This document shows positions 1 to 64,000 of a DNA stretch of 64,000 nucleotides, piece after piece. The notes under the pieces are model-generated. The model saw nothing but the letters and a program-made list of their open reading frames with translations, had not been told where the DNA came from and did not search any database. This stretch comes from Wohlfahrtiimonas chitiniclastica DSM 18708 (GTDB lineage: Bacteria > Pseudomonadota > Gammaproteobacteria > Cardiobacteriales > Wohlfahrtiimonadaceae): NCBI RefSeq assembly GCF_000375345.1, contig NZ_AQXD01000003.1:186001-250000 (forward strand). Direction: 5' to 3'. How positions within the stretch are numbered: position 1 is the stretch's first letter; each line of letters opens with the position of its first letter. The position numbers and the translations under genes are program-made.

Positions 1-2
1 TG

Positions 3-896
3 CTCAACAGTGAACGCGCCGGCAACAACACAGTGCAGCTCACCTATTTAAGTGGTGGATTCAGTTGGCGTGCGGATTACACAGCAACGCTGTCACCGGA
101 TGAAACCTTTGTGGATCTCTCAGGACTCATCACATTAAACAATCAAAGCGGCACCAGCTTTAAAAATGCCCATCTACAATTGGTGGCCGGTGACATCCAT
201 CAAGTGCAACAAAACATGGTGCGCCCAATGTATAAATCTGCCATGCCTGTTGCCATGATGGAGATGGACACGATGCCCGAAAGCGAAGCATTCAGTGATT
301 ATCATCTCTATAAAATCCCCTTTAAAACGGACTTAAACAACCAGCAAACCAAGCAAGTGGCGCTGTTAAATGCCAGCCACGTGCCCGTACAAAAAACGTA
401 TCAATTCAATCAATATTTTGATGCCACCACCGCTGAAGGACAAAACTTAAAAGCGAGCATCCTTTACCGCTTTAAAAACAGCCAAGAGAACCATTTAGGC
501 ATGCCTTTGCCTAAAGGCATCCTCCGCATGTATAAAAATGATCAATCTGGCAATGCATTGTTAGTGGGCGAAGACAGCATTCAGCACACGGCAGAAAATG
601 AGGTGTTTAAAGTGGCCACGGGACAAGCTTTTGATGTCTCTTTAACGAAAAAACGCACCAAGGTCACCAAGATTAGTAAAGAGACCACGCAATACAGCTA
701 TGAAGTGGTGTTTAACAATGCCAAAGATGAAGCCGTGACCGTCGATTACAGCGATTTTATTCCCTTTAATACTTGGCAAGTGACAGCATCATCCATCGCC
801 GTGACAACGCAAGGCAGTGATCAAGCAAATTGGCAGATCATTGTGCCTGCAAAAGCACAACAAGCCCTCACCTATACATTGCAAGTGACGCAATAG
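3..896 (+). CDS. DUF4139 domain protein, C-terminal part (5' cut by window edge)
   Basis: The frame is open from base 3 to the TAG-type stop at 896, so this is the C-terminal ~297 residues of a longer protein whose start lies outside the window. The visible part is beta-rich, with YLSGGFSWRADY near its start and ending in a VPAKAQQALTYTLQV segment. This pattern fits the DUF4139 family, whose members are usually secreted or envelope proteins of unknown function. The N-terminal domain and any signal peptide cannot be seen. Family assignment is by sequence feel; function unknown. The ppk1 gene follows 49 bp downstream on the same strand. Confidence 0.7.
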   Translation, partial: LNSERAGNNTVQLTYLSGGFSWRADYTATLSPDETFVDLSGLITLNNQSGTSFKNAHLQLVAGDIHQVQQNMVRPMYKSAMPVAMMEMDTMPESEAFSDYHLYKIPFKTDLNNQQTKQVALLNASHVPVQKTYQFNQYFDATTAEGQNLKASILYRFKNSQENHLGMPLPKGILRMYKNDQSGNALLVGEDSIQHTAENEVFKVATGQAFDVSLTKKRTKVTKISKETTQYSYEVVFNNAKDEAVTVDYSDFIPFNTWQVTASSIAVTTQGSDQANWQIIVPAKAQQALTYTLQVTQ

Positions 897-945
897 GTCA
901 GTTATTATAATGCGTTGTTCTTTAACTCATCATAAGTAGGTCGTT

Positions 946-3027
946 GTGGATACTTCTCTTAGCATGCTCACACCGCATTCTGTGCCGCTCATCAATCGGG
1001 AGCGCTCGATTCTTGCATTCCAAGAACGCGTGCTTGCACAAGCGAAAAATCCACAACTGCCGCTGTTAGAACGCTTAAAATTCATCGCCATTGTGGCCTC
1101 AAACATTGATGAATTTTTTGAAGTGCGCATGGCAAACATGCAAGAGCAGATTCAATCAGGGCTTGACCGCGTGGAGAATCAATCGGCGCACGAATGGCGC
1201 TTAAGTATTCAGCAATATGCCCTTTACATCACCAAAGAGCAACATCGACTCTTTTTTGATGATTTACTGCCCTTATTGGCGCATGAGCACATTACCTTGC
1301 TTGATGAAAATCAGTGGAGCGATGCACAACATGAATGGCTGTATCATCTATTCATGCAAAACATGCTGCCTGTGTTTACACCCATTGCCTTGGATTTGGC
1401 GCATCCGTTTCCACACATCACCAATAAATCCTTAAATTTCATTGTGGATCTCAAAGGCGTGGATGCTTATGGCCGCAACATTGACACTGCCATTTTGCCC
1501 ATTCCTGAGAATTTACCCCACATCATTGAGCTACCCTCCGAAGATGGCAGCACGCAATTGACCACCATCCAATCTGTGATGGCGGCATTTGTGTCGGACA
1601 TTTTTCCAGGGCTTGAGATCCTTGGGCTCTATCAATTCAGAGCCACCCGCAACAGCCATTTATACATTGATAAAGAAGAGCTGACCAATTTACATCAAGC
1701 GCTGCGTGGTGAGTTGAAACAGCGCGGCTTTGGGCATGCGGTGCGTTTAGAGATTGATGACAGTTGCCCGACTCACTTAAAGCACCTGTTGCTCAAAGAA
1801 TTTGGTTTAGCCCCCGAAGATCTCTATGCACTGCCCCATTATTTTGATTTTTCCCAAATCTATAATGTGCTCGATTACATTGATAAAAAACCACATTTAG
1901 TCTTTGAGCCCATTGAGCGCCACATCCCTGATCGTTGGGAAAAGCGCCGCGATGCTTTTAGCGAAATTGATCGCCAAGACATCTTGCTCCATCATCCTTA
2001 TGATCGATTTTTACCGGTGGTGGATTTTTTACGCGAAGCGTCTGAAGATCCTGATGTGCGCGTCATTCGCATGACAGTGTATCGCACAGGCGATGATTCT
2101 GAATTGATGGAATTATTGGTACGCGCCGCTCGCCTTGGTAAAGAGGTCAATGTGGTGGTGGAATTGATGGCGCGTTTTGATGAAGCCACCAATTTATCGT
2201 GGGCATCGCGCTTAGAAGAAGCCGGCGTTAAAATTGTCTATGGCGTGTTTGGTTATAAAACGCATGCAAAAATGCTCCTTGTGATCCGTGAACAGAAAAA
2301 TCATAAAGGCGAAAATTATCTGCGCCGTTATGCGCACGTAGGCACGGGCAATTATCATCAAGGCAATGCGCGCTTATACACTGATTTCAGCTTATTGACC
2401 TCAAATAAAGAGATCACGGCAAGCATCTCGGAGATTTTTTTAAACCTCTCGAGCCTTGCGAAAATCCCGAAACTCAAAACCGTATGGCAATCGCCTTTTA
2501 ACTTCATTGATCGTTTATTAGAAGAGATCGAATTTGAGATGAATGAAGTCAAAGCCGGCCGCAAAGGGCGCATTGTGGCACGCATGAATGCGTTGATGGA
2601 ACCGATTGTCATCACTGCCCTTTACAATGCCTCTCAAGTGGGCGTTGAAATTGATCTGATTGTACGTGGTGCTTGCGCCTTAAAACCTGGCATTCCTGGG
2701 CTTTCTGAAAACATTCGCGTGCGCTCCATTGTCGGGCGCTTTTTAGAGCATTCACGCGTGTATTACTTTTATCATGGCGGCAAAGATCACACTTATATTT
2801 CAAGTGCAGATTGGATGAATCGCAATTTCTTTCGTCGCATAGAGATTGCGGTGCCCATTTTTGATAAAGTGATTCGTGAACAATTAATTGAAGAAGGGTT
2901 ATTGTGGTGCTTAGAGGATCAAAGTGCCTGGTGTTTAGAGGGTGAAACCGGTCACTACCATCAAGCCGTCACCATTGATCCACAAACCTCATTACAACAT
3001 CGTTTGATACAAAAACGTCTACGTTAG
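946..3027 (+). CDS. ppk1: Polyphosphate kinase 1
   Basis: A 693-residue PPK1 that makes long-chain polyphosphate from ATP gamma-phosphate, reversibly, at the inner membrane. The N-terminal segment has the family pattern (INRERSILAFQERVLAQA, then SNIDEFFEVRMANM). The two phospholipase-D-like domains carry the catalytic histidines: His440 in KTHAKM (autophosphorylated His, E. coli His435) and His602 in LEHSR (E. coli His592). The HVGTGNYH motif follows. Length is normal. The start is GTG at 946 with a weak AGG upstream; ATG at 964 is an alternative. The transporter gene begins 8 bp after the stop, so the two are probably cotranscribed. No exopolyphosphatase (ppx) gene is adjacent, unlike E. coli. 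Confidence 0.96.
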   Translation: MDTSLSMLTPHSVPLINRERSILAFQERVLAQAKNPQLPLLERLKFIAIVASNIDEFFEVRMANMQEQIQSGLDRVENQSAHEWRLSIQQYALYITKEQHRLFFDDLLPLLAHEHITLLDENQWSDAQHEWLYHLFMQNMLPVFTPIALDLAHPFPHITNKSLNFIVDLKGVDAYGRNIDTAILPIPENLPHIIELPSEDGSTQLTTIQSVMAAFVSDIFPGLEILGLYQFRATRNSHLYIDKEELTNLHQALRGELKQRGFGHAVRLEIDDSCPTHLKHLLLKEFGLAPEDLYALPHYFDFSQIYNVLDYIDKKPHLVFEPIERHIPDRWEKRRDAFSEIDRQDILLHHPYDRFLPVVDFLREASEDPDVRVIRMTVYRTGDDSELMELLVRAARLGKEVNVVVELMARFDEATNLSWASRLEEAGVKIVYGVFGYKTHAKMLLVIREQKNHKGENYLRRYAHVGTGNYHQGNARLYTDFSLLTSNKEITASISEIFLNLSSLAKIPKLKTVWQSPFNFIDRLLEEIEFEMNEVKAGRKGRIVARMNALMEPIVITALYNASQVGVEIDLIVRGACALKPGIPGLSENIRVRSIVGRFLEHSRVYYFYHGGKDHTYISSADWMNRNFFRRIEIAVPIFDKVIREQLIEEGLLWCLEDQSAWCLEGETGHYHQAVTIDPQTSLQHRLIQKRLR

Positions 3028-3035
3028 GATTTGCG

Positions 3036-4841
3036 ATGCTCAATTATCTCCATGTACAGCTTATTCCCTATTTGACCAATGATCAGTTGGCCGCTTTGAC
3101 GGTGCTCATTTTGGCATTTTTAGCCTTTTTATCCGGGCGCATTCGTTATGATTTTGTGGCCCTTGGTGCTCTGCTCGCACTCGTTATTTTGGGCATTGTG
3201 CAAATTCCGGATGCTTTTAAAGGCTTTAGCCATCCTGCGGTGATTTCTGTTGCATCTGTTTTGGTGCTCAGTCTCGCCATTGGTAAAACGGGCATCACCT
3301 ATCATTTATCAAAGCGATTGAGTTATTTTTCAAGCAGCCCATCGATGCTGATTCTGACATTGGCTGGGCTTGTGGCATTTTTCTCTGCCTTTATGAATGA
3401 CGTTGGTGCCCTTGCCCTCATCATGCCAATTGCCATTCAGCTGTGTCAGCGCTATGACATTTCACCAGCTAAGGTATTGATGCCCATGGCGTTTGCCTCC
3501 CTGTTAGGCGGTACAATTACCGTGATCGGGACGCCGCCTAACCTCATTGTCTCAAACTATCGTGAATCCATCGGGTTAAAAGCCTTTAGCATGTTTGACT
3601 TTGCGCCCACAGGCATCGTGATCACCATTGTGGGGCTCATCTATTTAGCTGCATTTGGCTGGCGATTGATTCCCAATCGCCGCTCAGAAAGCGCCCACAA
3701 TAAATTCACCACGGATAATTATCTCCTCGAAGCCAAAGTGGAACAAGGCAATAAAATTGCCGATCAAACGGTGGCGGATTTAGAGGAAATCTCTGAAAAT
3801 ACCGTCAAAGTGGTGGTGATCATTCGTGGTGCGCGCCGCATCATCGCCCCAAGCCAAGAAGAGTTGATTCGCGCCAATGATACTTTATTGCTTGAAGGGC
3901 AACCTGAAGAACTCAAGCAATTAGAGTTATTAACAGGGCTCAATCTCACACGCAGCAGCGCCAATAAAAACATTCCCCACGATAAATTAGAAGTGCTTGA
4001 AGTGGTGATCAACCCTGGTTCGCGCATGGCGGATCACACCTTATCTGATCTTCAGTTTAGAGAAAAATATGGCCTCAATGTCATTGGTGTTGCCCGTCAA
4101 GGTGAAAACATCCGTAAGCGCTTTAGCCGCATCACATTAAAAGTGGGCGATGTGCTGTTAGTGCAAGGTCATGCCGATGAATTGCCAGACACCTTGCGTT
4201 ATTTAGGCTGCTTTCCGCTCGCTGAACGCGACATTAGCCTCAAAGCCTCTTACCGCTTAATGCCAACTTTGCTCATCTTCACAGCTTCCATCATTTTGGT
4301 GGCCACACAAACATTGCCACCACAAATCAGCTTTCCATTGGCGGTCTTTTTATTGGTGATCTTTAAGCTTTTACCCATTCGCGATGTGTACCGCAGCCAA
4401 GAAGGTCCTTTAATCATGTTATTAGGCTGTTTCATTACAGTGGGCGCTGCCCTTCAACAAACGGGCGCCACAGAAATCTTGGCCGCAAAATTGGTGGGTT
4501 TGATTGGTGATCTACCAGACATTTTCATTTTAGGTGCCATTTTGGTCATCACCTTAGCGATGACGGACATCATCAACAACTCAGCCGCCGCAATGATCAT
4601 GTGTCCGATTGCCTATGGCGTTTCTCAACAGCTTGGCCACAATCCCGATGCTTATTTGATGGGCATTGCCATTGCGAGCTCCTGCACCTTCAATACACCG
4701 ATTGGCCATCATTCAAACACCTTAGTGATGGGGCCTGCCGGTTATCAATTTGGTGATTATTGGCGTGTTGGCTTAATTTTAGATATATTAATTCTTATCA
4801 CCGTTACACCAACATTATTGTGGGTGTGGCCGCTTTCGTAA
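3036..4841 (+). CDS. SLC13-family (DASS) anion transporter with two TrkA-C domains
   Basis: 601 residues with many membrane segments in two blocks (about 15-215 and 405-600) separated by a soluble middle of ~180 residues. The middle holds two RCK_C/TrkA-C-like repeats (around KVVVIIRGARRIIAPSQEEL and LNVIGVARQGENIRKRFS). The transmembrane halves show the SLC13 hairpin signatures, including TVIGTPPNLIVSNY in the first half and SSCTFNTPIGHHSNTLV in the second. Members of this two-domain type carry sulfate, citrate, dicarboxylates or other anions, usually with sodium; the substrate cannot be read from sequence. It follows ppk1 by 8 bp. The soluble TrkA-C pair probably has a regulatory ligand-binding role (inference). 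Confidence 0.88.
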   Translation: MLNYLHVQLIPYLTNDQLAALTVLILAFLAFLSGRIRYDFVALGALLALVILGIVQIPDAFKGFSHPAVISVASVLVLSLAIGKTGITYHLSKRLSYFSSSPSMLILTLAGLVAFFSAFMNDVGALALIMPIAIQLCQRYDISPAKVLMPMAFASLLGGTITVIGTPPNLIVSNYRESIGLKAFSMFDFAPTGIVITIVGLIYLAAFGWRLIPNRRSESAHNKFTTDNYLLEAKVEQGNKIADQTVADLEEISENTVKVVVIIRGARRIIAPSQEELIRANDTLLLEGQPEELKQLELLTGLNLTRSSANKNIPHDKLEVLEVVINPGSRMADHTLSDLQFREKYGLNVIGVARQGENIRKRFSRITLKVGDVLLVQGHADELPDTLRYLGCFPLAERDISLKASYRLMPTLLIFTASIILVATQTLPPQISFPLAVFLLVIFKLLPIRDVYRSQEGPLIMLLGCFITVGAALQQTGATEILAAKLVGLIGDLPDIFILGAILVITLAMTDIINNSAAAMIMCPIAYGVSQQLGHNPDAYLMGIAIASSCTFNTPIGHHSNTLVMGPAGYQFGDYWRVGLILDILILITVTPTLLWVWPLS

Positions 4842-4874
4842 AATCTCACGATGTTTATTAATAAGGAAATCGAT

Positions 4875-6077
4875 ATGAGCGTTTTCAATGATGTTGTATT
4901 GGCACCGGATGATCCTATTTTAGGATTGGTGGAAAAATTCAAACAAGATCCACGCGAGGATAAAATTAACCTCACCATCGGTATTTATGCCGATGAAAAT
5001 GGAAAAGTGCCAGTGCTTAATGTGGTGAAAAAAGCCCAAGCGGCGCTTTTTGCAGAAGAAAAACCACACATCTATTTGCCAATGCATGGTTTACAAACGT
5101 ATAACTTATCTGTTCAGCGTTTGTTGTTTCAAGAGCATCATTCTGTGATTGCAGAAAACCGCTTAGCCACTGTGCAAACATTAGGTGGCACCGGTGCATT
5201 AAAAGTGGGCGCAGATTTCTTAAGCCAATTGTTTAAAGATAAATTGCCAACCGTGCATGTGTCTGACCCAACGTGGGACAATCACAAAGCCATCTTTAAA
5301 GGGGCAGGTTTTACGGTTAAAGCTTACCCTTATTTTGATGAAGCCACAGGCGGCGTGAATTTTGAAGCCATGGTGGATTACTGCAAAACATTGCCAAAAA
5401 ATGACATCTTAATTTTACATGCATGTTGCCATAACCCAACCGGTGCGGACTTAAATGAAGCACAGTGGACAGCGCTTACCCAGCTCATTAAAGAAAAAGA
5501 GTTGATTCCATTTTTAGATATGGCATATCAAGGTTTTGCCAAAGGCGTTGAAGAAGATGCCAAAGCGATCCACATCATGACCAATGCAGGTTTACCTGTA
5601 TTGATCGCCAACTCATTTTCTAAATCCTTCTCCTTATATGGCGAGCGCGTCGGTGCATTGTCTGTGGTGACCACATCGAGTGATGAACAAGTGCGCGTCA
5701 CCTCACAATTGAAAAAAATGGTGCGTGCAAACTACTCATCCCCACCTGCATTTGGTGCGGCAATCGTGGGTCACGTATTGAGCAATCCGACCCTTCGCCA
5801 AGAATGGTTTGATGAACTGAGCGAAATGCGCCAACGCATTCACGCCATGCGTGAAAAATTTGTGGCACTGCTCAATCAAGGTCAAACGAAAAAAGATTTC
5901 AGCTTCATTAAAGCCCAACAAGGCATGTTCAGCTATTCAGGCTTAACAAAAGCACAAGCAGAAAAGCTGCGCAGTGAAGAAGGTCTATACATCTTAGATA
6001 CGGGCAGAATTTGTATTGCCGCCTTAAACGAGTATAATATAACATTAGCAGCGCATGCTATTATCAAAGTTTTATAA
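4875..6077 (+). CDS. tyrB: Aromatic-amino-acid / aspartate aminotransferase (PLP fold type I)
   Basis: A 400-residue class I aminotransferase of the AspC/TyrB subfamily. It transfers amino groups between Tyr, Phe or Asp and 2-oxoglutarate in the cytosol. The N-terminal LAPDDPILGLVEKFKQDPR motif is typical. HNPTGADL and FLDMAYQGF are the PLP-phosphate and pyridine regions, and Lys250 in NSFSKSFSLYGERVG is the Schiff-base lysine. RICIAALNEYN near the end holds the substrate-carboxylate arginine. I chose ATG 4875, preceded by AAGGAA at 7 bp, over the longer open frame from 4851. TyrB versus AspC specificity cannot be settled here, so the symbol is tentative. Confidence 0.9.
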   Translation: MSVFNDVVLAPDDPILGLVEKFKQDPREDKINLTIGIYADENGKVPVLNVVKKAQAALFAEEKPHIYLPMHGLQTYNLSVQRLLFQEHHSVIAENRLATVQTLGGTGALKVGADFLSQLFKDKLPTVHVSDPTWDNHKAIFKGAGFTVKAYPYFDEATGGVNFEAMVDYCKTLPKNDILILHACCHNPTGADLNEAQWTALTQLIKEKELIPFLDMAYQGFAKGVEEDAKAIHIMTNAGLPVLIANSFSKSFSLYGERVGALSVVTTSSDEQVRVTSQLKKMVRANYSSPPAFGAAIVGHVLSNPTLRQEWFDELSEMRQRIHAMREKFVALLNQGQTKKDFSFIKAQQGMFSYSGLTKAQAEKLRSEEGLYILDTGRICIAALNEYNITLAAHAIIKVL

Positions 6078-6102
6078 CGCTTATGGCATCGGAGGATGTA
6101 TG

Positions 6103-6198
6103 ATGAAATTTATTGAAAACCAATTACCTCTTACCATTATTTGGACGCTATGTATTGTTGGTTATATCGCTGTTTTTTCTGTAGTTTTCTTCAGCTAA
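6103..6198 (+). CDS. 31-residue single-span membrane peptide
   Basis: A small gene too short for routine calling. The frame runs ATG 6103 to TAA 6198, with an overlapping ATG at 6100, preceded by a strong GGAGG at 6091-6095 (7 bp from ATG 6103). The peptide begins MKFIENQLPLT, followed by one hydrophobic stretch of about 20 residues rich in I, V, F and Y. It looks like a single transmembrane helix with a short polar N-terminus. It lies 25 bp after the aminotransferase stop and just before a rho-independent terminator, so it would be the last gene of that transcript. I do not recognise a family. The RBS, spacing and terminator support real translation, but conservation was not tested. Confidence 0.6.
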   Translation: MKFIENQLPLTIIWTLCIVGYIAVFSVVFFS

Positions 6199-6220
6199 GA
6201 CAGATGTAGTGACACAGAGA

Positions 6221-6248
6221 AAAGTGCTTGTTGGCACTTTTTTCTTTT
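6221..6248 (+). terminator. Rho-independent terminator after aminotransferase and small peptide
   Basis: Perfect 7-bp stem AAAGTGC / GCACTTT (6221-6227, 6234-6240) with a 6-nt loop, followed by a T-rich run to 6248. It ends the transcript 23 bp after the small membrane peptide and just ahead of birA. Confidence 0.85.
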
Positions 6249-6267
6249 ATTGACTGTAGAAAAATTT

Positions 6268-7227
6268 ATGTCCCCACTTGCAAAAGAACTCTTTTACTTG
6301 CTTCAAACCGGCGAATTACACAGTGGCGAAGCCTTAGCGCAGCGCTTTAATGTGACGCGCCAAGCCATTTGGAAAGCCATCAATGAGCTCAAAAGTAGCC
6401 ACCTTGTTGAAACCATTGGCCGACAAGGTTATAAAGCGCGTTTTCCCTACATTCCTTTAAATCGTGATGCGATTTTAAGCCGCTTGCCTTCTGGCACCAT
6501 TGACGATGTCATTGTGCTGTTAGATGTCGGTTCCACCAATGAAGAGATTGCAAAATTACCCCTCAATCAATCACTGGTGATGGTCAGCGAGATGCAATCG
6601 CAAGGTCGCGGTCGCAATGGCAAAGTGTGGATTTCCCCTTTAGCGCGCAATCTCTATTTTTCGATGCGCATCCAATTTAAAGCGCAAGCCCTTGCCAATC
6701 TCACAAGCTTTAGCCCTGCACTTGGCATTCAATTGGTGGAATATTTACAGCGCCAAAATGTGCCCGCGAAAATCAAATGGCCGAATGACATTTGGGTCGA
6801 TGGCGCAAAATTGGCGGGAATTTTGATCGAAACGCACGCAAGATCAGAGCACGATGTGGAGATGATCATTGGCATTGGCCTCAATAACTTACCGCTTGCC
6901 GATGACAGCGTGACACAAAATCGCCCCACTTCCATTTATGAAGTGCTTGGTCACTCTTTAGACCGCAACCAAATTATTGTTGATTTTATTGAGATCATCT
7001 CTAAACTCAGAGATGATTATGAGTCCTTCAATGTGCCCAATATCGTTGAGCAATGGAACCACAACAGCGCCCTGTATCATCAAAAAGTGCGCCTGTTCTC
7101 TCCACTGCGCGAAATTATTGGGACAGAAGTGGGCATTGCAGATAACGGTGCGCTTCTGATTCAACATGAAGATGATACTGTTTCGCACTATTTTTCCGGA
7201 GAGCTTTCGCTGCGTGCCTATGCCTAA
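6268..7227 (+). CDS. birA: Bifunctional biotin operon repressor / biotin-protein ligase
   Basis: 319 residues, close to E. coli BirA (321). An N-terminal winged helix (about 1-65, with ALAQRFNVTRQAIWKAINEL as the recognition helix) is followed by the ligase domain. The ligase has STNEE, QGRGRNGKVWISP (biotinyl-AMP loop, GRGRxG) and KWPNDIW, with a catalytic lysine in KLAGILIE. It makes biotinyl-5'-AMP, biotinylates acetyl-CoA carboxylase, and represses biotin genes. I prefer ATG 6268 over TTG 6250; neither has a strong ribosome-binding site. The terminator upstream implies its own promoter. The last 8 bp overlap coaX, the common birA-coaX arrangement. No biotin biosynthesis genes are nearby. 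Confidence 0.94.
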   Translation: MSPLAKELFYLLQTGELHSGEALAQRFNVTRQAIWKAINELKSSHLVETIGRQGYKARFPYIPLNRDAILSRLPSGTIDDVIVLLDVGSTNEEIAKLPLNQSLVMVSEMQSQGRGRNGKVWISPLARNLYFSMRIQFKAQALANLTSFSPALGIQLVEYLQRQNVPAKIKWPNDIWVDGAKLAGILIETHARSEHDVEMIIGIGLNNLPLADDSVTQNRPTSIYEVLGHSLDRNQIIVDFIEIISKLRDDYESFNVPNIVEQWNHNSALYHQKVRLFSPLREIIGTEVGIADNGALLIQHEDDTVSHYFSGELSLRAYA

Positions 7228-7963
7228 ATTTCTGTTTGATTGTGGTAACACTTGCATTAAATTCGCCTTATATGACGAGGCAAATGGGTTATCGGATCAT
7301 CAATTTTTAGATTATGCGGCGCTGCCGACGTTCATTCCGCAGCTTTTTGAGGCGTATCCTAAGCCAGACAACATTAAAATTGCTTCCGTCACACAAAAAG
7401 AGCGCCTGCATCTGCTTGTGGAAATTCTCAAAGAGAATACGGATTTAGAGCCTGTGATTGCAACATCACAAGCCTCTGCCCTTGGCGTTACGAATACTTA
7501 TTATGAGCCGAAAGCACTTGGCGTGGATCGTTGGTTGGCTCTCATTGCCGCTTGGGATCTCTATCATCAATCTTCTTTGGTGATAGATTTGGGCACAGCG
7601 CTTACGGTTGATCATTTAACCGCAGAAGGGGAATTTGAAGGTGGCATGATTTTGCCTGGCATTAAATCCCTGCGCGATGCCCTCATTAAAGATACGGCGA
7701 TTCGCGACATTACAGATTTACCCTACACCAGTGAATTAGGGCACAATACAAGCTTATGCATCTCTTCAGGCATTCATTACGCGATTGTCGGCTCAGTGCT
7801 CGCGCTGTATCAAACATTGCCGCACATTGAAGCCATTGTATTATCCGGTGGCCGCGCAGAATGGCTTAAATCCATTCTGACGCCTGTATTGCCACCAAAT
7901 ACGCAGTTTTATGTCCATAAGCACTTAGTGCTCGAAGGTTTAGTGCGCTTTGAAGAGGCGTGA
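7220..7963 (+). CDS. coaX: Type III pantothenate kinase
   Basis: 247 residues. It phosphorylates pantothenate in the first step of coenzyme A synthesis; type III enzymes are ASKHA-fold, need a monovalent cation and resist CoA feedback. Motifs: DCGNT at residues 6-10 (phosphate loop), GVDRW, VIDLGTALTVD and GGMILPGIKSLRDAL. ATG 7220 overlaps the birA stop by 8 bp; the longer frame from 7166 adds only a birA-shadow segment before MPKFLFDCGNT. Translation is probably coupled to birA. Its TGA (7961-7963) directly abuts the stop of the opposing DUF1294 gene inside the palindrome TGATCA. Confidence 0.94.
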   Translation: MPKFLFDCGNTCIKFALYDEANGLSDHQFLDYAALPTFIPQLFEAYPKPDNIKIASVTQKERLHLLVEILKENTDLEPVIATSQASALGVTNTYYEPKALGVDRWLALIAAWDLYHQSSLVIDLGTALTVDHLTAEGEFEGGMILPGIKSLRDALIKDTAIRDITDLPYTSELGHNTSLCISSGIHYAIVGSVLALYQTLPHIEAIVLSGGRAEWLKSILTPVLPPNTQFYVHKHLVLEGLVRFEEA

Positions 7964-8560
7964 TCACTTCGCCCATTCAATGGTGCCATTAGGCATCGAA
8001 AATTCATAACCTTGCGCTGGTTGTTTTTCCCACACACGTAAATTGTCAGGCAAATTGAGATTCACAAACTCCACGATGGTTTGAATGCCTTGCATTTTAA
8101 AGAATAAAACGTCTGACCAAAACAGTAAATGCAATGTCACAATGCCCCAAAATACCACTTGATAACTCACCTTGCGAGTTTTATGGCGATAAAACCATTG
8201 CGCCCAAAATGCTGTCACCCAACCACCGAATAACTCAAAAAGGTGTAGCGTGTTTTCTGCCACGCGCCATTGTTCTGTACGGGCTGCTTTCTTATCTTTT
8301 GCGTATAAAATCAGCGTAATGACGCTCGCAACGCCATACACAATCGGTAACCATGTGATGCCATACTGAACATAAAAGGTGTAAACGCCCGCACTTGTCA
8401 CGGTCAATGCGCACAGATAATAAATCATTTTTAATGCATTGCTCAACAAGCGTTTAGGCTTTACTGGTGGCGAAGCGCGTCTATTTTGCCCATAAGTTGC
8501 GCGATTTGAGCGTTGATTGTATGGTCTTCTATTTGTGTGGTTTGATGGTTCGTTTCTCAT
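7964..8560 (-). CDS. DUF1294 membrane protein with basic N-terminal extension
   Basis: 198 residues. The first ~40 are hydrophilic and rich in Arg, Asn and Gln. Hydrophobic segments follow (about 44-65, 68-85 and 130-150). The DUF1294 signature YAKDKKAAR...RVAENTLHLFELFGGWVTAFWAQWFYRHKTRKVSYQ is recognisable around residues 84-133 (shown here only in part). Many DUF1294 proteins carry an N-terminal cold-shock domain; this one has no CSD motif, only the basic tail. Function unknown. It runs tail-to-tail against coaX with no spacer. Confidence 0.78.
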   Translation of the reverse strand: MRNEPSNHTNRRPYNQRSNRATYGQNRRASPPVKPKRLLSNALKMIYYLCALTVTSAGVYTFYVQYGITWLPIVYGVASVITLILYAKDKKAARTEQWRVAENTLHLFELFGGWVTAFWAQWFYRHKTRKVSYQVVFWGIVTLHLLFWSDVLFFKMQGIQTIVEFVNLNLPDNLRVWEKQPAQGYEFSMPNGTIEWAK

Positions 8561-8627
8561 AGTTTGTGCATGATTGTTAGAATTTTAAACGCACCACTAT
8601 ACCATTGACGCCGTTTTTTGCATAAAT

Positions 8628-8637
8628 TTGCTATGAT
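8628..8637 (+). promoter_or_regulatory. Extended -10 promoter for the Slp-like gene
   Basis: TG at 8629-8630, one base, then TATGAT at 8632-8637: an extended -10 element 36 bp upstream of the Slp-like ATG. No good -35 at the right distance, which extended -10 promoters tolerate. Confidence 0.4.
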
Positions 8638-8673
8638 GGAATTCTCTCATGAATTGATTCATAAGGTGACAGC

Positions 8674-9189
8674 ATGAAAAAATATTGGCTCATCGCAACC
8701 CTGTTACTCTTACAAGGCTGTGCTTCAAATTTCTTAGTCAATCAAGCAAATGCAAGCAACGCACTGCGTTATGAGGCGATCGCTGATCTCCCGAAAAAAG
8801 AGGTGATCGGACAAATGGCTTATCTTGGCGGGCAGATCGTCACCATTGATCGTGCTAAGCGACAAATTGAGCTTGTGGCACGGCACATCAATGCTTCAGG
8901 TTACCCAGAAGCCGGCACCAATCAACAAAATGCACGCATTTTTGTGAACATTCCAATGTCTGTGCAAATCAACTTTTATGATCTCACCATTGGTGATCGC
9001 TTAGCAGCACTTGGCCCTGTCAAAGAAGTGCAATCACTAGACATTGCCGGCAACCCGATGACAATTGTCGAGATGACCGCCGATGATTACCGCACATGGA
9101 CCAATCAACGCTTTGAGCCTTGGGATGATGATCCTTGGCTTTGGGGTCCACGTTTTGGGCCGCGCTATTATCGCCCTTGGTACAACTAA
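8674..9189 (+). CDS. slp: Slp-family outer-membrane lipoprotein
   Basis: 171 residues with a lipoprotein signal peptide (MKKYWLIATLLLLQGC, lipobox L-L-Q-G-C, lipidated Cys16). The body has the Slp/YeaY pattern: GQMAYLGGQIVTIDRAKRQIELVAR matches the conserved GG-I block. The C-terminus is unusual, rich in W, P, R and Y (PWDDDPWLWGPRFGPRYYRPW). E. coli Slp is a starvation- and acid-induced lipoprotein of unknown mechanism. ATG 8674 has AAGGTGAC upstream. The stop overlaps the convergent priA stop by a few bases (9186-9189). Confidence 0.78.
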   Translation: MKKYWLIATLLLLQGCASNFLVNQANASNALRYEAIADLPKKEVIGQMAYLGGQIVTIDRAKRQIELVARHINASGYPEAGTNQQNARIFVNIPMSVQINFYDLTIGDRLAALGPVKEVQSLDIAGNPMTIVEMTADDYRTWTNQRFEPWDDDPWLWGPRFGPRYYRPWYN

Positions 9190-11348
9190 TCAAAATCCCA
9201 AGGATCAATCTCACAAAAATGGCGAATGTGGCTTGGCAACTGCTGAGCCGCCACTGCCATCACATAATCAATCCATTGATGCAGCACTCGGCGATCCGCA
9301 CTTTGCAGCACCACATAAAAACGATAAAAATTCTGCCGTTTTGACAAAGCATTCGGATAAACGGGCGTGATGGTGATGGGGCAATTTTGCCCTTCAATGA
9401 AGGCCATCAATGCTTCAAAGCGCCGCAATGTTTCGGCTTCATTCACCCCTTCCACCTGAAACAATGCTTGATGGGCAAAGGGTGGAAACTCAAAGTCTTC
9501 ACGCTGCGCCAATAAAGTTTTGGCAAATTTGCCATATCCCACTTTCGCAAGCTCTGTAAACAGTGCATGATCGGGAAAATGGGTTTGAATCATCACGCGG
9601 CCATGAGACACATCGCGCCCTGCTCTGCCTGAGACTTGCATTAACGTTTGCGCCAATTTCTCTTCCGCACGAAAGTCAGACGAATACAAAATGCCATCAA
9701 TATCCAGCATGCCCACCAAGGTCACTTTTGCAAAGTCATGACCTTTCGCAATCATTTGTGTGCCGATGATGATGTCTGCTGTGCCATCGATCACATCATT
9801 CACAGCCGCCGCAAAGGCATTTTTTGTGCGCAGCTGATCACGATCAAAGCGCACCACATTCGCCTGCGGAAATGCATCAGACAATGCTTTTTCAATGCGC
9901 TCCGTGCCTTGCCCCATCATTTTTAACAGATGGCTGTCACACGATGGACACGTCTGCGGTAAACGTTCACGGTGCCCACAATGATGGCAGCGCAAACTGT
10001 GGGATTTTCGGTACACCGTCAAACGGTATTGGCATGCCGTACACTCTGGCACCCAACCGCAGGATTCACACATCAATACAGGCGAATAACCACGACGATT
10101 GATATAAATGATCACCTGCTCTTTGCGCGCTAATGTCTCTTCAATGGCATCTAACAGCTCAGAGGACAAGCCATCCATCACCATCGCTTCATTCATGTCC
10201 ACAACTGACCATTTTGGCGGTGCACCTTTTGCTCGCGAAGCTAAGGATAGATGCTGATAACGTCCGCGTGCCACATTATTCACCGTTTCTAAAATGGGGG
10301 TCGCTGAACCGAGCATAATGGGAATCTTTAAAAAATGGGCACGCGTAATGGCAGCATCATGAGCAGAATAACGCACCGTATCACGCTGACGATAAGAGCC
10401 ATCATGCTCTTCATCAATGATGATGAGCCCTAAATTATCAAACGGCGTAAAGAGCGCTGAGCGTGTGCCAATCACCAACGGCACCGTATGATGGCGCGCT
10501 GCCTCCCACGCTGCCATTTTTTGCGTTTCATTGACCTCAGAATGCACCACCACAAACGGAATGTTTAAAATGCGTTCCACACGCTCAATGAATTGCGGCG
10601 TTAGGCCAATTTCTGGCACTAAAATCAGCACTTGCTGCCCTGCGGCTAAAACTTTTTTCACCCATTCTAAATAAACAGCCGTTTTCCCTGAGCCTGTCAC
10701 GCCTTCTAATACCGTGGTGGAAAATTGTTTCAGCTGTAATGCATCGACGGCCGTTTGCTGCTCAGTATTAAGCACATATGGCAAGGGAGGAAAGGCATGA
10801 TTTGAATGATCCACCGCTGGCGCATACGCCGATTGATGAATGATGACGCCTTCATCTAACAACAATTTCTCATGGGATTTAAGTGCACTGTGCGCTTTAA
10901 AAAACGCTGTGCGTTCAATGGGCACTACAGGACTGAGCGTTTCTAACAGCGTCACTTTTGCAGTTTTGCCCGCATTGTTCGCCATCCATGTTTGATACTG
11001 CTCACTGAGTGTCAGAAGCGTCACGACGCTGCGCTGATAGAGCTCAAGCTTACGGAGCTTTTGTGGGAGCATCATGCGGTACACAAGCCCAATGGGCGCA
11101 TGATAATAGTTGGCAATCCATTGCCCAAGGCGCAATAAATCCTCGGTAAACGCGGCAGATTCATCCAAGCATTCTGCTGTTTTAAGCCGATCATATTCGC
11201 TTTTTTCAACCGTGCCCACCACAATGCCCACCACGCGCCGTGGACCAAAGAGCACATTCACACGATGACCAATGGGCGCTGTTTCCACCGCCATTTCATA
11301 ATCAAAGAGCGAATACAGCGGGCATGGCACCGCAACTTGAACAATCAT
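9186..11348 (-). CDS. priA: Primosomal protein N' (replication restart helicase)
   Basis: 720 residues, a normal length (E. coli 732). PriA recognises stalled forks and D-loops, unwinds 3'-5', and starts reloading of the replicative helicase. The N-terminal 3'-DNA binding and winged-helix regions are at 1-180. The helicase core has Walker A GVTGSGKT (216-223) and Walker B IIDEEH (312-315 for DEEH). The zinc-binding insertion has eight Cys between 427 and 470 (CESC, CTAC, CHHC, CPSC). MGQGTERIE follows. ATG 11348 lies 1 bp after the sohB stop, so the two form an operon. The 3' end overlaps the convergent slp gene. Confidence 0.97.
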   Translation of the reverse strand: MIVQVAVPCPLYSLFDYEMAVETAPIGHRVNVLFGPRRVVGIVVGTVEKSEYDRLKTAECLDESAAFTEDLLRLGQWIANYYHAPIGLVYRMMLPQKLRKLELYQRSVVTLLTLSEQYQTWMANNAGKTAKVTLLETLSPVVPIERTAFFKAHSALKSHEKLLLDEGVIIHQSAYAPAVDHSNHAFPPLPYVLNTEQQTAVDALQLKQFSTTVLEGVTGSGKTAVYLEWVKKVLAAGQQVLILVPEIGLTPQFIERVERILNIPFVVVHSEVNETQKMAAWEAARHHTVPLVIGTRSALFTPFDNLGLIIIDEEHDGSYRQRDTVRYSAHDAAITRAHFLKIPIMLGSATPILETVNNVARGRYQHLSLASRAKGAPPKWSVVDMNEAMVMDGLSSELLDAIEETLARKEQVIIYINRRGYSPVLMCESCGWVPECTACQYRLTVYRKSHSLRCHHCGHRERLPQTCPSCDSHLLKMMGQGTERIEKALSDAFPQANVVRFDRDQLRTKNAFAAAVNDVIDGTADIIIGTQMIAKGHDFAKVTLVGMLDIDGILYSSDFRAEEKLAQTLMQVSGRAGRDVSHGRVMIQTHFPDHALFTELAKVGYGKFAKTLLAQREDFEFPPFAHQALFQVEGVNEAETLRRFEALMAFIEGQNCPITITPVYPNALSKRQNFYRFYVVLQSADRRVLHQWIDYVMAVAAQQLPSHIRHFCEIDPWDFD

Positions 11349-11349
11349 A

Positions 11350-12348
11350 TCAGTACGAAAAACGCGATTGTAATTTCGCCAACATCTTCAACATGCCGCT
11401 GCGTAGGCTTTTACGCTCCACATACGCCACATGAATCACGCGAAAATCTGTCAATTTCGACAATAAATAATCATCACTGGTTTGCAACGCATCCACAAGG
11501 TTTAAATTCAATGCTTGAGAACCGAGCCAATGTTCACCCGTAGCAATTTTCTCAATGTCCACTTGTGGGCGATGCTTGGCCACATACTCTTTGAAAATTA
11601 CATGCACATCTTCTAGCTCTTCTTTGAACTTCTCGCGCCCTTCTTCTGTGTTTTCGCCAAACATCGTAACGGTGCGTTTATATTTACCGGCTGTGAATTG
11701 CTCATAATCAATGTTGTATTTTTCCAATAAGCGATGGAAATTTGGCAACTGCGCCACAACGCCAATGGAACCGATGATGGCAAACGGTGCCGCCACAATG
11801 CGATCCGCCACACATGCCATTAAATAGCCGCCGCTGGCTGCCACTTCATCCACCGCAACCGTTAAATTGAGTTGTTTGGCAGAAAAGCGTTCAAGCTGCG
11901 CTGCGGCTAAACCATAACCATTCACAACGCCACCTGGGCTTGTCAAACGCACCAACACTTCATCCTCAGCTTTTGCCACACTGAGCACGGCATTCACTTC
12001 TTGCTTTAAGTTTTGTGCAGCGTGTGCAGCGGTATCACCATCAAAATCGATCACAAAGAGCTTAGGTTGTGGTTTTTTCTCAGAGTCGGCCGCTTCTTGC
12101 GATTTTTTCCAAAACTGCCACCATTTTTTATGTGGCTTTTGTAGATCCTCTACCGCTTCATCCTCAATCAAATCTTGATAAGATGCTTTTAATTCTTCAA
12201 AAGCATCTGAGAGATCATCAAACTGAATCTCCCCTTTTTTCTTTTTTAAATCACGGCCACTTTTGAGCACAATCAAAATCATCACCAATGCCACAACAAT
12301 GGTGGTGAGCTTTAGGAAAAATAAAAAATAGTTGGCTAAAAAATCCAC
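11350..12348 (-). CDS. sohB: Inner-membrane S49-family peptidase SohB
   Basis: 332 residues. An N-terminal membrane helix (about 8-28) is followed by a hydrophilic linker and an SppA-like S49 protease domain facing the periplasm. The Ser-Lys dyad is Ser172 in AASGGYL and Lys224 in GKYKRT. The 52-residue gap equals that in E. coli SohB (178/230). It probably degrades cleaved signal peptides or misfolded envelope proteins. AAGGAG lies just upstream of ATG 12348. It is transcribed ahead of priA with a 1-bp gap, and a terminator of the upstream ppi gene lies only ~20 bp before the start, so its promoter must overlap that region. Confidence 0.93.
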   Translation of the reverse strand: MDFLANYFLFFLKLTTIVVALVMILIVLKSGRDLKKKKGEIQFDDLSDAFEELKASYQDLIEDEAVEDLQKPHKKWWQFWKKSQEAADSEKKPQPKLFVIDFDGDTAAHAAQNLKQEVNAVLSVAKAEDEVLVRLTSPGGVVNGYGLAAAQLERFSAKQLNLTVAVDEVAASGGYLMACVADRIVAAPFAIIGSIGVVAQLPNFHRLLEKYNIDYEQFTAGKYKRTVTMFGENTEEGREKFKEELEDVHVIFKEYVAKHRPQVDIEKIATGEHWLGSQALNLNLVDALQTSDDYLLSKLTDFRVIHVAYVERKSLRSGMLKMLAKLQSRFSY

Positions 12349-12369
12349 TCGCTGCTCCTTGTGTTATTC

Positions 12370-12402
12370 AATAAAAAAGCCCAAATCAAGGATTCAGGCT
12401 TT
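12370..12402 (-). terminator. Rho-independent terminator of the fab-yciB-bolA-ppi operon
   Basis: On the minus strand AAAGCC-TGAATC, loop CTT, GATTTG-GGCTTT gives a 12-bp stem with two G-T pairs, then a T-rich tail (A-run at 12371-12378 on the plus strand). It sits between ppi and sohB. Confidence 0.85.
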
Positions 12403-12427
12403 TCGGTGTCATTGACTCAAGCAATGC

Positions 12428-13252
12428 TTATTGCGCTTTATACTCGATTTTAATTTTTTGCTGAATCGCTTCAATTTTATCACGAAGCTTTTGCTCTGTG
12501 AGGGATTCTTTGATGCGATCTTTAGACTCATCTAAAGTGGCTACAGGGGTTTCACGCACTTCTTCTAAATTGATGATGTGGTAACCAAACTGTGTTTTCA
12601 CAGGTTCAGCTGACACCTCACCTGGCTTCATGGTTTGTAACGCTTCACCAAATTCAGGCACCATCACTTGTGCACGGAACCAACCAAGTTCACCGCCATT
12701 TGCTTTTGAGCCCGGATCTTTAGAGTATTTCTTCGCAGCCTCTGCAAAAGACAAAGATTTTTTCTTCGCTTTTAACTCAGCAAGCACTTTATCGGCTTCT
12801 TCTTTTGAATCCACTAAAATGTGCGCCGCGCGATACTCATTTTTATCAAGGGCTTTGACTTGTTTGTCATATTCAGCTTTCATTTCATCATCTGAGATCT
12901 GAATGCTGTCTAATGTTTTTTTCAAATACGCTTGGGATAAACCTAAACGCTCTGCATGTTCGATGAATTTTTTATACTCAGGGGTTTCATCTAACTGTTC
13001 TTTTTTCGCTTTAGCGGCCAATTTTTCTTGCAATGCATATTGTGCAATCAAATCATTGAGCTGCTGTGAGTTTTGTAAAAAAGATAAATCATCCGTACCC
13101 ACAACCGGTTCAATGGCTGCTTGAAACGCTGCTTTAGACAAAGGCTTACCATCAACAATCGCCACAGGATCTGGCACTTCGAATGTTTGGGCAAAGCTTG
13201 CGCCTACAAAACTGCTCATTACCAATGCTGCACTAATCAATGTTTTTTTCAT
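12428..13252 (-). CDS. Periplasmic parvulin-type peptidyl-prolyl isomerase (SurA/PpiC-like)
   Basis: 274 residues from ATG 13252, which is preceded by AAGGAC. The longer frame begins 36 bp upstream, before the true signal peptide. MKKTLISAALVMSSFVGASFAQ is a Sec signal with likely cleavage at ASFA-Q. Residues ~25-125 form a SurA-N-like chaperone region. A single parvulin domain spans ~130-235: EYRAAHILVDSKEEA, SKDPGSKANGGELGWF, MVPEFGEAL and QFGYHIINLEE are the classical blocks. It catalyses prolyl cis-trans isomerisation and probably chaperones exported proteins. The 3' gene of the bolA cluster; the same yciB-bolA-isomerase order occurs in other beta/gammaproteobacteria (known synteny). Confidence 0.93.
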   Translation of the reverse strand: MKKTLISAALVMSSFVGASFAQTFEVPDPVAIVDGKPLSKAAFQAAIEPVVGTDDLSFLQNSQQLNDLIAQYALQEKLAAKAKKEQLDETPEYKKFIEHAERLGLSQAYLKKTLDSIQISDDEMKAEYDKQVKALDKNEYRAAHILVDSKEEADKVLAELKAKKKSLSFAEAAKKYSKDPGSKANGGELGWFRAQVMVPEFGEALQTMKPGEVSAEPVKTQFGYHIINLEEVRETPVATLDESKDRIKESLTEQKLRDKIEAIQQKIKIEYKAQ

Positions 13253-13262
13253 AATCATGTCC

Positions 13263-13532
13263 TTATTCTGTCGGAACGGTTGCATCAATACTCAATGCGT
13301 GGATGTCGCTGTCCATCATTGACGCTAACGCTGCATAGACCATTCTGTGACGTTTGATGGGGGTTTGCCCAATAAATGCACGCGAACAGATCTTCACAGA
13401 GAAGTGGCCTGCACCATTTTGTGCGCCAGCATGTCCTGCATGATGGTGGCTATCATCCTCAATTTCAAGGAACTCTGGGGATAAATTTTCACGAAGTAAC
13501 GCTTCAATGCGCTCAACTCTTTGAACATTCAT
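13263..13532 (-). CDS. bolA: BolA-family protein
   Basis: 89 residues with the BolA fold: VERIEALLRENLSPEFLEIEDDSHHHAGH, then HFSVKICSRAFIGQTPIKRHRMVYAAL and a C-terminal HALSIDA helix/strand. The HHHAGHAG segment and the helix-turn-helix-like IKRHRMVY are conserved. BolA proteins partner monothiol glutaredoxins in Fe-S cluster trafficking and influence cell shape under stress. It ends 10 bp before ppi, whose ribosome-binding site lies in the gap, and starts 2 bp after yciB. No glutaredoxin gene is adjacent. Confidence 0.95.
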   Translation of the reverse strand: MNVQRVERIEALLRENLSPEFLEIEDDSHHHAGHAGAQNGAGHFSVKICSRAFIGQTPIKRHRMVYAALASMMDSDIHALSIDATVPTE

Positions 13533-13534
13533 GC

Positions 13535-14110
13535 TTATGACTCCTTTGCTTGATTGTGTTTTTTGTTCTCACGGTAAAGATAACCGATCATCACCAATGA
13601 GAAAATTGTGGCTAAAATTGGGCCAATCACGGTTTTGTAGAGCACCCAACCTTCATTTGACACATTCATCACCACCAATGCAGTGTTAATGAGCCCGCTG
13701 ATGAAGAAATAGGTCATCCAAATCAAGTTTTGTTTGAGCCAAACATGATCAGGAATATTGAGCTCTAAATGCTTGGCAAAGAAGTATTTAAATGGCATCG
13801 TTTTAGAAAAATACATCACCAACAAAGCAATACAGAGCACTGCATTGATCACCGTTGGCCGCCATTTAATGAAGGCTTCATTGTCAAAATAGACCGTCAA
13901 ACCTGAAAACAATAACAAGCTGATCAGCATGCCCCAAGTTTTCATATTCGTTTGACGATAACACACAACGCAAGCTGCAGCCGCAACAATTGCGCTGATG
14001 AGTAGAACTTTCGTGGCAAAAATTAAATCTTTACCACCAAAAAAGAATGCTGCTAAAAATGCAACCGATGTTGCACCGAGGGCAATTTGTGGAATATTAA
14101 TTCGACGCAA
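13535..14110 (-). CDS. yciB: Septation protein A family (YciB) inner-membrane protein
   Basis: 191 residues with about five to six membrane helices. The KWRPTVINAVL motif (residues ~82-92) followed by a second helix pair is diagnostic of the YciB/IspZ family, inner-membrane proteins linked to cell-envelope synthesis and septation. The only early start in frame is TTG at 14110, which overlaps the end of fabD by 14 bp; the next Met is residue 56, inside the conserved region. Translation is probably coupled to fabD. The N-terminus is divergent from E. coli YciB. Confidence 0.85.
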   Translation of the reverse strand: MRRINIPQIALGATSVAFLAAFFFGGKDLIFATKVLLISAIVAAAACVVCYRQTNMKTWGMLISLLLFSGLTVYFDNEAFIKWRPTVINAVLCIALLVMYFSKTMPFKYFFAKHLELNIPDHVWLKQNLIWMTYFFISGLINTALVVMNVSNEGWVLYKTVIGPILATIFSLVMIGYLYRENKKHNQAKES

Positions 14111-15041
14111 AATTCTCTACAACCTCATTCAATGTTGCTTCACTGTCAATGTTATAAGAGGTGAGCCCCTTATCAATGCGCTTATTTAAGCCTGTTAATA
14201 CTTTACCTGGGCCACATTCAACTAAACGCGTCACACCAGCTTTGGCCATCGCTTCGATGGTTTCTGTCCAGCGCACTGGTTGATACAGCTGCTCAATTAA
14301 GCACGTTTTAATGGTTTGTGCATCTGTGTGGCTTTGTACGTCCACATTGTGTAAGACTGCAATGCTTGGTGCATTAAAAGTCAATGCTGCCATGTCCACA
14401 GCTAAACGATCTGCCGCAGGTTTCATCAGCATACAATGAGAAGGCACAGACACAGGCAATGGCATCGCTTTACGTGCGCCTTTTTCTTTGGCCAAAACAC
14501 TTGCGCGTTCAACCGCAGCAGCTGTACCTGCAATCACCACTTGACCGGGTGAGTTAAAATTCACCGCTGATAAAACATCGCCATGGGCCGCTTCTTCACA
14601 CAAGGCAACCACTGCGGCATCATCCATGCCTAAAATCGCAGCCATTGCGCCTTCACCTGGTTGCACGGCTTCTTGCATGTATGATGCACGTTTAGACACC
14701 AATTGCACAGCATCTTTAAACGATAAAACGCCTGCCGCCACCATCGCTGAGTATTCACCTAAGCTGTGACCGGCTAAAAATTGTGGACGAACTTCTGTGG
14801 ATTCACACCACAAGCGCCACAATGCAATGCTCACCGTTAAAATAGCCGGTTGCGTGATCACAGTTTTGCTCAATTCTTCTTTTGAGCCTTCCAAAATAAT
14901 GGTGCTTAAATCAAAGCCCAATGCTTCGTTTGCTTCTGCTAACGTTGCAGCCACCACAGGATGATCTTTCACATCACTGAGCATGCCTTCTGTTTGTGAG
15001 CCTTGTCCTGGAAAAATAAAAGCCAAATCATTTTGAATCAT
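14097..15041 (-). CDS. fabD: Malonyl-CoA:ACP transacylase
   Basis: 314 residues. It loads malonyl groups onto acyl carrier protein for type II fatty-acid synthesis. FIFPGQGSQ lies near the N-terminus, the catalytic Ser is in AGHSLGEYSA, and the conserved His is in PVSVPSHCMLM. The ending LVECGPGKVLTGLNKRI is typical. ATG 15041 has AGAGG upstream; the longer frame to 15083 adds a stretch overlapping fabH. fabD follows fabH by 14 bp. The usual next genes fabG and acpP are absent; yciB follows instead. Confidence 0.96.
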   Translation of the reverse strand: MIQNDLAFIFPGQGSQTEGMLSDVKDHPVVAATLAEANEALGFDLSTIILEGSKEELSKTVITQPAILTVSIALWRLWCESTEVRPQFLAGHSLGEYSAMVAAGVLSFKDAVQLVSKRASYMQEAVQPGEGAMAAILGMDDAAVVALCEEAAHGDVLSAVNFNSPGQVVIAGTAAAVERASVLAKEKGARKAMPLPVSVPSHCMLMKPAADRLAVDMAALTFNAPSIAVLHNVDVQSHTDAQTIKTCLIEQLYQPVRWTETIEAMAKAGVTRLVECGPGKVLTGLNKRIDKGLTSYNIDSEATLNEVVENFASN

Positions 15042-15055
15042 AAAAACCTCTTGTA

Positions 15056-16009
15056 TTACATGCGAATGAGGGCAGAACCCCAAGTGAACCCGCCGCCAAA
15101 TGCTTCTAATAAAACCAATTGTCCTTCTTTGACGCGACCATCACGGCGCGCCGCATCTAATGCCAATGGAATGCTCGCTGCGGATGTATTCGCATGCTGA
15201 TCCACAGTGATGACGATTTTACTGGAATCTAAGCCCATTTTTTTCGCCGTCGCATTGATGATGCGAAGGTTGGCTTGATGCGGAATCAACCAATCCACTT
15301 CGCTTGGGTCAATATTGTTGTGCGTCAATGTTTCGGAGACAATTTGATGCAATTTAGAGACCGCGTGCTTAAACACTTCGCTGCCCTTCATTTGTACATA
15401 CGGATTACCATCCACATCATCGACATACGGACGATCCACCATCAATAAATCTGCATGGCGACCATCGGAATGGATGTGTGTGGACAATACGCCAGCGGTT
15501 TCGCTCGCCTCTAAGATAATGGCTGCTGCCCCATCACCGAACAACACGCAAGTTGAGCGATCATCCCAGTTCAATAAGCGTGAATAGACCTCAGTTCCGA
15601 TCACTAAGGCACGTGTTGCTGAACCGGCTTTGATGAAATTATCCGCAACACTCAAGGCATAAATAAAACCTGAACATGCTGCGGTGACATCAAATGCAGG
15701 TGCAAAATGGTTGCCTAACTCTGCTTGGATCAATGTTGCAGTCGATGGATACACTTTATCGGGTGTGGAAGTTGCCACAACGATTAAATCAATGTCCTCT
15801 GCGCTCAAACCTGCATTTTCTAATGCAGAACGCGCCGCATTGGCACCAAAACTTGTCGCTGTTTCGCCTTCCTCTGCGATGTAGCGCTGATGAATCCCTG
15901 TACGCTCTACAATCCAGTCATGACTTGTTTCAATCTTTTTTGCTAAGTCATGATTGGTGACCACGTTGTTTGGCAAGTAGTGACCTGTTCCAATAATCTT
16001 AGAGTACAT
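15056..16009 (-). CDS. fabH: 3-oxoacyl-ACP synthase III (KAS III)
   Basis: 317 residues, the same length as E. coli FabH. It condenses acetyl-CoA with malonyl-ACP to start fatty-acid chains. The triad falls at exactly E. coli numbering: Cys112 in VTAACSGF, His244 in IPHQAN and Asn274 in HANTS. FGDGAAAIIL and the C-terminal GGGFTWGSALIRM are conserved. It begins 3 bp after the plsX stop. No internal rearrangements are visible. Confidence 0.97.
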   Translation of the reverse strand: MYSKIIGTGHYLPNNVVTNHDLAKKIETSHDWIVERTGIHQRYIAEEGETATSFGANAARSALENAGLSAEDIDLIVVATSTPDKVYPSTATLIQAELGNHFAPAFDVTAACSGFIYALSVADNFIKAGSATRALVIGTEVYSRLLNWDDRSTCVLFGDGAAAIILEASETAGVLSTHIHSDGRHADLLMVDRPYVDDVDGNPYVQMKGSEVFKHAVSKLHQIVSETLTHNNIDPSEVDWLIPHQANLRIINATAKKMGLDSSKIVITVDQHANTSAASIPLALDAARRDGRVKEGQLVLLEAFGGGFTWGSALIRM

Positions 16010-16012
16010 GCT

Positions 16013-17068
16013 TTAACCTTTAACTTGTTCCGAATCGGATGTTATACCATCTTCCACTGAAAATTGCTTCTCGATCTTGCCCACAACGTCCTGATCTGCA
16101 AGCTTGATGGCAATATTGATGGCATTGGCAAATGAAATGCGATCGGCATTTCCATGAGATTTAACCACGATACCACGTAACCCTAATAAACTCGCGCCAT
16201 TATAATTGCGCGGATCCACTTTGCTCTTTAAAGAACGCAAGACAGGCTTTGAAATCAAGGCTGCCATTTTCGTGAAGATGTTCTGTTTATAGGAGGCTTC
16301 TAAATACTTCGCCACCAATTTGCATGAGCCTTCCAATGTTTTTAATGCCACATTGCCCGAAAAACCATCACAAACGACAACGTCTACATCATCAAAGAAG
16401 ATGCCATCACCTTCCACAAAACCAATGTAGTTAACATCTGTATTTTGTAATAATTTCGCAGTTTCGCGCACTAAACTGTTGCCCTTAATGGCTTCTGAGC
16501 CAATGTTAAGGAGCGCCACTTTAGGGTTTTCATTCTTATCCACAGCCGTTGCAATGAGCGAACCCATCATGGCAAATTGCTGTAAATGTTTTGGTTCTTC
16601 ATCCACATTTGCCCCTAAATCGAGCATATGCACATGTTTATAAGGCGAACGAATCGATGGCAACACCGTACAAATCGCAGGACGATCAATTCCGGGCATC
16701 GTTTTTAACACAAAACGCGCCGTCGCCATTAAAGCCCCAGTATTACCCGCTGATACACATGCCATCGCTTGACCATTTTTCACTAAGTTAATGGCCACAC
16801 GCATTGAAGAATCTTTTTTGTTCTTAAGCGCACTTTGCGGTTGTTCATCCATCGCCACCACTTCGCTTGCGTGATGAATCACGATGCGTCCTGAGGTCAC
16901 CATAGGATGATTGCCAATGTGCGCTTTTAACTGCTCTTCTTGCCCAACGGCAATCACAGTCAGTTGATCATGTTCTGTAACAGTTGAAATAACGGCAGGC
17001 AATAGCTCGGCTAAGCCTTTATCGCCACTCATTACATCCACTGCAATCGTAATTTTTTGATTAAGCAC
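16013..17068 (-). CDS. plsX: Phosphate acyltransferase PlsX
   Basis: 351 residues. PlsX converts acyl-ACP to acyl-phosphate for phospholipid synthesis. IAVDVMSGDKG corresponds to the usual D-x-MGGD block, with Ser for the first Gly. SAGNTGALMATARF, RPAICTVLPS and VVCDGFSGNVALKTLEGSC are canonical. Start choice is poor: GTG 17068 has a weak GGAT upstream and gives the usual N-terminus; TTG 17080 is the longer alternative and has no ribosome-binding site. A strong terminator lies directly upstream (17094-17130), so expression depends on read-through or on a promoter squeezed into that gap. Confidence 0.93.
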   Translation of the reverse strand: MLNQKITIAVDVMSGDKGLAELLPAVISTVTEHDQLTVIAVGQEEQLKAHIGNHPMVTSGRIVIHHASEVVAMDEQPQSALKNKKDSSMRVAINLVKNGQAMACVSAGNTGALMATARFVLKTMPGIDRPAICTVLPSIRSPYKHVHMLDLGANVDEEPKHLQQFAMMGSLIATAVDKNENPKVALLNIGSEAIKGNSLVRETAKLLQNTDVNYIGFVEGDGIFFDDVDVVVCDGFSGNVALKTLEGSCKLVAKYLEASYKQNIFTKMAALISKPVLRSLKSKVDPRNYNGASLLGLRGIVVKSHGNADRISFANAINIAIKLADQDVVGKIEKQFSVEDGITSDSEQVKG

Positions 17069-17093
17069 CGTACTATCCAATAGAATTATTTAA

Positions 17094-17130
17094 TAAAAAA
17101 ACCCACGCAAATGTACATTTACGTAGGTTT
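17094..17130 (-). terminator. Strong terminator/attenuator between rpmF and plsX
   Basis: On the minus strand a 15-bp stem with two G-T pairs (arms 17116-17130 and 17099-17113, tiny TA loop) is followed by seven T residues. It sits 24 bp after the rpmF stop and ~25 bp before plsX, genes that are normally cotranscribed. It probably adjusts ribosomal-protein versus lipid-gene output. Confidence 0.85.
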
Positions 17131-17154
17131 TACTTTATCAACAATTGAGCGTAA

Positions 17155-17349
17155 TTACTCTACAGTTGGTACATTTTTATCAAAATTTAATACTTGGCGA
17201 CCACGGTAAAAGCCGTTAGCAGTGATGTGGTGACGACGATGTAATTCACCGCTTGTCGCATCAGTGCTTAATTGTGCACTTGTTAAGAAGTCGTGTGCAC
17301 GACGCATATTACGCTTTGAACGTGTTACTTTTGATTTCTGAACAGCCAT
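17155..17349 (-). CDS. rpmF: 50S ribosomal protein L32
   Basis: 64 residues, [19 protein letters not shown] at the N-terminus, a basic body with RRHHIT and FYRGRQVL. This is a bL32 of normal length. The zinc-binding cysteines found in some L32 proteins are absent (C-minus type), as in E. coli-type variants that do not need zinc. It lies 33 bp downstream of yceD, the conserved yceD-rpmF pair. Confidence 0.97.
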
Positions 17350-17382
17350 GTCTATTTCCTCTTAAAATTTACTAAAGAAAAA

Positions 17383-17883
17383 CTATTTTTTTAGTAATTC
17401 AGCAAGCTCTGCAAAAGGTTGTCTTGTTTCCTCTTGCGGTTGGAGCTTTTCTAAATAATCCTTTCCTTCGCAATCCTCATTTAGGTCATGCTTTGGCACT
17501 AAAGGTAAAGCTAATAATAGCTCGTCCTCTAATAGTTCTAAGAGATTCACATCATCTTCGTCAACTACTAAAATGGCCTCGTCATCGCCAATGAACTCTT
17601 GCTCAGACTCATCTTTGACAGGAATCCAGTGAATGGGCAAATCAAACTTTGTCTCGAAAGGTTCTAAACATCGTTGGCAAATTTGTGAAAGGGTCACTTC
17701 CACATTACCATTGATCTCTTTTTGCCCTAATGCATTGGTTTCACCTTGAATTCGAAAACGAATGGGCGAATCGACCGAATGCACTGCATCTCTCAATCGA
17801 GGAAAAAGCTCGACATCGAGCGCATCATCGTAAACCCGTCCTTCATTGACAGTTTTTCTGAGGGGAAACTCTGCGTATTTCAC
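17383..17883 (-). CDS. yceD: 23S rRNA accumulation protein YceD (DUF177)
   Basis: 166 residues. DUF177 is recognised by ISQ-type strand then CQRCLEPFETKFDLPIHWIPV (residues ~68-88), followed by an acidic stretch DDEAILVVDEDDVNLLELLEDELLLALPLVPKH. The CxxC pair is conserved in the family. YceD is needed for normal 23S rRNA accumulation and pairs genetically with rpmF. It is the first gene of the unit driven by the promoter at 17921-17949; the leader is about 30 nt. Confidence 0.9.
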   Translation of the reverse strand: MKYAEFPLRKTVNEGRVYDDALDVELFPRLRDAVHSVDSPIRFRIQGETNALGQKEINGNVEVTLSQICQRCLEPFETKFDLPIHWIPVKDESEQEFIGDDEAILVVDEDDVNLLELLEDELLLALPLVPKHDLNEDCEGKDYLEKLQPQEETRQPFAELAELLKK

Positions 17884-17920
17884 TTAAAATACCCTGCTAA
17901 TATTCTCAAAAAAGATTGCT

Positions 17921-17949
17921 ATTCTAATCTTTGCTGATTTTTTTGTCAA
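17921..17949 (-). promoter_or_regulatory. Strong sigma-70 promoter for yceD-rpmF
   Basis: Minus strand: TTGACA (17949-17944), 17-bp spacer, TAGAAT (17926-17921). A perfect -35 and a 5/6 -10 at ideal spacing, about 38 bp upstream of the yceD ATG. It separates the moaC operon from the yceD-rpmF-plsX-fab cluster. Confidence 0.8.
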
Positions 17950-17956
17950 AAATTCT

Positions 17957-18442
17957 TCACTTTTCAGTGAGTTTATAGTGTCCGCTCTTGCCACCGATTT
18001 TTTCTAGGAGCTCGATTTGACTCAACACCATGGATTTATCCACAGCCTTTAGCATATCATAAACGGTCATTAAACCCACAGAAACTCCTGTGATGGCTTC
18101 CATTTCCACCCCAGTTTTGCCCACCGTTTCAGTTTGCACGATGATCTCTAAGGTGTTGCCTTCACACAACTCAAACTCAACAGACACATGCGTTAAAGGC
18201 AGCGGATGACACAGCGGAATCAACAATGATGTCTGTTTTGTGGCTTGAATCGCAGCAATGCGCGCAATGCCAAGCACATCCCCTTTTTTGCTCTCGCCTT
18301 GCGTTAAAGCTTTAAACGCCACATCATTCATGGTGATTTTGCCATGGGCGATGGCAATGCGCTTGGTGTCACTTTTTTCAGCAACATTAACCATATGGGC
18401 TTCGCCTGCTTGATTAAAGTGTGTTAATTCATCATGACTCAC
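17957..18442 (-). CDS. moaC: Cyclic pyranopterin monophosphate synthase
   Basis: 161 residues, identical in length to E. coli MoaC. It converts the MoaA product 3',8-cyclo-GTP into cyclic pyranopterin monophosphate for molybdenum cofactor. Motifs: LTHFNQAGEAHMVNV at the N-terminus, IPLCHPLPLTHV and GVEMEAITGVSVGLMTVYDMLKAVDK, the last carrying the catalytic Asp/Lys pair. The start is GTG 18442: AAGGAG lies 9 bp upstream, and the longer frame from 18460 would place this ribosome-binding site inside the coding region. It overlaps the ycgN stop by 11 bp. No other molybdopterin gene is in the window, so it is split from moaA and the rest. Confidence 0.95.
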   Translation of the reverse strand: MSHDELTHFNQAGEAHMVNVAEKSDTKRIAIAHGKITMNDVAFKALTQGESKKGDVLGIARIAAIQATKQTSLLIPLCHPLPLTHVSVEFELCEGNTLEIIVQTETVGKTGVEMEAITGVSVGLMTVYDMLKAVDKSMVLSQIELLEKIGGKSGHYKLTEK

Positions 18443-18881
18443 GGACCAAATCTCCTTCAATCACATAGTAATACAATGGCTTTTTCGCCGCTTTTTCGTG
18501 GATGAGGCGCTGCCCACAATCCACATATTCACGTACAGTGTCACGGCTACCGGTTAATAAATGGTGCCATTTTGGTAAAGGCTGATTGTGATAACGACGA
18601 ATGTATGCGCAGCTCTCCGGCAACCATTCAATCTCTTGAATCATCTCATAAGTGAGCTTAATGCAATCGGGTACAAAGCGCTTACGATTGACATAATTGG
18701 TGCATTGGCAGCTTTTTAAGTCCAACAAATCACATGCCACGCGCGTGGTGTAGATGTCGCCGGTGTCAATGTCCTCAATTTTATTTAAGCAACATAAACC
18801 GCAGCCATCACACAATTGCTCCCATTCATCGCTGCTCAATGTCTCTAAAGGGGCTTCCCAAAAAGGTGTTTGCTTATCCAA
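18432..18881 (-). CDS. ycgN: UPF0260 / YcgN-family cysteine-rich protein
   Basis: 149 residues (E. coli YcgN 153). CDGCGLCC and CQCTNY with PDCIKL form the conserved cysteine cluster of the CxxCxxCC family, probably binding zinc or an Fe-S cluster. EWLPESCAYIRRY and WHHLLTGS follow as in YcgN. The start is TTG 18881 with AAGGAG at 7 bp; that site and the start overlap the last codons of yihY. The longer frame to 18950 is yihY shadow. Function unknown. Confidence 0.9.
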   Translation of the reverse strand: MDKQTPFWEAPLETLSSDEWEQLCDGCGLCCLNKIEDIDTGDIYTTRVACDLLDLKSCQCTNYVNRKRFVPDCIKLTYEMIQEIEWLPESCAYIRRYHNQPLPKWHHLLTGSRDTVREYVDCGQRLIHEKAAKKPLYYYVIEGDLVRES

Positions 18882-19863
18882 GGGCTTTCTCCTTCTCTGT
18901 TGCAATCGATTGAACGATCCACTCTTCACCAAGTTTATCTTTTGGCGCAATGGTTAAAGTAATGCTTTGCGGTACACTTCGGCTTTGCTCACCCTCTTGC
19001 TTCATCAACTGCTGTGGATATTGCAACAAACAGGTCAAGCGGTTGCCCAACAAAATCACAAGCCACGTTAAATCCATCCAAATAAAGAAGAGAATCACAC
19101 TGGCAAAACCTGAATAAATGCCAGAATATTTGCTCGATGTGGCAATAAAATCCGCAAAAACTTTACCCATAAAGTGCCAAGCAATCGCCGCCACTAAACC
19201 GCCAATCAACGCAGGGACAATCTTCACTTTTGCATTCGTCAGTAAAAAATAGACCGCTGAAATCACCAATGTCAACAATCCAATGGTGAGCCCTTCACTG
19301 GCATATTTTGTGAGCCACATCGGTACCGGCACTTGAAAAGCCTGCACAATCACCGTGCTTGAAATTAACGAAATGAGCGAGAAAATCAACACAGGACCAA
19401 AAAGCACCGCCACCAAATAATAGGCAAAACGCTGCGCAAAAGAACGATTTTTCTCAACACCCCACGCAGAGTTAAAGGCGCTTTCAATGGTGCTCATCAA
19501 ACTCACCACCGTATAAAACAGCACCACAAAACCTATACTGCCAAGGAGCCCCACTTGCACATTGTCCACAAAGCCAATCAATGTATCCATCAATTGTGCA
19601 TCGTGTAAACCAATGGCATCAAAGCCTTTATGAAGCATCGGCACAAATGTTTGATACACGCCAAAGCTTTTCAAAATGGAAAAACTCACCGCCATAAAAG
19701 GGACGATGGATAAAATCGTGGTGTAAGCTAAAGCTTGGGCTTGCGTGCGAATGCCCTCTTTAGAGACGCTCTCTAGCAAACGATACAATAAACGGCAACT
19801 CCATTTGAGCGGCGTATGTTCACCTTGCCACAGCCATGCATTGGCACGTTCAACTAACTTCAT
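18874..19863 (-). CDS. yihY: YihY/BrkB-family inner-membrane protein
   Basis: 329 residues with six predicted membrane segments. QALAYTTILSIVPFMAVSFSI, MSTIESAFNSAWGVEKNRS and the GGLVAAIAWHFMGKVF...YSGFASVILFFIWMDLTWLVILLGN region are diagnostic of the YihY/BrkB family (once mislabelled RNase BN). The C-terminal ~55 residues are soluble. Function is unsettled; an envelope or transport role is usual. ATG 19863 overlaps the HIT-gene stop by 4 bp (ATGA type), so translation is coupled. Confidence 0.92.
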   Translation of the reverse strand: MKLVERANAWLWQGEHTPLKWSCRLLYRLLESVSKEGIRTQAQALAYTTILSIVPFMAVSFSILKSFGVYQTFVPMLHKGFDAIGLHDAQLMDTLIGFVDNVQVGLLGSIGFVVLFYTVVSLMSTIESAFNSAWGVEKNRSFAQRFAYYLVAVLFGPVLIFSLISLISSTVIVQAFQVPVPMWLTKYASEGLTIGLLTLVISAVYFLLTNAKVKIVPALIGGLVAAIAWHFMGKVFADFIATSSKYSGIYSGFASVILFFIWMDLTWLVILLGNRLTCLLQYPQQLMKQEGEQSRSVPQSITLTIAPKDKLGEEWIVQSIATEKEKALG

Positions 19864-20270
19864 AACACCTCAACCAATGCCGCTTGTAATTTTTTCACTA
19901 AGGCCGCTGCCTCTGCTTCACTGTATGCAATCGGTGCACTGAATTTGCCCCAAATGGGATCTGGCCATGCAGCATCCGTTGCAAAACGCGCCACCACATG
20001 AATGTGCAATTGCTTGACCACATTGCCTAAATTCGCCACATTGAGTTTATCTGGGCTGAATAAGCCTTGCATCACGCGAGCGGTGAGCGCCATCTCACGC
20101 ATGGCTTGTTGTTGATCCACTTCCGATAAATCAATGAGTTCAGCCACATCATCACGACGCGGCACCAAAACGAGCCACGGAAAACGCGACTCATTTTGTA
20201 AATAGACATTGCAAAGGGGCAATTCAGCCACAAAAAACGTGCTTTGCTCAATGCGGGCATCTAAAATCAT
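19860..20270 (-). CDS. HIT-superfamily protein with reduced histidine triad
   Basis: 136 residues. The HIT signature reads QLHIHVVAR (residues ~86-94): Gln takes the place of the first His of the HxHxH triad, as in a widespread proteobacterial subgroup with the same pattern. FPWLVLVPRRDDVAELIDLSEVD is the usual N-terminal block. HIT proteins are nucleotide hydrolases or transferases; the catalytic (second) His is kept. TAATG overlap with zapA (1 bp) and a 4-bp overlap with yihY place it in the operon. Confidence 0.87.
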   Translation of the reverse strand: MILDARIEQSTFFVAELPLCNVYLQNESRFPWLVLVPRRDDVAELIDLSEVDQQQAMREMALTARVMQGLFSPDKLNVANLGNVVKQLHIHVVARFATDAAWPDPIWGKFSAPIAYSEAEAAALVKKLQAALVEVL

Positions 20271-20560
20271 TACCCTTCCTTTGTCATTAAGGCCGCATCT
20301 AATTTCTCATTGAGAGAATCTAAATGACCCACCCAACTTGAACGAATGTTTTCTAAATCCGCTTGTGCTTGCAGTAATTCATCCGATAAATGCAAGCCCA
20401 CCATGATTGCCGCTTGCTCTGGGGACATTTTGCCACTTGCGCGCATGGCAGCTAAACGGCTGTCTAAGGCGGCGGCTGAGCGTTTTAAAGAATCCTCTTT
20501 GTCGGGCGGACAAGAGATTTTATAGTCGATGCCTAAAATGGTAATGGTAATCGGTTCCAC
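20270..20560 (-). CDS. zapA: Cell division protein ZapA
   Basis: 96 residues. ITILGIDYKISCPPDKEDSLKRSAAALDSRLAAM is the ZapA N-terminal domain; a C-terminal coiled coil starts around residue 60. ZapA crosslinks FtsZ filaments and promotes Z-ring assembly. It lies next to ubiI/ubiH as in E. coli (ygfE-pepP-ubiH-ubiI locus), supporting the assignment. Its start follows the coiled-coil gene stop by 9 bp. Confidence 0.92.
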   Translation of the reverse strand: MEPITITILGIDYKISCPPDKEDSLKRSAAALDSRLAAMRASGKMSPEQAAIMVGLHLSDELLQAQADLENIRSSWVGHLDSLNEKLDAALMTKEG

Positions 20561-20569
20561 GTTCTTCTC

Positions 20570-20908
20570 CTATTGAATGCCTAAAGACTCTAAACGGCTC
20601 ATGATTTTTTTCAAATGGTTACTGAGCTCAACATTGCGCGATTGAATCTTTTCATTCTCCGCTTCTAAGGCTGCAATTTTCTCACTTGTTGAGGCTTCTA
20701 AAGCAGAGAGCTTTTCAGCCGATTCATGTTCAAACGCTGCCAATTTTGCGGCCGCATCGTGTTTTAATGATTCAATCGTCGCCACCGCTTCTGATTTATG
20801 CTCATTGAGGGTTGTGTTGAGCACCAACAATTCTGCGCGTAAGGTTTGATTTTCACCCAACAATTTAAACACTTTTGATTCTAATAACTTGAATTTCTCT
20901 TCGATCAT
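20570..20908 (-). CDS. Coiled-coil protein, ZapB-like, with 11-residue repeats
   Basis: 112 residues from ATG 20908 (AAGGA at 7 bp); the ATG at 20914 is too close to the ribosome-binding site. The whole protein is predicted helical coiled coil with no membrane segment. Residues ~52-84 are three tandem 11-residue units (AAAKLAAFEHE, SAEKLSALEAS, TSEKIAALEAE). The N-terminal leucine pattern IEEKFKLLESKVFKLLGENQTLR resembles ZapB and the short TIGR02449-type proteins coded next to zapA. Those are ~65-80 residues, so the hendecad block looks like an insertion. Role in division is inferred from neighbours. Confidence 0.75.
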   Translation of the reverse strand: MIEEKFKLLESKVFKLLGENQTLRAELLVLNTTLNEHKSEAVATIESLKHDAAAKLAAFEHESAEKLSALEASTSEKIAALEAENEKIQSRNVELSNHLKKIMSRLESLGIQ

Positions 20909-20925
20909 TCTCATTTCCTTATGGA

Positions 20926-22134
20926 TTAAGGTTTGACAAATTTAGGGACATCGCCGTAATAACCCATCGCAAAGCGTGCCAATTCACGTTTGCCAAAAGG
21001 GACTTTGTCCGCAAGGCTCAAACCAATGTTGCGAATTTTGTTCACCAAAAAGTGATCCGATCCGCCGCTGCGTTTGAAGGCATCCATTGCCCCCATCACC
21101 AATAAATTATGTTTTTTGCGGCGTTTTTCATAACGTTTTAAAACGGATTCATCATACAGCGCAATGCCATCATTACGGGCATTGATGAGCTCTTCAACCA
21201 AGGTTGCGGCATCTAAAAAGCCGATATTGACGCCAAGCCCTGCCAACGGATGAATGTTGTGCGCCGCATCACCTGCCAAGACAAAATGGTCACGGTAATA
21301 ATTGCGTGCATGATTCAAACGAAGGGGAAATGCCCCAAGCGACCAATTGGCCTCGATATTGCCAAAGCGACCATCAAAGGCTTCGGTTAAACGACGGCTA
21401 AAGGTTTCGCGATCAAGCGCCAATAATTCATCAGCTTCTTGATGCGTGGTGTGCCATGCCAAGGAGCAGCGCCCATCATTTAAAGGCAGGAGTGCCACTG
21501 GACCATTTGTAGTGAATTTTTGCCAACATGTATTGTCATGACCACGCTCTGGCTTCACTTGCCCCACGATGGTTTTTTGTCCATAACTCCAGCCCGTGCA
21601 CGCAATCCCTGCCCAATCACGAATGAGGGAACGTCCACCATCTGCGCCCACCACAAGTTCCGCCTGAAAGGCTTCGCCTTTTTCTGTATAGACAACAACG
21701 TGATCCGCAAAATTCTCAAAGCGCACCAACTTGCTTTGATCCATCAAGACGATGTTTTGATGCATTTTAACGCGATCAATCAAGGCACCTTGAGTGGCTT
21801 CATTATCTAAAATCCAACCTAAGGCATCTGAGCCTGTGCCATCGGCATCAAATTGCAAAGCACCACTGCCTGATCCATCCCACACATACATGTGCAAAAA
21901 TGGTGTCATACGGCCGCTGTGGAGCAACTGATCCCACACGCCCACATGCTCTAACCATTTACGGCTCGATGGAGTGAAGGCTGAAACGCGTAAACCGTAA
22001 TCATCTTTTGGGTATAATTTTTCAATCGGTGCATATTCAACAATCAACACCTGTAAACCCGCCGATGCGAGTGCTAAACCAATGCTTGAACCAACTAAAC
22101 CTGCACCATTAATGATGACATCAAATTTTTGCAT
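20926..22134 (-). CDS. ubiI: Ubiquinone-biosynthesis flavin hydroxylase (UbiI/VisC-like)
   Basis: 402 residues, FAD-dependent aromatic hydroxylase of the UbiH/COQ6 family. GAGLVGSSIGLALASAG (residues 11-27) is the FAD Rossmann motif, VVGADGGRS the second GD-type motif, and LAGDAAHNIHPLAGLGVNIGFLDA the third. It hydroxylates the ubiquinone ring on the inner face of the membrane; C5 (UbiI) is likely from its pairing with ubiH and the E. coli-like locus, but UbiF/UbiH cannot be excluded by motif alone. It starts 8 bp after the neighbouring ubiH stop and is the second of two paralogues. Confidence 0.88.
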   Translation of the reverse strand: MQKFDVIINGAGLVGSSIGLALASAGLQVLIVEYAPIEKLYPKDDYGLRVSAFTPSSRKWLEHVGVWDQLLHSGRMTPFLHMYVWDGSGSGALQFDADGTGSDALGWILDNEATQGALIDRVKMHQNIVLMDQSKLVRFENFADHVVVYTEKGEAFQAELVVGADGGRSLIRDWAGIACTGWSYGQKTIVGQVKPERGHDNTCWQKFTTNGPVALLPLNDGRCSLAWHTTHQEADELLALDRETFSRRLTEAFDGRFGNIEANWSLGAFPLRLNHARNYYRDHFVLAGDAAHNIHPLAGLGVNIGFLDAATLVEELINARNDGIALYDESVLKRYEKRRKKHNLLVMGAMDAFKRSGGSDHFLVNKIRNIGLSLADKVPFGKRELARFAMGYYGDVPKFVKP

Positions 22135-22142
22135 AGCATCTC

Positions 22143-23312
22143 CTAGTAGCCCATGCCGACTGTGGCAATTTTCTTTTTCACAAATGGGAGGAATTTGACG
22201 CCAAGCAAACCTAAAGAACGCGCCGTTTGTGCGGCTTGCCCTTCGATACCAAACGCATTGACTAAAAAGTCCGTGGCTCCCACTATTTTAATAATGTCTT
22301 TATGTCGCACTGCGTTAAATGCCGCTAAATCATGGGCATTTGGGTGATGATTTTGTGTAAAAAGATCCACGATCGCCTCACAATCACGAATCCCTAAATT
22401 GAGCCCTTGTCCGGCGATCGGGTGCAAACCATGCGCGCTGTTGCCTGCCAATAATAGGCGCCCTTCCACCACTTTTTTGGGTACCATTAATGTCAATGGC
22501 CAAATCTGGCGCTCACTCACCTCTGTGATGTCACCTAAACGCGCCCCAATGCGGGACAAGACTTCTGCGGCATATGTTAAATCAGAGGCACGCTGCCAGC
22601 GGTCGCGCTCTTTGCGGTCCGTGATTAAAACCACTGCCATCTCTTGCTCATTGACGGGCAATAATGCCAAAGGTCCTTCTTGCGTGAAGCGCTCATAGGC
22701 AATGTTGTGATGTTTTTTCTCAAATTTTGCACGCGCAATGATCGCCATTTGATCATAATCACGAATGAAGGTTTCAATGCCAAAGTGTTGGCGCAAGACT
22801 GAGTTCACGCCTTCTGCAGCAATCAGCCAATCAAAATGTTCTGTGCGCGTTTGCCCCTGGTGTTTAAGAATCACATCACCGTCAGCTAAACCTGAACTTG
22901 GCACAATCGATGTGGCAAAGGCGACGGTAATCTCAGCCATTTGCATCACATGTTCATACAACGCCAAAATGATGCGCCCTTGGGGCACTAAAAAGCCGAA
23001 GTGATCAATGTCGTGCGATTTTGCCTTCATCAACACTTCCACTTTGCAATGTTTTTGCGACACATGCACCGCATCAATCGGCGTTGCATGCATCGATAAT
23101 TGATCCCACACACCTAAACGCTTAAAAAACGCAACGGTGCGATGGGACAAAGCCAACATGCGACGATCATCTAACAATATCTTCGGATCAATGCGCTCTT
23201 TTTGATCAAGGAGCGTAACCTTAAAGCCCGCTTGCCCCAATCCTAACGCCAATGCAAGGCCAATGGGCCCTGCGCCTGATACACAAAATGACACCTTAGA
23301 ATGATCGTTCAT
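22143..23312 (-). CDS. ubiH: Ubiquinone-biosynthesis flavin hydroxylase (UbiH-like)
   Basis: 389 residues, paralogue of the next gene. Motifs: CVSGAGPIGLALALGLGQAG (FAD), WLIAAEGVNSVLRQ, and LAGNSAHGLHPIAGQGLNLGIRDCEAIVDL. The third motif reads GNSAHG where most members have GDAAH. Predicted to hydroxylate the ubiquinone ring at C6. It starts 2 bp after the map stop. Assignment to UbiH rests on order (M24 peptidase-ubiH-ubiI) as in E. coli pepP-ubiH-ubiI. Confidence 0.85.
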   Translation of the reverse strand: MNDHSKVSFCVSGAGPIGLALALGLGQAGFKVTLLDQKERIDPKILLDDRRMLALSHRTVAFFKRLGVWDQLSMHATPIDAVHVSQKHCKVEVLMKAKSHDIDHFGFLVPQGRIILALYEHVMQMAEITVAFATSIVPSSGLADGDVILKHQGQTRTEHFDWLIAAEGVNSVLRQHFGIETFIRDYDQMAIIARAKFEKKHHNIAYERFTQEGPLALLPVNEQEMAVVLITDRKERDRWQRASDLTYAAEVLSRIGARLGDITEVSERQIWPLTLMVPKKVVEGRLLLAGNSAHGLHPIAGQGLNLGIRDCEAIVDLFTQNHHPNAHDLAAFNAVRHKDIIKIVGATDFLVNAFGIEGQAAQTARSLGLLGVKFLPFVKKKIATVGMGY

Positions 23313-23314
23313 AA

Positions 23315-24082
23315 TTATGCTTTTTTAGGTAAAGTTAAAATTTCATGACCTGTGGCTGTGACTAAAATTTGATGCTCCCATTGTGCGGATAATGAGCGGT
23401 CACGCGTCACAACCGTCCAACCATCGGACAACACTTTACAGGTGTGCTTGCCCACATTGAGCATGGGTTCGATGGTGAAAATCATGCCTTCCGCCATCAC
23501 ATCCGTCACTTTTGGCGAATCATAATGGAGCACTAAAGGTGCTTCATGGAACTCAATGCCAACGCCATGGCCACAGAAATCTTCCACCACAGAAAAATGG
23601 TTCGCATGGGCATGTTTTTCAATGGCTTGACCAATTTCACGGAACGATGCGCCTGGCTTCACAGTTTCGATGCCAAGCATCATGCACTCGTAAGTGGTGT
23701 CAATCAAACGGCGTGCCAATGTTGACACTTCACCTGCCGTATACATGCGGCTGTTATCACCAAAATATCCGTCTAAAATCACCGTCACATCAATGTTAAG
23801 GATGTCGCCTTTTTTGAGCTTTTTGTCGCTCGGAATCCCGTGGCACACCACGTGATTGACGGAGATACATGTATATTTTGGAAAACCTGGATCACCATAA
23901 CCGTAGCAAGCAGAGATGCCGCCATTGTCCAAAATGTATTGATTCATGATGTTGTCAAGCTCAAGAGTTGTGACCCCAACTTTGACATAATCACCAATCA
24001 TATCCAAAACATCCGCAGCTAAACGGCAAGCTTTACAAATGCCTGCGATCTCTTCTGCGGTTTTAATTCTAATGTTAGACAT
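23315..24082 (-). CDS. map: Methionine aminopeptidase, type I
   Basis: 255 residues, normal for type I Map. It removes N-terminal Met from nascent proteins. VNHVVCHGIPS (catalytic His), ILNIDVTVILDGYFGDNSRMY (two metal-ligand Asp), CGHGVGIEFHEAP (His ligand), FTIEPML (Glu) and EHQILVT (Glu) supply all five metal ligands. It sits exactly where E. coli carries pepP, another M24 peptidase, next to ubiH. The 14-bp gap to dcd includes a ribosome-binding site. Confidence 0.96.
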   Translation of the reverse strand: MSNIRIKTAEEIAGICKACRLAADVLDMIGDYVKVGVTTLELDNIMNQYILDNGGISACYGYGDPGFPKYTCISVNHVVCHGIPSDKKLKKGDILNIDVTVILDGYFGDNSRMYTAGEVSTLARRLIDTTYECMMLGIETVKPGASFREIGQAIEKHAHANHFSVVEDFCGHGVGIEFHEAPLVLHYDSPKVTDVMAEGMIFTIEPMLNVGKHTCKVLSDGWTVVTRDRSLSAQWEHQILVTATGHEILTLPKKA

Positions 24083-24096
24083 TACAATCCTTATTC

Positions 24097-24666
24097 TTAA
24101 GTTCTAGGAAGTGTGACGCCGGTTTGGCCTTGGTATTTACCACCGCGGTCTTTATAAGAGGTTTCACACACTTCATCGGATTCAAAAAAGAGCATCTGTG
24201 CAACGCCTTCGCCTGCATAAATTTTTGCAGGTAATGGTGTTGTGTTTGAAAACTCAAGCGTCACGTGCCCTTCCCATTCAGGTTCTAAAGGCGTGACATT
24301 CACAATGATGCCACAACGCGCGTAGGTGGATTTACCTAAGCACACCGTCAAAACATTGCGCGGAATGCGAAAATACTCAATGGTTCTCGCTAAGGCAAAG
24401 GAATTTGGCGGAATGATGCACACATCGGATTCGACATCGACAAACGTGCCAGCTTCAAAATTTTTCGGATCTACAATCGTAGAGTTGATGTTGGTAAAAA
24501 CTTTGAACTCATTGCTACAACGGACGTCATAACCATAGCTTGAGGTACCATAGCTGATGATGCGATTGTCATTGTCATCATAGCGCACTTGCCCTGGGGC
24601 AAATGGTTCAATCATGCCATATTTTTCGGCCTGTTCGCGGATCCAACGATCTGATTTAATGCTCAT
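24097..24666 (-). CDS. dcd: dCTP deaminase
   Basis: 189 residues. It deaminates dCTP to dUTP for thymidylate synthesis. [32 protein letters not shown] (shown partly: GKSTYARCG) contains the catalytic Ser/Arg/Glu set. SYGYDVRCS and [17 protein letters not shown] are conserved. Length and motifs match the monofunctional Pseudomonas-type Dcd. It follows apbC by 3 bp. Confidence 0.96.
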
Positions 24667-24669
24667 AAT

Positions 24670-25752
24670 TTAGCGATTCTCTACAACAATTTTAGGGAAT
24701 TTGCCGGCAACATCCTTCGGACGCTGAGACAAATGTGACACCATTTTAAGTGCAATTTCTTGATAACGCAAAGCGATATCGGACTCATCTAACACATGCA
24801 CTTGACCTTGATCGAGGGCTTGACGCACACGAATATCAAGCGGTAATTGTCCCAACAATGGCACATGGCTATCTGCCGCTAAGGCTTTACCGCCATCAGC
24901 GCCAAAGATCGCCTCTTCATGACCACAATGAGAACACACATGCGTGCTCATGTTTTCCACAACGCCTAAAATTGGCACATCCACTTTATTGAACATGTCG
25001 ATGCCTTTACGCGCATCAATCAAAGCGATGTCTTGTGGCGTGGTGACAATCACACTGCCCGCCACCGGAATTTTTTGGGACAATGTCAATTGAATGTCGC
25101 CAGTGCCCGGAGGCATGTCGATGATTAAATAATCAAGATCACGCCACATGGTGTCATTTAATAATTGCGTCAATGCGCCCACAGCCATGGGGGCACGCCA
25201 AATCATGGCATTTTCTTCATCCACTAAAAAGCCGATGGACATTGCTTGTAAGCCATCAACATCAATCGGCTCCATGCTTTTATTATCGCGTGAACGTGGA
25301 CGTTCATTGGTGCCCAACATTTTTGGCATGCTTGGGCCATAAATGTCCGCATCTAAAATACCCACCGTAAAGCCTTCATTTTTTAACGCATGGGCTAAAT
25401 TGATGGAGGTTGTGGATTTACCCACGCCGCCTTTCCCTGAACCCACTGCAATGATGTTTTTGATGTTGTCCATCGGTTTTAAGCCGTTTTGCACTTTATG
25501 GGCAACATTTTTTGCATTGATCACAAAGCGTGCGCTTTGACCGCGTTGCAATAAAGGCTCAATGGCTTCGCTGCAAGCTTTGACCAACGCATCATTATAC
25601 GTTTTGCTTTCAAAGTTGAGGGCGATCGTCACGGTATAAGATTGATCACTCTCTTGCCACTCCACAGACTTGATGCGCAAAAGCTCACCTAAACGCTTGT
25701 TGTCATAAATCACTTTAACGTCATTTAAAGCATTAATGATCTGTTCTTTCAT
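24670..25752 (-). CDS. apbC: Iron-sulfur cluster carrier ATPase ApbC/Mrp
   Basis: 360 residues from ATG 25752, preceded by GAGG at 6 bp; the longer frame to 25770 would swallow this site. An N-terminal MIP18/DUF59 domain (~1-85) is followed by a deviant-Walker NTPase: VGSGKGGVGKSTTSINLA (P-loop with signature Lys), MSIGFLVDEENAMIWRAPM, and YLIIDMPPGTGDIQLTL. The CxxC CSHCGHEEAIFG (Fe-S binding, residues ~272-275) is intact. It carries 4Fe-4S clusters to apoproteins. First gene of the long minus-strand run; a TAGAAT -10 candidate lies at 25786-25791. Confidence 0.95.
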   Translation of the reverse strand: MKEQIINALNDVKVIYDNKRLGELLRIKSVEWQESDQSYTVTIALNFESKTYNDALVKACSEAIEPLLQRGQSARFVINAKNVAHKVQNGLKPMDNIKNIIAVGSGKGGVGKSTTSINLAHALKNEGFTVGILDADIYGPSMPKMLGTNERPRSRDNKSMEPIDVDGLQAMSIGFLVDEENAMIWRAPMAVGALTQLLNDTMWRDLDYLIIDMPPGTGDIQLTLSQKIPVAGSVIVTTPQDIALIDARKGIDMFNKVDVPILGVVENMSTHVCSHCGHEEAIFGADGGKALAADSHVPLLGQLPLDIRVRQALDQGQVHVLDESDIALRYQEIALKMVSHLSQRPKDVAGKFPKIVVENR

Positions 25753-25976
25753 ACAACCCTCAATGTTCATCTAATCAATTGCAACATTCTACCACGCACA
25801 ACAAATATGAATAGAACCAATTCGAACGAGGCATTCAAATAAACCTTTGCATCTCTTGATTCTCGGTCAAATGTGAGACGGTTATTTCATAAATTTCCGT
25901 GATATACTTTTGCGCTGAAGACTTCTCAAAATAGTGTAATTGATCAATCTAATAATTGAATAGAGACAGGATAATG
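25753..25976. promoter_or_regulatory. Divergent promoter region apbC / lipoprotein
   Basis: About 220 bp between divergent genes. Plus strand: extended -10 with TG at 25900-25901, then TATACT at 25903-25908, about 70 bp before the lipoprotein start. Minus strand: TAGAAT at 25791-25786, about 35 bp before apbC. Neither has a convincing -35. No ORF seen in the gap. Confidence 0.45.
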
Positions 25977-26633
25977 ATGAAAAAAATGATCCCCATATGT
26001 GCTGCGAGCATGGTTGTGCTCACAGGTTGTATTTGGCCGGCCGTTGAAGGCGCCCCTGTATTTGGCGTGCCGTATGATCTACCGATCGCCGCCCAACCTA
26101 AATATGACTATGAGCATTATCAAAACTTCAACATTGAAGCGGTGGAAGTGACGCCAATGGGCGGCAATGCGCTCGCGTATGAAACACAAGCCTCTTACAA
26201 TATGCAAGAAGCGATGCGTAAATCTGTCATCGACGTGAAGAAAAAATACCCAAGCATTTTCAATGATCACACGACATTCTTAGTGGGCGCATTTGTGGAT
26301 GTGAATGATTTAAATAAAAGCGATAAAGCTGGCCGCATCTCTGCGATGGGCTTAACAAATGTGATTGGTAAAACAGCACAAGCTAAATACATTCGCTACA
26401 AGCGTGACATGATCACCGTTGCCAACCATATGGTTGCCCCAACAGTTCAAGCCACGAAAGCGGCTGAGATTTTCAACTCAGAAGTGATTGTGATGGGTGT
26501 TTATAAAGTACAAAACGAAGATTTAAATCTTCGTTATGCATTTTATGATGCCAAAACCCGCGCCTATTTAGGCGAAGGTTTTGTGAGCATTCCATTAGAT
26601 CGTAAAGTGTCTAAATTTGCCTTAGACATTTAA
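25977..26633 (+). CDS. Predicted lipoprotein, FlgO/LpoB-like C-terminal region (unrecognised)
   Basis: 218 residues with a lipoprotein signal (MKKMIPICAASMVVLTGC, lipobox V-L-T-G-C). ATG 25977 (or 25974) follows a CAGG site; the open frame to 25956 adds nothing plausible. The mature protein is soluble, with no further membrane segment. The segment VANHMVAPTVQATKAAEIFNSEVIVMGVYKVQNEDLNLRYAFYDAKTRAYLGE (about 150-205) has the alternating alpha/beta look of FlgO or LpoB domains, where residues such as VIVGxY..NxxLxLxxRxxDxxTG recur. I do not claim a family. Its 3' end overlaps the convergent tsaE by 12 bp. Confidence 0.6.
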   Translation: MKKMIPICAASMVVLTGCIWPAVEGAPVFGVPYDLPIAAQPKYDYEHYQNFNIEAVEVTPMGGNALAYETQASYNMQEAMRKSVIDVKKKYPSIFNDHTTFLVGAFVDVNDLNKSDKAGRISAMGLTNVIGKTAQAKYIRYKRDMITVANHMVAPTVQATKAAEIFNSEVIVMGVYKVQNEDLNLRYAFYDAKTRAYLGEGFVSIPLDRKVSKFALDI

Positions 26634-27083
26634 TGCGCTGAGCACCTGTTGCCCGAGCTCTGTTTCGGGCAATAGATGCATCGTCAAAAATTCATCGCGC
26701 TCAAGGGATAACAATAAATCAGGCGCAGGCAATGAGTCGCCGCCCTTTTCTGGCCACTCAATCAGCCACACTTTATGATCATCTTCTAAAAAGCCAAGAT
26801 CATACAAATCTTCTTCATGAATGCGATATAAATCAATGTGATCCACCGCAATGTCACCGGCTTGATAACTTTCAATGATGGTATAGGTTGGGCTTTTGAT
26901 GGTTTCATTCACCCCAAGCGCGGTTAAAAAGTATTTGGAAAAGGTGGTTTTGCCTGCACCTAAATCACCAGAGAGATAAATTTTAATGCTGTTGTGACGA
27001 AACTCTTGAATGAGCACCGCAAGTGCACGCGCAATTTCCGCGGTGTCCGCCTCAGAGTGTAATTCAATCATTTTTGGTTCCAT
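26622..27083 (-). CDS. tsaE: tRNA t6A37 biosynthesis ATPase TsaE
   Basis: 153 residues. Walker A GDLGAGKTTFSKYFLTALGV near residue 39, SPTYTIIESYQ as switch I and VWLIEWPEKGGDSLP as the Walker-B region are diagnostic. TsaE hydrolyses ATP to turn over the TsaBCD complex that makes N6-threonylcarbamoyladenosine in ANN-decoding tRNAs. AAGGAG at 6 bp supports ATG 27083. It follows nnr by 3 bp, the conserved nnr-tsaE pair. The usual next gene amiB is absent. Confidence 0.95.
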   Translation of the reverse strand: MEPKMIELHSEADTAEIARALAVLIQEFRHNSIKIYLSGDLGAGKTTFSKYFLTALGVNETIKSPTYTIIESYQAGDIAVDHIDLYRIHEEDLYDLGFLEDDHKVWLIEWPEKGGDSLPAPDLLLSLERDEFLTMHLLPETELGQQVLSALNV

Positions 27084-27086
27084 GAT

Positions 27087-28589
27087 TTACTCCTTTAATT
27101 TCGCAATTGCTTCAGGTAAAAACTCAATGACATCCGTTGCAATCACAGAGCGATAACCATCTTTCGCGCATAAATCGCCCGATAAACCATGAAGCCACAC
27201 ACCTAAACGCGTGGCACGACGAATGGACACGCCTTGCACAATCAAACCGCCAATGATGCCGCTTAACGCATCACCCATGCCGGAGCTTGCCATAGCAGGA
27301 TTGCCCGTTGTATTGATGCTTAAAAAGTCAGAGTCGCACACCAATGAACCGGCACCTTTGAGCACCGTAATGCCAAAGCGCGAAGAGAGTTGATTCGCCG
27401 TCACTAAGCGATCGGCTTCCACATCATTGACTGTGCCATGCAGTAAGCGCGCAGCCTCGACAGGATGCGGCGTGATCACCATATTGTCGATGTTTTCATC
27501 CAATAACTCTTTTGACACAGCGCCTTTGGCGATCAAGTTTAAACCATCGGCATCAATCACAAGTGGCTTGCCGGATGCCAAAACAGCATTCATCAAATCA
27601 ATCGACCATTCATTGGTGCCAAGCCCACAGCCCACCACAATACACGTGGCGATGTCTAACAGATGCGCCATCTCTTCACTGTTGTGTACGCCATGTACCA
27701 TCAATTCAGGATGATAAGGAATCATGGCTGTGGCATGATGTGGATGCGTGGCAATTGATACACGCCCTGCACCGATGCGCAGCGCCGCATGCCCTGCGAG
27801 CAATGCTGCGCCCGCCATGCCAATGTAACCGCCCACCACCAATACATGCCCAAAATTGCCTTTATGGTTGAACTTTTTACGATCCGGAAACCATTCCGCC
27901 ATCGCAGGTAAATTAAAACAGCAAGACGCCGCGCGCACAGATTCAAAGCACGCTTGCGGGATCCCTAAATCTGAACAGATCACCTTCCCCACATATTCAG
28001 GACCTTTACCGGTGTATAAACCTGGTTTTTGGGCAATGAATGTGATGGTTTCTGTGGCTTTGACCGCTTCACTTAAAATCGCGCCTGTGTTCGCATTCAT
28101 GCCTGATGGCACATCGATGGAAATCACAGGTTTGCCGCTTCGATTAATGAGCATGGCCGCCCCTAACCATTCGCCGGACAACGCACGGTTCACACCGGTA
28201 CCCATCATGGCGTCGATGATGAGATCTGCATCATCTAAACTTGATGATGAAAAGGATTCACAAGGCACGCCCATGCCTTTAGCTGCTAAGTAAGCTTTAC
28301 GCACATCGTCCACTAAGTTATTCGGCTCTGCAAGATAGTACACCTTCACATCAAAGCCAGCGCTCAATGCCTGCTGTGCAAAGAAATAGCCATCCCCACC
28401 GTTACGCCCTGCGCCCACAATGACGGCAATTTTTTTCACATCCGGGTACGACTTATAGAGATATCCTAAAATAAAGAGCGCCGCGCGCTGCATCAAGGTG
28501 ATGGACGCAATGTTTAACGTCTCAAGCGCTGTCTGCTCGATCTCTTTAATGGCTTTAATATCATACAAAGGTGTTGAAGTGCTATTCAT
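27087..28589 (-). CDS. nnr: Bifunctional NAD(P)H-hydrate epimerase / ADP-dependent dehydratase
   Basis: 500 residues, a fused NnrE-NnrD protein that repairs hydrated NAD(P)H. N-terminal epimerase (about 1-210): VIVGAGRNGGDGYFFAQQALSAG and DLIIDAMMGTGVNR. C-terminal ribokinase-like dehydratase (about 220-500): GHVLVVGGYIGMAGAALLAGHAALRIGAG, VITPHPVEAARLL and MASSGMGDALSGIIGG, with the catalytic Asp in GMGDALSG. ATG 28589 is preferred over TTG 28601. Linked to tsaE as in E. coli. Confidence 0.95.
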   Translation of the reverse strand: MNSTSTPLYDIKAIKEIEQTALETLNIASITLMQRAALFILGYLYKSYPDVKKIAVIVGAGRNGGDGYFFAQQALSAGFDVKVYYLAEPNNLVDDVRKAYLAAKGMGVPCESFSSSSLDDADLIIDAMMGTGVNRALSGEWLGAAMLINRSGKPVISIDVPSGMNANTGAILSEAVKATETITFIAQKPGLYTGKGPEYVGKVICSDLGIPQACFESVRAASCCFNLPAMAEWFPDRKKFNHKGNFGHVLVVGGYIGMAGAALLAGHAALRIGAGRVSIATHPHHATAMIPYHPELMVHGVHNSEEMAHLLDIATCIVVGCGLGTNEWSIDLMNAVLASGKPLVIDADGLNLIAKGAVSKELLDENIDNMVITPHPVEAARLLHGTVNDVEADRLVTANQLSSRFGITVLKGAGSLVCDSDFLSINTTGNPAMASSGMGDALSGIIGGLIVQGVSIRRATRLGVWLHGLSGDLCAKDGYRSVIATDVIEFLPEAIAKLKE

Positions 28590-28748
28590 AATGTTGAACA
28601 ATCCTACAAAAAAAATAATTGAGTGATCCGAAATGGTACTAAAATAGTCCTAAGCTTACCCGCTGTATAGCTGTCGATCATTATTCATACAGATGATCAA
28701 TGTAACAAATGAATTGCATCGCACAGGAAAATCAAAGTGCTCGTTGAT

Positions 28749-30107
28749 TTAAATCAAAGGGAGTTTTTTGGTCAATTGCTTAAACTGCCATTCTAAGCGC
28801 AAATTCGAGAGAATCGCAGAACAAGTCAAGCCCACAATCAAACCAATCCAGACCCCTTCAGCCTGCATATTTTTCACAACTGCCAAATAATAACCTGTGG
28901 GCAACGCAATGCACCAATACGCAACAATGCCAATCATCATTGGTGCTTTGGTATCCTTCATGCCACGAAGTCCACCTGCGGCTGCAATTTGTAATCCATC
29001 CGGCAATTGGAAAATAATGGAATAAATCAATAGGTGCGCGCTCAATGCCAAAATGCTTGGATCATCTGAGAACACCATCGGCAGATAAAAACGAGCGGTG
29101 TATAAATAGATGCCCGTACAAATCATGATGGCAAAACAGGTTCGACGCCCCATGCGTGCAATGCGCATTGCGCCTTCATAATCTTTGCGCCCCATGCGTT
29201 GCCCCACTAAAGCCGTTAAAGCAAATGAGGTGCTAAGGGGAATCATGAACGATAAACTTGTGATGTTCAGCGCGATTTGATGGCTATTGATCACAAGCTC
29301 GCCAAAGCGCCCTAAAATTAAACCTGAAACGGAGAACATTGCCACTTCTGCAAAGATCGAGGCACCATTTGGCAAACCCACTTTCAATAAAGCGCGAATT
29401 TGCTTCAAAATGCGCGCACGATATTTAAAAAGTTGCAATGCTTTTAATCGAGGTTCCACCCTAAAAAAGAGCAGCATACAGATCAACATGCACCACATTG
29501 CGCTCGCTGTGCCAATCCCTGAGCCAATCACGCCCAAACTTGGTAAACCAATGGGGGCATAACCATTGACTAAAAAATAGTTCATCACGCCATTGACCAC
29601 AAAACCCACACAGGTCACCAACGTCACAGGCAATGGCTTAGCCACGCCTTCACACACACAGCGCAATGTATTGAATAAGAATATTGCAGGTACACCTAAA
29701 GAGAGCGCACGCAGATAATCCACCGTTAAAGGAATCACCGCTTCTTGCACTTCAAAAAGGCGCAAAATGCCTTCTGAATGCCACATGATGAACATCGCAA
29801 TCACGGCAAACACCATCGCCATCATCGTGCCGCCTTGAAAGACTGTCGGGATGCGTTTAATGCGATTTGCCCCAAAAAAGTGCGCCGTCAAAATGGTGAT
29901 GCTCATCAAAGTGCCCGATGAGAAAAGTAAAATGGGGTTCCACACAAATACACCCATCGCAACACCTGATTGCACAAGGGGATCAAAATGCCCAGTAATC
30001 GCAATGTCTGTGGTGCCCATGCCCACTTGCAACAGCTGAGTACATAAAATGGGCAGCGCTAAGAAGATGAGCGCTTTAAATTCAGCGCCCACAAAAACTT
30101 TTTTCAT
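28749..30107 (-). CDS. MATE-family multidrug exporter (NorM-like)
   Basis: 452 residues, 12 predicted membrane helices. KALIFLALPILCTQLLQVGMGTTDIAITGHF is the MATE N-terminal block, with the second half starting near residue 235 (KQIRALLKVGLPNGASIFAEVAMFSVSGL). The paired GLP motifs and Q-(M/L)-x(3)-TTD are typical of the NorM subfamily, which exports cationic drugs in exchange for Na+ or H+. Substrate unknown. It lies 27 bp downstream of marC. A 147-bp non-coding gap separates it from nnr. Confidence 0.9.
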   Translation of the reverse strand: MKKVFVGAEFKALIFLALPILCTQLLQVGMGTTDIAITGHFDPLVQSGVAMGVFVWNPILLFSSGTLMSITILTAHFFGANRIKRIPTVFQGGTMMAMVFAVIAMFIMWHSEGILRLFEVQEAVIPLTVDYLRALSLGVPAIFLFNTLRCVCEGVAKPLPVTLVTCVGFVVNGVMNYFLVNGYAPIGLPSLGVIGSGIGTASAMWCMLICMLLFFRVEPRLKALQLFKYRARILKQIRALLKVGLPNGASIFAEVAMFSVSGLILGRFGELVINSHQIALNITSLSFMIPLSTSFALTALVGQRMGRKDYEGAMRIARMGRRTCFAIMICTGIYLYTARFYLPMVFSDDPSILALSAHLLIYSIIFQLPDGLQIAAAGGLRGMKDTKAPMMIGIVAYWCIALPTGYYLAVVKNMQAEGVWIGLIVGLTCSAILSNLRLEWQFKQLTKKLPLI

Positions 30108-30134
30108 GCAGTGTCCTCGTCAAAAAGAGGTGAT

Positions 30135-30800
30135 TTAAGATTGTGTGTGATGCAGTAATTCCACCACACCATTGATGCAAAATTGTACGCCCATGCAGAC
30201 GAGTAAAAATCCCATCACGCGTGAGATCACTTCGATGCCGCTTTGTCCTAATTTACGGATGATGAATTCTGAACTTCTTAAACAAAACCACAAAAATAGG
30301 CACAATGCGATGAAGGAAAACACAGGCGCAGTCAGTGTTACCCACGTTGGCGCACCAAAATTTGGCAATGTTGAGGCAATGGAGATCACCATCGCGATTG
30401 TCCCTGGCCCTGCAAATCCCGGCATGGTTAATGGGATGAACGCAAGATTCATGGCGGCTCTGTTTTTCAATTCATCTTTTTTACTTTCAAGCTCAGGCGT
30501 TGAGCCATAATTTTGTGGCGGAAAGAGCATCTGAAAGCCAATCACCATCACAATTAAACCGCCAGCAATGCGCAATCCCGGAATCGAGATACCAAAAATC
30601 TGCATCACCAATTGCCCACAATAAAAACTGATGAGCATCACAATCAACGAGTATTTAGCAGCATCCTTTGCCTGCTTATGTTTTTCTTCGGTTGAGAGTC
30701 GTGCCCCAAGGCTCATCATCAACGTGACCGCCACCAAAGGGTTCGCCAATGGAATCAGCATCAAGAAAACCATCGCGATCACTTTCACAAAATCAAACAT
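30135..30800 (-). CDS. MarC-family inner-membrane protein
   Basis: 221 residues with six membrane helices. MFLMLIPLANPLVAVTLMMSLGARLS, ISIPGLRIAGGLIVMVIGFQML and FIPLTMPGFAGPGTIAMVISIAS match MarC/YhgN/YchE proteins. Function is unknown; the original link of MarC to multiple antibiotic resistance was withdrawn (established literature). The strong GGAGGT site just upstream supports ATG 30800. It lies downstream of gyrA but beyond a hairpin at 30821-30844. Confidence 0.88.
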   Translation of the reverse strand: MFDFVKVIAMVFLMLIPLANPLVAVTLMMSLGARLSTEEKHKQAKDAAKYSLIVMLISFYCGQLVMQIFGISIPGLRIAGGLIVMVIGFQMLFPPQNYGSTPELESKKDELKNRAAMNLAFIPLTMPGFAGPGTIAMVISIASTLPNFGAPTWVTLTAPVFSFIALCLFLWFCLRSSEFIIRKLGQSGIEVISRVMGFLLVCMGVQFCINGVVELLHHTQS

Positions 30801-30820
30801 GTCACCTCCTCAAAATTAGA

Positions 30821-30844
30821 TAAGGCAGGGATTGCCCTGCCTTA
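30821..30844 (-). terminator. Hairpin after gyrA, probable terminator or attenuator
   Basis: A perfect 10-bp stem TAAGGCAGGG / CCCTGCCTTA with an ATTG loop, 24 bp after the gyrA stop. The minus-strand tail is only weakly T-rich (TCTAATTTTG), so some read-through into marC is likely. Confidence 0.6.
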
Positions 30845-30867
30845 TGGAAATGAATTGTGACACGATC

Positions 30868-33477
30868 TTATTCGTTCGTTGTCACCACTTCTTCAGCATC
30901 CGGTGTTTCTGCTGCATCTTCTGGCATCTCTTCCATCTCTTCTTCAGCTTCAACCGCCGTTAAGCCCACCAATTGATCCGATTCATCTAAACGAATCAAA
31001 CGAACCCCTTGCGTGTTGCGACCTAAAATGGAGATTTCAGAAACGCGCGTGCGCACCAATACGCCGTTACTTGAAATGAGGATCACTTCCTCATCTTCTT
31101 TCACTAAACAGGCACTGATCACAGAACCATTACGCTCTGAGGTTTGAATGCCGATCATCCCCTTACCACCGCGACGGTGACGCGTGAACTCTTCAGCGCG
31201 CGTGCGTTTACCATAACCATTTTCTGTGGCGATCAAAATCACGCTGTCCGCTTCAGGAATGATCATGGAAATGATGGTTTGTGCATCCGTCAGATTCATG
31301 GATTTCACACCACGAGCACCACGACCGGTATCACGCACATCCGCTTCACTGAAGCGATTGACTTTACCATCAGAGGTGAAGAGCATGATGTCTTTCTCAC
31401 CATCTGTGATCGCTGTGCCAATGAGTTCATCGCCTTCATCTAACGTTAAGGCAATCACACCCGTTGAACGCTGGCTTGCAAACTTATCTAAGCTTGTTTT
31501 CTTAATCACGCCATGGCGCGTTGCCATCACAATGAATAATTCAGCGCTGTACTCTTCCACCGGTAAAATGGAGGTGATGCGCTCGCCTTCAGACAATGGC
31601 AACATGTTCACAATCGGGCGCCCCGATGAACCACGCCCTGCTTCTGGCAATTCATAAGTGCGAAGCCAATATACGCGCCCAATGGATGAGAAACACATCA
31701 ATTGTGCATGCGTACTTGTGGTGATGAGGTTGACAACGTGATCTTCATCTTTCACTTTCGCAGCTGACTTACCGCGACCGCCACGTTTTTGTGCTTGATA
31801 TTCACCCAATTGCTGATACTTAATGTAGCCGCGGTGAGACAATGTCACCACCACTTGTTCATCGGCAATGAGGTCTAAAATGTCAATGTCTTCAGCGGAT
31901 GGACGAATCTCTGTACGGCGCGCATCATGGAAATCAGCACGCACTTTTTCTAACTCTTCTAACACCACTTCTTTTAAGCGATCAGGATTCACTAAAATTT
32001 CAATGAATGCGGCAATCGCTTCTAATAAGATTTGGTATTCATCATGAATCTTATCTTGCTCTAAACCGGTTAAGCGCTGTAAACGCATGTCTAAAATGGC
32101 TTGGGCTTGTACTTCTGTGAGGCGATAACCGCCATCGATCAAACCATATTCGCCATTTTGATCAAGGGCAGCGGCTTCATTGAGCTCTGCGGCGCGCTCA
32201 AGCATCGGGATCACATCACCAGCTGTCCAGATTTTATCAAGCATTTTGACTTTAGCCGTCGCGCCATCTTTTGAAGAACGAATCAATTCGATCATCTCAT
32301 CGATGTTCACAAGTGCCACTGTCAAACCTTCTAACAAATGTGCACGTTCACGCGCTTTACGCAAATCATAGATGGTGCGACGTGTGATCACTTCGCGGCG
32401 ATGGGCAATGAACGCTTCAAGCACTTGCTTTAAGTTCAACAATTTTGGCTGACCTTGATCAATCGCCACCATGTTGATGCTAAAGCTGCTTTGTAACGCT
32501 GTGTGCTTATACAATTGATTGAGCACCACCATGCCAGATTCACCACGTTTTAATTCGATGACAATGCGCATGCCGTCTTTATCGGATTCATCACGCAAAC
32601 CATCAGGCGCAATGCCTTCAATGATTTTATCGCGGTGCAATTCCACAATTTTCTCAATGAGACGCGCTTTGTTCACTTGATACGGTAATTCTGAAACCAC
32701 AATCACTTCGCGATTGCGTTTTTCATCAATCTCAATGTCACAACGGGCACGCATCACAACGCGACCACGGCCAGTGTGATACGCTTCACGCACACCTTTT
32801 GTACCATTAATGATGCCTGCCGTTGGGAAATCTGGGGCAGGAATGTGTTCCATCAACTCATCAATTGTCACCTCAGGATTTTGAATGAGGGCAACACATG
32901 CATTGATGGTTTCTGTTAAGTTGTGTGGCGGAATGTTCGTCGCCATCCCCACCGCAATACCGGATGATCCATTGACCAATAAATTCGGGATTTGCGTTGG
33001 CAATACAGATGGCTCAACTTCTGATCCATCATAGTTTGGGATAAAATCAACGGTTTCTTTGTCGATGTCTTGTAATAATGTATGGGCAATGCGGCTCATT
33101 CTCACTTCTGTATAACGCATCGCCGCTGGGGAATCCCCATCCACCGAACCGAAGTTACCTTGACCATCCACCAACATATAACGCATTGAGAAGGGTTGCG
33201 CCATGCGCACAATGGAATCATAAATTGCACTGTCACCGTGTGGATGGTATTTACCCATCACATCACCCACGATGCGCGCAGATTTTTTATAAGGCTTATT
33301 CCAATCGTTATGAGTTTGGTTCATCGAGTGTAAAATTCGACGATGAACGGGTTTCAAACCATCTCGCACATCAGGCAATGCACGTCCGATAATGACGCTC
33401 ATGGCATAGTCGAGATAAGATTTTCTCATCTCTTCTTCTAAGTTAACCGAAACTATCTCTTTGGCAAACTCACTCAT
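30868..33477 (-). CDS. gyrA: DNA gyrase subunit A
   Basis: 869 residues (E. coli 875). It breaks and rejoins DNA to introduce negative supercoils with Gyr[28 protein letters not shown] opens the breakage-reunion domain; catalytic Tyr122 (AAMRYTEVR) is at the E. coli position. The quinolone-resistance region reads [10 protein letters not shown], with Ser83 and Asp87. The GyrA box QKRGGRGK in the C-terminal beta-pinwheel marks gyrase rather than topoisomerase IV. The C-terminal ~25 residues are strongly acidic. AAGGAA precedes ATG 33477, and an extended -10 lies at 33518-33526. Confidence 0.98.
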
Positions 33478-33517
33478 TGAATTTCCTTTGTGTAATAATT
33501 AACCATAAAACTACAAA

Positions 33518-33526
33518 ATCATATCA
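33518..33526 (-). promoter_or_regulatory. Extended -10 promoter for gyrA
   Basis: Minus strand TGATATGAT (33526-33518), an extended -10, about 40 bp before gyrA. No clear -35. The gyrA upstream gap is only ~108 bp, shared with the 3' end of the haem ATPase gene. Confidence 0.45.
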
Positions 33527-33585
33527 CAAAATAGGATTTTCTGCCTGTAATTCACATAGGTACCATGACAATTTCAATGAGTGGC

Positions 33586-34398
33586 TCACTCACCGCCAAA
33601 AATGGATAATGCATGCGCATTAGGATGGTTTGCATTGTTCAATTGTATGAAGGGAATTTGGAAAACTTGCCCTAAAATCGCCCCATCTTTTAAGGATTCG
33701 GCAGGATACACACCTTGCAATTCACCTTTTGCCAAAATGATGCAATCATCCGCCGCATGCAGCGCTTGATTGAGGTCATGCATCACACACACAATTGTCA
33801 TTTTGCGCGCCCGCAAGCAATCGAAATATTTCAGCAAATGTTTTTGATGATACAAATCTAAATGGTTAAAAGGTTCATCTAACAGCAACAAGCGATCCTC
33901 ACCGGCTGTTTCAAGCTCAAAGAGCGACTGCACCAACACGCGCCCAATTTGCACGCGATGCTGCTCACCGCCCGACAATGCTTGATAGGTGCGATCTAAT
34001 AAATGGCTGAGCTGTAAACTCTCTGCCACTTCAGCAATGAGCGCTTTGCCTTGGGGATGCTGCTCATTGATGCCATAGGGCATTAACCCCATCGACAAAA
34101 TCGCCATCACGCTGATGGCAAAAGGAATGTGCTGCAATTGTGGCAATACAGCGCGCTTTTTCGCCAAATGTTCAATCGGATAATGCTGTAAATTGCGTCC
34201 ATCTAACTCAACGCGCCCGGTTGTCGGTTCAGTATCGCCCGATAACAAATGCAGCAGCGTTGTTTTCCCTGCGCCATTAGGACCAATGAGCGCCGTTAAT
34301 TGATGCTTTTGAATGCTTAGGCGCGGAATGTTCACCAAAGTGCGCACGCCGTGACGGGTTTTAATGTCATAAGTTAAATCATGAATCTCTAACATCAT
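33586..34398 (-). CDS. hmuV: Haem ABC transporter ATP-binding protein
   Basis: 270 residues. Walker A GPNGAGKT (~39-46), signature LSGGEQHRVQIGR, Walker B LLLLDEPFNHLD and H-loop CVMHDLNQAL. These define the FecE/HmuV class that powers haem or siderophore import. The insertion before Walker B (SLFELETAGEDR) is typical of HmuV. ATG 34398 overlaps the permease stop by 4 bp. Last gene of the operon. Haem rather than siderophore is inferred from the receptor and binding protein. Confidence 0.93.
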   Translation of the reverse strand: MMLEIHDLTYDIKTRHGVRTLVNIPRLSIQKHQLTALIGPNGAGKTTLLHLLSGDTEPTTGRVELDGRNLQHYPIEHLAKKRAVLPQLQHIPFAISVMAILSMGLMPYGINEQHPQGKALIAEVAESLQLSHLLDRTYQALSGGEQHRVQIGRVLVQSLFELETAGEDRLLLLDEPFNHLDLYHQKHLLKYFDCLRARKMTIVCVMHDLNQALHAADDCIILAKGELQGVYPAESLKDGAILGQVFQIPFIQLNNANHPNAHALSIFGGE

Positions 34399-35399
34399 CT
34401 CAGCCCCGCTTGTCGATAGACTAAATAGCCCAAAAATGGTGCGCCAATGAAGGCGGTGAAAATGCCAATCGGCACTTCAGCGGGAGCCGCTAATACACGC
34501 GATAAACTGTCAGCAATCAGCAGCAACAATCCACCCATTAAAAAGGAGAGCGGCAGAACAAAGCGGTGATCAGAGCCAAACAGCATGCGCACTAAATGCG
34601 GAATCACTAAGCCCACAAAGCCAATGCCGCCTGAAAATGCCACCGCACTGCCCGTTAGAATCGCAACGCCCCAGATCTGCTGTTTCTTTAAGCGCTCCAC
34701 ATTGATGCCCAAATGGCGCGCTTCTCGTTCACCTAAGAGCATCGCATTCATCGCGCGAATTCTCAAAAGGAAAAAAGGCACCACCACAAGCTGAATCACC
34801 AATAATACGAGCAGCTTTGAGTAATCAAATCCACCTAAGCTGCCCAATGACCAAAAGGTCAAAGAACGCAATTGATCATCGGTTGCCACAAAGCTCAATA
34901 AGCCCAAGAGCGCGCCAATGAAGGCATTGATGGCGATCCCCACCAATAACATCGAACTGACGCTCACATTTTGATTGTGTCTTGAGACATAGTATAAAAA
35001 AGCTGTCACAGCCCACCCACCAATGCAGGCTGCGACAGGCAGCGTATAATCGTTTAAGTAATCTATTAGTGCAGGAAATAGCTTGCCACCCAAAACAATC
35101 GTTAACGCTACAAAAAACGCCGCACCACTTGAGACCCCAATAATGCCGGGCTCCACCAAGGGATTGCGAAATAAACCTTGCATCACAGCACCTGAGATGG
35201 CAAATGCGCCACCGACTAAAAGTGCTGCGAGAATCCTTGGCAGACGAATCTGCCAGAAGATGTAATTGTCTAAACTGCCTGTGTTAAAAATCTCTGACCA
35301 TGAGATGCTGAGCGCACCCACATAACTTGAGATCACAACCGTACAGATGATCAAGCCCACCATGATTAGCAGGCTCAACGATAATGATCGTTCCCCCAC
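34395..35399 (-). CDS. hmuU: Haem ABC transporter permease (FecCD family)
   Basis: About 334 residues from GTG 35399; GTG 35420 is an alternative with a poorer ribosome-binding site (GGGGAAGAG precedes 35399). Ten membrane helices. FWQIRLPRILAALLVGGAFAISGAVMQGLFRNPLVEPGIIGVSSGAA (partly quoted: LPRILAALLVGGAFA) and GFVGLVIPHLVRMLFGSDHR are the FecCD family blocks; the latter is the EAA-like contact with the ATPase. It moves haem across the inner membrane. It begins 2 bp after the binding-protein stop. Confidence 0.92.
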   Translation of the reverse strand: MGERSLSLSLLIMVGLIICTVVISSYVGALSISWSEIFNTGSLDNYIFWQIRLPRILAALLVGGAFAISGAVMQGLFRNPLVEPGIIGVSSGAAFFVALTIVLGGKLFPALIDYLNDYTLPVAACIGGWAVTAFLYYVSRHNQNVSVSSMLLVGIAINAFIGALLGLLSFVATDDQLRSLTFWSLGSLGGFDYSKLLVLLVIQLVVVPFFLLRIRAMNAMLLGEREARHLGINVERLKKQQIWGVAILTGSAVAFSGGIGFVGLVIPHLVRMLFGSDHRFVLPLSFLMGGLLLLIADSLSRVLAAPAEVPIGIFTAFIGAPFLGYLVYRQAGLR

Positions 35400-35401
35400 A
35401 A

Positions 35402-36268
35402 CTACTCTTCCCCTAGGCACTCATTGACTAAACCATTGAGGGCGAGCGCATCATCATATAAATGGATGCCATAGACGAGCATGTGGCTGATGTCCACTTC
35501 ATAGACGCATTTAGGCGCAACGGGCGCAGGCCAACCTAAAGCAGCGCTGTCTAAACGCACAATGGGTGGCACTTCTGTTTTGCCATCATAGCGCTTGCCG
35601 ATGAAGACAATATCCGCCCCTTGCTGAATTTGTGTTTCCACGTTCACCGCTTTATAAGCGCTGAATTGTTTTGCAAAGGGATTGTCCATGCCCAAGAGCT
35701 CAATTAAAGCATTTGCACTTGTGTCATTGCCGGCAAAGTTTTGGCTGCTGCCATTTTTGCCTTGCCCCATTTCATTCATAATAAAGAGGGCTTTTTTCTC
35801 ACCGCGCGCAGCAATCGCTTTTTGCAAAGTTTGATGTTTCTCTTCTAACTCGGCATTGATCAGTTCACTTTGTGAAGCGGCGTCTAATGCTTCACCGATT
35901 TGACTGACCATGGTTTTTAATTCAGCCATGTTCACCGGTTTTTTCACGGTGAGATTTTTAATGCCTGAGCCATTGACCTGATCAATGGTGGTTTGTGGTC
36001 CTGAATCCGATGACCACAACACCAATGTGGGCTTTAAAGAGAGCATCCCTTCTGTCGAAAGGGCAATGCGATAGCCCACATCTGGCAACGCTTTTAAATC
36101 ATCGTTGTAACGGCTTGTGGTGTCTGCACCCACCAATTCTGGCGCTTTGCCTAAAGCTTCCACCACTTGTGTAATGTAGGCTGATGTTGTGATGATGCGT
36201 TCATTGGCAAAACTTGAGGTGAGCATTGCCGCTGCACACGCAGCCGCAAGAGTCATTGTCTTAATCAT
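35402..36268 (-). CDS. hmuT: Periplasmic haem-binding protein
   Basis: 288 residues with a Sec signal (MIKTMTLAAACAAAMLTSSFA, cleavage before NERI). The TroA/FepB-type periplasmic fold is seen in RIITTSAYITQVVEALGKAPELVGADTTSRYNDDLKALPDVGY (partly quoted), TLVLWSSDSGP and the long backbone helix around 120-155. It delivers haem from the outer-membrane receptor to HmuUV. ATG 36268 is chosen over GTG 36283. It starts only 15 bp after the receptor stop, so translation is likely coupled. Confidence 0.9.
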   Translation of the reverse strand: MIKTMTLAAACAAAMLTSSFANERIITTSAYITQVVEALGKAPELVGADTTSRYNDDLKALPDVGYRIALSTEGMLSLKPTLVLWSSDSGPQTTIDQVNGSGIKNLTVKKPVNMAELKTMVSQIGEALDAASQSELINAELEEKHQTLQKAIAARGEKKALFIMNEMGQGKNGSSQNFAGNDTSANALIELLGMDNPFAKQFSAYKAVNVETQIQQGADIVFIGKRYDGKTEVPPIVRLDSAALGWPAPVAPKCVYEVDISHMLVYGIHLYDDALALNGLVNECLGEE

Positions 36269-36283
36269 GGGTAATCTCTGCAC

Positions 36284-38527
36284 TTAAAAACTGATGGTGA
36301 CGGATAATCCTGCATTGATGCCAGGCTCAGTCCCACGCACCACATCACGCGGTGTGGTTTGATTCATGCGATTGCCCCAGTTCCAATGCTTTTTATCCAA
36401 TAAGTTATAAATCCCCGCATTGATGCGGATGTTATCATTCGGGCGATATTCGCCCACTAAATCAAGCGTTCCGTAGCCAGGCATTTTGGTGACGCCATTG
36501 TCACGCAACGCAGTTGAAATATCTTTAGCCTTTTTCGGTGCCACAAGCTTTAAATTGAGCCCCACAAATGCTCTATCACTGTAGCCATAGCTCATACCGA
36601 TGATGCCTGTTAAAGGCTCGACGCTGTCAATCGGCTCTTTGGTTTGATTGTCTTTGCCTTTTGCATAAGCGGCATTGAGATTTAAGCGCAACTCAGCATC
36701 GTTGTTTTGTAACTCAAGCACACGAATGCTCGCTTTACCTTCTAAGCCATAAATGTGGCTTTTATCTAAATTCACAGATTGATGTAAACGCACGCCATTT
36801 CGATGCCCCACCACTTTAAGCTCTTCAATGAAGTTGTCATATTTGGTGTAAAACGCCGCAACAGACGCTGAATTGATCTCATCATTAAAGTTCCAACCGA
36901 GCTCAAAAGTTTTGCTCGTTTCTGGTTTTAAATCAGGATTTGAGATCGCGGTGTAACCATGGGCAAGGTTCGAAAATCCAACATTGACCGCATTAAAACT
37001 CGGGGCTTTAAAGCCTTCCGCATAGTTTGCATAGATGGTGTGATGATCATGGGGATAATACAGCACCGCTAAACGCTTCGATAAATGCCCTTTATTTAAG
37101 CCAACAGGCGCCAATACACCCGGATTGGCTTCTAAAAATGGTCCGCCTTGCTGAACTTTTAAAGAATAATGATCATAACGCAACCCTAAAATCACCTCTA
37201 AACGATTGTCTAAAAATCCGATGCGATCTTGTGCAAATAAACCATATTCATGAATTTTAGAATCTGGGAAGCTTTTATTCGGGAAGGTTTGCGTTTCTGT
37301 GGATGCACCTGTTTGACGATTAAAAGAGTGACCTAAACGCAAAGTCTTCACTTTCGTGTGTTTATAATTTGCGCCATAGCTCAATTCATGGGAGATTGAA
37401 CCCGTTTCCAAGGCTTTATAGAACTCTGTATTAAAGCCCACTTGCTCATTTTTAAAGTGAGATTGTCTGAAGCGATCTTCGGTAAAAACGCCGCGTGCTG
37501 TATGTTCACGCGCTTCTGTCACCGATTGACGCGCTTTGGTAGATTGGTAATATCCCATCACATGCCCACGATCAAACATTGGCGTTTCTACATTAAAGTC
37601 ATAACGTACATTCACTTGCTGACGAATGTTGAGCATATTTGTATGGTGCGCAGAAAACGTTGGCATGCCGGGAAATGCCATAGGCTTTTCACCTATTCTA
37701 TTGGCAGCATCATCCCAAGCGTGACTGTTAAAATACTCATAACTTAAAGCAAAACGATGTGCATCACTTGGCTCAAACGCCACTTTAGATAAAATATTTT
37801 TAACATTCGCTTCTGCAGGATTCGGATGCGTGCGACCTGCGCCTAATAAATTTTCGCTATAGGCTTTGCCTTCATAGTTGCGGCGCTCGTAATGTTTACG
37901 AAATGAGGCGCGCACAAATGCAGATAAAGTATCGGTGATTTTTGCCGCAGCCGTTGCCGTCACCAATTGATCACGATCTGCCGTGCCATAGCCAAATTTA
38001 ACTTCACCGCCATAGCGCTGCCCTTCACGAATAAAATCGCTCGGATCTTTCGTTTCCATAAAGATGCCGCCTGCTAAGGCACTGCTGCCATATAACATTG
38101 AAACAGGGCCTTTAATGATGTCAATGCGCTTCATGGCATCGACATCAAAATAACCTTGCCCCATGTCTGTATAACCACCGCCAAATTTAAATGCCATCGG
38201 AATCGGTGCGCCATCAATGGCAATCATCACGCGATCATCACCCACGCCGCGAATCCGCACATTGTCCATGCGCCCTGTGGACGTCATGTCCACATTCACG
38301 CCTGCTTCATAACGCAAGGCATTGCTTAAATTCGTTGCCCCAACGCGTTCCATGGTTTCACTGTCCACTTGAGATAAACTCGTTGCGGCTTCTTCGGCAA
38401 CGCGCTCATCTTTCAGGGCTGCCACCACAACACGCGTGGTGCCCACATCTTTTGGGGTTGAGGATTCTGCGGCGGCAGTGCCGATCAATGACATTAAAAC
38501 AGTGAACAAAATGGTGCGCTGATGCAT
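36284..38527 (-). CDS. TonB-dependent haem/haemoprotein outer-membrane receptor
   Basis: 747 residues with a Sec signal (cleavage near TAAAES). The plug domain spans ~35-150 (VRIRGVGDDRVMIAIDGAPI, IDIIKGPVSMLYGSSALAGGI); the rest is a 22-strand barrel ending in Phe (VTISF). FKAPS and NPDL, with a His between them (LAHGY), correspond to the FRAP/NPNL box region of haem receptors. It binds haem or haemoproteins and imports haem with TonB-ExbBD, none of which is in the window. AAGGA precedes ATG 38527. First gene of the operon, behind the Fur-like promoter at 38583-38613. Confidence 0.93.
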   Translation of the reverse strand: MHQRTILFTVLMSLIGTAAAESSTPKDVGTTRVVVAALKDERVAEEAATSLSQVDSETMERVGATNLSNALRYEAGVNVDMTSTGRMDNVRIRGVGDDRVMIAIDGAPIPMAFKFGGGYTDMGQGYFDVDAMKRIDIIKGPVSMLYGSSALAGGIFMETKDPSDFIREGQRYGGEVKFGYGTADRDQLVTATAAAKITDTLSAFVRASFRKHYERRNYEGKAYSENLLGAGRTHPNPAEANVKNILSKVAFEPSDAHRFALSYEYFNSHAWDDAANRIGEKPMAFPGMPTFSAHHTNMLNIRQQVNVRYDFNVETPMFDRGHVMGYYQSTKARQSVTEAREHTARGVFTEDRFRQSHFKNEQVGFNTEFYKALETGSISHELSYGANYKHTKVKTLRLGHSFNRQTGASTETQTFPNKSFPDSKIHEYGLFAQDRIGFLDNRLEVILGLRYDHYSLKVQQGGPFLEANPGVLAPVGLNKGHLSKRLAVLYYPHDHHTIYANYAEGFKAPSFNAVNVGFSNLAHGYTAISNPDLKPETSKTFELGWNFNDEINSASVAAFYTKYDNFIEELKVVGHRNGVRLHQSVNLDKSHIYGLEGKASIRVLELQNNDAELRLNLNAAYAKGKDNQTKEPIDSVEPLTGIIGMSYGYSDRAFVGLNLKLVAPKKAKDISTALRDNGVTKMPGYGTLDLVGEYRPNDNIRINAGIYNLLDKKHWNWGNRMNQTTPRDVVRGTEPGINAGLSVTISF

Positions 38528-38582
38528 GACTTTCCTTCAATGTAACTAAAAGTGAATACCAAATGATATTAATTCCTATTTG

Positions 38583-38613
38583 CTTATTATTAGTATTTAT
38601 CACTGATTGTCAA
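38583..38613 (-). promoter_or_regulatory. Promoter of haem operon with overlapping Fur-like box
   Basis: Minus strand TTGACA (38613-38608), 16-bp spacer, AATAAT (38591-38586). The spacer and -10 overlap GATAAATACTAATAATAAG (38601-38583), 11/19 identical to the Fur consensus. A second weak half-match is at 38561-38579. Binding there would block the promoter in iron-replete cells. The match is modest and AT-rich background is high. Confidence 0.45.
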
Positions 38614-38726
38614 TAATATTTTATGATTCTCTTTTAAATTATTTATTGAGCATTGTTTCAAAGGGGACAAAAATGGTCCTCAACACCGCACGAGCCCGGT
38701 AACAGCAACGGATTTTGACAAGCATC

Positions 38727-38757
38727 AACTTTTGATGGATAAAAGGTCAAAAGTTGT
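38727..38757. repeat. Perfect 10-bp inverted repeat between the haem and cytochrome operons
   Basis: CAACTTTTGA (38727-38736) and TCAAAAGTTG (38748-38757), 11-nt spacer, lying ~75 bp upstream of the triheme cytochrome gene. It lacks a T-run, so it is not an obvious terminator; an operator for the cytochrome operon is possible. The rest of the 305-bp gap holds no ORF. Confidence 0.5.
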
Positions 38758-38832
38758 AAATATTTGCCATTAATTTTGTAAATTACGGTATACATATAGC
38801 TGATTTCGATAACAAAAAACATGAGGATAACT

Positions 38833-40194
38833 ATGAAAAAATTACTCATCCGATTGGCGATTCTTGGTGCTGTCGGCGTCACCGCTGCGGTGGCTGGCTC
38901 TTTTATGATCATTAAAAGCCGCACCCATGACATTGACACATCCACACAAGCCACGAGCCCAGAACAACAACAAGCTTTAATCGCTCAGGGTGAATACATT
39001 GCAAGGTTATCCGACTGCGCGGCGTGTCACACAGTGCCAGGTGGCACAGAATATGCTGGTGGTTTAGCGATGCAAACACCCTTTGGCGCCATCTATTCAA
39101 CAAACATCACACCAGATAAAGAGACAGGAATTGGCAATTACACGCTGCAAGAATTTGCCAATGCTGTCAAACATGGTGTGCGTAAAGATGGTGCGCCGCT
39201 TTATCCTGCGATGCCTTATGCCTCTTACACCATCATGCCCGATTCAGACATGGTGGCGATGTATGAATACTTTATGAATGCGGTGCCCGCTGTGAAGCAA
39301 GAAAATGCACCCACAACTTTCCCTGCCATCATGAGCATGCGTTGGCCAGTGGCTTATTGGCAGATGCTTTTTGCTCCCATCCGTGAATTTAAAGGCAACA
39401 GCGAATTAAGTGGCATTGAAAATCATGGTGCGTACATTGTCGAAGGTCCAGGTCACTGCGGCGCTTGCCATACACCACGCGGCATTGCGTACCAAGAAAA
39501 AGCCCTCACGAATGATTCAAGTGATCTCTTCTTATCCGGTGCACTCATTGATGGTTGGCGTGCAAAAAGTTTACGCGGCGAAGGTCAAGGCTTAAAAACT
39601 TGGTCTGAAGATGAAATTGTGGAATTCTTAAAAACAGGTCGCACAGATAAAGTGGCTGCCTTTGGTGCAATGGGCGATGTGGTTGAACACAGCTCGCAAT
39701 ATTGGACAGAACAAGATTTAAATGCTGTGGCCAGCTACTTGAAAACATTGTCCCCAGCGCCTGGTAAATCCTTAGAGTTAAAAACTCAACCCGATACCAC
39801 AACAGATCTTCTCTTAACCGATACATTCAGAGCGCCGGGCGCCGTATTGTATATGGAACATTGTACAATTTGTCACCGCGTTGATGGTGAAGGTGTGCCA
39901 CGCATTTTCCCTGCGTTGAACCAAAACACTGCCATCACGGCACAAAATGCACAATCGGTCATTCAAATCACCTTAGAAGGCGGCGTGATGCCTGCAACAC
40001 CGGCAGATCGCATGGCATTTGGCATGCCCTCATTTGCACACTTAAGCGATGAAGAAGTGGCAACGGTCATCAACTTCATCCGCAACTCATGGAACAACGT
40101 ATCCCCTGAAGTGAGCCCACAAGATGTGGCTGAGATTCGTCATTTCCTTGCCAATAAAGCCCCAAACATTTCCTCAGTGAAGGAGGATAAATAA
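38833..40194 (+). CDS. Triheme cytochrome c, dehydrogenase-subunit type
   Basis: 453 residues. An N-terminal membrane anchor or uncleaved signal (about 4-26) precedes three class-I cytochrome c domains with CAACH (~57-61), CGACH (~207-211) and CTICH (~336-340). Met ligands are plausible in YPAMPYASY and FGMPSFAHL. The layout matches the triheme subunit of membrane alcohol, gluconate or sorbitol dehydrogenases, which passes electrons to ubiquinone or an oxidase. No flavin or PQQ dehydrogenase subunit is adjacent. GAGGAT sits before ATG 38833; the frame from 38821 is too long. It overlaps the next cytochrome by 1 bp (TAATG). Confidence 0.88.
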   Translation: MKKLLIRLAILGAVGVTAAVAGSFMIIKSRTHDIDTSTQATSPEQQQALIAQGEYIARLSDCAACHTVPGGTEYAGGLAMQTPFGAIYSTNITPDKETGIGNYTLQEFANAVKHGVRKDGAPLYPAMPYASYTIMPDSDMVAMYEYFMNAVPAVKQENAPTTFPAIMSMRWPVAYWQMLFAPIREFKGNSELSGIENHGAYIVEGPGHCGACHTPRGIAYQEKALTNDSSDLFLSGALIDGWRAKSLRGEGQGLKTWSEDEIVEFLKTGRTDKVAAFGAMGDVVEHSSQYWTEQDLNAVASYLKTLSPAPGKSLELKTQPDTTTDLLLTDTFRAPGAVLYMEHCTICHRVDGEGVPRIFPALNQNTAITAQNAQSVIQITLEGGVMPATPADRMAFGMPSFAHLSDEEVATVINFIRNSWNNVSPEVSPQDVAEIRHFLANKAPNISSVKEDK

Positions 40195-41096
40195 TGAAAA
40201 AACAACTCATTTTATCACTCAGCACCCTTGCCCTCTTCGTTGCGACTGCTTCAGCATCTGCGTATACATTAACCCCCGCTGATCCACAAAAATATCCAAT
40301 GGTGAATGCAGAAGGTCAACCTTTACCCGATTATGTGGTGCCATCCGATTTAGACATTGAAAAAGAGCCAAATGCTGATCAAATCTTTTACGGTAAAGAG
40401 CTCTTAAACGCCACAAAACGTTTATTGCCTGACAATGTTGGCGCGATGATGAACTGTAACAGCTGCCACATTGACGAAGGTAAAGCAGAATATGGCGCGC
40501 CTTATTTAACCACGGTGCATCAGTATCCTAAAGTGATGCCGCGTGCAGGTAAATTGGTCACCATCGAAGGACGCATCAATGGTTGTTTCCAGCGCTCTAT
40601 GAATGGTAAACCGTTAGATCCTGAATCAAAAGAGATGAAAGCCATGGTGGCTTACATGACATGGCTCAGCGCTTCTCAACCAGAAGGTGCTAAAGTTAAA
40701 ATCATGAATGCAGGGCCAATTGATGAATCTTTAGTGCCTGATCCTGTCAATGGTGCACGCATCTATGCTGAACATTGTGCCTCTTGTCATGGCAATGATG
40801 GCGAAGGCTTAAAAGATCAACGCGGCAACATCATTTTCCCACCACTTTGGGGCGATGAATCCTTCAACATCGGCGCAGGGATGGCGCGTACTTATAAGGC
40901 CGCCGCTTTTGTGAAATACAATATGCCCATGGGCGTGAGCACACACGGTGATTGGGGACAAGGCAATGGCGGTACATTGACCGATCAAGAAGCTGTGGAT
41001 GTGGCTGAATTCTTCACCCATCAACCGCGCCCTGACTTTGCAGGCAAAGTCAATGACTGGCCAAATGGTAAAAAACCAAAAGATGCCCGTTATTAA
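40194..41096 (+). CDS. tsdA: Dihaem cytochrome c, thiosulfate dehydrogenase (TsdA)-like
   Basis: 300 residues with a Sec signal (cleavage near SASA-Y). Two haem sites: CNSCH (88-92) and CASCH (~258-262 region of the second domain, in AEHCASCHGNDGEG). INGCFQRSMNGKPL (128-141) is the conserved TsdA block; Cys131 is in the place of the axial Cys ligand of the active-site haem. TsdA oxidises thiosulfate to tetrathionate (or the reverse) in the periplasm. AGGAGG at 40181-40186 precedes ATG 40194. Coupling to the triheme gene suggests that protein is the electron partner. Activity and direction are inferred. Confidence 0.8.
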   Translation: MKKQLILSLSTLALFVATASASAYTLTPADPQKYPMVNAEGQPLPDYVVPSDLDIEKEPNADQIFYGKELLNATKRLLPDNVGAMMNCNSCHIDEGKAEYGAPYLTTVHQYPKVMPRAGKLVTIEGRINGCFQRSMNGKPLDPESKEMKAMVAYMTWLSASQPEGAKVKIMNAGPIDESLVPDPVNGARIYAEHCASCHGNDGEGLKDQRGNIIFPPLWGDESFNIGAGMARTYKAAAFVKYNMPMGVSTHGDWGQGNGGTLTDQEAVDVAEFFTHQPRPDFAGKVNDWPNGKKPKDARY

Positions 41097-41113
41097 TCTT
41101 TAATTTAATTGCT

Positions 41114-41142
41114 AAGCCATTCTCTGAATGGCTTTATTTTTT
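41114..41142 (+). terminator. Rho-independent terminator of the cytochrome pair
   Basis: Perfect 9-bp stem AAGCCATTC / GAATGGCTT with a TCT loop and a T-rich tail, 18 bp after the tsdA-like stop. Confidence 0.9.
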
Positions 41143-41152
41143 GGAGATCCAC

Positions 41153-41158
41153 TATAAT
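41153..41158 (+). promoter_or_regulatory. -10 box upstream of the Sel1 lipoprotein gene
   Basis: Consensus TATAAT at 41153-41158, 32 bp before ATG 41191. No good -35 at 16-18 bp, where the terminator lies. Confidence 0.4.
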
Positions 41159-41190
41159 ACAAGGACAACTCACCAAGACGGGTCACATCC

Positions 41191-42057
41191 ATGAAAAAAT
41201 TACTTTTACCGATTGTTTGCGCAGTGCTCCTCGCGGGCTGCCAATCCATTCCCAGCCACGAATTGACCGATGAAACCGCAGATAGCCTCTATCATAAAGG
41301 GATGCAAGCGCTTTCCCCCATCAATCGTGATGTGAATCCAAAACGTGCTAAAGCCTATTTTGAAGCCGCCAGCGAGAAAGGTTCAGCTGAGGCAAACAAT
41401 GCCCTTGGCGTCATGTATGATCAAGGCATTGCCATCAAACAAAATAAAGTGCGCGCGTTAAATTATTACAAAGCCGCAGCGGACATGGGCTTAGCCGCAG
41501 CACAATACAATCTTGCGGTGCATTATTATGAAAATGATCCAAAAAATCCGGCGCTGATGCATTACCTCAATCAAGCCTTGAAACAAAATAACAGCAGCGC
41601 ACAACTCTTTTTAGGTCAAATTCAGCTCGAACAAGGGGATGTGAAAAAAGCGTATCGTAACCTTTCTAAAGCCGCGGCCCAAGAACAACCGGATGCTTTA
41701 ATGCTGATCGCGATGATGAACAAAGAAGGCAAAGGCACGCCTAAAGATTCAGCAGCGGCACGCCATCATTTAATGCAAGCGACAGAGCTCGGTCAGCCGG
41801 ATGCTGCCTTCATTTTAGGCTCCATGTATTTATATGGTGATGGCGCACCCAAAAATCCCGCTAAAGCATTGAAGTATTTTGAGAAAGCTGCCGAGCTTGG
41901 GCATACGAAGGCGCTAGTAAACTTAGCGATCATGCATGTGAAGGGCGAAGGCACTGAAATTGACCTCGAAAAAGCCGCAAAATTGTTCAAAATTGCAGCA
42001 GATCGCGGGGATGAGCAAGCTAAACTTGTGATGCTCTCTTTACAAAATAAAAAATAA
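41191..42057 (+). CDS. Sel1-repeat lipoprotein
   Basis: 288 residues with a lipobox (MKKLLLPIVCAVLLAGC, Cys17). Residues ~30-285 hold about six Sel1-like repeats of 36 residues, each with the A-x-(N)-x-L-G-x-M-Y-x(2)-G core (for example NNALGVMYDQG, AFILGSMYLYGDG, ALVNLAIMHVKGEG). Sel1 proteins are alpha-solenoid scaffolds; the periplasmic lipid-anchored forms often affect envelope or host interaction. No partner is evident. It is flanked by the cytochrome terminator and a long non-coding gap, so it is probably monocistronic. Confidence 0.9.
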   Translation: MKKLLLPIVCAVLLAGCQSIPSHELTDETADSLYHKGMQALSPINRDVNPKRAKAYFEAASEKGSAEANNALGVMYDQGIAIKQNKVRALNYYKAAADMGLAAAQYNLAVHYYENDPKNPALMHYLNQALKQNNSSAQLFLGQIQLEQGDVKKAYRNLSKAAAQEQPDALMLIAMMNKEGKGTPKDSAAARHHLMQATELGQPDAAFILGSMYLYGDGAPKNPAKALKYFEKAAELGHTKALVNLAIMHVKGEGTEIDLEKAAKLFKIAADRGDEQAKLVMLSLQNKK

Positions 42058-42286
42058 ATCATTGATATTTATTATTTTTATGGATATTACTCTAAAATGA
42101 TTGCCGTCATGCTTACCCATTAATTGACTACATTTTAAATACAAAATTATGGTCAAGTTTTTAAGTAAAGGCGGCAATTTTATTTAATTTCAAATATTTA
42201 ATAAATTTAACAGACCAATTATGTGTAATTTGTCCTCAGAAAATGTTTAAAAAAATACATTTATTAACATTTCTCACAATAAAAAA
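42058..42286. other. AT-rich non-coding stretch
   Basis: About 230 bp after the Sel1 stop, strongly AT-rich. No ORF with a ribosome-binding site. A 7-bp inverted pair ATTGCCG (42100-42106) / CGGCAAT (42172-42178) with a T-rich tail after the second arm could form a long-loop structure; I see nothing else. Confidence 0.5.
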
Positions 42287-42314
42287 TTGACATTTACGCA
42301 TATCCTGATAATAT
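42287..42314 (+). promoter_or_regulatory. Promoter of the candidate small RNA
   Basis: TTGACA (42287-42292), 16-bp spacer, then TGA-TAATAT, an extended -10 (TAATAT 42309-42314). Predicted start near 42321, just before a stable hairpin. A near-palindrome around the -10 (TGATAATATATCA) resembles part of a Fur box. Confidence 0.65.
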
Positions 42315-42320
42315 ATCACT

Positions 42321-42403
42321 CGACATCTAGAAATTCTGGATGTTCTCCTCCATATCCTCCTTTGGTGGTTATTTTGCCGAAATTCAGTTTTCGGCTTTTT
42401 TTT
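42321..42403 (+). ncRNA. Candidate anti-Shine-Dalgarno small RNA (~83 nt)
   Basis: An intergenic unit with its own promoter and terminator and no credible ORF. The 5' hairpin has arms 42323-42330 and 42336-42343 (8 bp, one G-T). Next is a pyrimidine-rich middle with UCUCCUCC (42344-42351) and UAUCCUCCUU (42353-42362); the latter copies the 16S anti-Shine-Dalgarno CCUCCUU. The 3' hairpin GCCGAAA / TTTCGGC (42376-42382, 42389-42395) is followed by eight T residues. A hairpin-seed-terminator plan of this kind is typical of trans-acting, often Hfq-dependent, small RNAs. UAUCCUCCUU is complementary over 10 nt to the tsdA-like ribosome-binding site (40180-40189). Expression and targets are untested. 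Confidence 0.6.
42376..42403 (+). terminator. Rho-independent terminator of the candidate small RNA
   Basis: 7-bp stem GCCGAAA / TTTCGGC, 6-nt loop, eight T residues (42396-42403). Works only on the plus strand. No gene ends nearby: the Sel1 stop is ~320 bp upstream. Confidence 0.9.
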
Positions 42404-42436
42404 GCCCAAAATTTACCCACCATGCGCCACATTAAT

Positions 42437-42616
42437 TTGAGAATGAGAGTTGTTTCTCATTGATGCCATTAAGAATGGTCAAGCGATTTGGCGGAATCAA
42501 ACATAAAATGCGAGTAATCATCATTATTAGACGATAATCATACGCAAATAAGTAATAATATTATCAATCACTTATATTATTTGCCCGCTATGATTTTTCA
42601 GGCAATCATGTATAAT
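42437..42616 (+). promoter_or_regulatory. Bacterioferritin upstream region with Fur-like sites
   Basis: A 7-bp inverted repeat AATGAGA / TCTCATT (42442-42448, 42455-42461) inside GAGAATGAGAGT-type sequence resembles a Fur box. GATAATCAT at 42533-42541 and AATAATATTATCA at 42555-42567 add further GATAAT-like hexamers. A consensus TATAAT at 42611-42616 is the likely -10, 38 bp before bfr. Regulator identity is inferred. Confidence 0.45.
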
Positions 42617-42653
42617 TGATGCGTTAATTAAAGAAAACCTAAGGAGAATACTC

Positions 42654-43124
42654 ATGAAAGGAAGCCAAAAAGTCATTGATTACTTAAACGTATTATTAGC
42701 CGGTGAATTGGCCGCGCGTGATCAATACTTTATTCACTCATCGATGTATGAAGAATGGGGTTATAAAAAATTGTATGAGCGCATTCATCACGAAATGCAA
42801 GATGAAACCGAACATGCGCAATTGATCATTGCACGTTTATTGTTGTTAGAAGCCACGCCAAACATGGTGCCTGAAAAAATCAACATTGGCTCCACTGTAG
42901 AAACCATGTTGCAAAGCGACTTAGATCTTGAGCTCAGCGTGCGTGACGCCCTCAAAAAAGGCATCAAATTGTGCGAAGAAGAGCAAGATTACGTGACGCG
43001 TGACATGCTTGTGGTGCAATTGAAAGACACGGAAGAAGATCATGCTCATTGGCTTGAAAAACAACTTCGCCTCATTAAAACGATCTCTTTACCGAACTAT
43101 CTTCAAGATCAATTGAACGGTTAA
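42654..43124 (+). CDS. bfr: Bacterioferritin subunit with ferroxidase centre, lacking haem Met52
   Basis: 156 residues, four-helix ferritin-like protein. Comparison with E. coli Bfr by position: Glu18, Glu51, His54, the Glu in LELS (E94 equivalent) and the E-x-x-H pair in EEDHAHW (E127/H130) are all present, so the diiron ferroxidase site is intact. Position 52, the Met that ligates the inter-subunit haem, is Thr. It oxidises and stores iron in the cytosol, probably as a hetero-oligomer with the next gene product. AAGGAG lies 7 bp before ATG 42654. The next gene begins 9 bp downstream. Confidence 0.94.
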
Positions 43125-43133
43125 GGAGGCGCT

Positions 43134-43598
43134 ATGAAAGTTGACCGCGTGGTGATTCAACACTTAAACAAAGTGCTTGGCCAATACTTAATTTCCATCA
43201 ACCAATACTTTTTACATGGTCGCATTTTAAAGAATTGGGGTTTTGAGTCATTGGGCAAAACCATCTATAAAAAATCCATCGAAGACATGAAAGAGTCGGA
43301 TGATTTGATCGAGCGCATTTTGCTCCTTGAAGGTTTACCGAATCTTCAAGATCTTGGCAAAATCCTCATCGGCGAAGATGTGCCAGAAGTGTTAAACAGC
43401 GATTTAGCCTGTGAATACAATAAGCGCACAGTGCTTATCGATGCCATCAAATTGTGTGAAGAGAAAGAGGATTATGTCTCTCGTGATTTGTTAGAGCATT
43501 TGCTTGAAGAGAGCGAAGAGTACATCGATTATCTTGAAACACAACAAGAACTCCTCGCTGAATTAGGCTCAGAGAAATATCATCAATCCATTATTTAA
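43134..43598 (+). CDS. bfr: Bacterioferritin subunit with haem Met52, degenerate ferroxidase centre
   Basis: 154 residues, closer to E. coli Bfr in general sequence (QYFLHGRILKNWGFESL, ERILLLEGLPNLQDLGK). Met52 is kept in EDMKES, so this subunit can ligate haem. Ferroxidase residues are largely lost: Glu18 is Tyr, His54 is Glu, E127 is Ser and H130 is Tyr. Together with the first subunit it would supply the full set, as in the two-gene bacterioferritins of Neisseria, Pseudomonas putida and Magnetospirillum (known precedent). AAGGAGG precedes ATG 43134. Confidence 0.93.
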   Translation: MKVDRVVIQHLNKVLGQYLISINQYFLHGRILKNWGFESLGKTIYKKSIEDMKESDDLIERILLLEGLPNLQDLGKILIGEDVPEVLNSDLACEYNKRTVLIDAIKLCEEKEDYVSRDLLEHLLEESEEYIDYLETQQELLAELGSEKYHQSII

Positions 43599-43613
43599 TG
43601 ATGAGTATAAAAG

Positions 43614-43636
43614 CGCCGCACTGCGGCGTTTTTTTT
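43614..43636 (+). terminator. Rho-independent terminator of the bacterioferritin operon
   Basis: CGCCGC / GCGGCG (43614-43619, 43623-43628) with an ACT loop and eight T residues, 15 bp after the stop. Confidence 0.92.
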
Positions 43637-43725
43637 GCCTTCAAAAACACATCGATCAAGACACAAACTTGCGCAATTACGCTACAATAACGGGATCAAC
43701 ATCACATTATTTTGAGGATTGATCC

Positions 43726-44463
43726 ATGAAGAAAATTGCACTCGCCCTTTTATTTCTAACGCCAATGAGCGCGATGGCGCAAGAACAATACAGCCTTGGC
43801 TTAGGTGTGGGCTATCAACAAAAACCGTATGTGGGTGACAATTCAAGCTGGGTACCTGTGCCCCACTTTGAATATCAAAATGGCCGCTTTTTCATCAAAG
43901 GATTAAAAGCAGGTTTATTCATTGTGGATACGCCCACAACGAAAGTGGACACCCATTTACGTTATCAATCCCTTAATTTTAAGCCAAAAGATTCAGAAGG
44001 TGCATTGCGTGATCTCAATCGCCGTAAATCCACCATTGAGCTCGGTGTGGGCGCAATGCACATTTTCCCCAGCCAATTTTTCGTGAGTGCAGACATTGAT
44101 GCAGACATTCTAGGGCGCAGCAAAGGCGTTAATATTGATGCTGGCGGCGGGATCATCCATAATTTTAATGATCACTTTAAAGTGATTCCGAAAGTTGGCG
44201 GCATTTGGTCAAGTAAAAAACACAATGATTATTACTATGGCGTCTCTCGTGAGGAATCTGCGCGTTCGGGCGTCACTGAATACAATCCTGACAGCAGCTT
44301 TACACCTTATGTGGGCGTTGGCACGGTGATTGATGCGACAGACAATCTCCATCTTTTTGGTGGCGTGCAGGTGAAATTTTTACCCAGCGAAGTCAAAAAT
44401 AGCCCCATGACCAATCGCTCTGCCCTCTCTAGCTTCGCCCTTGGCATTAACTATAACTTTTAA
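43726..44463 (+). CDS. MipA/OmpV-family outer-membrane protein
   Basis: 245 residues with a Sec signal (MKKIALALLFLTPMSAMA, cleavage before QEQYS). The mature protein is beta-rich with aromatic alternation and ends in a C-terminal Phe (LGINYNF), typical of an outer-membrane barrel. LGLGVGYQQKPYVGDNSSWVPVPHFEYQNGRFFIKGLKAG is the MipA N-terminal pattern (partly quoted: KPYVGDNSSWVPVPHFEY). MipA-type proteins scaffold MltA and PBP1B in E. coli; OmpV forms are porins. GAGGATTGATCC precedes ATG 43726. cysZ starts 9 bp downstream. Confidence 0.87.
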   Translation: MKKIALALLFLTPMSAMAQEQYSLGLGVGYQQKPYVGDNSSWVPVPHFEYQNGRFFIKGLKAGLFIVDTPTTKVDTHLRYQSLNFKPKDSEGALRDLNRRKSTIELGVGAMHIFPSQFFVSADIDADILGRSKGVNIDAGGGIIHNFNDHFKVIPKVGGIWSSKKHNDYYYGVSREESARSGVTEYNPDSSFTPYVGVGTVIDATDNLHLFGGVQVKFLPSEVKNSPMTNRSALSSFALGINYNF

Positions 44464-44472
44464 TTGTTGATC

Positions 44473-45231
44473 ATGAACGAAAATCAAAACAACACACACA
44501 ATCGCGGCGGTTTACACTACTTTACGGAAGGCTGGCGCTTAATGCTCCATCCCGGATTAAAGCGCTATGTCTTTTTGCCCATTTTGGTGAATATCCTCAT
44601 CATTGGCGGCGCATTCTATGGCATCTATACGCAATTGAGCGGCTGGATGACTTGGGTCATGGGTTATGTCCCAAGTTGGCTACAATGGCTGAGCTACCTC
44701 ATTTGGCCGATTGCTCTATTGTCGATTGTGGCGTTTTTTGGTTACTTCTTTAGCACCTTAGCGAACATCATCGCGGCGCCCTTTAACTCAATGCTTGCGG
44801 CGAAAGTTGAGATCATGCTCACAGGACATACGCCAAGCGATGATTCATGGATGAGTTTAGCCAAAGATGTCGGGCGATCCCTTCAGCGCGAGATGCAAAA
44901 CTTGGCTTATTATCTGCCGCGCCTGATTGGCATTTTACTGCTCTTTTTAGTGCCTGTGATTGGCACCTTCATCGCGCCGATTGTGCTGTTTGCCTTTAAC
45001 GCATGGATGATGGCGATTCAATATAATGATTACAGTTTTGACAACAACAAAGTGAGTTTTCCCACCATGCGCGCCCGCTTAATGCAGGATCGCACAGATA
45101 ATTTCATCTTTGGCGCGTTGGTGAATTTAGTGACCATGATTCCCATCATCAATCTCTTCATCATGCCGGCTGCAGTTTGTGGTGGCACCCTACAATGGGT
45201 TGAAAAATATCGCCGCGATTTCGTCAAATAA
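44473..45231 (+). CDS. cysZ: Sulfate permease CysZ
   Basis: 252 residues (E. coli 253) of the EI24/CysZ family. [37 protein letters not shown] (partly quoted), [58 protein letters not shown] and [25 protein letters not shown] align block by block with E. coli CysZ. It imports sulfate for cysteine synthesis. ATG 44473 has no evident ribosome-binding site; TTG 44464 is upstream. Translation may be coupled to the mipA-like gene ending 9 bp earlier. Confidence 0.94.
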
Positions 45232-45293
45232 ATTTGGTTTTACGTAGCCTTTGTGGAACAATAGAGCCATTAAATTTATTCAAGGTTTACATT

Positions 45294-45869
45294 ATGATTG
45301 ACAATGACGGCTACCGCGCGAACGTTGGCATCATCTTGTGTAATCGGGACAAAAAACTTTTTTGGGGTCATAGAATAGGGCATTTAGATTCATGGCAATT
45401 TCCTCAAGGTGGGATCGATGATAACGAAACTCCCGAAGAGGCAATGTATCGAGAATTGAAGGAAGAGGTAGGTCTCTCTTCTGATGATGTAAAAATTTTA
45501 GGAAAAACTAAAAGCTGGTTAAGGTACCGTTTACCACAACGACTGATTCGCAAAAATAACTCTCCGCGCTGTATTGGACAAAAACAGATTTGGTTTCTGT
45601 TAGAACTGACGGCGGATGAAGATGCCATTGATTTGGCATTTTTTGACACGCCAGAGTTTGACCATTGGAAATGGGTGGAATATTGGCATCCCATCAATGA
45701 AGTCATTTATTTTAAGCGTAAAGTTTACAATCGTGCGCTCGTTGAGTTAGCGCCAGCGCTCTTTAAAGGCATGCCAATTCCTGAAAAGCCTCTGTATGAG
45801 AAGCGTTCAGAGTTTCGACCGAAGCAACGCGTGCGCCGCTCTCTCTTTCGTATGAGAAGCAGAAGCTAA
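45294..45869 (+). CDS. rppH: RNA pyrophosphohydrolase
   Basis: 191 residues. The Nudix box [23 protein letters not shown] is complete (G-x5-E-x7-REUxEExG). [16 protein letters not shown] and WQFPQGGID are the RppH N-terminal pattern; [28 protein letters not shown] is the RppH-specific middle. RppH removes pyrophosphate from mRNA 5' ends, starting RNase E decay. ATG 45294 follows AAGG at 8 bp; the longer frame to 45234 is discarded. The usual partner ptsP is not here. The C-terminal ~30 residues are basic. Confidence 0.95.
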
Positions 45870-45879
45870 TTTGATCACT

Positions 45880-45906
45880 AAACCTGTGCAATGCATGGGT
45901 TTTTTT
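45880..45906 (+). terminator. Rho-independent terminator after rppH
   Basis: AAACCTGTGCA / TGCATGGGTTT forms an 11-bp stem with two G-T pairs, then a T-run to 45906. Confidence 0.85.
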
Positions 45907-45976
45907 ATATGCCCTTGCCCGCAATATTGCTACACTGTATCCATTCAGCTTCAACCATAAAACATAAGGAGTGACC

Positions 45977-46960
45977 ATGACTCATCGCGCCATTGTGATT
46001 GATAAAAACCCTGATTATACCGCCACACTCATGACATTAGAGGAAGATGCCTTGCCAGAAGGCGATGTGGCAGTGGATGTATTGGCATCAACCCTCAATT
46101 ATAAAGATGCCCTAGTCATCACCAATCGTAGCCCGGTGGTGCGTACATTTCCCTTAACACCTGGCATTGATTTAGTGGGCAAAGTGACAACCAGCCACTC
46201 AAGCCGTTTTAAAGCAGGCGATTTAGTCTTGCTCAATGGCTTTGGCGTGGGCGAATTGTATTCAGGGGGATTTTCAGAAAAAGCCGTTTTAAAGTCTGAA
46301 TGGCTCATTCCCTTACCCACTCAATTTAGCGCCATTGATGCCATGACCATTGGCACCGCAGGCTATACTGCCATGCTCTCCATCATTGCACTTGAACAAC
46401 ATGGCATTAAACCTGAATCTGGGAAAATTTTGGTGACCGGCGCAACCGGTGGCGTTGGCAGCTTTGCCGTCTATCTGTTGGCAAAATTGGGTTATCACGT
46501 CATTGCAGTGACGGGTAAAGAGCGTGCGCATGATTATTTATATGCCCTTGGCGCAAAAGAAATGATTGCCCGCTCAGAGCTCAGTGAGCCCGGTAAACCC
46601 CTTCAAAAAATGCGTTGGATGGGGGCGATTGATACAGTGGGCAGCCATACATTGGTCAATGTGCTTGCCGGCACAGAATATGGCGGCTGCGTTGCCGCGT
46701 GCGGCTTAGCTCAAGGCTATGATCTTCCGGGGACAGTGATGCCTTTTATTCTTCGCAATGTCACCCTACGCGGCATTGACAGCGTCATGCGTCCATTGCC
46801 TGATCGCATTGAAGCCTGGGATCATTTAGCCACATTGATTCAACCCGGTGCCCTTGAGCACATTCGCACCCTCATCAGTCTTGATGACGTCATAGATGCT
46901 GCGCATGAACTCATCGATGGGAAAATCACAGGCCGCCTCGTGGTGGATTTATCCCGCTAA
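45977..46960 (+). CDS. acuI: Acrylyl-CoA reductase (NADPH), AcuI/YhdH family
   Basis: 327 residues, zinc-independent medium-chain dehydrogenase/reductase. STLNYKDALVI, RTFPLTPGIDLVGKV and the NADPH motif VTGATGGVGSFAVYLLAKLG (~residues 149-168) match YhdH/AcuI. It reduces acryloyl-CoA to propionyl-CoA, detoxifying acryloyl-CoA. AAGGAG precedes ATG 45977; GTG 45971 is in frame but less likely. It stands alone between two terminators. Substrate is inferred from the family. Confidence 0.9.
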   Translation: MTHRAIVIDKNPDYTATLMTLEEDALPEGDVAVDVLASTLNYKDALVITNRSPVVRTFPLTPGIDLVGKVTTSHSSRFKAGDLVLLNGFGVGELYSGGFSEKAVLKSEWLIPLPTQFSAIDAMTIGTAGYTAMLSIIALEQHGIKPESGKILVTGATGGVGSFAVYLLAKLGYHVIAVTGKERAHDYLYALGAKEMIARSELSEPGKPLQKMRWMGAIDTVGSHTLVNVLAGTEYGGCVAACGLAQGYDLPGTVMPFILRNVTLRGIDSVMRPLPDRIEAWDHLATLIQPGALEHIRTLISLDDVIDAAHELIDGKITGRLVVDLSR

Positions 46961-46964
46961 CACA

Positions 46965-46994
46965 AAAAAGCCCTGATCACTCAGGGCTTTTTTT
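46965..46994. terminator. Bidirectional terminator between acuI and the zinc-ribbon gene
   Basis: AAAAAGCCCTGA / TCAGGGCTTTTT (12-bp perfect stem, TCAC loop) with T-runs on both strands. It serves acuI (plus) and the small gene at 47012-47185 (minus). Confidence 0.93.
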
Positions 46995-47011
46995 ACATCG
47001 TTTGATCAAGC

Positions 47012-47185
47012 TTACAAGGTGCAAGCGCCGCCTGCGCAGCCTTTATCTTCCACTTCTTCATATGCATGTTTTTTTGTGCTTTCGATCGTGATGCGATCAT
47101 TGGCACAAAAAATGCAATCGTCCCCTGATTGCGCATTAAAGTAAGCTTCCATCAACTCTTTCTCACACGTATGACATTTTTTCAT
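47012..47185 (-). CDS. Small zinc-ribbon-like protein (57 aa)
   Basis: A 57-residue gene below common length cut-offs. The protein starts MKKCHTCEKELMEAYF, has a second CxxC in DDCIFCAND, and ends in KGCAGGACTL. CHTC...CIFC (residues 4-7 and 24-27) is a four-cysteine zinc-ribbon layout; the C-terminal CAGGAC adds two more Cys. GAGG lies about 6 bp before ATG 47185. It ends 18 bp from the bidirectional terminator, which it shares with acuI. I do not recognise a family; resemblance is to small single-domain zinc-ribbon proteins of unknown role. Confidence 0.75.
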   Translation of the reverse strand: MKKCHTCEKELMEAYFNAQSGDDCIFCANDRITIESTKKHAYEEVEDKGCAGGACTL

Positions 47186-47255
47186 CGCTTGCCTCGATCA
47201 CTCAAATGATTAGAAAAAATAGATTATACGCGCTCTACAATTTTCAGCACGCAAT

Positions 47256-47282
47256 AAAAAAGCCGAAATCACTTCGGCTTTT
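47256..47282 (-). terminator. Rho-independent terminator after pnp
   Basis: AAAAGCCGAA / TTCGGCTTTT (10-bp stem, 5-nt loop) with a T-run on the minus strand, 23 bp after the pnp stop. Confidence 0.92.
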
Positions 47283-47304
47283 GTAACTCATTCAATTGAA
47301 TGGA

Positions 47305-49404
47305 TTATTCAGCGGCTGCATCTACATCTTTCATGGTTAAGCGAATGCGGCCTTGTTTATCAATTTCCAAGACTTTAACGCGAACCACTTGACCGACTTG
47401 AACGTAATCAGAAACGTTTTGAATGCGCTCTTCAGAAGGGATTTGTGATACGTGAACCATACCATCGCGCCCTGGCATCAAGTTGACAAATGCACCAAAG
47501 TCCATGATGCGCACAACAGGTGCTTCATACACTGTACCGACTTCGATGTCAGCGGTAATTTCTTCAATGCGTTTTCTTGCTTCTGCTGCTTGATCTGCAT
47601 TCGATGCTGCAATTTTGATGGTACCATCATCTTCGATTTCAATCACAGCGCCTGTTTCTTCAGTGATGCCACGAATTGTTACGCCACCTTTACCAATGAC
47701 ATCACGGATTTTATCTGGGTTGATGCGGAACACTGTGAAGCGTGGCGCAAATTCAGAGATTTCAGGACGCGCAGTGTTCAACGTTGCACTCATTTCATCA
47801 ATGATGTGTAAACGCGCAACTTTGGCTTGTGCCAATGCTTGTTCCATGATTTCTTTCGTAATACCTGTGATTTTGATGTCCATTTGAAGGGCAGAAATAC
47901 CATCCGTTGTACCTGCCACTTTAAAGTCCATGTCACCTAAGTGATCTTCATCACCTAAGATGTCTGTTAAGACAGCAAAGCGTTCACCTTCTTTGATCAA
48001 GCCCATTGCAATACCTGCCACTGGCGCTTTTAAAGGAACACCTGCATCCATCAAGGATAAAGATGCACCGCACACAGAAGCCATAGAGCTTGAACCGTTT
48101 GATTCAGTGATTTCTGACACAACACGCACTGTGTATGGATATTCATCCATGCTTGGCAATACCGCTTGTACGCCACGTTTTGCTAAACGGCCATGACCAA
48201 TTTCACGACGCTTAGGTGAACCGACCATGCCAGTTTCGCCCACAGAATATGGAGGGAAGTTGTAATGGAACAAGAATTTATCTTTGTATTCGCCATCTAA
48301 TGCATCGATGATTTGCGCATCGCGGTCTGTGCCTAATGTGGTCACAACCAATGCTTGTGTTTCACCACGTGTGAACAATGCAGAACCATGTGTGCGTGGT
48401 AAAACACCAACGCGTGAATTGATTGGGCGAACGGTTGTTGTGTCACGGCCATCAATGCGTGGTTTACCATCTAAGATGTGGTCACGCACTAAACGATAGC
48501 TCATTTCATCAATCACAGCATTGATGGCATCTTTTGTGTAGCCATTGTCTTCTGTGATCAATGTTTCAACAGCTTCTGCTTTCAATGCATCGATTGCAGC
48601 ATAACGATCTGCTTTCACAGAGATGCTGTAAGCTGCTTCTAATTTATCAGCTGCAAATGCTTTCACTGCTGCTTCTAATTCAGCGTCTTTTTCAACCGTT
48701 TGATATTCAAATGTTGTCACGCCCACTTCTGCACACAATGCATTAATGTTTTCAATCACCACTTGCATTGCATCGTGACCGAACATTACAGCGCCAAGCA
48801 TCACATCTTCGCTCAACAATTCTGCTTCTGATTCAACCATCAATACAGCATCTTTCGTACCTGCAACCACTAAATCTAATTTAGATGTTGCCAATTGTTC
48901 TTTCGATGGGTTTAAGAGGTATTCGCCATTTTCATAGCCAACACGTGCAGCACCTAATGGACCTGCAAATGGTAAACCCGCCAAAGAAACCGCAGCAGAA
49001 GCACCGATCATCGCAGGGATGTCAGGATTCACTTCAGGATTGATGGAAACAACGGTTGCGATCACTTGTGTTTCGTTCGTAAAACCTTCAGCAAATAACG
49101 GACGAAGTGGACGGTCGATCAAACGTGCGATCAATGTTTCACCTTCGGAAGGACGACCTTCACGACGGAAGAAACCGCCCGGGATTTTACCCGCTGCATA
49201 CGTACGTTCTTGGTAGTTCACAGTGAGTGGGAAAAAGTCACGCGATGGATCAAATTTAGTGGATGCCACACATGTGACAAATACAACCGTACCGTCAACA
49301 TCAACTTTAACGGCCGCATTCGCTTGACGAGCCATTTCGCCGACTTCTAATACAACCTTTTGGTTGCCATACATAAATTCTTTTTGAATTGCTTTTAATT
49401 CCAT
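47305..49404 (-). CDS. pnp: Polyribonucleotide nucleotidyltransferase (PNPase)
   Basis: 699 residues from ATG 49404 (GAGG at 5 bp); the frame to 49461 is non-conserved. Two RNase PH domains (about 1-210 and 310-545) flank a helical linker. [27 protein letters not shown] and [40 protein letters not shown] (partly quoted: [10 protein letters not shown]) are canonical. A KH domain (~555-610, [12 protein letters not shown]) and an S1 domain (~620-690, [29 protein letters not shown]) complete it. It degrades RNA 3' to 5' phosphorolytically in the degradosome. Downstream of rpsO as in E. coli, with a hairpin between. Confidence 0.97.
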
Positions 49405-49519
49405 AATTACCTCAAAATTAAACATTTGCGGTAAAAGCTTTTGATCCAAGGGAGCTGACAAAACATTCTACATAAAACGCTTTATCAGAACCCTTCAAAA
49501 CACTTTTACCAATGACAAA

Positions 49520-49546
49520 AGCCCTCACAGCACAACTGCAAGGGCT
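49520..49546 (-). terminator. Hairpin between rpsO and pnp
   Basis: Minus strand AGCCCTTGCAG / CTGTGAGGGCT, 11-bp stem with two G-T pairs and a 5-nt loop. The following T-tract is weak (TTTTGTCATT). In E. coli this gap holds a leaky terminator and an RNase III site that autoregulates pnp; a similar role is inferred. Confidence 0.6.
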
Positions 49547-49585
49547 CGCTAAACTACATAATCATCTGCATCATGTGTGTGCTGA

Positions 49586-49852
49586 TTAACGACGTAATTG
49601 TAAACGCTCAATCAAAGTTTGATAACGCGCTAAATCTTTACGTTTTAAGTAGTCTAACAACTTACGACGTTGGTTAACCATTTGTAATAAACCACGACGT
49701 GAGTGATGATCTTTTTTGTGTTCATCAAAGTGAGCACGAAGCGCATTGATGTTGTTTGTTAAAAGCGCAACTTGTACTTCAGGAGAACCTGTATCGTTTT
49801 CGCCGCGAGCAAATTCAGCAACAATGGCTGCTTTTTTTTCAGTTGTTAACAT
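49586..49852 (-). CDS. rpsO: 30S ribosomal protein S15
   Basis: 88 residues (E. coli 89). [56 protein letters not shown] (partly quoted: [22 protein letters not shown]) is unmistakable uS15. It binds 16S rRNA helices 20-22. GGAG lies upstream of ATG 49852. TATAAT at 49921-49916 (minus) provides a -10 about 64 bp upstream. Confidence 0.97.
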
Positions 49853-49915
49853 AAAAAATAAAACTCCAAATAAAATTAATTGTTGTCAATGGCGATGACA
49901 GCATAATTGTGGGTG

Positions 49916-49944
49916 ATTATACCGAGAAATTTACCAAAACAAAA
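49916..49944 (-). promoter_or_regulatory. Promoter of rpsO
   Basis: Minus strand TATAAT (49921-49916), weak TTTTGT -35 at 17 bp. A leader of ~57 nt precedes rpsO. Confidence 0.5.
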
Positions 49945-49946
49945 GT

Positions 49947-50432
49947 TTAATCTACTTTTTTCAGGCGATCCCCGATGTTAATTCCCAATCGTGCGCGCTC
50001 GCCTTTGCCAATCTCTAAAACATATTGCCCTGGGGCTTTTGATGGATAAGAGGGACAAGGATCCTCAAGACACGGAACGGCTTCAGCATAATCGACGAGC
50101 ACGCCTTCATTGTCAAAATAGAGAATGTCTAAAGGGATTTTCGTATTCTTCATCCAAAAGCTCAACGGCTGCATTTTATCAAACACAAACAGCATCCCTT
50201 GATTTTCCGGAAGAATATAGCGATGCATCAAGCCATACGCCTGGGCGCGCGGTTTTGTTGCCAATTCCACACGAATGGGTTGATCATTGATGGTAACCGT
50301 TGCCAATGCTAAGTGCGATTGCGGATGCACTTCATCGAGCGGCTGCCAAAAACTCTGCGACATCGCGCTTGGCAGCAATGCCATTGCCCCAAGCAATGGC
50401 ATCACCGTTTTAAAGATGCGCTTAGTGATCAT
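49947..50432 (-). CDS. DUF192 secreted protein
   Basis: 161 residues from ATG 50432, with a Sec signal (MITKRIFKTVMPLLGAMALLPSAMS, cleavage before QSFWQ). DUF192 core: RVELATKPRAQAYGLMHRYILPENQGMLFVFDKMQPLSFWMKNTKIPLDILYFDNEGVLV (partly quoted: GLMHRYILPENQGMLFVF, WMKNTKIPLDILYFD). Function unknown; often a small periplasmic or archaeal protein. It overlaps the roxA end by 11 bp. The longer frame to 50477 is an artefact of the His/Asp-rich roxA tail. Confidence 0.87.
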   Translation of the reverse strand: MITKRIFKTVMPLLGAMALLPSAMSQSFWQPLDEVHPQSHLALATVTINDQPIRVELATKPRAQAYGLMHRYILPENQGMLFVFDKMQPLSFWMKNTKIPLDILYFDNEGVLVDYAEAVPCLEDPCPSYPSKAPGQYVLEIGKGERARLGINIGDRLKKVD

Positions 50433-51639
50433 GATCGCACTCATCATCACAATCATGGTCGTGATCATCACCATCAAAGAAAGCGAGTAAACCTTGATTC
50501 ACTAAATCCACAATGAATTCTGCCGCCACTTCATCACGCAAGAACTGCTTCATTTTGCCTGGGCTGTATTGACGGTTTTCACATAAGAATTGCACCAATT
50601 TGGTATATTTTTTATCCAATGCAAAGCACTCGCCATTGGCATAGAGCACCACATCATCCAATGTTTCGCGGAAATAAAAGGCAACACTTGGCACGCGCTC
50701 AATGTCTGCACCATCTTCTAATAAGCCTAACACTTCATCAGCACTGAATTCTTCTTCAAGCATTTCAGGCTCCTGCCCTTCTTTGCTCTCGCTCATAAAG
50801 CGCCCAAACCAATCTGCCACTAGATCACGATTGTGATGCAAACCTTCTTCGATCACTTTCATCACGCGATCAATGTCATCATCATTGAGCTCAGCTGAGA
50901 ATTCACGCGGTGCTAAATCAGGATCAGAATAACGGGCATCTGCTGCTGTAAATTGTACGATGTCTTCCACAAAATCATGGATCATTTCGCGGTGTTTAGG
51001 CGCACGAAAACCCACGGACCATGTCATGCTCTCGCCAATCGCCACACCAAAGTGACCAATGCGCGGCGGCAAATACAATAAATCACCAGGTTCAACAATC
51101 CACTCTTCGCTGACGTTAAAGTTTTCAATCAAACGAATGGGTAAACCTTCCACAAAATCATTTTCAGACACTTCATCATAACTGATCTGCCAACGCTTTT
51201 TACCCATGCCCTGGATTAAAAATACATCATAATCATCCCAATGCGCGCCCACCGTGCCTTGATCCACCGCATAGCTCACTTGAACGTCATCTAAACGCCA
51301 TTCCGGAATGAATTTAAATGGATCACTCAAGACACGCATTTGTGGCATGAATTTTTCCACATCATTGACGAGCAATACCCATTTTGTATCCGGTAAATTG
51401 GCAAAATCTTTTTCTGCAAACGGGCCACATTTTAATTCCCAGTTGCGCTCTTCAAACACAAAGCGCGAAGGTACACCCTCTTCACAGCTTAAACCGGCCA
51501 CTTCGTCGGCCGTCATTGGGTCCATAAAATCTTGGAATGCATTTTTCACAAACAATGGTTTTTTTTGCCAATACTCTGCTAAAAATTGCTCAATCGTGAG
51601 TCCGCCTAAAAAACGGACGGGCTTATTTGCCTTCATCAT
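50422..51639 (-). CDS. roxA: 50S L16 arginine hydroxylase RoxA (YcfD) with His/Asp-rich tail
   Basis: 405 residues. A JmjC-fold 2-oxoglutarate/Fe(II) oxygenase: GAHWDDYDVFLIQGMGKKRWQIS holds the HxD (His-Trp-Asp) pair, and LPPRIGHFGVAIG the distal His. WQKKPLFVKNAF and EEGVPSRFVFEERNWELKCGPF are the YcfD N-terminal blocks. It hydroxylates an arginine of ribosomal L16. The last ~17 residues, DGDDHDHDCDDECDHDH, are a metal-binding-looking extension not present in E. coli YcfD (373 residues). ATG 51639 overlaps the kinase stop (ATGA). It overlaps the DUF192 start by 11 bp. Confidence 0.9.
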   Translation of the reverse strand: MMKANKPVRFLGGLTIEQFLAEYWQKKPLFVKNAFQDFMDPMTADEVAGLSCEEGVPSRFVFEERNWELKCGPFAEKDFANLPDTKWVLLVNDVEKFMPQMRVLSDPFKFIPEWRLDDVQVSYAVDQGTVGAHWDDYDVFLIQGMGKKRWQISYDEVSENDFVEGLPIRLIENFNVSEEWIVEPGDLLYLPPRIGHFGVAIGESMTWSVGFRAPKHREMIHDFVEDIVQFTAADARYSDPDLAPREFSAELNDDDIDRVMKVIEEGLHHNRDLVADWFGRFMSESKEGQEPEMLEEEFSADEVLGLLEDGADIERVPSVAFYFRETLDDVVLYANGECFALDKKYTKLVQFLCENRQYSPGKMKQFLRDEVAAEFIVDLVNQGLLAFFDGDDHDHDCDDECDHDH

Positions 51640-53993
51640 AAAAACATATCCTTTTTCGCTTTCTGATCCGAAATATAATTGTTCACCTCTTCCATCGAAG
51701 CAAGTGGCAAATAGAAATAAAAGAGCGTGCCGACATTCTCTTGCGACTCATAATGAATCGTGCCGCGCATGCGCTCAATGAATGCTTTAGAAATGCTTAA
51801 GCCTAGCCCGGTTCCTTTTGAACGATGCTTTGCATCATCGGCTTGGGCAAACTTCATAAAGACTTTATCTGAAAAACTGTCAGGAATCCCGACGCCATAA
51901 TCCTCAACATCCACTCGCACGCATTTGCCATCTAGCATCACACGCACATCAACACGGCTGTCTGGCTTTGAAAATTTCGCGGCATTCGATAAAAGGTTAC
52001 TCATGATCTGTGCTAAGCGATCTGAATCGCCCATCACATAAATGGGATACGAGGGCAAGTGCCCAACAATCGTCACCCCTAAATTTTGTGCATACAACTC
52101 ATTGACCTCAATCGATTGGCGCACTACGCTCACAATATCGATGGTTTTGAGATGAAAATCAAGGGTGCCGAGCTGAATCTTCTGAATGTCTAAGATATCA
52201 TTGACCAGACTCAATAACCGGTCACTGTTGCGGGTGGCCAATTCCAATAATTTTTGAGCCTTTTGAGGAATCTCACCGGCAATCCCACTGTTCATTAAAC
52301 CTAATGAACCTTTAATGGAGGTGATCGGTGTGCGAAGCTCATGAGACACCGTTGCCACAAACTCTTGAGTGATGAATTCTGCACGCTTTTGATCACTGAT
52401 GTCACGAATGATGCAGGCAAAATTCACCTCACGCTCAGAAGATGCGCTCAAACGGGACAATAAAAGCGATGTCGGAATGCCATTAAAGCGCGGATTACTC
52501 GATGCTAACACACATTCGACCTGCGTCGAATCATTGACATCCATTAGGGTTTTAAACAGCTCTCGCGTGCTGATTTTACCACCACCATGGGCAATGTCGA
52601 ACTGAAAGTATTGATCCAAGCTTTTTGCATTCTCAACGCTGTCTAAATCAAAAAATTCCAGCGCCGTCACATTTGCGGTGATGAGCTCACCATGTTGATC
52701 TGTGGACACAATGCCAATTTGTAAACCATCGAGCAAAGCTTTGAGCTGCTCTTCACTGTTACGCAAATCCGCCCAAATTTTCTCTTTCTCATTCATCTCT
52801 TGGGCTAAACGTAAGTTTGAGATCACCAATTTTTTGGTGCGGTCAGCAACGTTTAAGTTCAGCGTACGGTTTGCCTCTTTTAAGCTCAAATGAATGCGCA
52901 CAATGGTGTAGACAAAAATCACACTGATCATGGCAAATGAGAGTGCAATCGGTGAATACCAATAATCATAAAAATAAAACAGCAAGAAAGTCACAGCGGT
53001 TAAAAAACCGATGTACAGCAGTAACAGCGCCACCGTCATCACGGGCGTTGCAAAAATCGCCACAATCGTCATGCCCACAACAGAGCTCACCATTGCCAAG
53101 GTATTAAACGCTGTGCCAGCATATTCCGTCACCGCATGGGTGCGAAGCGCCTCAAAAATTGAGGCCTGAATCTCAACCCCTGTTTTAAACGTACTGTTTT
53201 TTAACGATGAACTGCGCATGCGCTCACCAATGCCAGAGGCACTGACCCCCACAAATACCACTTTATCTTTAAATTCAGACGGCGCAATTTTCCCCATAAA
53301 TACATCAGAAAATGAGTAGATCGGATAATTGCGATCCAATGAATAGACAAAACGGATGGGATCTTCTAATTCATCACGATAAAGATGTTGTGCGGTGGGC
53401 AAGCGATCATCTTTTTGTGCCAAAACATCTAAAATGGCAAATGAGAAACTTCGCATCCCATCTAAATAGGGATCAATCGACCGCACAATCCCATCGCCAT
53501 CAATGTTGACATCCACATGACCAAAGTGCGCCACATCATTAAAAGGAATCACGCCATCTGAGGATAAAAACAGTGGCTTTGGCAACACCACTGCCCCATG
53601 CTGCTCAATGGCTTTAGATAGCAAGGCATCGCCTGAACTGCTTTCGGTGAACAAAATGTCATAGGCGATCACTTTTGCCCCCATTTTCGTGAGCTCACGA
53701 ATGAGCCCGGCATGATATGCCCTTGGCCATGGCCAAATTTTTTCAAGCGTGCGAATGCTTTTATCATCAATCACAATCATCACAATGTCACTCTCTGCAC
53801 TCAGCGCTTGTGATTTTTTATCGATGAAATAGTCATACAGCGAATACGATAAATTACTGGTGACGGCGGAAGATTTAAAAAAGAAAAACATCCCCGTCAT
53901 TGAGAGCATCAAAATGACGGCGATGATGATCAGTCTAAATCGCCCTGTGGTTTGGCCATTTTGGCCATTAACCAACGATTTGGGCCTCATCAT
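51636..53993 (-). CDS. CHASE2-PAS hybrid membrane sensor histidine kinase (orphan)
   Basis: 785 residues from ATG 53993; a longer TTG start (54023) and later starts exist. One N-terminal membrane helix (~20-40), an extracellular CHASE2 domain (~50-295; ESDIVMIVIDDKSIRTLEKIWPWPRAYHAGLI, GAKVIAYDILFTE), three membrane helices (~300-375), a coiled coil, a PAS domain (~415-525), HisKA with the phospho-accepting His in ATVSHELRTPITS, and a HATPase (NLLSNAAKF, DYGVGIP, GTGLGLSISKAF). It autophosphorylates on ATP in response to an external signal. No response regulator is adjacent. It overlaps spoT by 26 bp and roxA by 4 bp. Confidence 0.92.
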   Translation of the reverse strand: MMRPKSLVNGQNGQTTGRFRLIIIAVILMLSMTGMFFFFKSSAVTSNLSYSLYDYFIDKKSQALSAESDIVMIVIDDKSIRTLEKIWPWPRAYHAGLIRELTKMGAKVIAYDILFTESSSGDALLSKAIEQHGAVVLPKPLFLSSDGVIPFNDVAHFGHVDVNIDGDGIVRSIDPYLDGMRSFSFAILDVLAQKDDRLPTAQHLYRDELEDPIRFVYSLDRNYPIYSFSDVFMGKIAPSEFKDKVVFVGVSASGIGERMRSSSLKNSTFKTGVEIQASIFEALRTHAVTEYAGTAFNTLAMVSSVVGMTIVAIFATPVMTVALLLLYIGFLTAVTFLLFYFYDYWYSPIALSFAMISVIFVYTIVRIHLSLKEANRTLNLNVADRTKKLVISNLRLAQEMNEKEKIWADLRNSEEQLKALLDGLQIGIVSTDQHGELITANVTALEFFDLDSVENAKSLDQYFQFDIAHGGGKISTRELFKTLMDVNDSTQVECVLASSNPRFNGIPTSLLLSRLSASSEREVNFACIIRDISDQKRAEFITQEFVATVSHELRTPITSIKGSLGLMNSGIAGEIPQKAQKLLELATRNSDRLLSLVNDILDIQKIQLGTLDFHLKTIDIVSVVRQSIEVNELYAQNLGVTIVGHLPSYPIYVMGDSDRLAQIMSNLLSNAAKFSKPDSRVDVRVMLDGKCVRVDVEDYGVGIPDSFSDKVFMKFAQADDAKHRSKGTGLGLSISKAFIERMRGTIHYESQENVGTLFYFYLPLASMEEVNNYISDQKAKKDMFL

Positions 53994-56166
53994 TTTGTCG
54001 ACCGATGCGCACAACGTTTTCAAGTTTTTTCAGGTTACGGAAAACATTAGCTAAAAATTGACGATCCGACACATGAATCACCATCCATAAACGGCTGTAA
54101 CCTTCATTGATGGTTTGCGAACGCAGATCATTGATATTGATCTCCATATTCATCAATTCATTGGTGATCTGGGCGATCACACCGCGGCGGTTACGAATGA
54201 TGAAAGAGAGTTGAACAGGGAAAATGCCTTTTTCTTGATGCTTCCATGCCAATGGATAACAGCGTTCCGGATGTTTAGTGGCAGCCTCAATGGCATTGCG
54301 GCACTCAATGCGGTGCACCTCTAACTCTCCTAAACGGGGCTGCCAATAGCCCACAATGTTGTCACCAGGAATTGGGTAACAACACTCTGCAAAGACTGTT
54401 TTCTTCCCTTGCGCCCCTTCGATGGTTTGCGCATTGTCTGTGGTGTGATGCGAGTGTCGATACTCTTGCGTCACATCTAAGCCATGTGCTTCTAAGCGAT
54501 TGATGATGAATGATGCAGGACGTTTGCCTGAACCAATTTCAGCATACATATCTTGCACAGACTCAATGCGTAGCTCTTTAGCCAACTTATTGAGAATCTC
54601 TTCAGAGAGTTTCGCCACCGGTATATTTTTCTGCTTCATGGCGTTTTCAAGAAGATTTTCCCCGATCACCACGGCATCTTCATAACTCAATTTACTCAAG
54701 TAACTGCGAATGGCAGAACGCGCTTTAGCTGTGCGCACAAACTCTAACCACATAGGATTGGGCTGTGCACTTTGGGAGGTTTGAATCTCCACCGTTTGCC
54801 CCGTCACCAAAACTTGTGCAACCGGTGCAAATTTTGCATCAATTTTTGTCGAGATGCAGTGATTGCCAATGTCCGAGTGAATTGCATAAGCAAAGTCCAC
54901 CGCTGTACTGCCTTTTGGCAATTCAATGATGCGACCATTTGGGGTGAAGACATAAATTTCTGATGGGAAGAGATCTTCCTTCATCGACGCCATGAACTCC
55001 TCAGAGGAGAGCATGCTGTTTTGTAATTCTGTGACAGAATCTAACCATTCACGCGTTTTATTTTTCGTGTAATTTTGCTCGCGATACACCTCACCATAGC
55101 GCCAATGGGCAGCTGCGCCCGCTTCTGCGATGATGTGCATCTCTTTGGTGCGAATCTGTACTTCAACAGGCAACATATTTGCCCCAAACACCACGGTGTG
55201 TAAGCTTTGATAACCATTGACCTTAGGGATGGCAATGAAATCTTTAAAGCGACCAATGATGGGCTTATTGAGGCTGTGGACAATCCCTAACACGCGATAA
55301 CATTCATCCACACTATTGACGATGACGCGAATGGAGAAAATGTCCGACAGTTGCGACAATGAGCCGCGTTTTTTAAGTTTACGATACAAGCTCCATGCGT
55401 GCTTTTCACGGATTGCAATGCGGGCAGAAATACCAACGCTTGAGACTTTTTCCTGAATGGCATCACGAATGGCTTGTAAGGTTGGGCCTTGCGAGATGCG
55501 TTTTTTATTCACAAACTCTAACAACACACGATGGCGCATCGGATAGATGTTCTCAAAACAGAGGTTTTCAAGCTCCGTTTGTAAGGCAAACATCCCTAAG
55601 CGTGCCGCAATCGGTGTATAAATGTCTAAGGTATCTTTTGCAATGCGGCGCTTTTTATAAGGTGCTAAAGCCCCAAGGGTGCGCATATTATGCAAGCGAT
55701 CGGCCAATTTGACCATAATGACGCGCAGGTCTTTGGTCATCGCTAAAATCATTTTGCGGAAGTTTTCAGCTTTTGCTTCTAACTTTGAGCTGAAACGGAT
55801 CTTCGTTAATTTACTGACGCCATCAACAATGATGGCCGTTTCGCGGCCAAACTTTTGCGCGATCTCTTCAAACGTGATGTCTGTATCTTCAATCACATCG
55901 TGTAGCACAGCGCCCACGATGGAGTCCACATCAAGTTGCACCAATGTTAAGATCAGTGCAACTTCGATGGGATGGAAAATATAGGGTTCGCCAGAACTCC
56001 TCGATTGTCCTTGATGCGCCCACGCACCGAAAAAGCAAGCCTCTTTAACCAAAGCAACTTCTGCTTTAGTCATATAACGGCTAACGCATAACTCTAACTC
56101 TGCAACTTTGGCAAAAAATGCCTCGTTCCAAAGTGCCATTTCTTCAGGTAGCTTAATCGGTTCCAT
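53968..56166 (-). CDS. spoT: Bifunctional (p)ppGpp synthase/hydrolase SpoT
   Basis: 732 residues. HD hydrolase domain: HPIEVALIL then VLHDVIEDTDITFEEI, with His/Asp intact. Synthetase: RFKDFIAIPKVNGYQSLHT, carrying RxKD, the motif of bifunctional SpoT/Rel rather than RelA (ExDD). TGS domain: EIYVFTPNGRIIELPKGSTAVDFAYAIHSDIGN (partly quoted: VFTPNGRIIELPKG). The C-terminal ACT domain ends near the stop. It makes and degrades (p)ppGpp. ATG 56166 with GGAT upstream is preferred over TTG 56184. It follows rpoZ by 18 bp as in E. coli, but trmH and recG are absent; a sensor kinase follows instead. Confidence 0.95.
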   Translation of the reverse strand: MEPIKLPEEMALWNEAFFAKVAELELCVSRYMTKAEVALVKEACFFGAWAHQGQSRSSGEPYIFHPIEVALILTLVQLDVDSIVGAVLHDVIEDTDITFEEIAQKFGRETAIIVDGVSKLTKIRFSSKLEAKAENFRKMILAMTKDLRVIMVKLADRLHNMRTLGALAPYKKRRIAKDTLDIYTPIAARLGMFALQTELENLCFENIYPMRHRVLLEFVNKKRISQGPTLQAIRDAIQEKVSSVGISARIAIREKHAWSLYRKLKKRGSLSQLSDIFSIRVIVNSVDECYRVLGIVHSLNKPIIGRFKDFIAIPKVNGYQSLHTVVFGANMLPVEVQIRTKEMHIIAEAGAAAHWRYGEVYREQNYTKNKTREWLDSVTELQNSMLSSEEFMASMKEDLFPSEIYVFTPNGRIIELPKGSTAVDFAYAIHSDIGNHCISTKIDAKFAPVAQVLVTGQTVEIQTSQSAQPNPMWLEFVRTAKARSAIRSYLSKLSYEDAVVIGENLLENAMKQKNIPVAKLSEEILNKLAKELRIESVQDMYAEIGSGKRPASFIINRLEAHGLDVTQEYRHSHHTTDNAQTIEGAQGKKTVFAECCYPIPGDNIVGYWQPRLGELEVHRIECRNAIEAATKHPERCYPLAWKHQEKGIFPVQLSFIIRNRRGVIAQITNELMNMEININDLRSQTINEGYSRLWMVIHVSDRQFLANVFRNLKKLENVVRIGRQNDEAQIVG

Positions 56167-56184
56167 GTTCACATCCACATTCAA

Positions 56185-56445
56185 TTAAAATTCGAATGCT
56201 GTTTCTGGTTTGAAGCTTTCAACGATGACGGGTTTTGGCTTCACATTCAATTTTTTAATCTCATCAATCGTAATGAGTTCTTCGGCAATTTCACGCAACG
56301 CTTGAACCGTCACTTTTTCAGTGGAAGGTGGCAATTTTGTTTCTGCACCTAACGCTAACTGATGCGCGCGACGAGAGGCTAACAACACCAATTGGAAACG
56401 GTTTTCTACTTTGTCTAAACAATCTTCTACGGTCACACGTGCCAT
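56185..56445 (-). CDS. rpoZ: RNA polymerase omega subunit
   Basis: 86 residues. [34 protein letters not shown] is the omega signature (partly quoted: [15 protein letters not shown]). It aids assembly of beta' and is part of the ppGpp site 1 in gammaproteobacteria. It sits between gmk (77 bp upstream) and spoT (18 bp), a conserved order. Confidence 0.97.
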
Positions 56446-56522
56446 AAACTAAAACTCCTAATATTCTTACAAAAATAACTACATCAATAATAACCAAAAT
56501 ATCGGTTCAGCGTACTGAAATC

Positions 56523-57155
56523 TTATTGCTCAAGCAAAGAGCTAATCAATAATTTGTGACGCTCTTTTTGTGGGGCTGTTTTTAAACGCTCTGCCATAAT
56601 GATAGAACGTAAATTTGCCAATGCGAGATCAAAGTCATCATTCACCACTAAATAATCAAAATCTTTATAGTGACTGATCTGATTGCTCGCATCTTTCATG
56701 CGATTTTCCACCACTGCAATGCTGTCTTCATTGCGAGCAAATAAACGGGCGCGCAGCGTTTCTAAAGACGGCGGCAAGATGAAAATGCTGATCGCATCCG
56801 GATGGCTGATGCGCACTTGCTCAGCGCCTTGCCAATCGATCACGAGCACCACATCCATACCGTGTCTGAGTTTGCTTTTCACCTCTTTCCAAGAAGTGCC
56901 GTATTGTGCATTGAACACACGCGCTGTTTCCACAAAGCCGCCTTCTGCTTTTAAGGCTTCAAAGGCTTCATCGGTCACAAAGTGGTAATGCATCCCATCT
57001 TTTTCGTTCGGTCTTGCTGCACGAGTGGTATGGGTCACAACACGACAAATATCAGGTGTACATTCAAGTAATTGGCTCACCAATGTTGTTTTACCGCCAC
57101 CCGATGGCGACGAAATAACATAGAGATTGCCCAAAAACTTTTCGCGCTCACACAT
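56523..57155 (-). CDS. gmk: Guanylate kinase
   Basis: 210 residues. P-loop ISSPSGGGKTTLVSQLL; TTRAARPNEKDGMHYHFV is the GMP-binding block with the conserved arginines; VLVIDWQGAEQVR and SIFILPPSLETLRARL follow. It phosphorylates GMP to GDP. ATG 57155 is preferred over GTG 57164; both have weak ribosome-binding sites. Known to be inhibited by ppGpp in other bacteria, a functional link to spoT nearby (established for Firmicutes; less so for gammaproteobacteria). Confidence 0.96.
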   Translation of the reverse strand: MCEREKFLGNLYVISSPSGGGKTTLVSQLLECTPDICRVVTHTTRAARPNEKDGMHYHFVTDEAFEALKAEGGFVETARVFNAQYGTSWKEVKSKLRHGMDVVLVIDWQGAEQVRISHPDAISIFILPPSLETLRARLFARNEDSIAVVENRMKDASNQISHYKDFDYLVVNDDFDLALANLRSIIMAERLKTAPQKERHKLLISSLLEQ

Positions 57156-57265
57156 TTTTTTCACTCACTTTTATTTGTCTTTTAAGGGGGTGTCATTATA
57201 CAAAATTTACCTTTCCTTTGTCTGATTAAAACACTGTTATACATACAAGTTGCCACGGATTCACC

Positions 57266-57293
57266 TTGATTTCGGCCTAAATCTGCGTAAAAT
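57266..57293 (+). promoter_or_regulatory. Promoter of the IalB-family gene
   Basis: TTGATT (57266-57271), 16-bp spacer, TAAAAT (57288-57293), 44 bp before ATG 57338. Each box matches consensus at four to five positions. Confidence 0.55.
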
Positions 57294-57337
57294 AAACAAA
57301 GCACAATATTGTCAACTTCATATTCAATGAGGATTTT

Positions 57338-57979
57338 ATGTTTAAAAAAGTACTGGCTGCATCATTATTAACATCATCACTTCTAGTGGCAGCAAATGCT
57401 CAACAAGGTCCCGATTCCATCTATAAAAAGAAACATCAAGATTGGACAGTTGAATGCTTTGCGGCACCTAACAATGCAAAAGAGTGCCAAATGTTTCAAC
57501 AAATCACCATGGTGGCACCTGCGGACGCAAAATTACCAAAAGATCAACAACGCCAAGTGCCGATTTTAAGAACATCTGTGACACTGTTTGACAAACAACC
57601 TGTGATGATCTTTGCTGCACCTTTAGACGTTCAATTGAGCGAAGGTTTGCAATTGCGTTTAAACAGCAACAACAACGATGGCAAAATCTTCATCACAGTG
57701 AAAGGTCAAGATGACGCAGGTAAAGCGAAAGACATCGATACAGACATCGCACAAATCAACTTTGAGCGCTGCTCTACGTTTGGTTGTATCGCAGCCTTAC
57801 CGATGGATGTGGATGTGAGTGGTAAATTGATGAGCAAATTCCAAAAAGGTACTAATCTTTTTGTGAACTTCACTTTTGATTCTAATGCTGATAAAAACAG
57901 CCCTGCGCACATCAAAGCACAAGTGCCATTAAAAGGCTTCACCGCAGCTTATGATGATTTATTAGAACAATCTAAATAA
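57338..57979 (+). CDS. Invasion-associated locus B (IalB)-family periplasmic protein
   Basis: 213 residues with a Sec signal (MFKKVLAASLLTSSLLVAANA, cleavage before QQGPD). DWTVECFAAPNNAKECQMFQQIT is the W-x-V-x-C...C block of IalB (PF06776-type), and CSTFGCIAALPMD the second Cys pair. Four cysteines suggest two disulfides. IalB is common in Alphaproteobacteria (Bartonella, where it aids red-cell invasion) and sparse elsewhere. GAGGATTT precedes ATG 57338. Monocistronic, with its own promoter and terminator. Confidence 0.82.
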   Translation: MFKKVLAASLLTSSLLVAANAQQGPDSIYKKKHQDWTVECFAAPNNAKECQMFQQITMVAPADAKLPKDQQRQVPILRTSVTLFDKQPVMIFAAPLDVQLSEGLQLRLNSNNNDGKIFITVKGQDDAGKAKDIDTDIAQINFERCSTFGCIAALPMDVDVSGKLMSKFQKGTNLFVNFTFDSNADKNSPAHIKAQVPLKGFTAAYDDLLEQSK

Positions 57980-57998
57980 TTTTCAATCTGCTTTAAGA

Positions 57999-58028
57999 AA
58001 ACCTGATCAACCTTGATCAGGTTTTTTT
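57999..58028 (+). terminator. Rho-independent terminator after the IalB gene
   Basis: AAACCTGATCAA / TTGATCAGGTTT, 12-bp perfect stem with CC between arms, then seven T residues. It overlaps the last base pairs before the convergent tcdA stop. Confidence 0.92.
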
Positions 58029-58767
58029 ATGCCTTCAATAATTTATTGATGACATAACCTGCCATCATCATGCCCATTGTGGCTGTCATCGTGACAATCG
58101 ATCCGTAACCGGCACAATTTAAACCACCGCTGCCTTTGTGGCTGCCTTGCATATTTTCTGTGGAAAACACCACTGGCACACCAAATTTTGCACCATTTTT
58201 TCCAAGTCCATGCTGCTTTTTAAGGTTGGCCTTTAAGCTTGCGCACAAAGGATCATGATAGGTTTTTGATAAATCATCAATCATAAACGATTGCGCATCG
58301 ATTTTACCACCCGCAGCGCCACTGACAATGATCTTCAATTTACGGCGCTTTGCCCATGCAATCAGGGCTGCTTTGACTTTTACGCTGTCAATGGCATCCA
58401 CAATCCATGTGCGTTCTGCCGTTAAATGTCCAAGCAGTGCATCCATATTTTCTTCAGATAAAAAATCATCGATCAACGTCACGTTGCAATTTCGATTGAT
58501 CTCTAAAATGCGATCGGCCATCACACCAATTTTTGATTCGCCAAGGGTGGAGCTCATCGCCGGCAATTGTCGATTGATGTTGCTTTCTGCCACCACATCT
58601 AAATCAATCAATGTCAAATGCCCAATCCCTGAGCGTGCCAACGCTTCCACGCACCAAGAGCCCACACCGCCAACGCCAATGACCACCACATGACACTGCG
58701 CCAATTGCGCCATGGCATCGGTTTGATATAAACGATCTAATCCTGAAAAACGACGCTCTAAATCCAC
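58027..58767 (-). CDS. tcdA: tRNA threonylcarbamoyladenosine dehydratase (TcdA/CsdL)
   Basis: 246 residues, E1-like ThiF fold. VVIGVGGVGSWCVEALARSGIGHLTLIDLDVV (partly quoted: GVGGVGSWCVEALARSG) is the ATP site; ESNINRQLPA and VDAIDSVKVKAALI follow. It cyclises t6A37 to ct6A in tRNA, acting after TsaE-type enzymes (tsaE is at 26.6 kb). GTG 58767 follows GGGGAC. E. coli has csdAE beside it; those are absent here. Confidence 0.93.
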   Translation of the reverse strand: MDLERRFSGLDRLYQTDAMAQLAQCHVVVIGVGGVGSWCVEALARSGIGHLTLIDLDVVAESNINRQLPAMSSTLGESKIGVMADRILEINRNCNVTLIDDFLSEENMDALLGHLTAERTWIVDAIDSVKVKAALIAWAKRRKLKIIVSGAAGGKIDAQSFMIDDLSKTYHDPLCASLKANLKKQHGLGKNGAKFGVPVVFSTENMQGSHKGSGGLNCAGYGSIVTMTATMGMMMAGYVINKLLKA

Positions 58768-58784
58768 GGTTAAATTGTCCCCAT

Positions 58785-58813
58785 AAAAAAAGCACTAACT
58801 CAATTAGTGCTTT
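58785..58813 (-). terminator. Rho-independent terminator after pilU
   Basis: AAAGCACTAA / TTAGTGCTTT (10-bp perfect stem, 5-nt loop) with a T-run on the minus strand, 17 bp after the pilU stop. Confidence 0.92.
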
Positions 58814-58829
58814 GATTCATTGATTTGCA

Positions 58830-59948
58830 CTAATACTGTTTTAACTCAAACTTCGCCTCGCCGCGAATGTCATCACGCGTCACCGCTCGATTTTCACCCA
58901 TACGAATGCGAAGAGAGACGTTGTTTTTCGAGTCAGCGTTGTTGATCGCTTCTTCCGCCGAGATCAATCCCTCACGATACAACTCATACAATGCCTGATC
59001 AAAAGTACGCATGCCCGTTGTACCGCCATTTTCCATCGCTTCTGGCACAGTGTCTAACTTCCCTTTCATGATGAGCTCTTGCACATAAGGCGTATTGAGC
59101 ATCACTTCAACGGCGGGCACCAATTTGCCATCTAAACCTTTGACCAAACGCTGAGAAACAATCGCTTTAATGTTTAACGACAGATCCACCAATAACTGCG
59201 CACGAGCAGATTCAGGGAAAAAGTTCACGATACGGTCAAGCGCACCCACAGCATTGTTCGCATGCAATGTGGTTAAACATAAGTGACCGGTAATGGAGAA
59301 GTTGATCACCGCTTTCATGATCTCGGTGCTGCGCACTTCCCCCACTAAAATCACATCAGGCGCTTCACGCATCGCAGATTGCAATGCATTTTCGTAACTA
59401 TGAGTATCTAAGCCCACTTCACGCTGCCCGATGATGGATTTTTTGTGTTGATACACAAATTCAATCGGATCTTCCACCGTTAAGATGTGCCCGGGTGAAT
59501 GAGAGGCACGATAATCAATCATGGAGGCTAAGCTTGTGGATTTACCACTACCGGTTGAACCCACCACCAACACCAAACCGCGCTTTTCCATGATGATCTG
59601 TTTAAAGACCTCAGGCACGCGCAGATCTTCCATTTTCGGAATCACAGATTTGATGTAACGAATCACCATGCCATATTCGCCGCGCTGCTTGAAGATATTG
59701 ACACGAAAACGTGACCCATCTTCTAACTTAATGGCAAAGTTCAACTCTAACTGATGTACGAACTCTTCAGCTTGTGCCTCACTGAGCAGACCAAAAATGG
59801 CTGCTTTAACCGTTTCAGCCGACAACACATCACGGCTTAACGGGTGCACCACACCACTGAGTTTGACGCACACAGGGGCATTCGGATACATAAATAAATC
59901 CGAACCATTCTTTTGCACCATAAAGCGCAGAAAAGGCGAAATATCCAT
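58830..59948 (-). CDS. pilU: Type IV pilus retraction ATPase PilU
   Basis: 372 residues of the PilT/PilU family. Walker A GSTGSGKSTSL, Asp box ILTVEDPIEFV, Walker B DVILVGEVRS with the catalytic Glu, and His box TTLHANNAVGALDRI. PilU works with PilT in pilus retraction and twitching. The AIRNLIRE helix of PilT is missing, supporting PilU. GEVRSTEIM has Ser where most family members have Asp (GE-x-RD). pilT is not in the window. ATG 59948 has AGAGAG-like sequence upstream. Confidence 0.9.
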   Translation of the reverse strand: MDISPFLRFMVQKNGSDLFMYPNAPVCVKLSGVVHPLSRDVLSAETVKAAIFGLLSEAQAEEFVHQLELNFAIKLEDGSRFRVNIFKQRGEYGMVIRYIKSVIPKMEDLRVPEVFKQIIMEKRGLVLVVGSTGSGKSTSLASMIDYRASHSPGHILTVEDPIEFVYQHKKSIIGQREVGLDTHSYENALQSAMREAPDVILVGEVRSTEIMKAVINFSITGHLCLTTLHANNAVGALDRIVNFFPESARAQLLVDLSLNIKAIVSQRLVKGLDGKLVPAVEVMLNTPYVQELIMKGKLDTVPEAMENGGTTGMRTFDQALYELYREGLISAEEAINNADSKNNVSLRIRMGENRAVTRDDIRGEAKFELKQY

Positions 59949-59983
59949 GATTACTCTCTCATCTCTTATGTTGTTATGATCGC

Positions 59984-60415
59984 TTAATGATAATCGATTC
60001 TCACTTTTTCAGCGACTTTATCTAAGATGCCGTTGATGAATTTATAGCTTTGGTTTGCACCAAATTTTTTCGCTAAATTCACCGATTCATTGATCACCAC
60101 TTTGTAAGGAATTTCAGGGTGCTCTAACAACTCAAAGCCACCTAACCACAATACTGCACGCTCAACTAAATCTAATTGTTCAATCGGGCGATCGAGTAAT
60201 GGTGTGATGAGTTCATTCACTTGGCCTTGTGTGCGAATCGAACCGCGCAACAAGTTAGAGAATGCTTCTGTATTTGCTTTCACAAATTCAGGGTTTTCCG
60301 CAAAGCCACGCTCGATTTGATCAACCTGCGTTTGAGAGACTTGCCATTCATATAAGCCTTGTAATGCGAAGCGTCTTGCCCACATCATGCGCTCAAATTC
60401 ACGTTTATTTGACAT
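59984..60415 (-). CDS. nusB: Transcription antitermination protein NusB
   Basis: 143 residues, all-helical. ARRFALQGLYEWQVS, DRPIEQLDLVERAVLWLGGFEL, PYKVVINESVNLAKKFGANQSYKFINGILDKVA (partly quoted: VINESVNLAKKFG) are canonical. It binds boxA RNA with NusE(S10) in rRNA antitermination. The usual ribH neighbour is absent; it stands between rpoC and pilU. AGGAAATAGT precedes ATG 60415. Confidence 0.95.
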   Translation of the reverse strand: MSNKREFERMMWARRFALQGLYEWQVSQTQVDQIERGFAENPEFVKANTEAFSNLLRGSIRTQGQVNELITPLLDRPIEQLDLVERAVLWLGGFELLEHPEIPYKVVINESVNLAKKFGANQSYKFINGILDKVAEKVRIDYH

Positions 60416-60435
60416 ACTATTTCCTCATAAACAAT

Positions 60436-60461
60436 AAAAGCATCTATGAATAGATGCTTTT
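60436..60461 (-). terminator. Rho-independent terminator after rpoC
   Basis: AAAAGCATCTA / TAGATGCTTTT, 11-bp perfect stem with a TGAA loop, 24 bp after the rpoC stop; the T-tail is short (TTTTATTG). Confidence 0.85.
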
Positions 60462-60484
60462 ATTAAACATTATTAATTTAAGAA

Positions 60485-63400
60485 TTACTCTGCACTGATG
60501 AAAAGTTCAGTGCCTTCATGTTCGCGTTCTTTCTCTAAGCGACGCTCATCATGATAGGCTAAACCTGTACCAGCAGGGATCAAACGACCCACAATAACGT
60601 TCTCTTTCAAGCCACGTAATTCATCACGTAAACCGCGAACAGATGCTTCTGTCAATACGCGTGTGGTTTCTTGGAACGATGCGGCTGAAATGAAGCTTTC
60701 AGTTGCCAATGATGCTTTTGTGATACCCAATAATACAGGTTCATAAGTCGCTGGCACTTTGCCTTCTTTGATCAAGCGTACATTTTCACGAAGCAATTGA
60801 GTTTTCTCAACTTGTTCACCTTTGATGAACTCAGAATCGTTCGCTTCCACGATTTCCACTTTACGAAGCATTTGACGCACGATCACTTCAATGTGTTTAT
60901 CAGAGATCTTAACACCTTGTAAACGGTAAACGTCTTGGATTTCTTTCACTAAGTAAGCTGCCAACTCTTTCACACCTAAGAGGCGTAAAATGTCGTGTGA
61001 ACTCATTTCACCATCGACGATGATTTCACCTTTCTCAACGCTTTCACCTTCGAATACGTTGATGTGACGCCATTTAGGAATCAATGCTTCATACGTCTGA
61101 CCTTCACGATCCGTGATGATTAAACGTTGCTTACCTTTGGTTTCCTTACCAAAGCTCACGATGCCTGAGATTTCTGCAAGGATTGCAGCTTCTTTCGGAC
61201 GACGCGCTTCAAATAAGTCGGCAACGCGTGGCAAACCACCCGTGATGTCGCGTGTTTTTGAAGATTCTTGTGGAATACGTGCTAATACGTCACCTAATGA
61301 TACCGGTGCATTGTCAGACAAGGAGATGATCGCACCCGCTGGCAATGTGTAGATTGCAGCAATGTCCGTACCTGGCAATGTTAATGGATCACCATTGGCA
61401 TCCACAACATGAATCGCAGGACGCTTATCTTTACCAGAAGAGCCACGAGATTTAGAATCTAACACGATCAAATGCGTTAAACCTGTAATTTCATCTGTTT
61501 GTTTCTGAACGTTGATGCCTTCATCGAAGTCTTCAAATTTCGCGAAACCAGTCACCTCAACGATGACAGGGTAAGTATGCGGATCCCATGTGGCAACGAT
61601 GTCACCCACGTTCACTGGCTCGCCTTCACCCACAGACAAGATCGCACCATATGGTACTTTATAGCGTTCACGGTTACGGCCGAATTCATCCGTGATGATG
61701 ATTTCACCAGAACGTGACGTAGATACCAATTGGTTATCCTTGTTCTTCACAGTTTTCATTTTCACAAGTTTGAGCAAACCTTTGGTTTTCACTTGTACGC
61801 TTGAAACTGCGGCTGTACTCGATGCCGTACCACCGATGTGGAACGTACGCATTGTTAACTGTGTACCTGGCTCACCGATGGATTGTGCAGCGATAACGCC
61901 CACAGACTCACCAGGATTGACCAAGTGACCACGACCAAGATCGCGACCGTAACATTTCGCACACAAGCCATGTAAGTTTTCACATGTGATGGCAGAGCGA
62001 ACGATCATTTCATCCACACCTTTTTCATCGAGGATTTCAGCGGCGGCTTCATCGATCAATGTACCCGCTGGGAACAATACTTCATCGCTGCCTGGAATGA
62101 ATACATCTTGTGCAGTCACTAAACCTAATACGCGCTCACTTAAACGCTCGATCACATCACCACCTTCTACGGTTGGTGTCATGAGTAAGCCGTCTGTTGT
62201 GCCACAATCTTCATTGATGACCACTAAGTCTTGTGCAACGTCTACTAAACGACGGGTTAAGTAACCTGAGTTCGCTGTTTTCAACGCCGTATCCGCCAAA
62301 CCTTTACGAGCACCATGCGTGGATACGAAGTATTGAAGAACGTCTAGACCTTCACGGAAGTTCGCTGTGATTGGCGTTTCGATGATCGAACCATCTGGTT
62401 TTGCCATCAAACCACGCATACCCGCTAACTGACGAATCTGTGCGGCACTACCACGCGCACCGGAGTCGGCCATCATAAAGATTGAGTTGAATGAATCTTC
62501 TAAGATTTCATTGCCATTCTCATCAATGTGACGATCTTTACTCAAGTTTTTCATCATCACTTTGGCCACTTCTTCGTTTGTACGAGACCAAATATCGATG
62601 ACTTTGTTGTAACGCTCACCGTTTGTCACCAAACCTTGTGCGTATTGTTCTTGAACTTCTTTCACTTCTGCTTCTGCAGCATGAATGATGCCAGCTTTTT
62701 CAGCAGGGATCACCATGTCTTCATAACCCACAGAAGAACCAGAACGCATCGCGTAGTAGAAGCCTGTATACATCAAGCGATCGGCAAAGATCACGGTGTC
62801 TTTCAAGCCTAAACGACGATAAGATTGGTTGATCAAGTTAGAGATCGCTTTTTTCGTCAAAGCACGATCAATGAACGCAAATGGGAAACCTTTTGGCAAG
62901 ATGTCAGACAACAAGACACGGCCAACGGTTGTTTCTACGCGGCGCAATACTTCGCCTTCTTTCATGTCTTCGAACATGTGCGCAGGTAAACGCACTTGAA
63001 TGCGCGCATGTACGCCCACTTCTTTGTTCAAATATGCACGAAGCACTTCAGCGTAATCAGCGAAGATCATGCCTTCACCTTTCGCACGTGCGCGATCACG
63101 CGTCATGTAGTACAAGCCTAATACAACGTCCTGAGATGGCACGATGATTGGCTCACCATTTGCAGGTGATAAGATGTTGTTTGAAGACATCATCAATGCA
63201 CGCGCTTCTAACTGTGCTTCGATGGACAATGGAACGTGTACCGCCATTTGGTCACCATCGAAGTCGGCGTTGAACGCTGTACATACGAGTGGATGCAACT
63301 GAATCGCTTTACCTTCAATCAAGATCGGTTCAAATGCTTGAATACCCAATCTATGCAATGTCGGTGCACGGTTCAATAATACTGGATGCTCAGAGATCAC

Positions 63401-64000
63401 CTCTTCTAAAACGTCCCAAACTTCAGGCGCTTCACGCTCAACCATTTTCTTCGCTGCTTTGATTTTCACAGCGATGCCGCGAGAGATCAATTTAGAGAAA
63501 ATGAATGGTTTGAAGAGTTCTAAAGCCATTTTCTTCGGTAAACCACATTGGTGTAAACGCAATGTTGGTCCAACCACGATCACAGAACGACCAGAGTAGT
63601 CAACACGCTTACCTAATAAGTTCTGACGGAAACGACCTTGTTTACCTTTGATCATGTCTGCTAAAGATTTCAATGGACGCTTGTTCGTGCCAGTGATCGC
63701 GCGACCACGACGACCGTTGTCTAACAATGAATCCACAGCTTCTTGCAACATACGTTTTTCGTTACGTACGATGATGTCAGGTGCGCTTAACTCTAACAAA
63801 CGTCTTAAACGGTTGTTACGGTTAATAACGCGACGATACAAGTCATTTAAGTCAGACGTTGCAAAGCGGCCGCCATCCAATGCAACCAATGGACGTAAAT
63901 CTGGTGGCAACACAGGCAATACTGTGAGGATCATCCACTCTGGTTTATTACCAGACTGAATGAAAGATTCAATCAATTTTAAACGCTTCGATAAACGTTT
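60485..64000 (-). CDS. rpoC: RNA polymerase beta' subunit, C-terminal ~1170 residues (5' cut by window edge)
   Basis: The frame is open to base 64000, so the N-terminal ~220 residues lie outside; the first in-frame start-like codon (63976) is internal. Landmarks: [52 protein letters not shown] (catalytic Mg, three Asp), the trigger-loop region [17 protein letters not shown] and zinc-2 cysteines [16 protein letters not shown]. It forms the catalytic clamp of RNA polymerase. In E. coli rpsLG precede and nothing like nusB follows; here nusB follows after a terminator. Confidence 0.98.

Follow-up and report, generated by a model that had tools for sequence, protein, structure and literature searches.

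Anti-Shine–Dalgarno (anti-SD) small RNAs (sRNAs) have been studied mainly in Burkholderia, Neisseria and Bordetella, and the comparison reported here extends them to a whole further order. The double-hairpin RNAs of Burkholderia (ncS03, ncS05, ncS27 and ncS62; bdhR1), which correspond to the Rfam family RF02278 (Betaproteobacteria toxic small RNA), occur in three to five copies per genome and consist of a CUCCUCCA...UCCUCC...UGG hairpin followed by a terminator. Their CU-rich seed is complementary to ribosome-binding sites, and overexpression of members such as ncS27 slows growth (PMC5688073). In NmsRA and NmsRB of Neisseria (RcoF; RF02877), the first anti-SD region lies between stem-loops SL1 and SL2 and the second lies in the loop of SL2, and the terminator follows (PMC5362039). 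Mutation of either anti-SD region of NmsRA abolishes the repression of five of the six targets (prpB, prpC, sdhC, sucC and fumC), and mutation of the second region also that of the sixth, gltA; the NmsRs respond to RelA (PMC5362039). S17 of Bordetella has a short conserved region complementary to ribosome-binding sites followed by a terminator, is described as closely similar to bdhR1/RF02278 and represses a sigma54 activator (PMC11722255). In Xanthomonas sX13, C-rich loops repress mRNAs with G-rich motifs (PMC3771888).

The sRNA gene described here lies within the window (the whole stretch of DNA that was analysed, 64 kb in length) and shares features with each of these systems. Compared with the Burkholderia RNAs it has an additional 5' hairpin and is normally found as one clear copy, and compared with NmsRA and NmsRB it is not tandem. 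The active form of S17 is cut by RNase E from a longer transcript, whereas the promoter of the window sRNA lies directly at its 5' hairpin. The likeness to sX13, which differs in having three C-rich loops, concerns the predicted mode of repression. As judged from sequence and layout, the RNA belongs with the known anti-SD sRNAs and is RF02278/NmsR-like. The best explanation of the locus, which we regard as very probable, is a stand-alone trans-acting anti-SD sRNA that would block ribosome-binding sites; in Wohlfahrtiimonas, its activity may in addition be set by a sponge RNA.

Architecture and conservation of the sRNA gene

The gene is laid out as a TTGACA-N16-TGaTAATAT promoter, a 5' hairpin, CUCCUCCAUAUCCUCC and a terminator with eight T residues, and its parts are as follows.

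42287–42292, + strand: −35 element TTGACA, from the sequence and a promoter scan
42306–42314, + strand: extended −10 element TG-A-TAATAT (TG at 42306–42307, TAATAT at 42309–42314)
42322–42403, + strand: anti-SD sRNA, predicted transcript of about 82 nt, from fold, conservation, covariation and the RF02278 match
42322–42344, + strand: 5' hairpin, 10 pairs in the minimum-energy fold, variable in sequence with pairing kept
42346–42351, + strand: anti-SD copy 1, UCCUCC, near-invariant, partly inside the 5' strand of the core hairpin
42347–42368, + strand: core hairpin CCUCCA-(loop UAUCCUCCUU)-UGGUGG with a U–U mismatch, the loop of which exposes anti-SD copy 2
42355–42360, + strand: anti-SD copy 2, UCCUCC, in the core hairpin loop, invariant in 24 sequences
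42369–42375, + strand: unpaired U-rich UUAUUUU ahead of the terminator, invariant within the family
42376–42403, + strand: intrinsic terminator (stem 42376–42395, T8 42396–42403)

The −35 and −10 elements are separated by a spacer of 16 nt and transcription is expected to start at about 42321–42323. The promoter, the two UCCUCC motifs and the T8 terminator that a sequence-only reading of this DNA had proposed are all present between 42287 and 42403; the 5' hairpin that it proposed also exists, although at 42322–42344 it is slightly longer than the 8 bp suggested. The predicted transcript folds at −25.4 kcal/mol, compared with −12.8 ± 2.6 kcal/mol in shuffled sequences (z = −4.8; 0 of 200 shuffles), and the pattern CTCCTCCN4CCTCC occurs once in 64 kb and not at all in 100 shuffles. 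The promoter is the best of five promoter-like sites returned by the scan of a 2-kb region, in which 6.1 ± 2.5 are expected from shuffles; the scanner alone is therefore not decisive in setting this promoter apart from chance, and it is conservation that carries the case.

The comparative data are the strongest evidence, and confirm, that 42322–42403 is an sRNA gene. A covariance model found the RNA in 30 of 32 genomes of the order, with one clear copy in each, and a nucleotide search of 57 genomes found the element in most of the order; the conserved hairpin–UCCUCC–terminator unit for which the sequence-only reading had suggested a covariance search is present, and its 5' and terminator stems covary. 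The promoter is also retained, with TTGACA or TTGACG in nearly all relatives, a spacer of 16–17 nt and a TATAAT-like −10 element. Across 24 species the core CUCCUC(C/U)AYAUCCUCCUUUGGUGGUU is near-invariant while its flanks diverge, and the 5' and terminator stems alter in sequence with their pairing kept.

Covariation was scored on two alignments. An earlier mixed alignment had placed the 5' hairpin of one family wrongly, with no pairing there, and was superseded by a model-guided alignment of 24 sequences. In the latter, pairing holds in 98.1% of cells, and the covariation score of 0.451 compares with 0.175 in shuffles and at most 0.086 for slid structures; changes on both sides are seen at 14 of 21 pairs, and compensatory changes on both sides are found in 72 cells, where shuffles give 18.9 ± 4.2. 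By element, both-sided changes occur at eight of nine pairs of the 5' hairpin across the order (97.4% of cells paired) and at six of seven pairs of the terminator stem, and the core hairpin is 100% paired in the 24 sequences, with a C–G/U–G change at one pair. Since this alignment leans towards the structure, independent support for the covariation comes from an alignment of 11 sequences of one family made with MAFFT only, in which 98.3% of cells are paired and the score is 0.319, whereas shuffles give 0.193 and slid controls no more than 0.127.

At the level of the class, a sample of 274 genomes contained related cores (mostly ACUCCUCCAUCCUCCUUUGGUGGUU) with a terminator in 75, so that the models supplied here find them in about a quarter of the sample, and anti-SD copy 2 is retained in most of these matches. 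In one genome elsewhere in the class (L132, G099:C80), two sRNA copies lie about 155 bp apart and a third lies on another contig, an arrangement that recalls the tandem siblings of Neisseria. In one family of the order (f3, for example L018 and L024), the sRNA promoters carry a G+C-rich GCGCCCC after TATAAT; such a stretch can accompany stringent control, and NmsR is controlled by RelA.

Family relationship, mode of action and a candidate target

The best Rfam match of the sRNA is RF02278, with 31.3 bits and an E value of 2.5e-4, below the gathering score of 50 bits, which places the RNA formally outside the family by curated score. The alignment is nevertheless full length, with model positions 1–64 of 64 falling on 42341–42403 and taking in both hairpins and the CUCCUCC/UCCUCC motifs; nearly all relatives tested in the order score 28–36 bits and some class-level matches reach 48.7 bits. 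The NmsRb model (RF02877) also aligns end to end, with 19.1 bits (E = 1.9) against a gathering score of 52. The folds and the covariation reproduce the NmsR/RcoF layout of three stem-loops and two anti-SD regions, one of them in the SL2 loop. Tandem sibling copies, a trait of NmsR/RcoF, were not found in the genome of the window, which gave one strong match only. At the curated Rfam thresholds, the window yields no match for the anti-SD sRNA; the sole match is a ribosomal S15 leader (RF00114) elsewhere, at 49799–49909 on the − strand, with 50.4 bits. The description of the RNA as new, made in the sequence-only reading, therefore applies to this exact RNA, for which Rfam offers nothing above its curated cutoff, and does not apply to its kind, as RF02278, NmsR/RcoF and S17 are known.

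From the layout and behaviour of RF02278, NmsR and S17, it follows that the sRNA most likely occludes ribosome-binding sites. In the proposed mechanism, the UCCUCC copies would pair with several mRNAs at their purine-rich ribosome-binding sites and keep ribosomes from entering, as experiments showed for NmsRA in Neisseria, while the 5' and terminator hairpins would protect and terminate the RNA. As a mimic of the sequence with which the ribosome itself docks, the RNA probably silences many genes. A trans-acting sRNA with an anti-SD seed, as originally proposed, is supported by conservation, covariation and family resemblance, and apart from iron (see below) the earlier functional reading is sound.

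Targets were sought by a pattern search of the window's own genome and by duplex energy for the genes of the window. The pattern AAGGAGGAT-N1-7-ATG has a single site in the whole genome. It coincides with the ribosome-binding site of a gene for a c-type cytochrome that lies 2 kb upstream of the sRNA.

40180–40196, + strand: candidate target ribosome-binding site AAGGAGGATAAATAATG of a c-type cytochrome gene (CDS 40194–41096)

This site sits within the end of another cytochrome gene; the two genes overlap (38821–41096, + strand) and occur as a pair in three of five relatives compared from the genus, and the site itself is also present in two further Wohlfahrtiimonas genomes. Its predicted duplex with the sRNA has an energy of −20.7 kcal/mol and ranks tenth of 56 window genes by raw energy, a ranking that was not used to name targets because it is dominated by pairings away from the ribosome-binding site and by doubtful start codons. 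The cytochrome gene at 40194 has the best-matching site in the genome and is a candidate, predicted target; target naming is weak, since ribosome-binding sites match the seed by nature and Shine–Dalgarno complementarity is thus unspecific.

A candidate sponge RNA in Wohlfahrtiimonas

The second match of the sRNA model in the window's own genome is antisense (C3:160649–160729, E = 0.007). On the opposite strand of this match there is a TTGACA-N16-TGGTAATTT promoter, a hairpin, an unpaired GCAAAAUAACUACAUAGAGGAUAUG and a terminator, and the unit is a candidate sponge for the anti-SD sRNA.

C3:160625–160733 of the same genome, + strand: candidate sponge RNA, outside the window, about 25 kb to the left of its start

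The candidate gene lies 67 kb from the sRNA gene; judging by the ends of the encoded proteins, it is flanked by an acetylornithine-aminotransferase-like gene and by an ORF that follows an adenylate-kinase-like gene. All six Wohlfahrtiimonas genomes carry the candidate gene, in which the complementary stretch is near-invariant while the loop and flanks vary, and its terminator stem shows changes on both sides with pairing kept. A covariance model gave no convincing relatives outside Wohlfahrtiimonas, the matches inspected resembling terminators. Elsewhere in the window's own genome, a search for near-perfect complements of the sRNA core (up to three mismatches) returned weak scattered sites only.

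The complementarity to the sRNA core amounts to 9 + 13 bp in the genome of the window. The exact two-block complement CAAAATAA-N2-10-GAGGATAT is present in five of the six Wohlfahrtiimonas genomes, and the sixth has an A to G change that still pairs (G–U); in the remaining genera of the order, this pattern matches only the complement of the sRNA itself and one unrelated site, and a reversed-pattern control gives no match in all 32 genomes. The predicted gain on pairing is −17 to −21 kcal/mol in four genomes, in which the full-length duplex is equalled by 6, 0, 0 and 0 of 1000 shuffles, the value of 6 being that of the window genome. The single-stranded stretch GCAAAAUAAC-UACAUA-GAGGAUAUG of the candidate sponge would pair with 42351–42359 and 42365–42377 of the sRNA, so that UUAUUUU at 42369–42375 and the bases on either side of it form the second block in the duplex predictions. 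In the predicted duplex, the core hairpin is open and the UCCUCC of its loop is mostly covered, and the 5' hairpin of the sRNA and both terminators stay largely folded. By opening the core hairpin and hiding the loop seed, the sponge would set the activity of the sRNA in Wohlfahrtiimonas. The sRNA core does not vary among the Wohlfahrtiimonas genomes and so offers no compensatory change by which to judge this pairing.

A perfect TTGAT-N4-ATCAA, the half-site arrangement of FNR, lies upstream of the candidate sponge in all six genomes, with differing N4. The classical activating position of FNR is −41.5, and the box, which precedes the assumed start by about 44–46 bp, comes close to this spacing without matching it. 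An FNR orthologue is encoded in the genome, above the curated cutoff, and the candidate sponge is possibly under oxygen control by FNR. Within the 64-kb window, there is a single TTGAT-N4-ATCAA, at 28744.

The nearest known precedent, by analogy, is CrfA of Caulobacter, a dedicated RNA that sequesters the repressor sRNAs SisA–D of the alpha-r8 family (PMC12559287), a role which for the RNA described here is predicted. CrfA is induced by carbon starvation, whereas the candidate sponge, restricted to a single genus, carries an FNR-type box. In sequence and prediction, the candidate has what marks sponges of the CrfA/QrrX type: it is a gene-like unit standing on its own, and its complementarity to the sRNA seed is conserved. 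We tentatively consider a two-RNA switch, in which the genus-specific, FNR-linked sponge would neutralize the anti-SD sRNA and the oxygen supply, acting through the competition of these two non-coding RNAs, would set the translation of respiratory and metabolic mRNAs; this reading falls somewhat short of being probable. That the second RNA is instead a target under regulation, or an inverted copy of the sRNA gene that has decayed and merely looks complementary, is rather doubtful: it did surface as an antisense match of the sRNA model, and an inverted copy would be complementary without any function, but its promoter and T-tailed terminator are oriented with the complementary strand, its paired stretch is near-invariant in the six species while loop and flanks change, and its terminator stem still pairs through changes on both sides. 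If the sponge is real, the anti-SD sRNA would have an antagonist of its own that is known from a single genus, a case that would bear on how a seed that could match very many ribosome-binding sites is held in check.

Genomic neighbourhood and other readings of the locus

Two bacterioferritin genes, bfrA and bfrB (TIGR00754), adjoin the sRNA, and a receptor gene lies 4 kb upstream.

36284–38527, − strand: TonB-dependent heme/hemoglobin-type receptor (TIGR01786 and TIGR01785 over cutoff)

With such neighbours, and with NrrF and RyhB as precedents for iron sRNAs, the RNA could be taken for a Fur-controlled iron regulator of the adjacent bacterioferritin genes, similar to RyhB, PrrF or NrrF. We consider this very unlikely. 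The bacterioferritin neighbourhood is common to all five other Wohlfahrtiimonas genomes compared and is found in none of the other genera; in sister genera (of which Ignatzschineria is one) the sRNA gene lies near fabI, fumC, lspA and others, names that we presume from the protein starts without a family search. No conserved Fur box was found at the sRNA promoter, where the best match, 11 of 19 positions, is not kept in relatives and is at chance level, being reached or exceeded at several hundred positions of the window. The Rfam models gave no match of the sRNA to PrrF or any other iron sRNA, and the related NmsRs are under RelA rather than Fur (PMC5362039). The GATAAT on which the sequence-only reading had partly based an iron response is part of the extended −10 element, with no conserved palindrome, and the sequence evidence lends the iron inference no support.

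A cis-acting role as the 5' leader or attenuator of the bfr operon is less probable still, to the point of being hardly credible: the sRNA is on the bfrA strand, 251 bp upstream of its start codon, but a strong terminator (42376–42403) and then about 250 bp separate the two, and in other genera the unit precedes unrelated genes on either strand, which argues that it is free-standing. A small-protein gene is the least plausible reading, with next to no chance of being right, and was dropped: the open frame of 31 codons from ATG 42340 to TAA has no Shine–Dalgarno sequence ahead of its ATG, which lies within a hairpin arm, the substitutions across it track base-pairing, and the frame is not coding because sister genera lack the ATG (GACGTT) and another family of the order has a one-base shift, so that no ORF is conserved and the earlier remark that none is supported by a ribosome-binding site holds.

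Between the sRNA terminator and bfrA, at 42442–42461, there is a perfect inverted repeat, AATGAGA-N6-TCTCATT, which may serve the bfr genes, and not the sRNA, as an operator.
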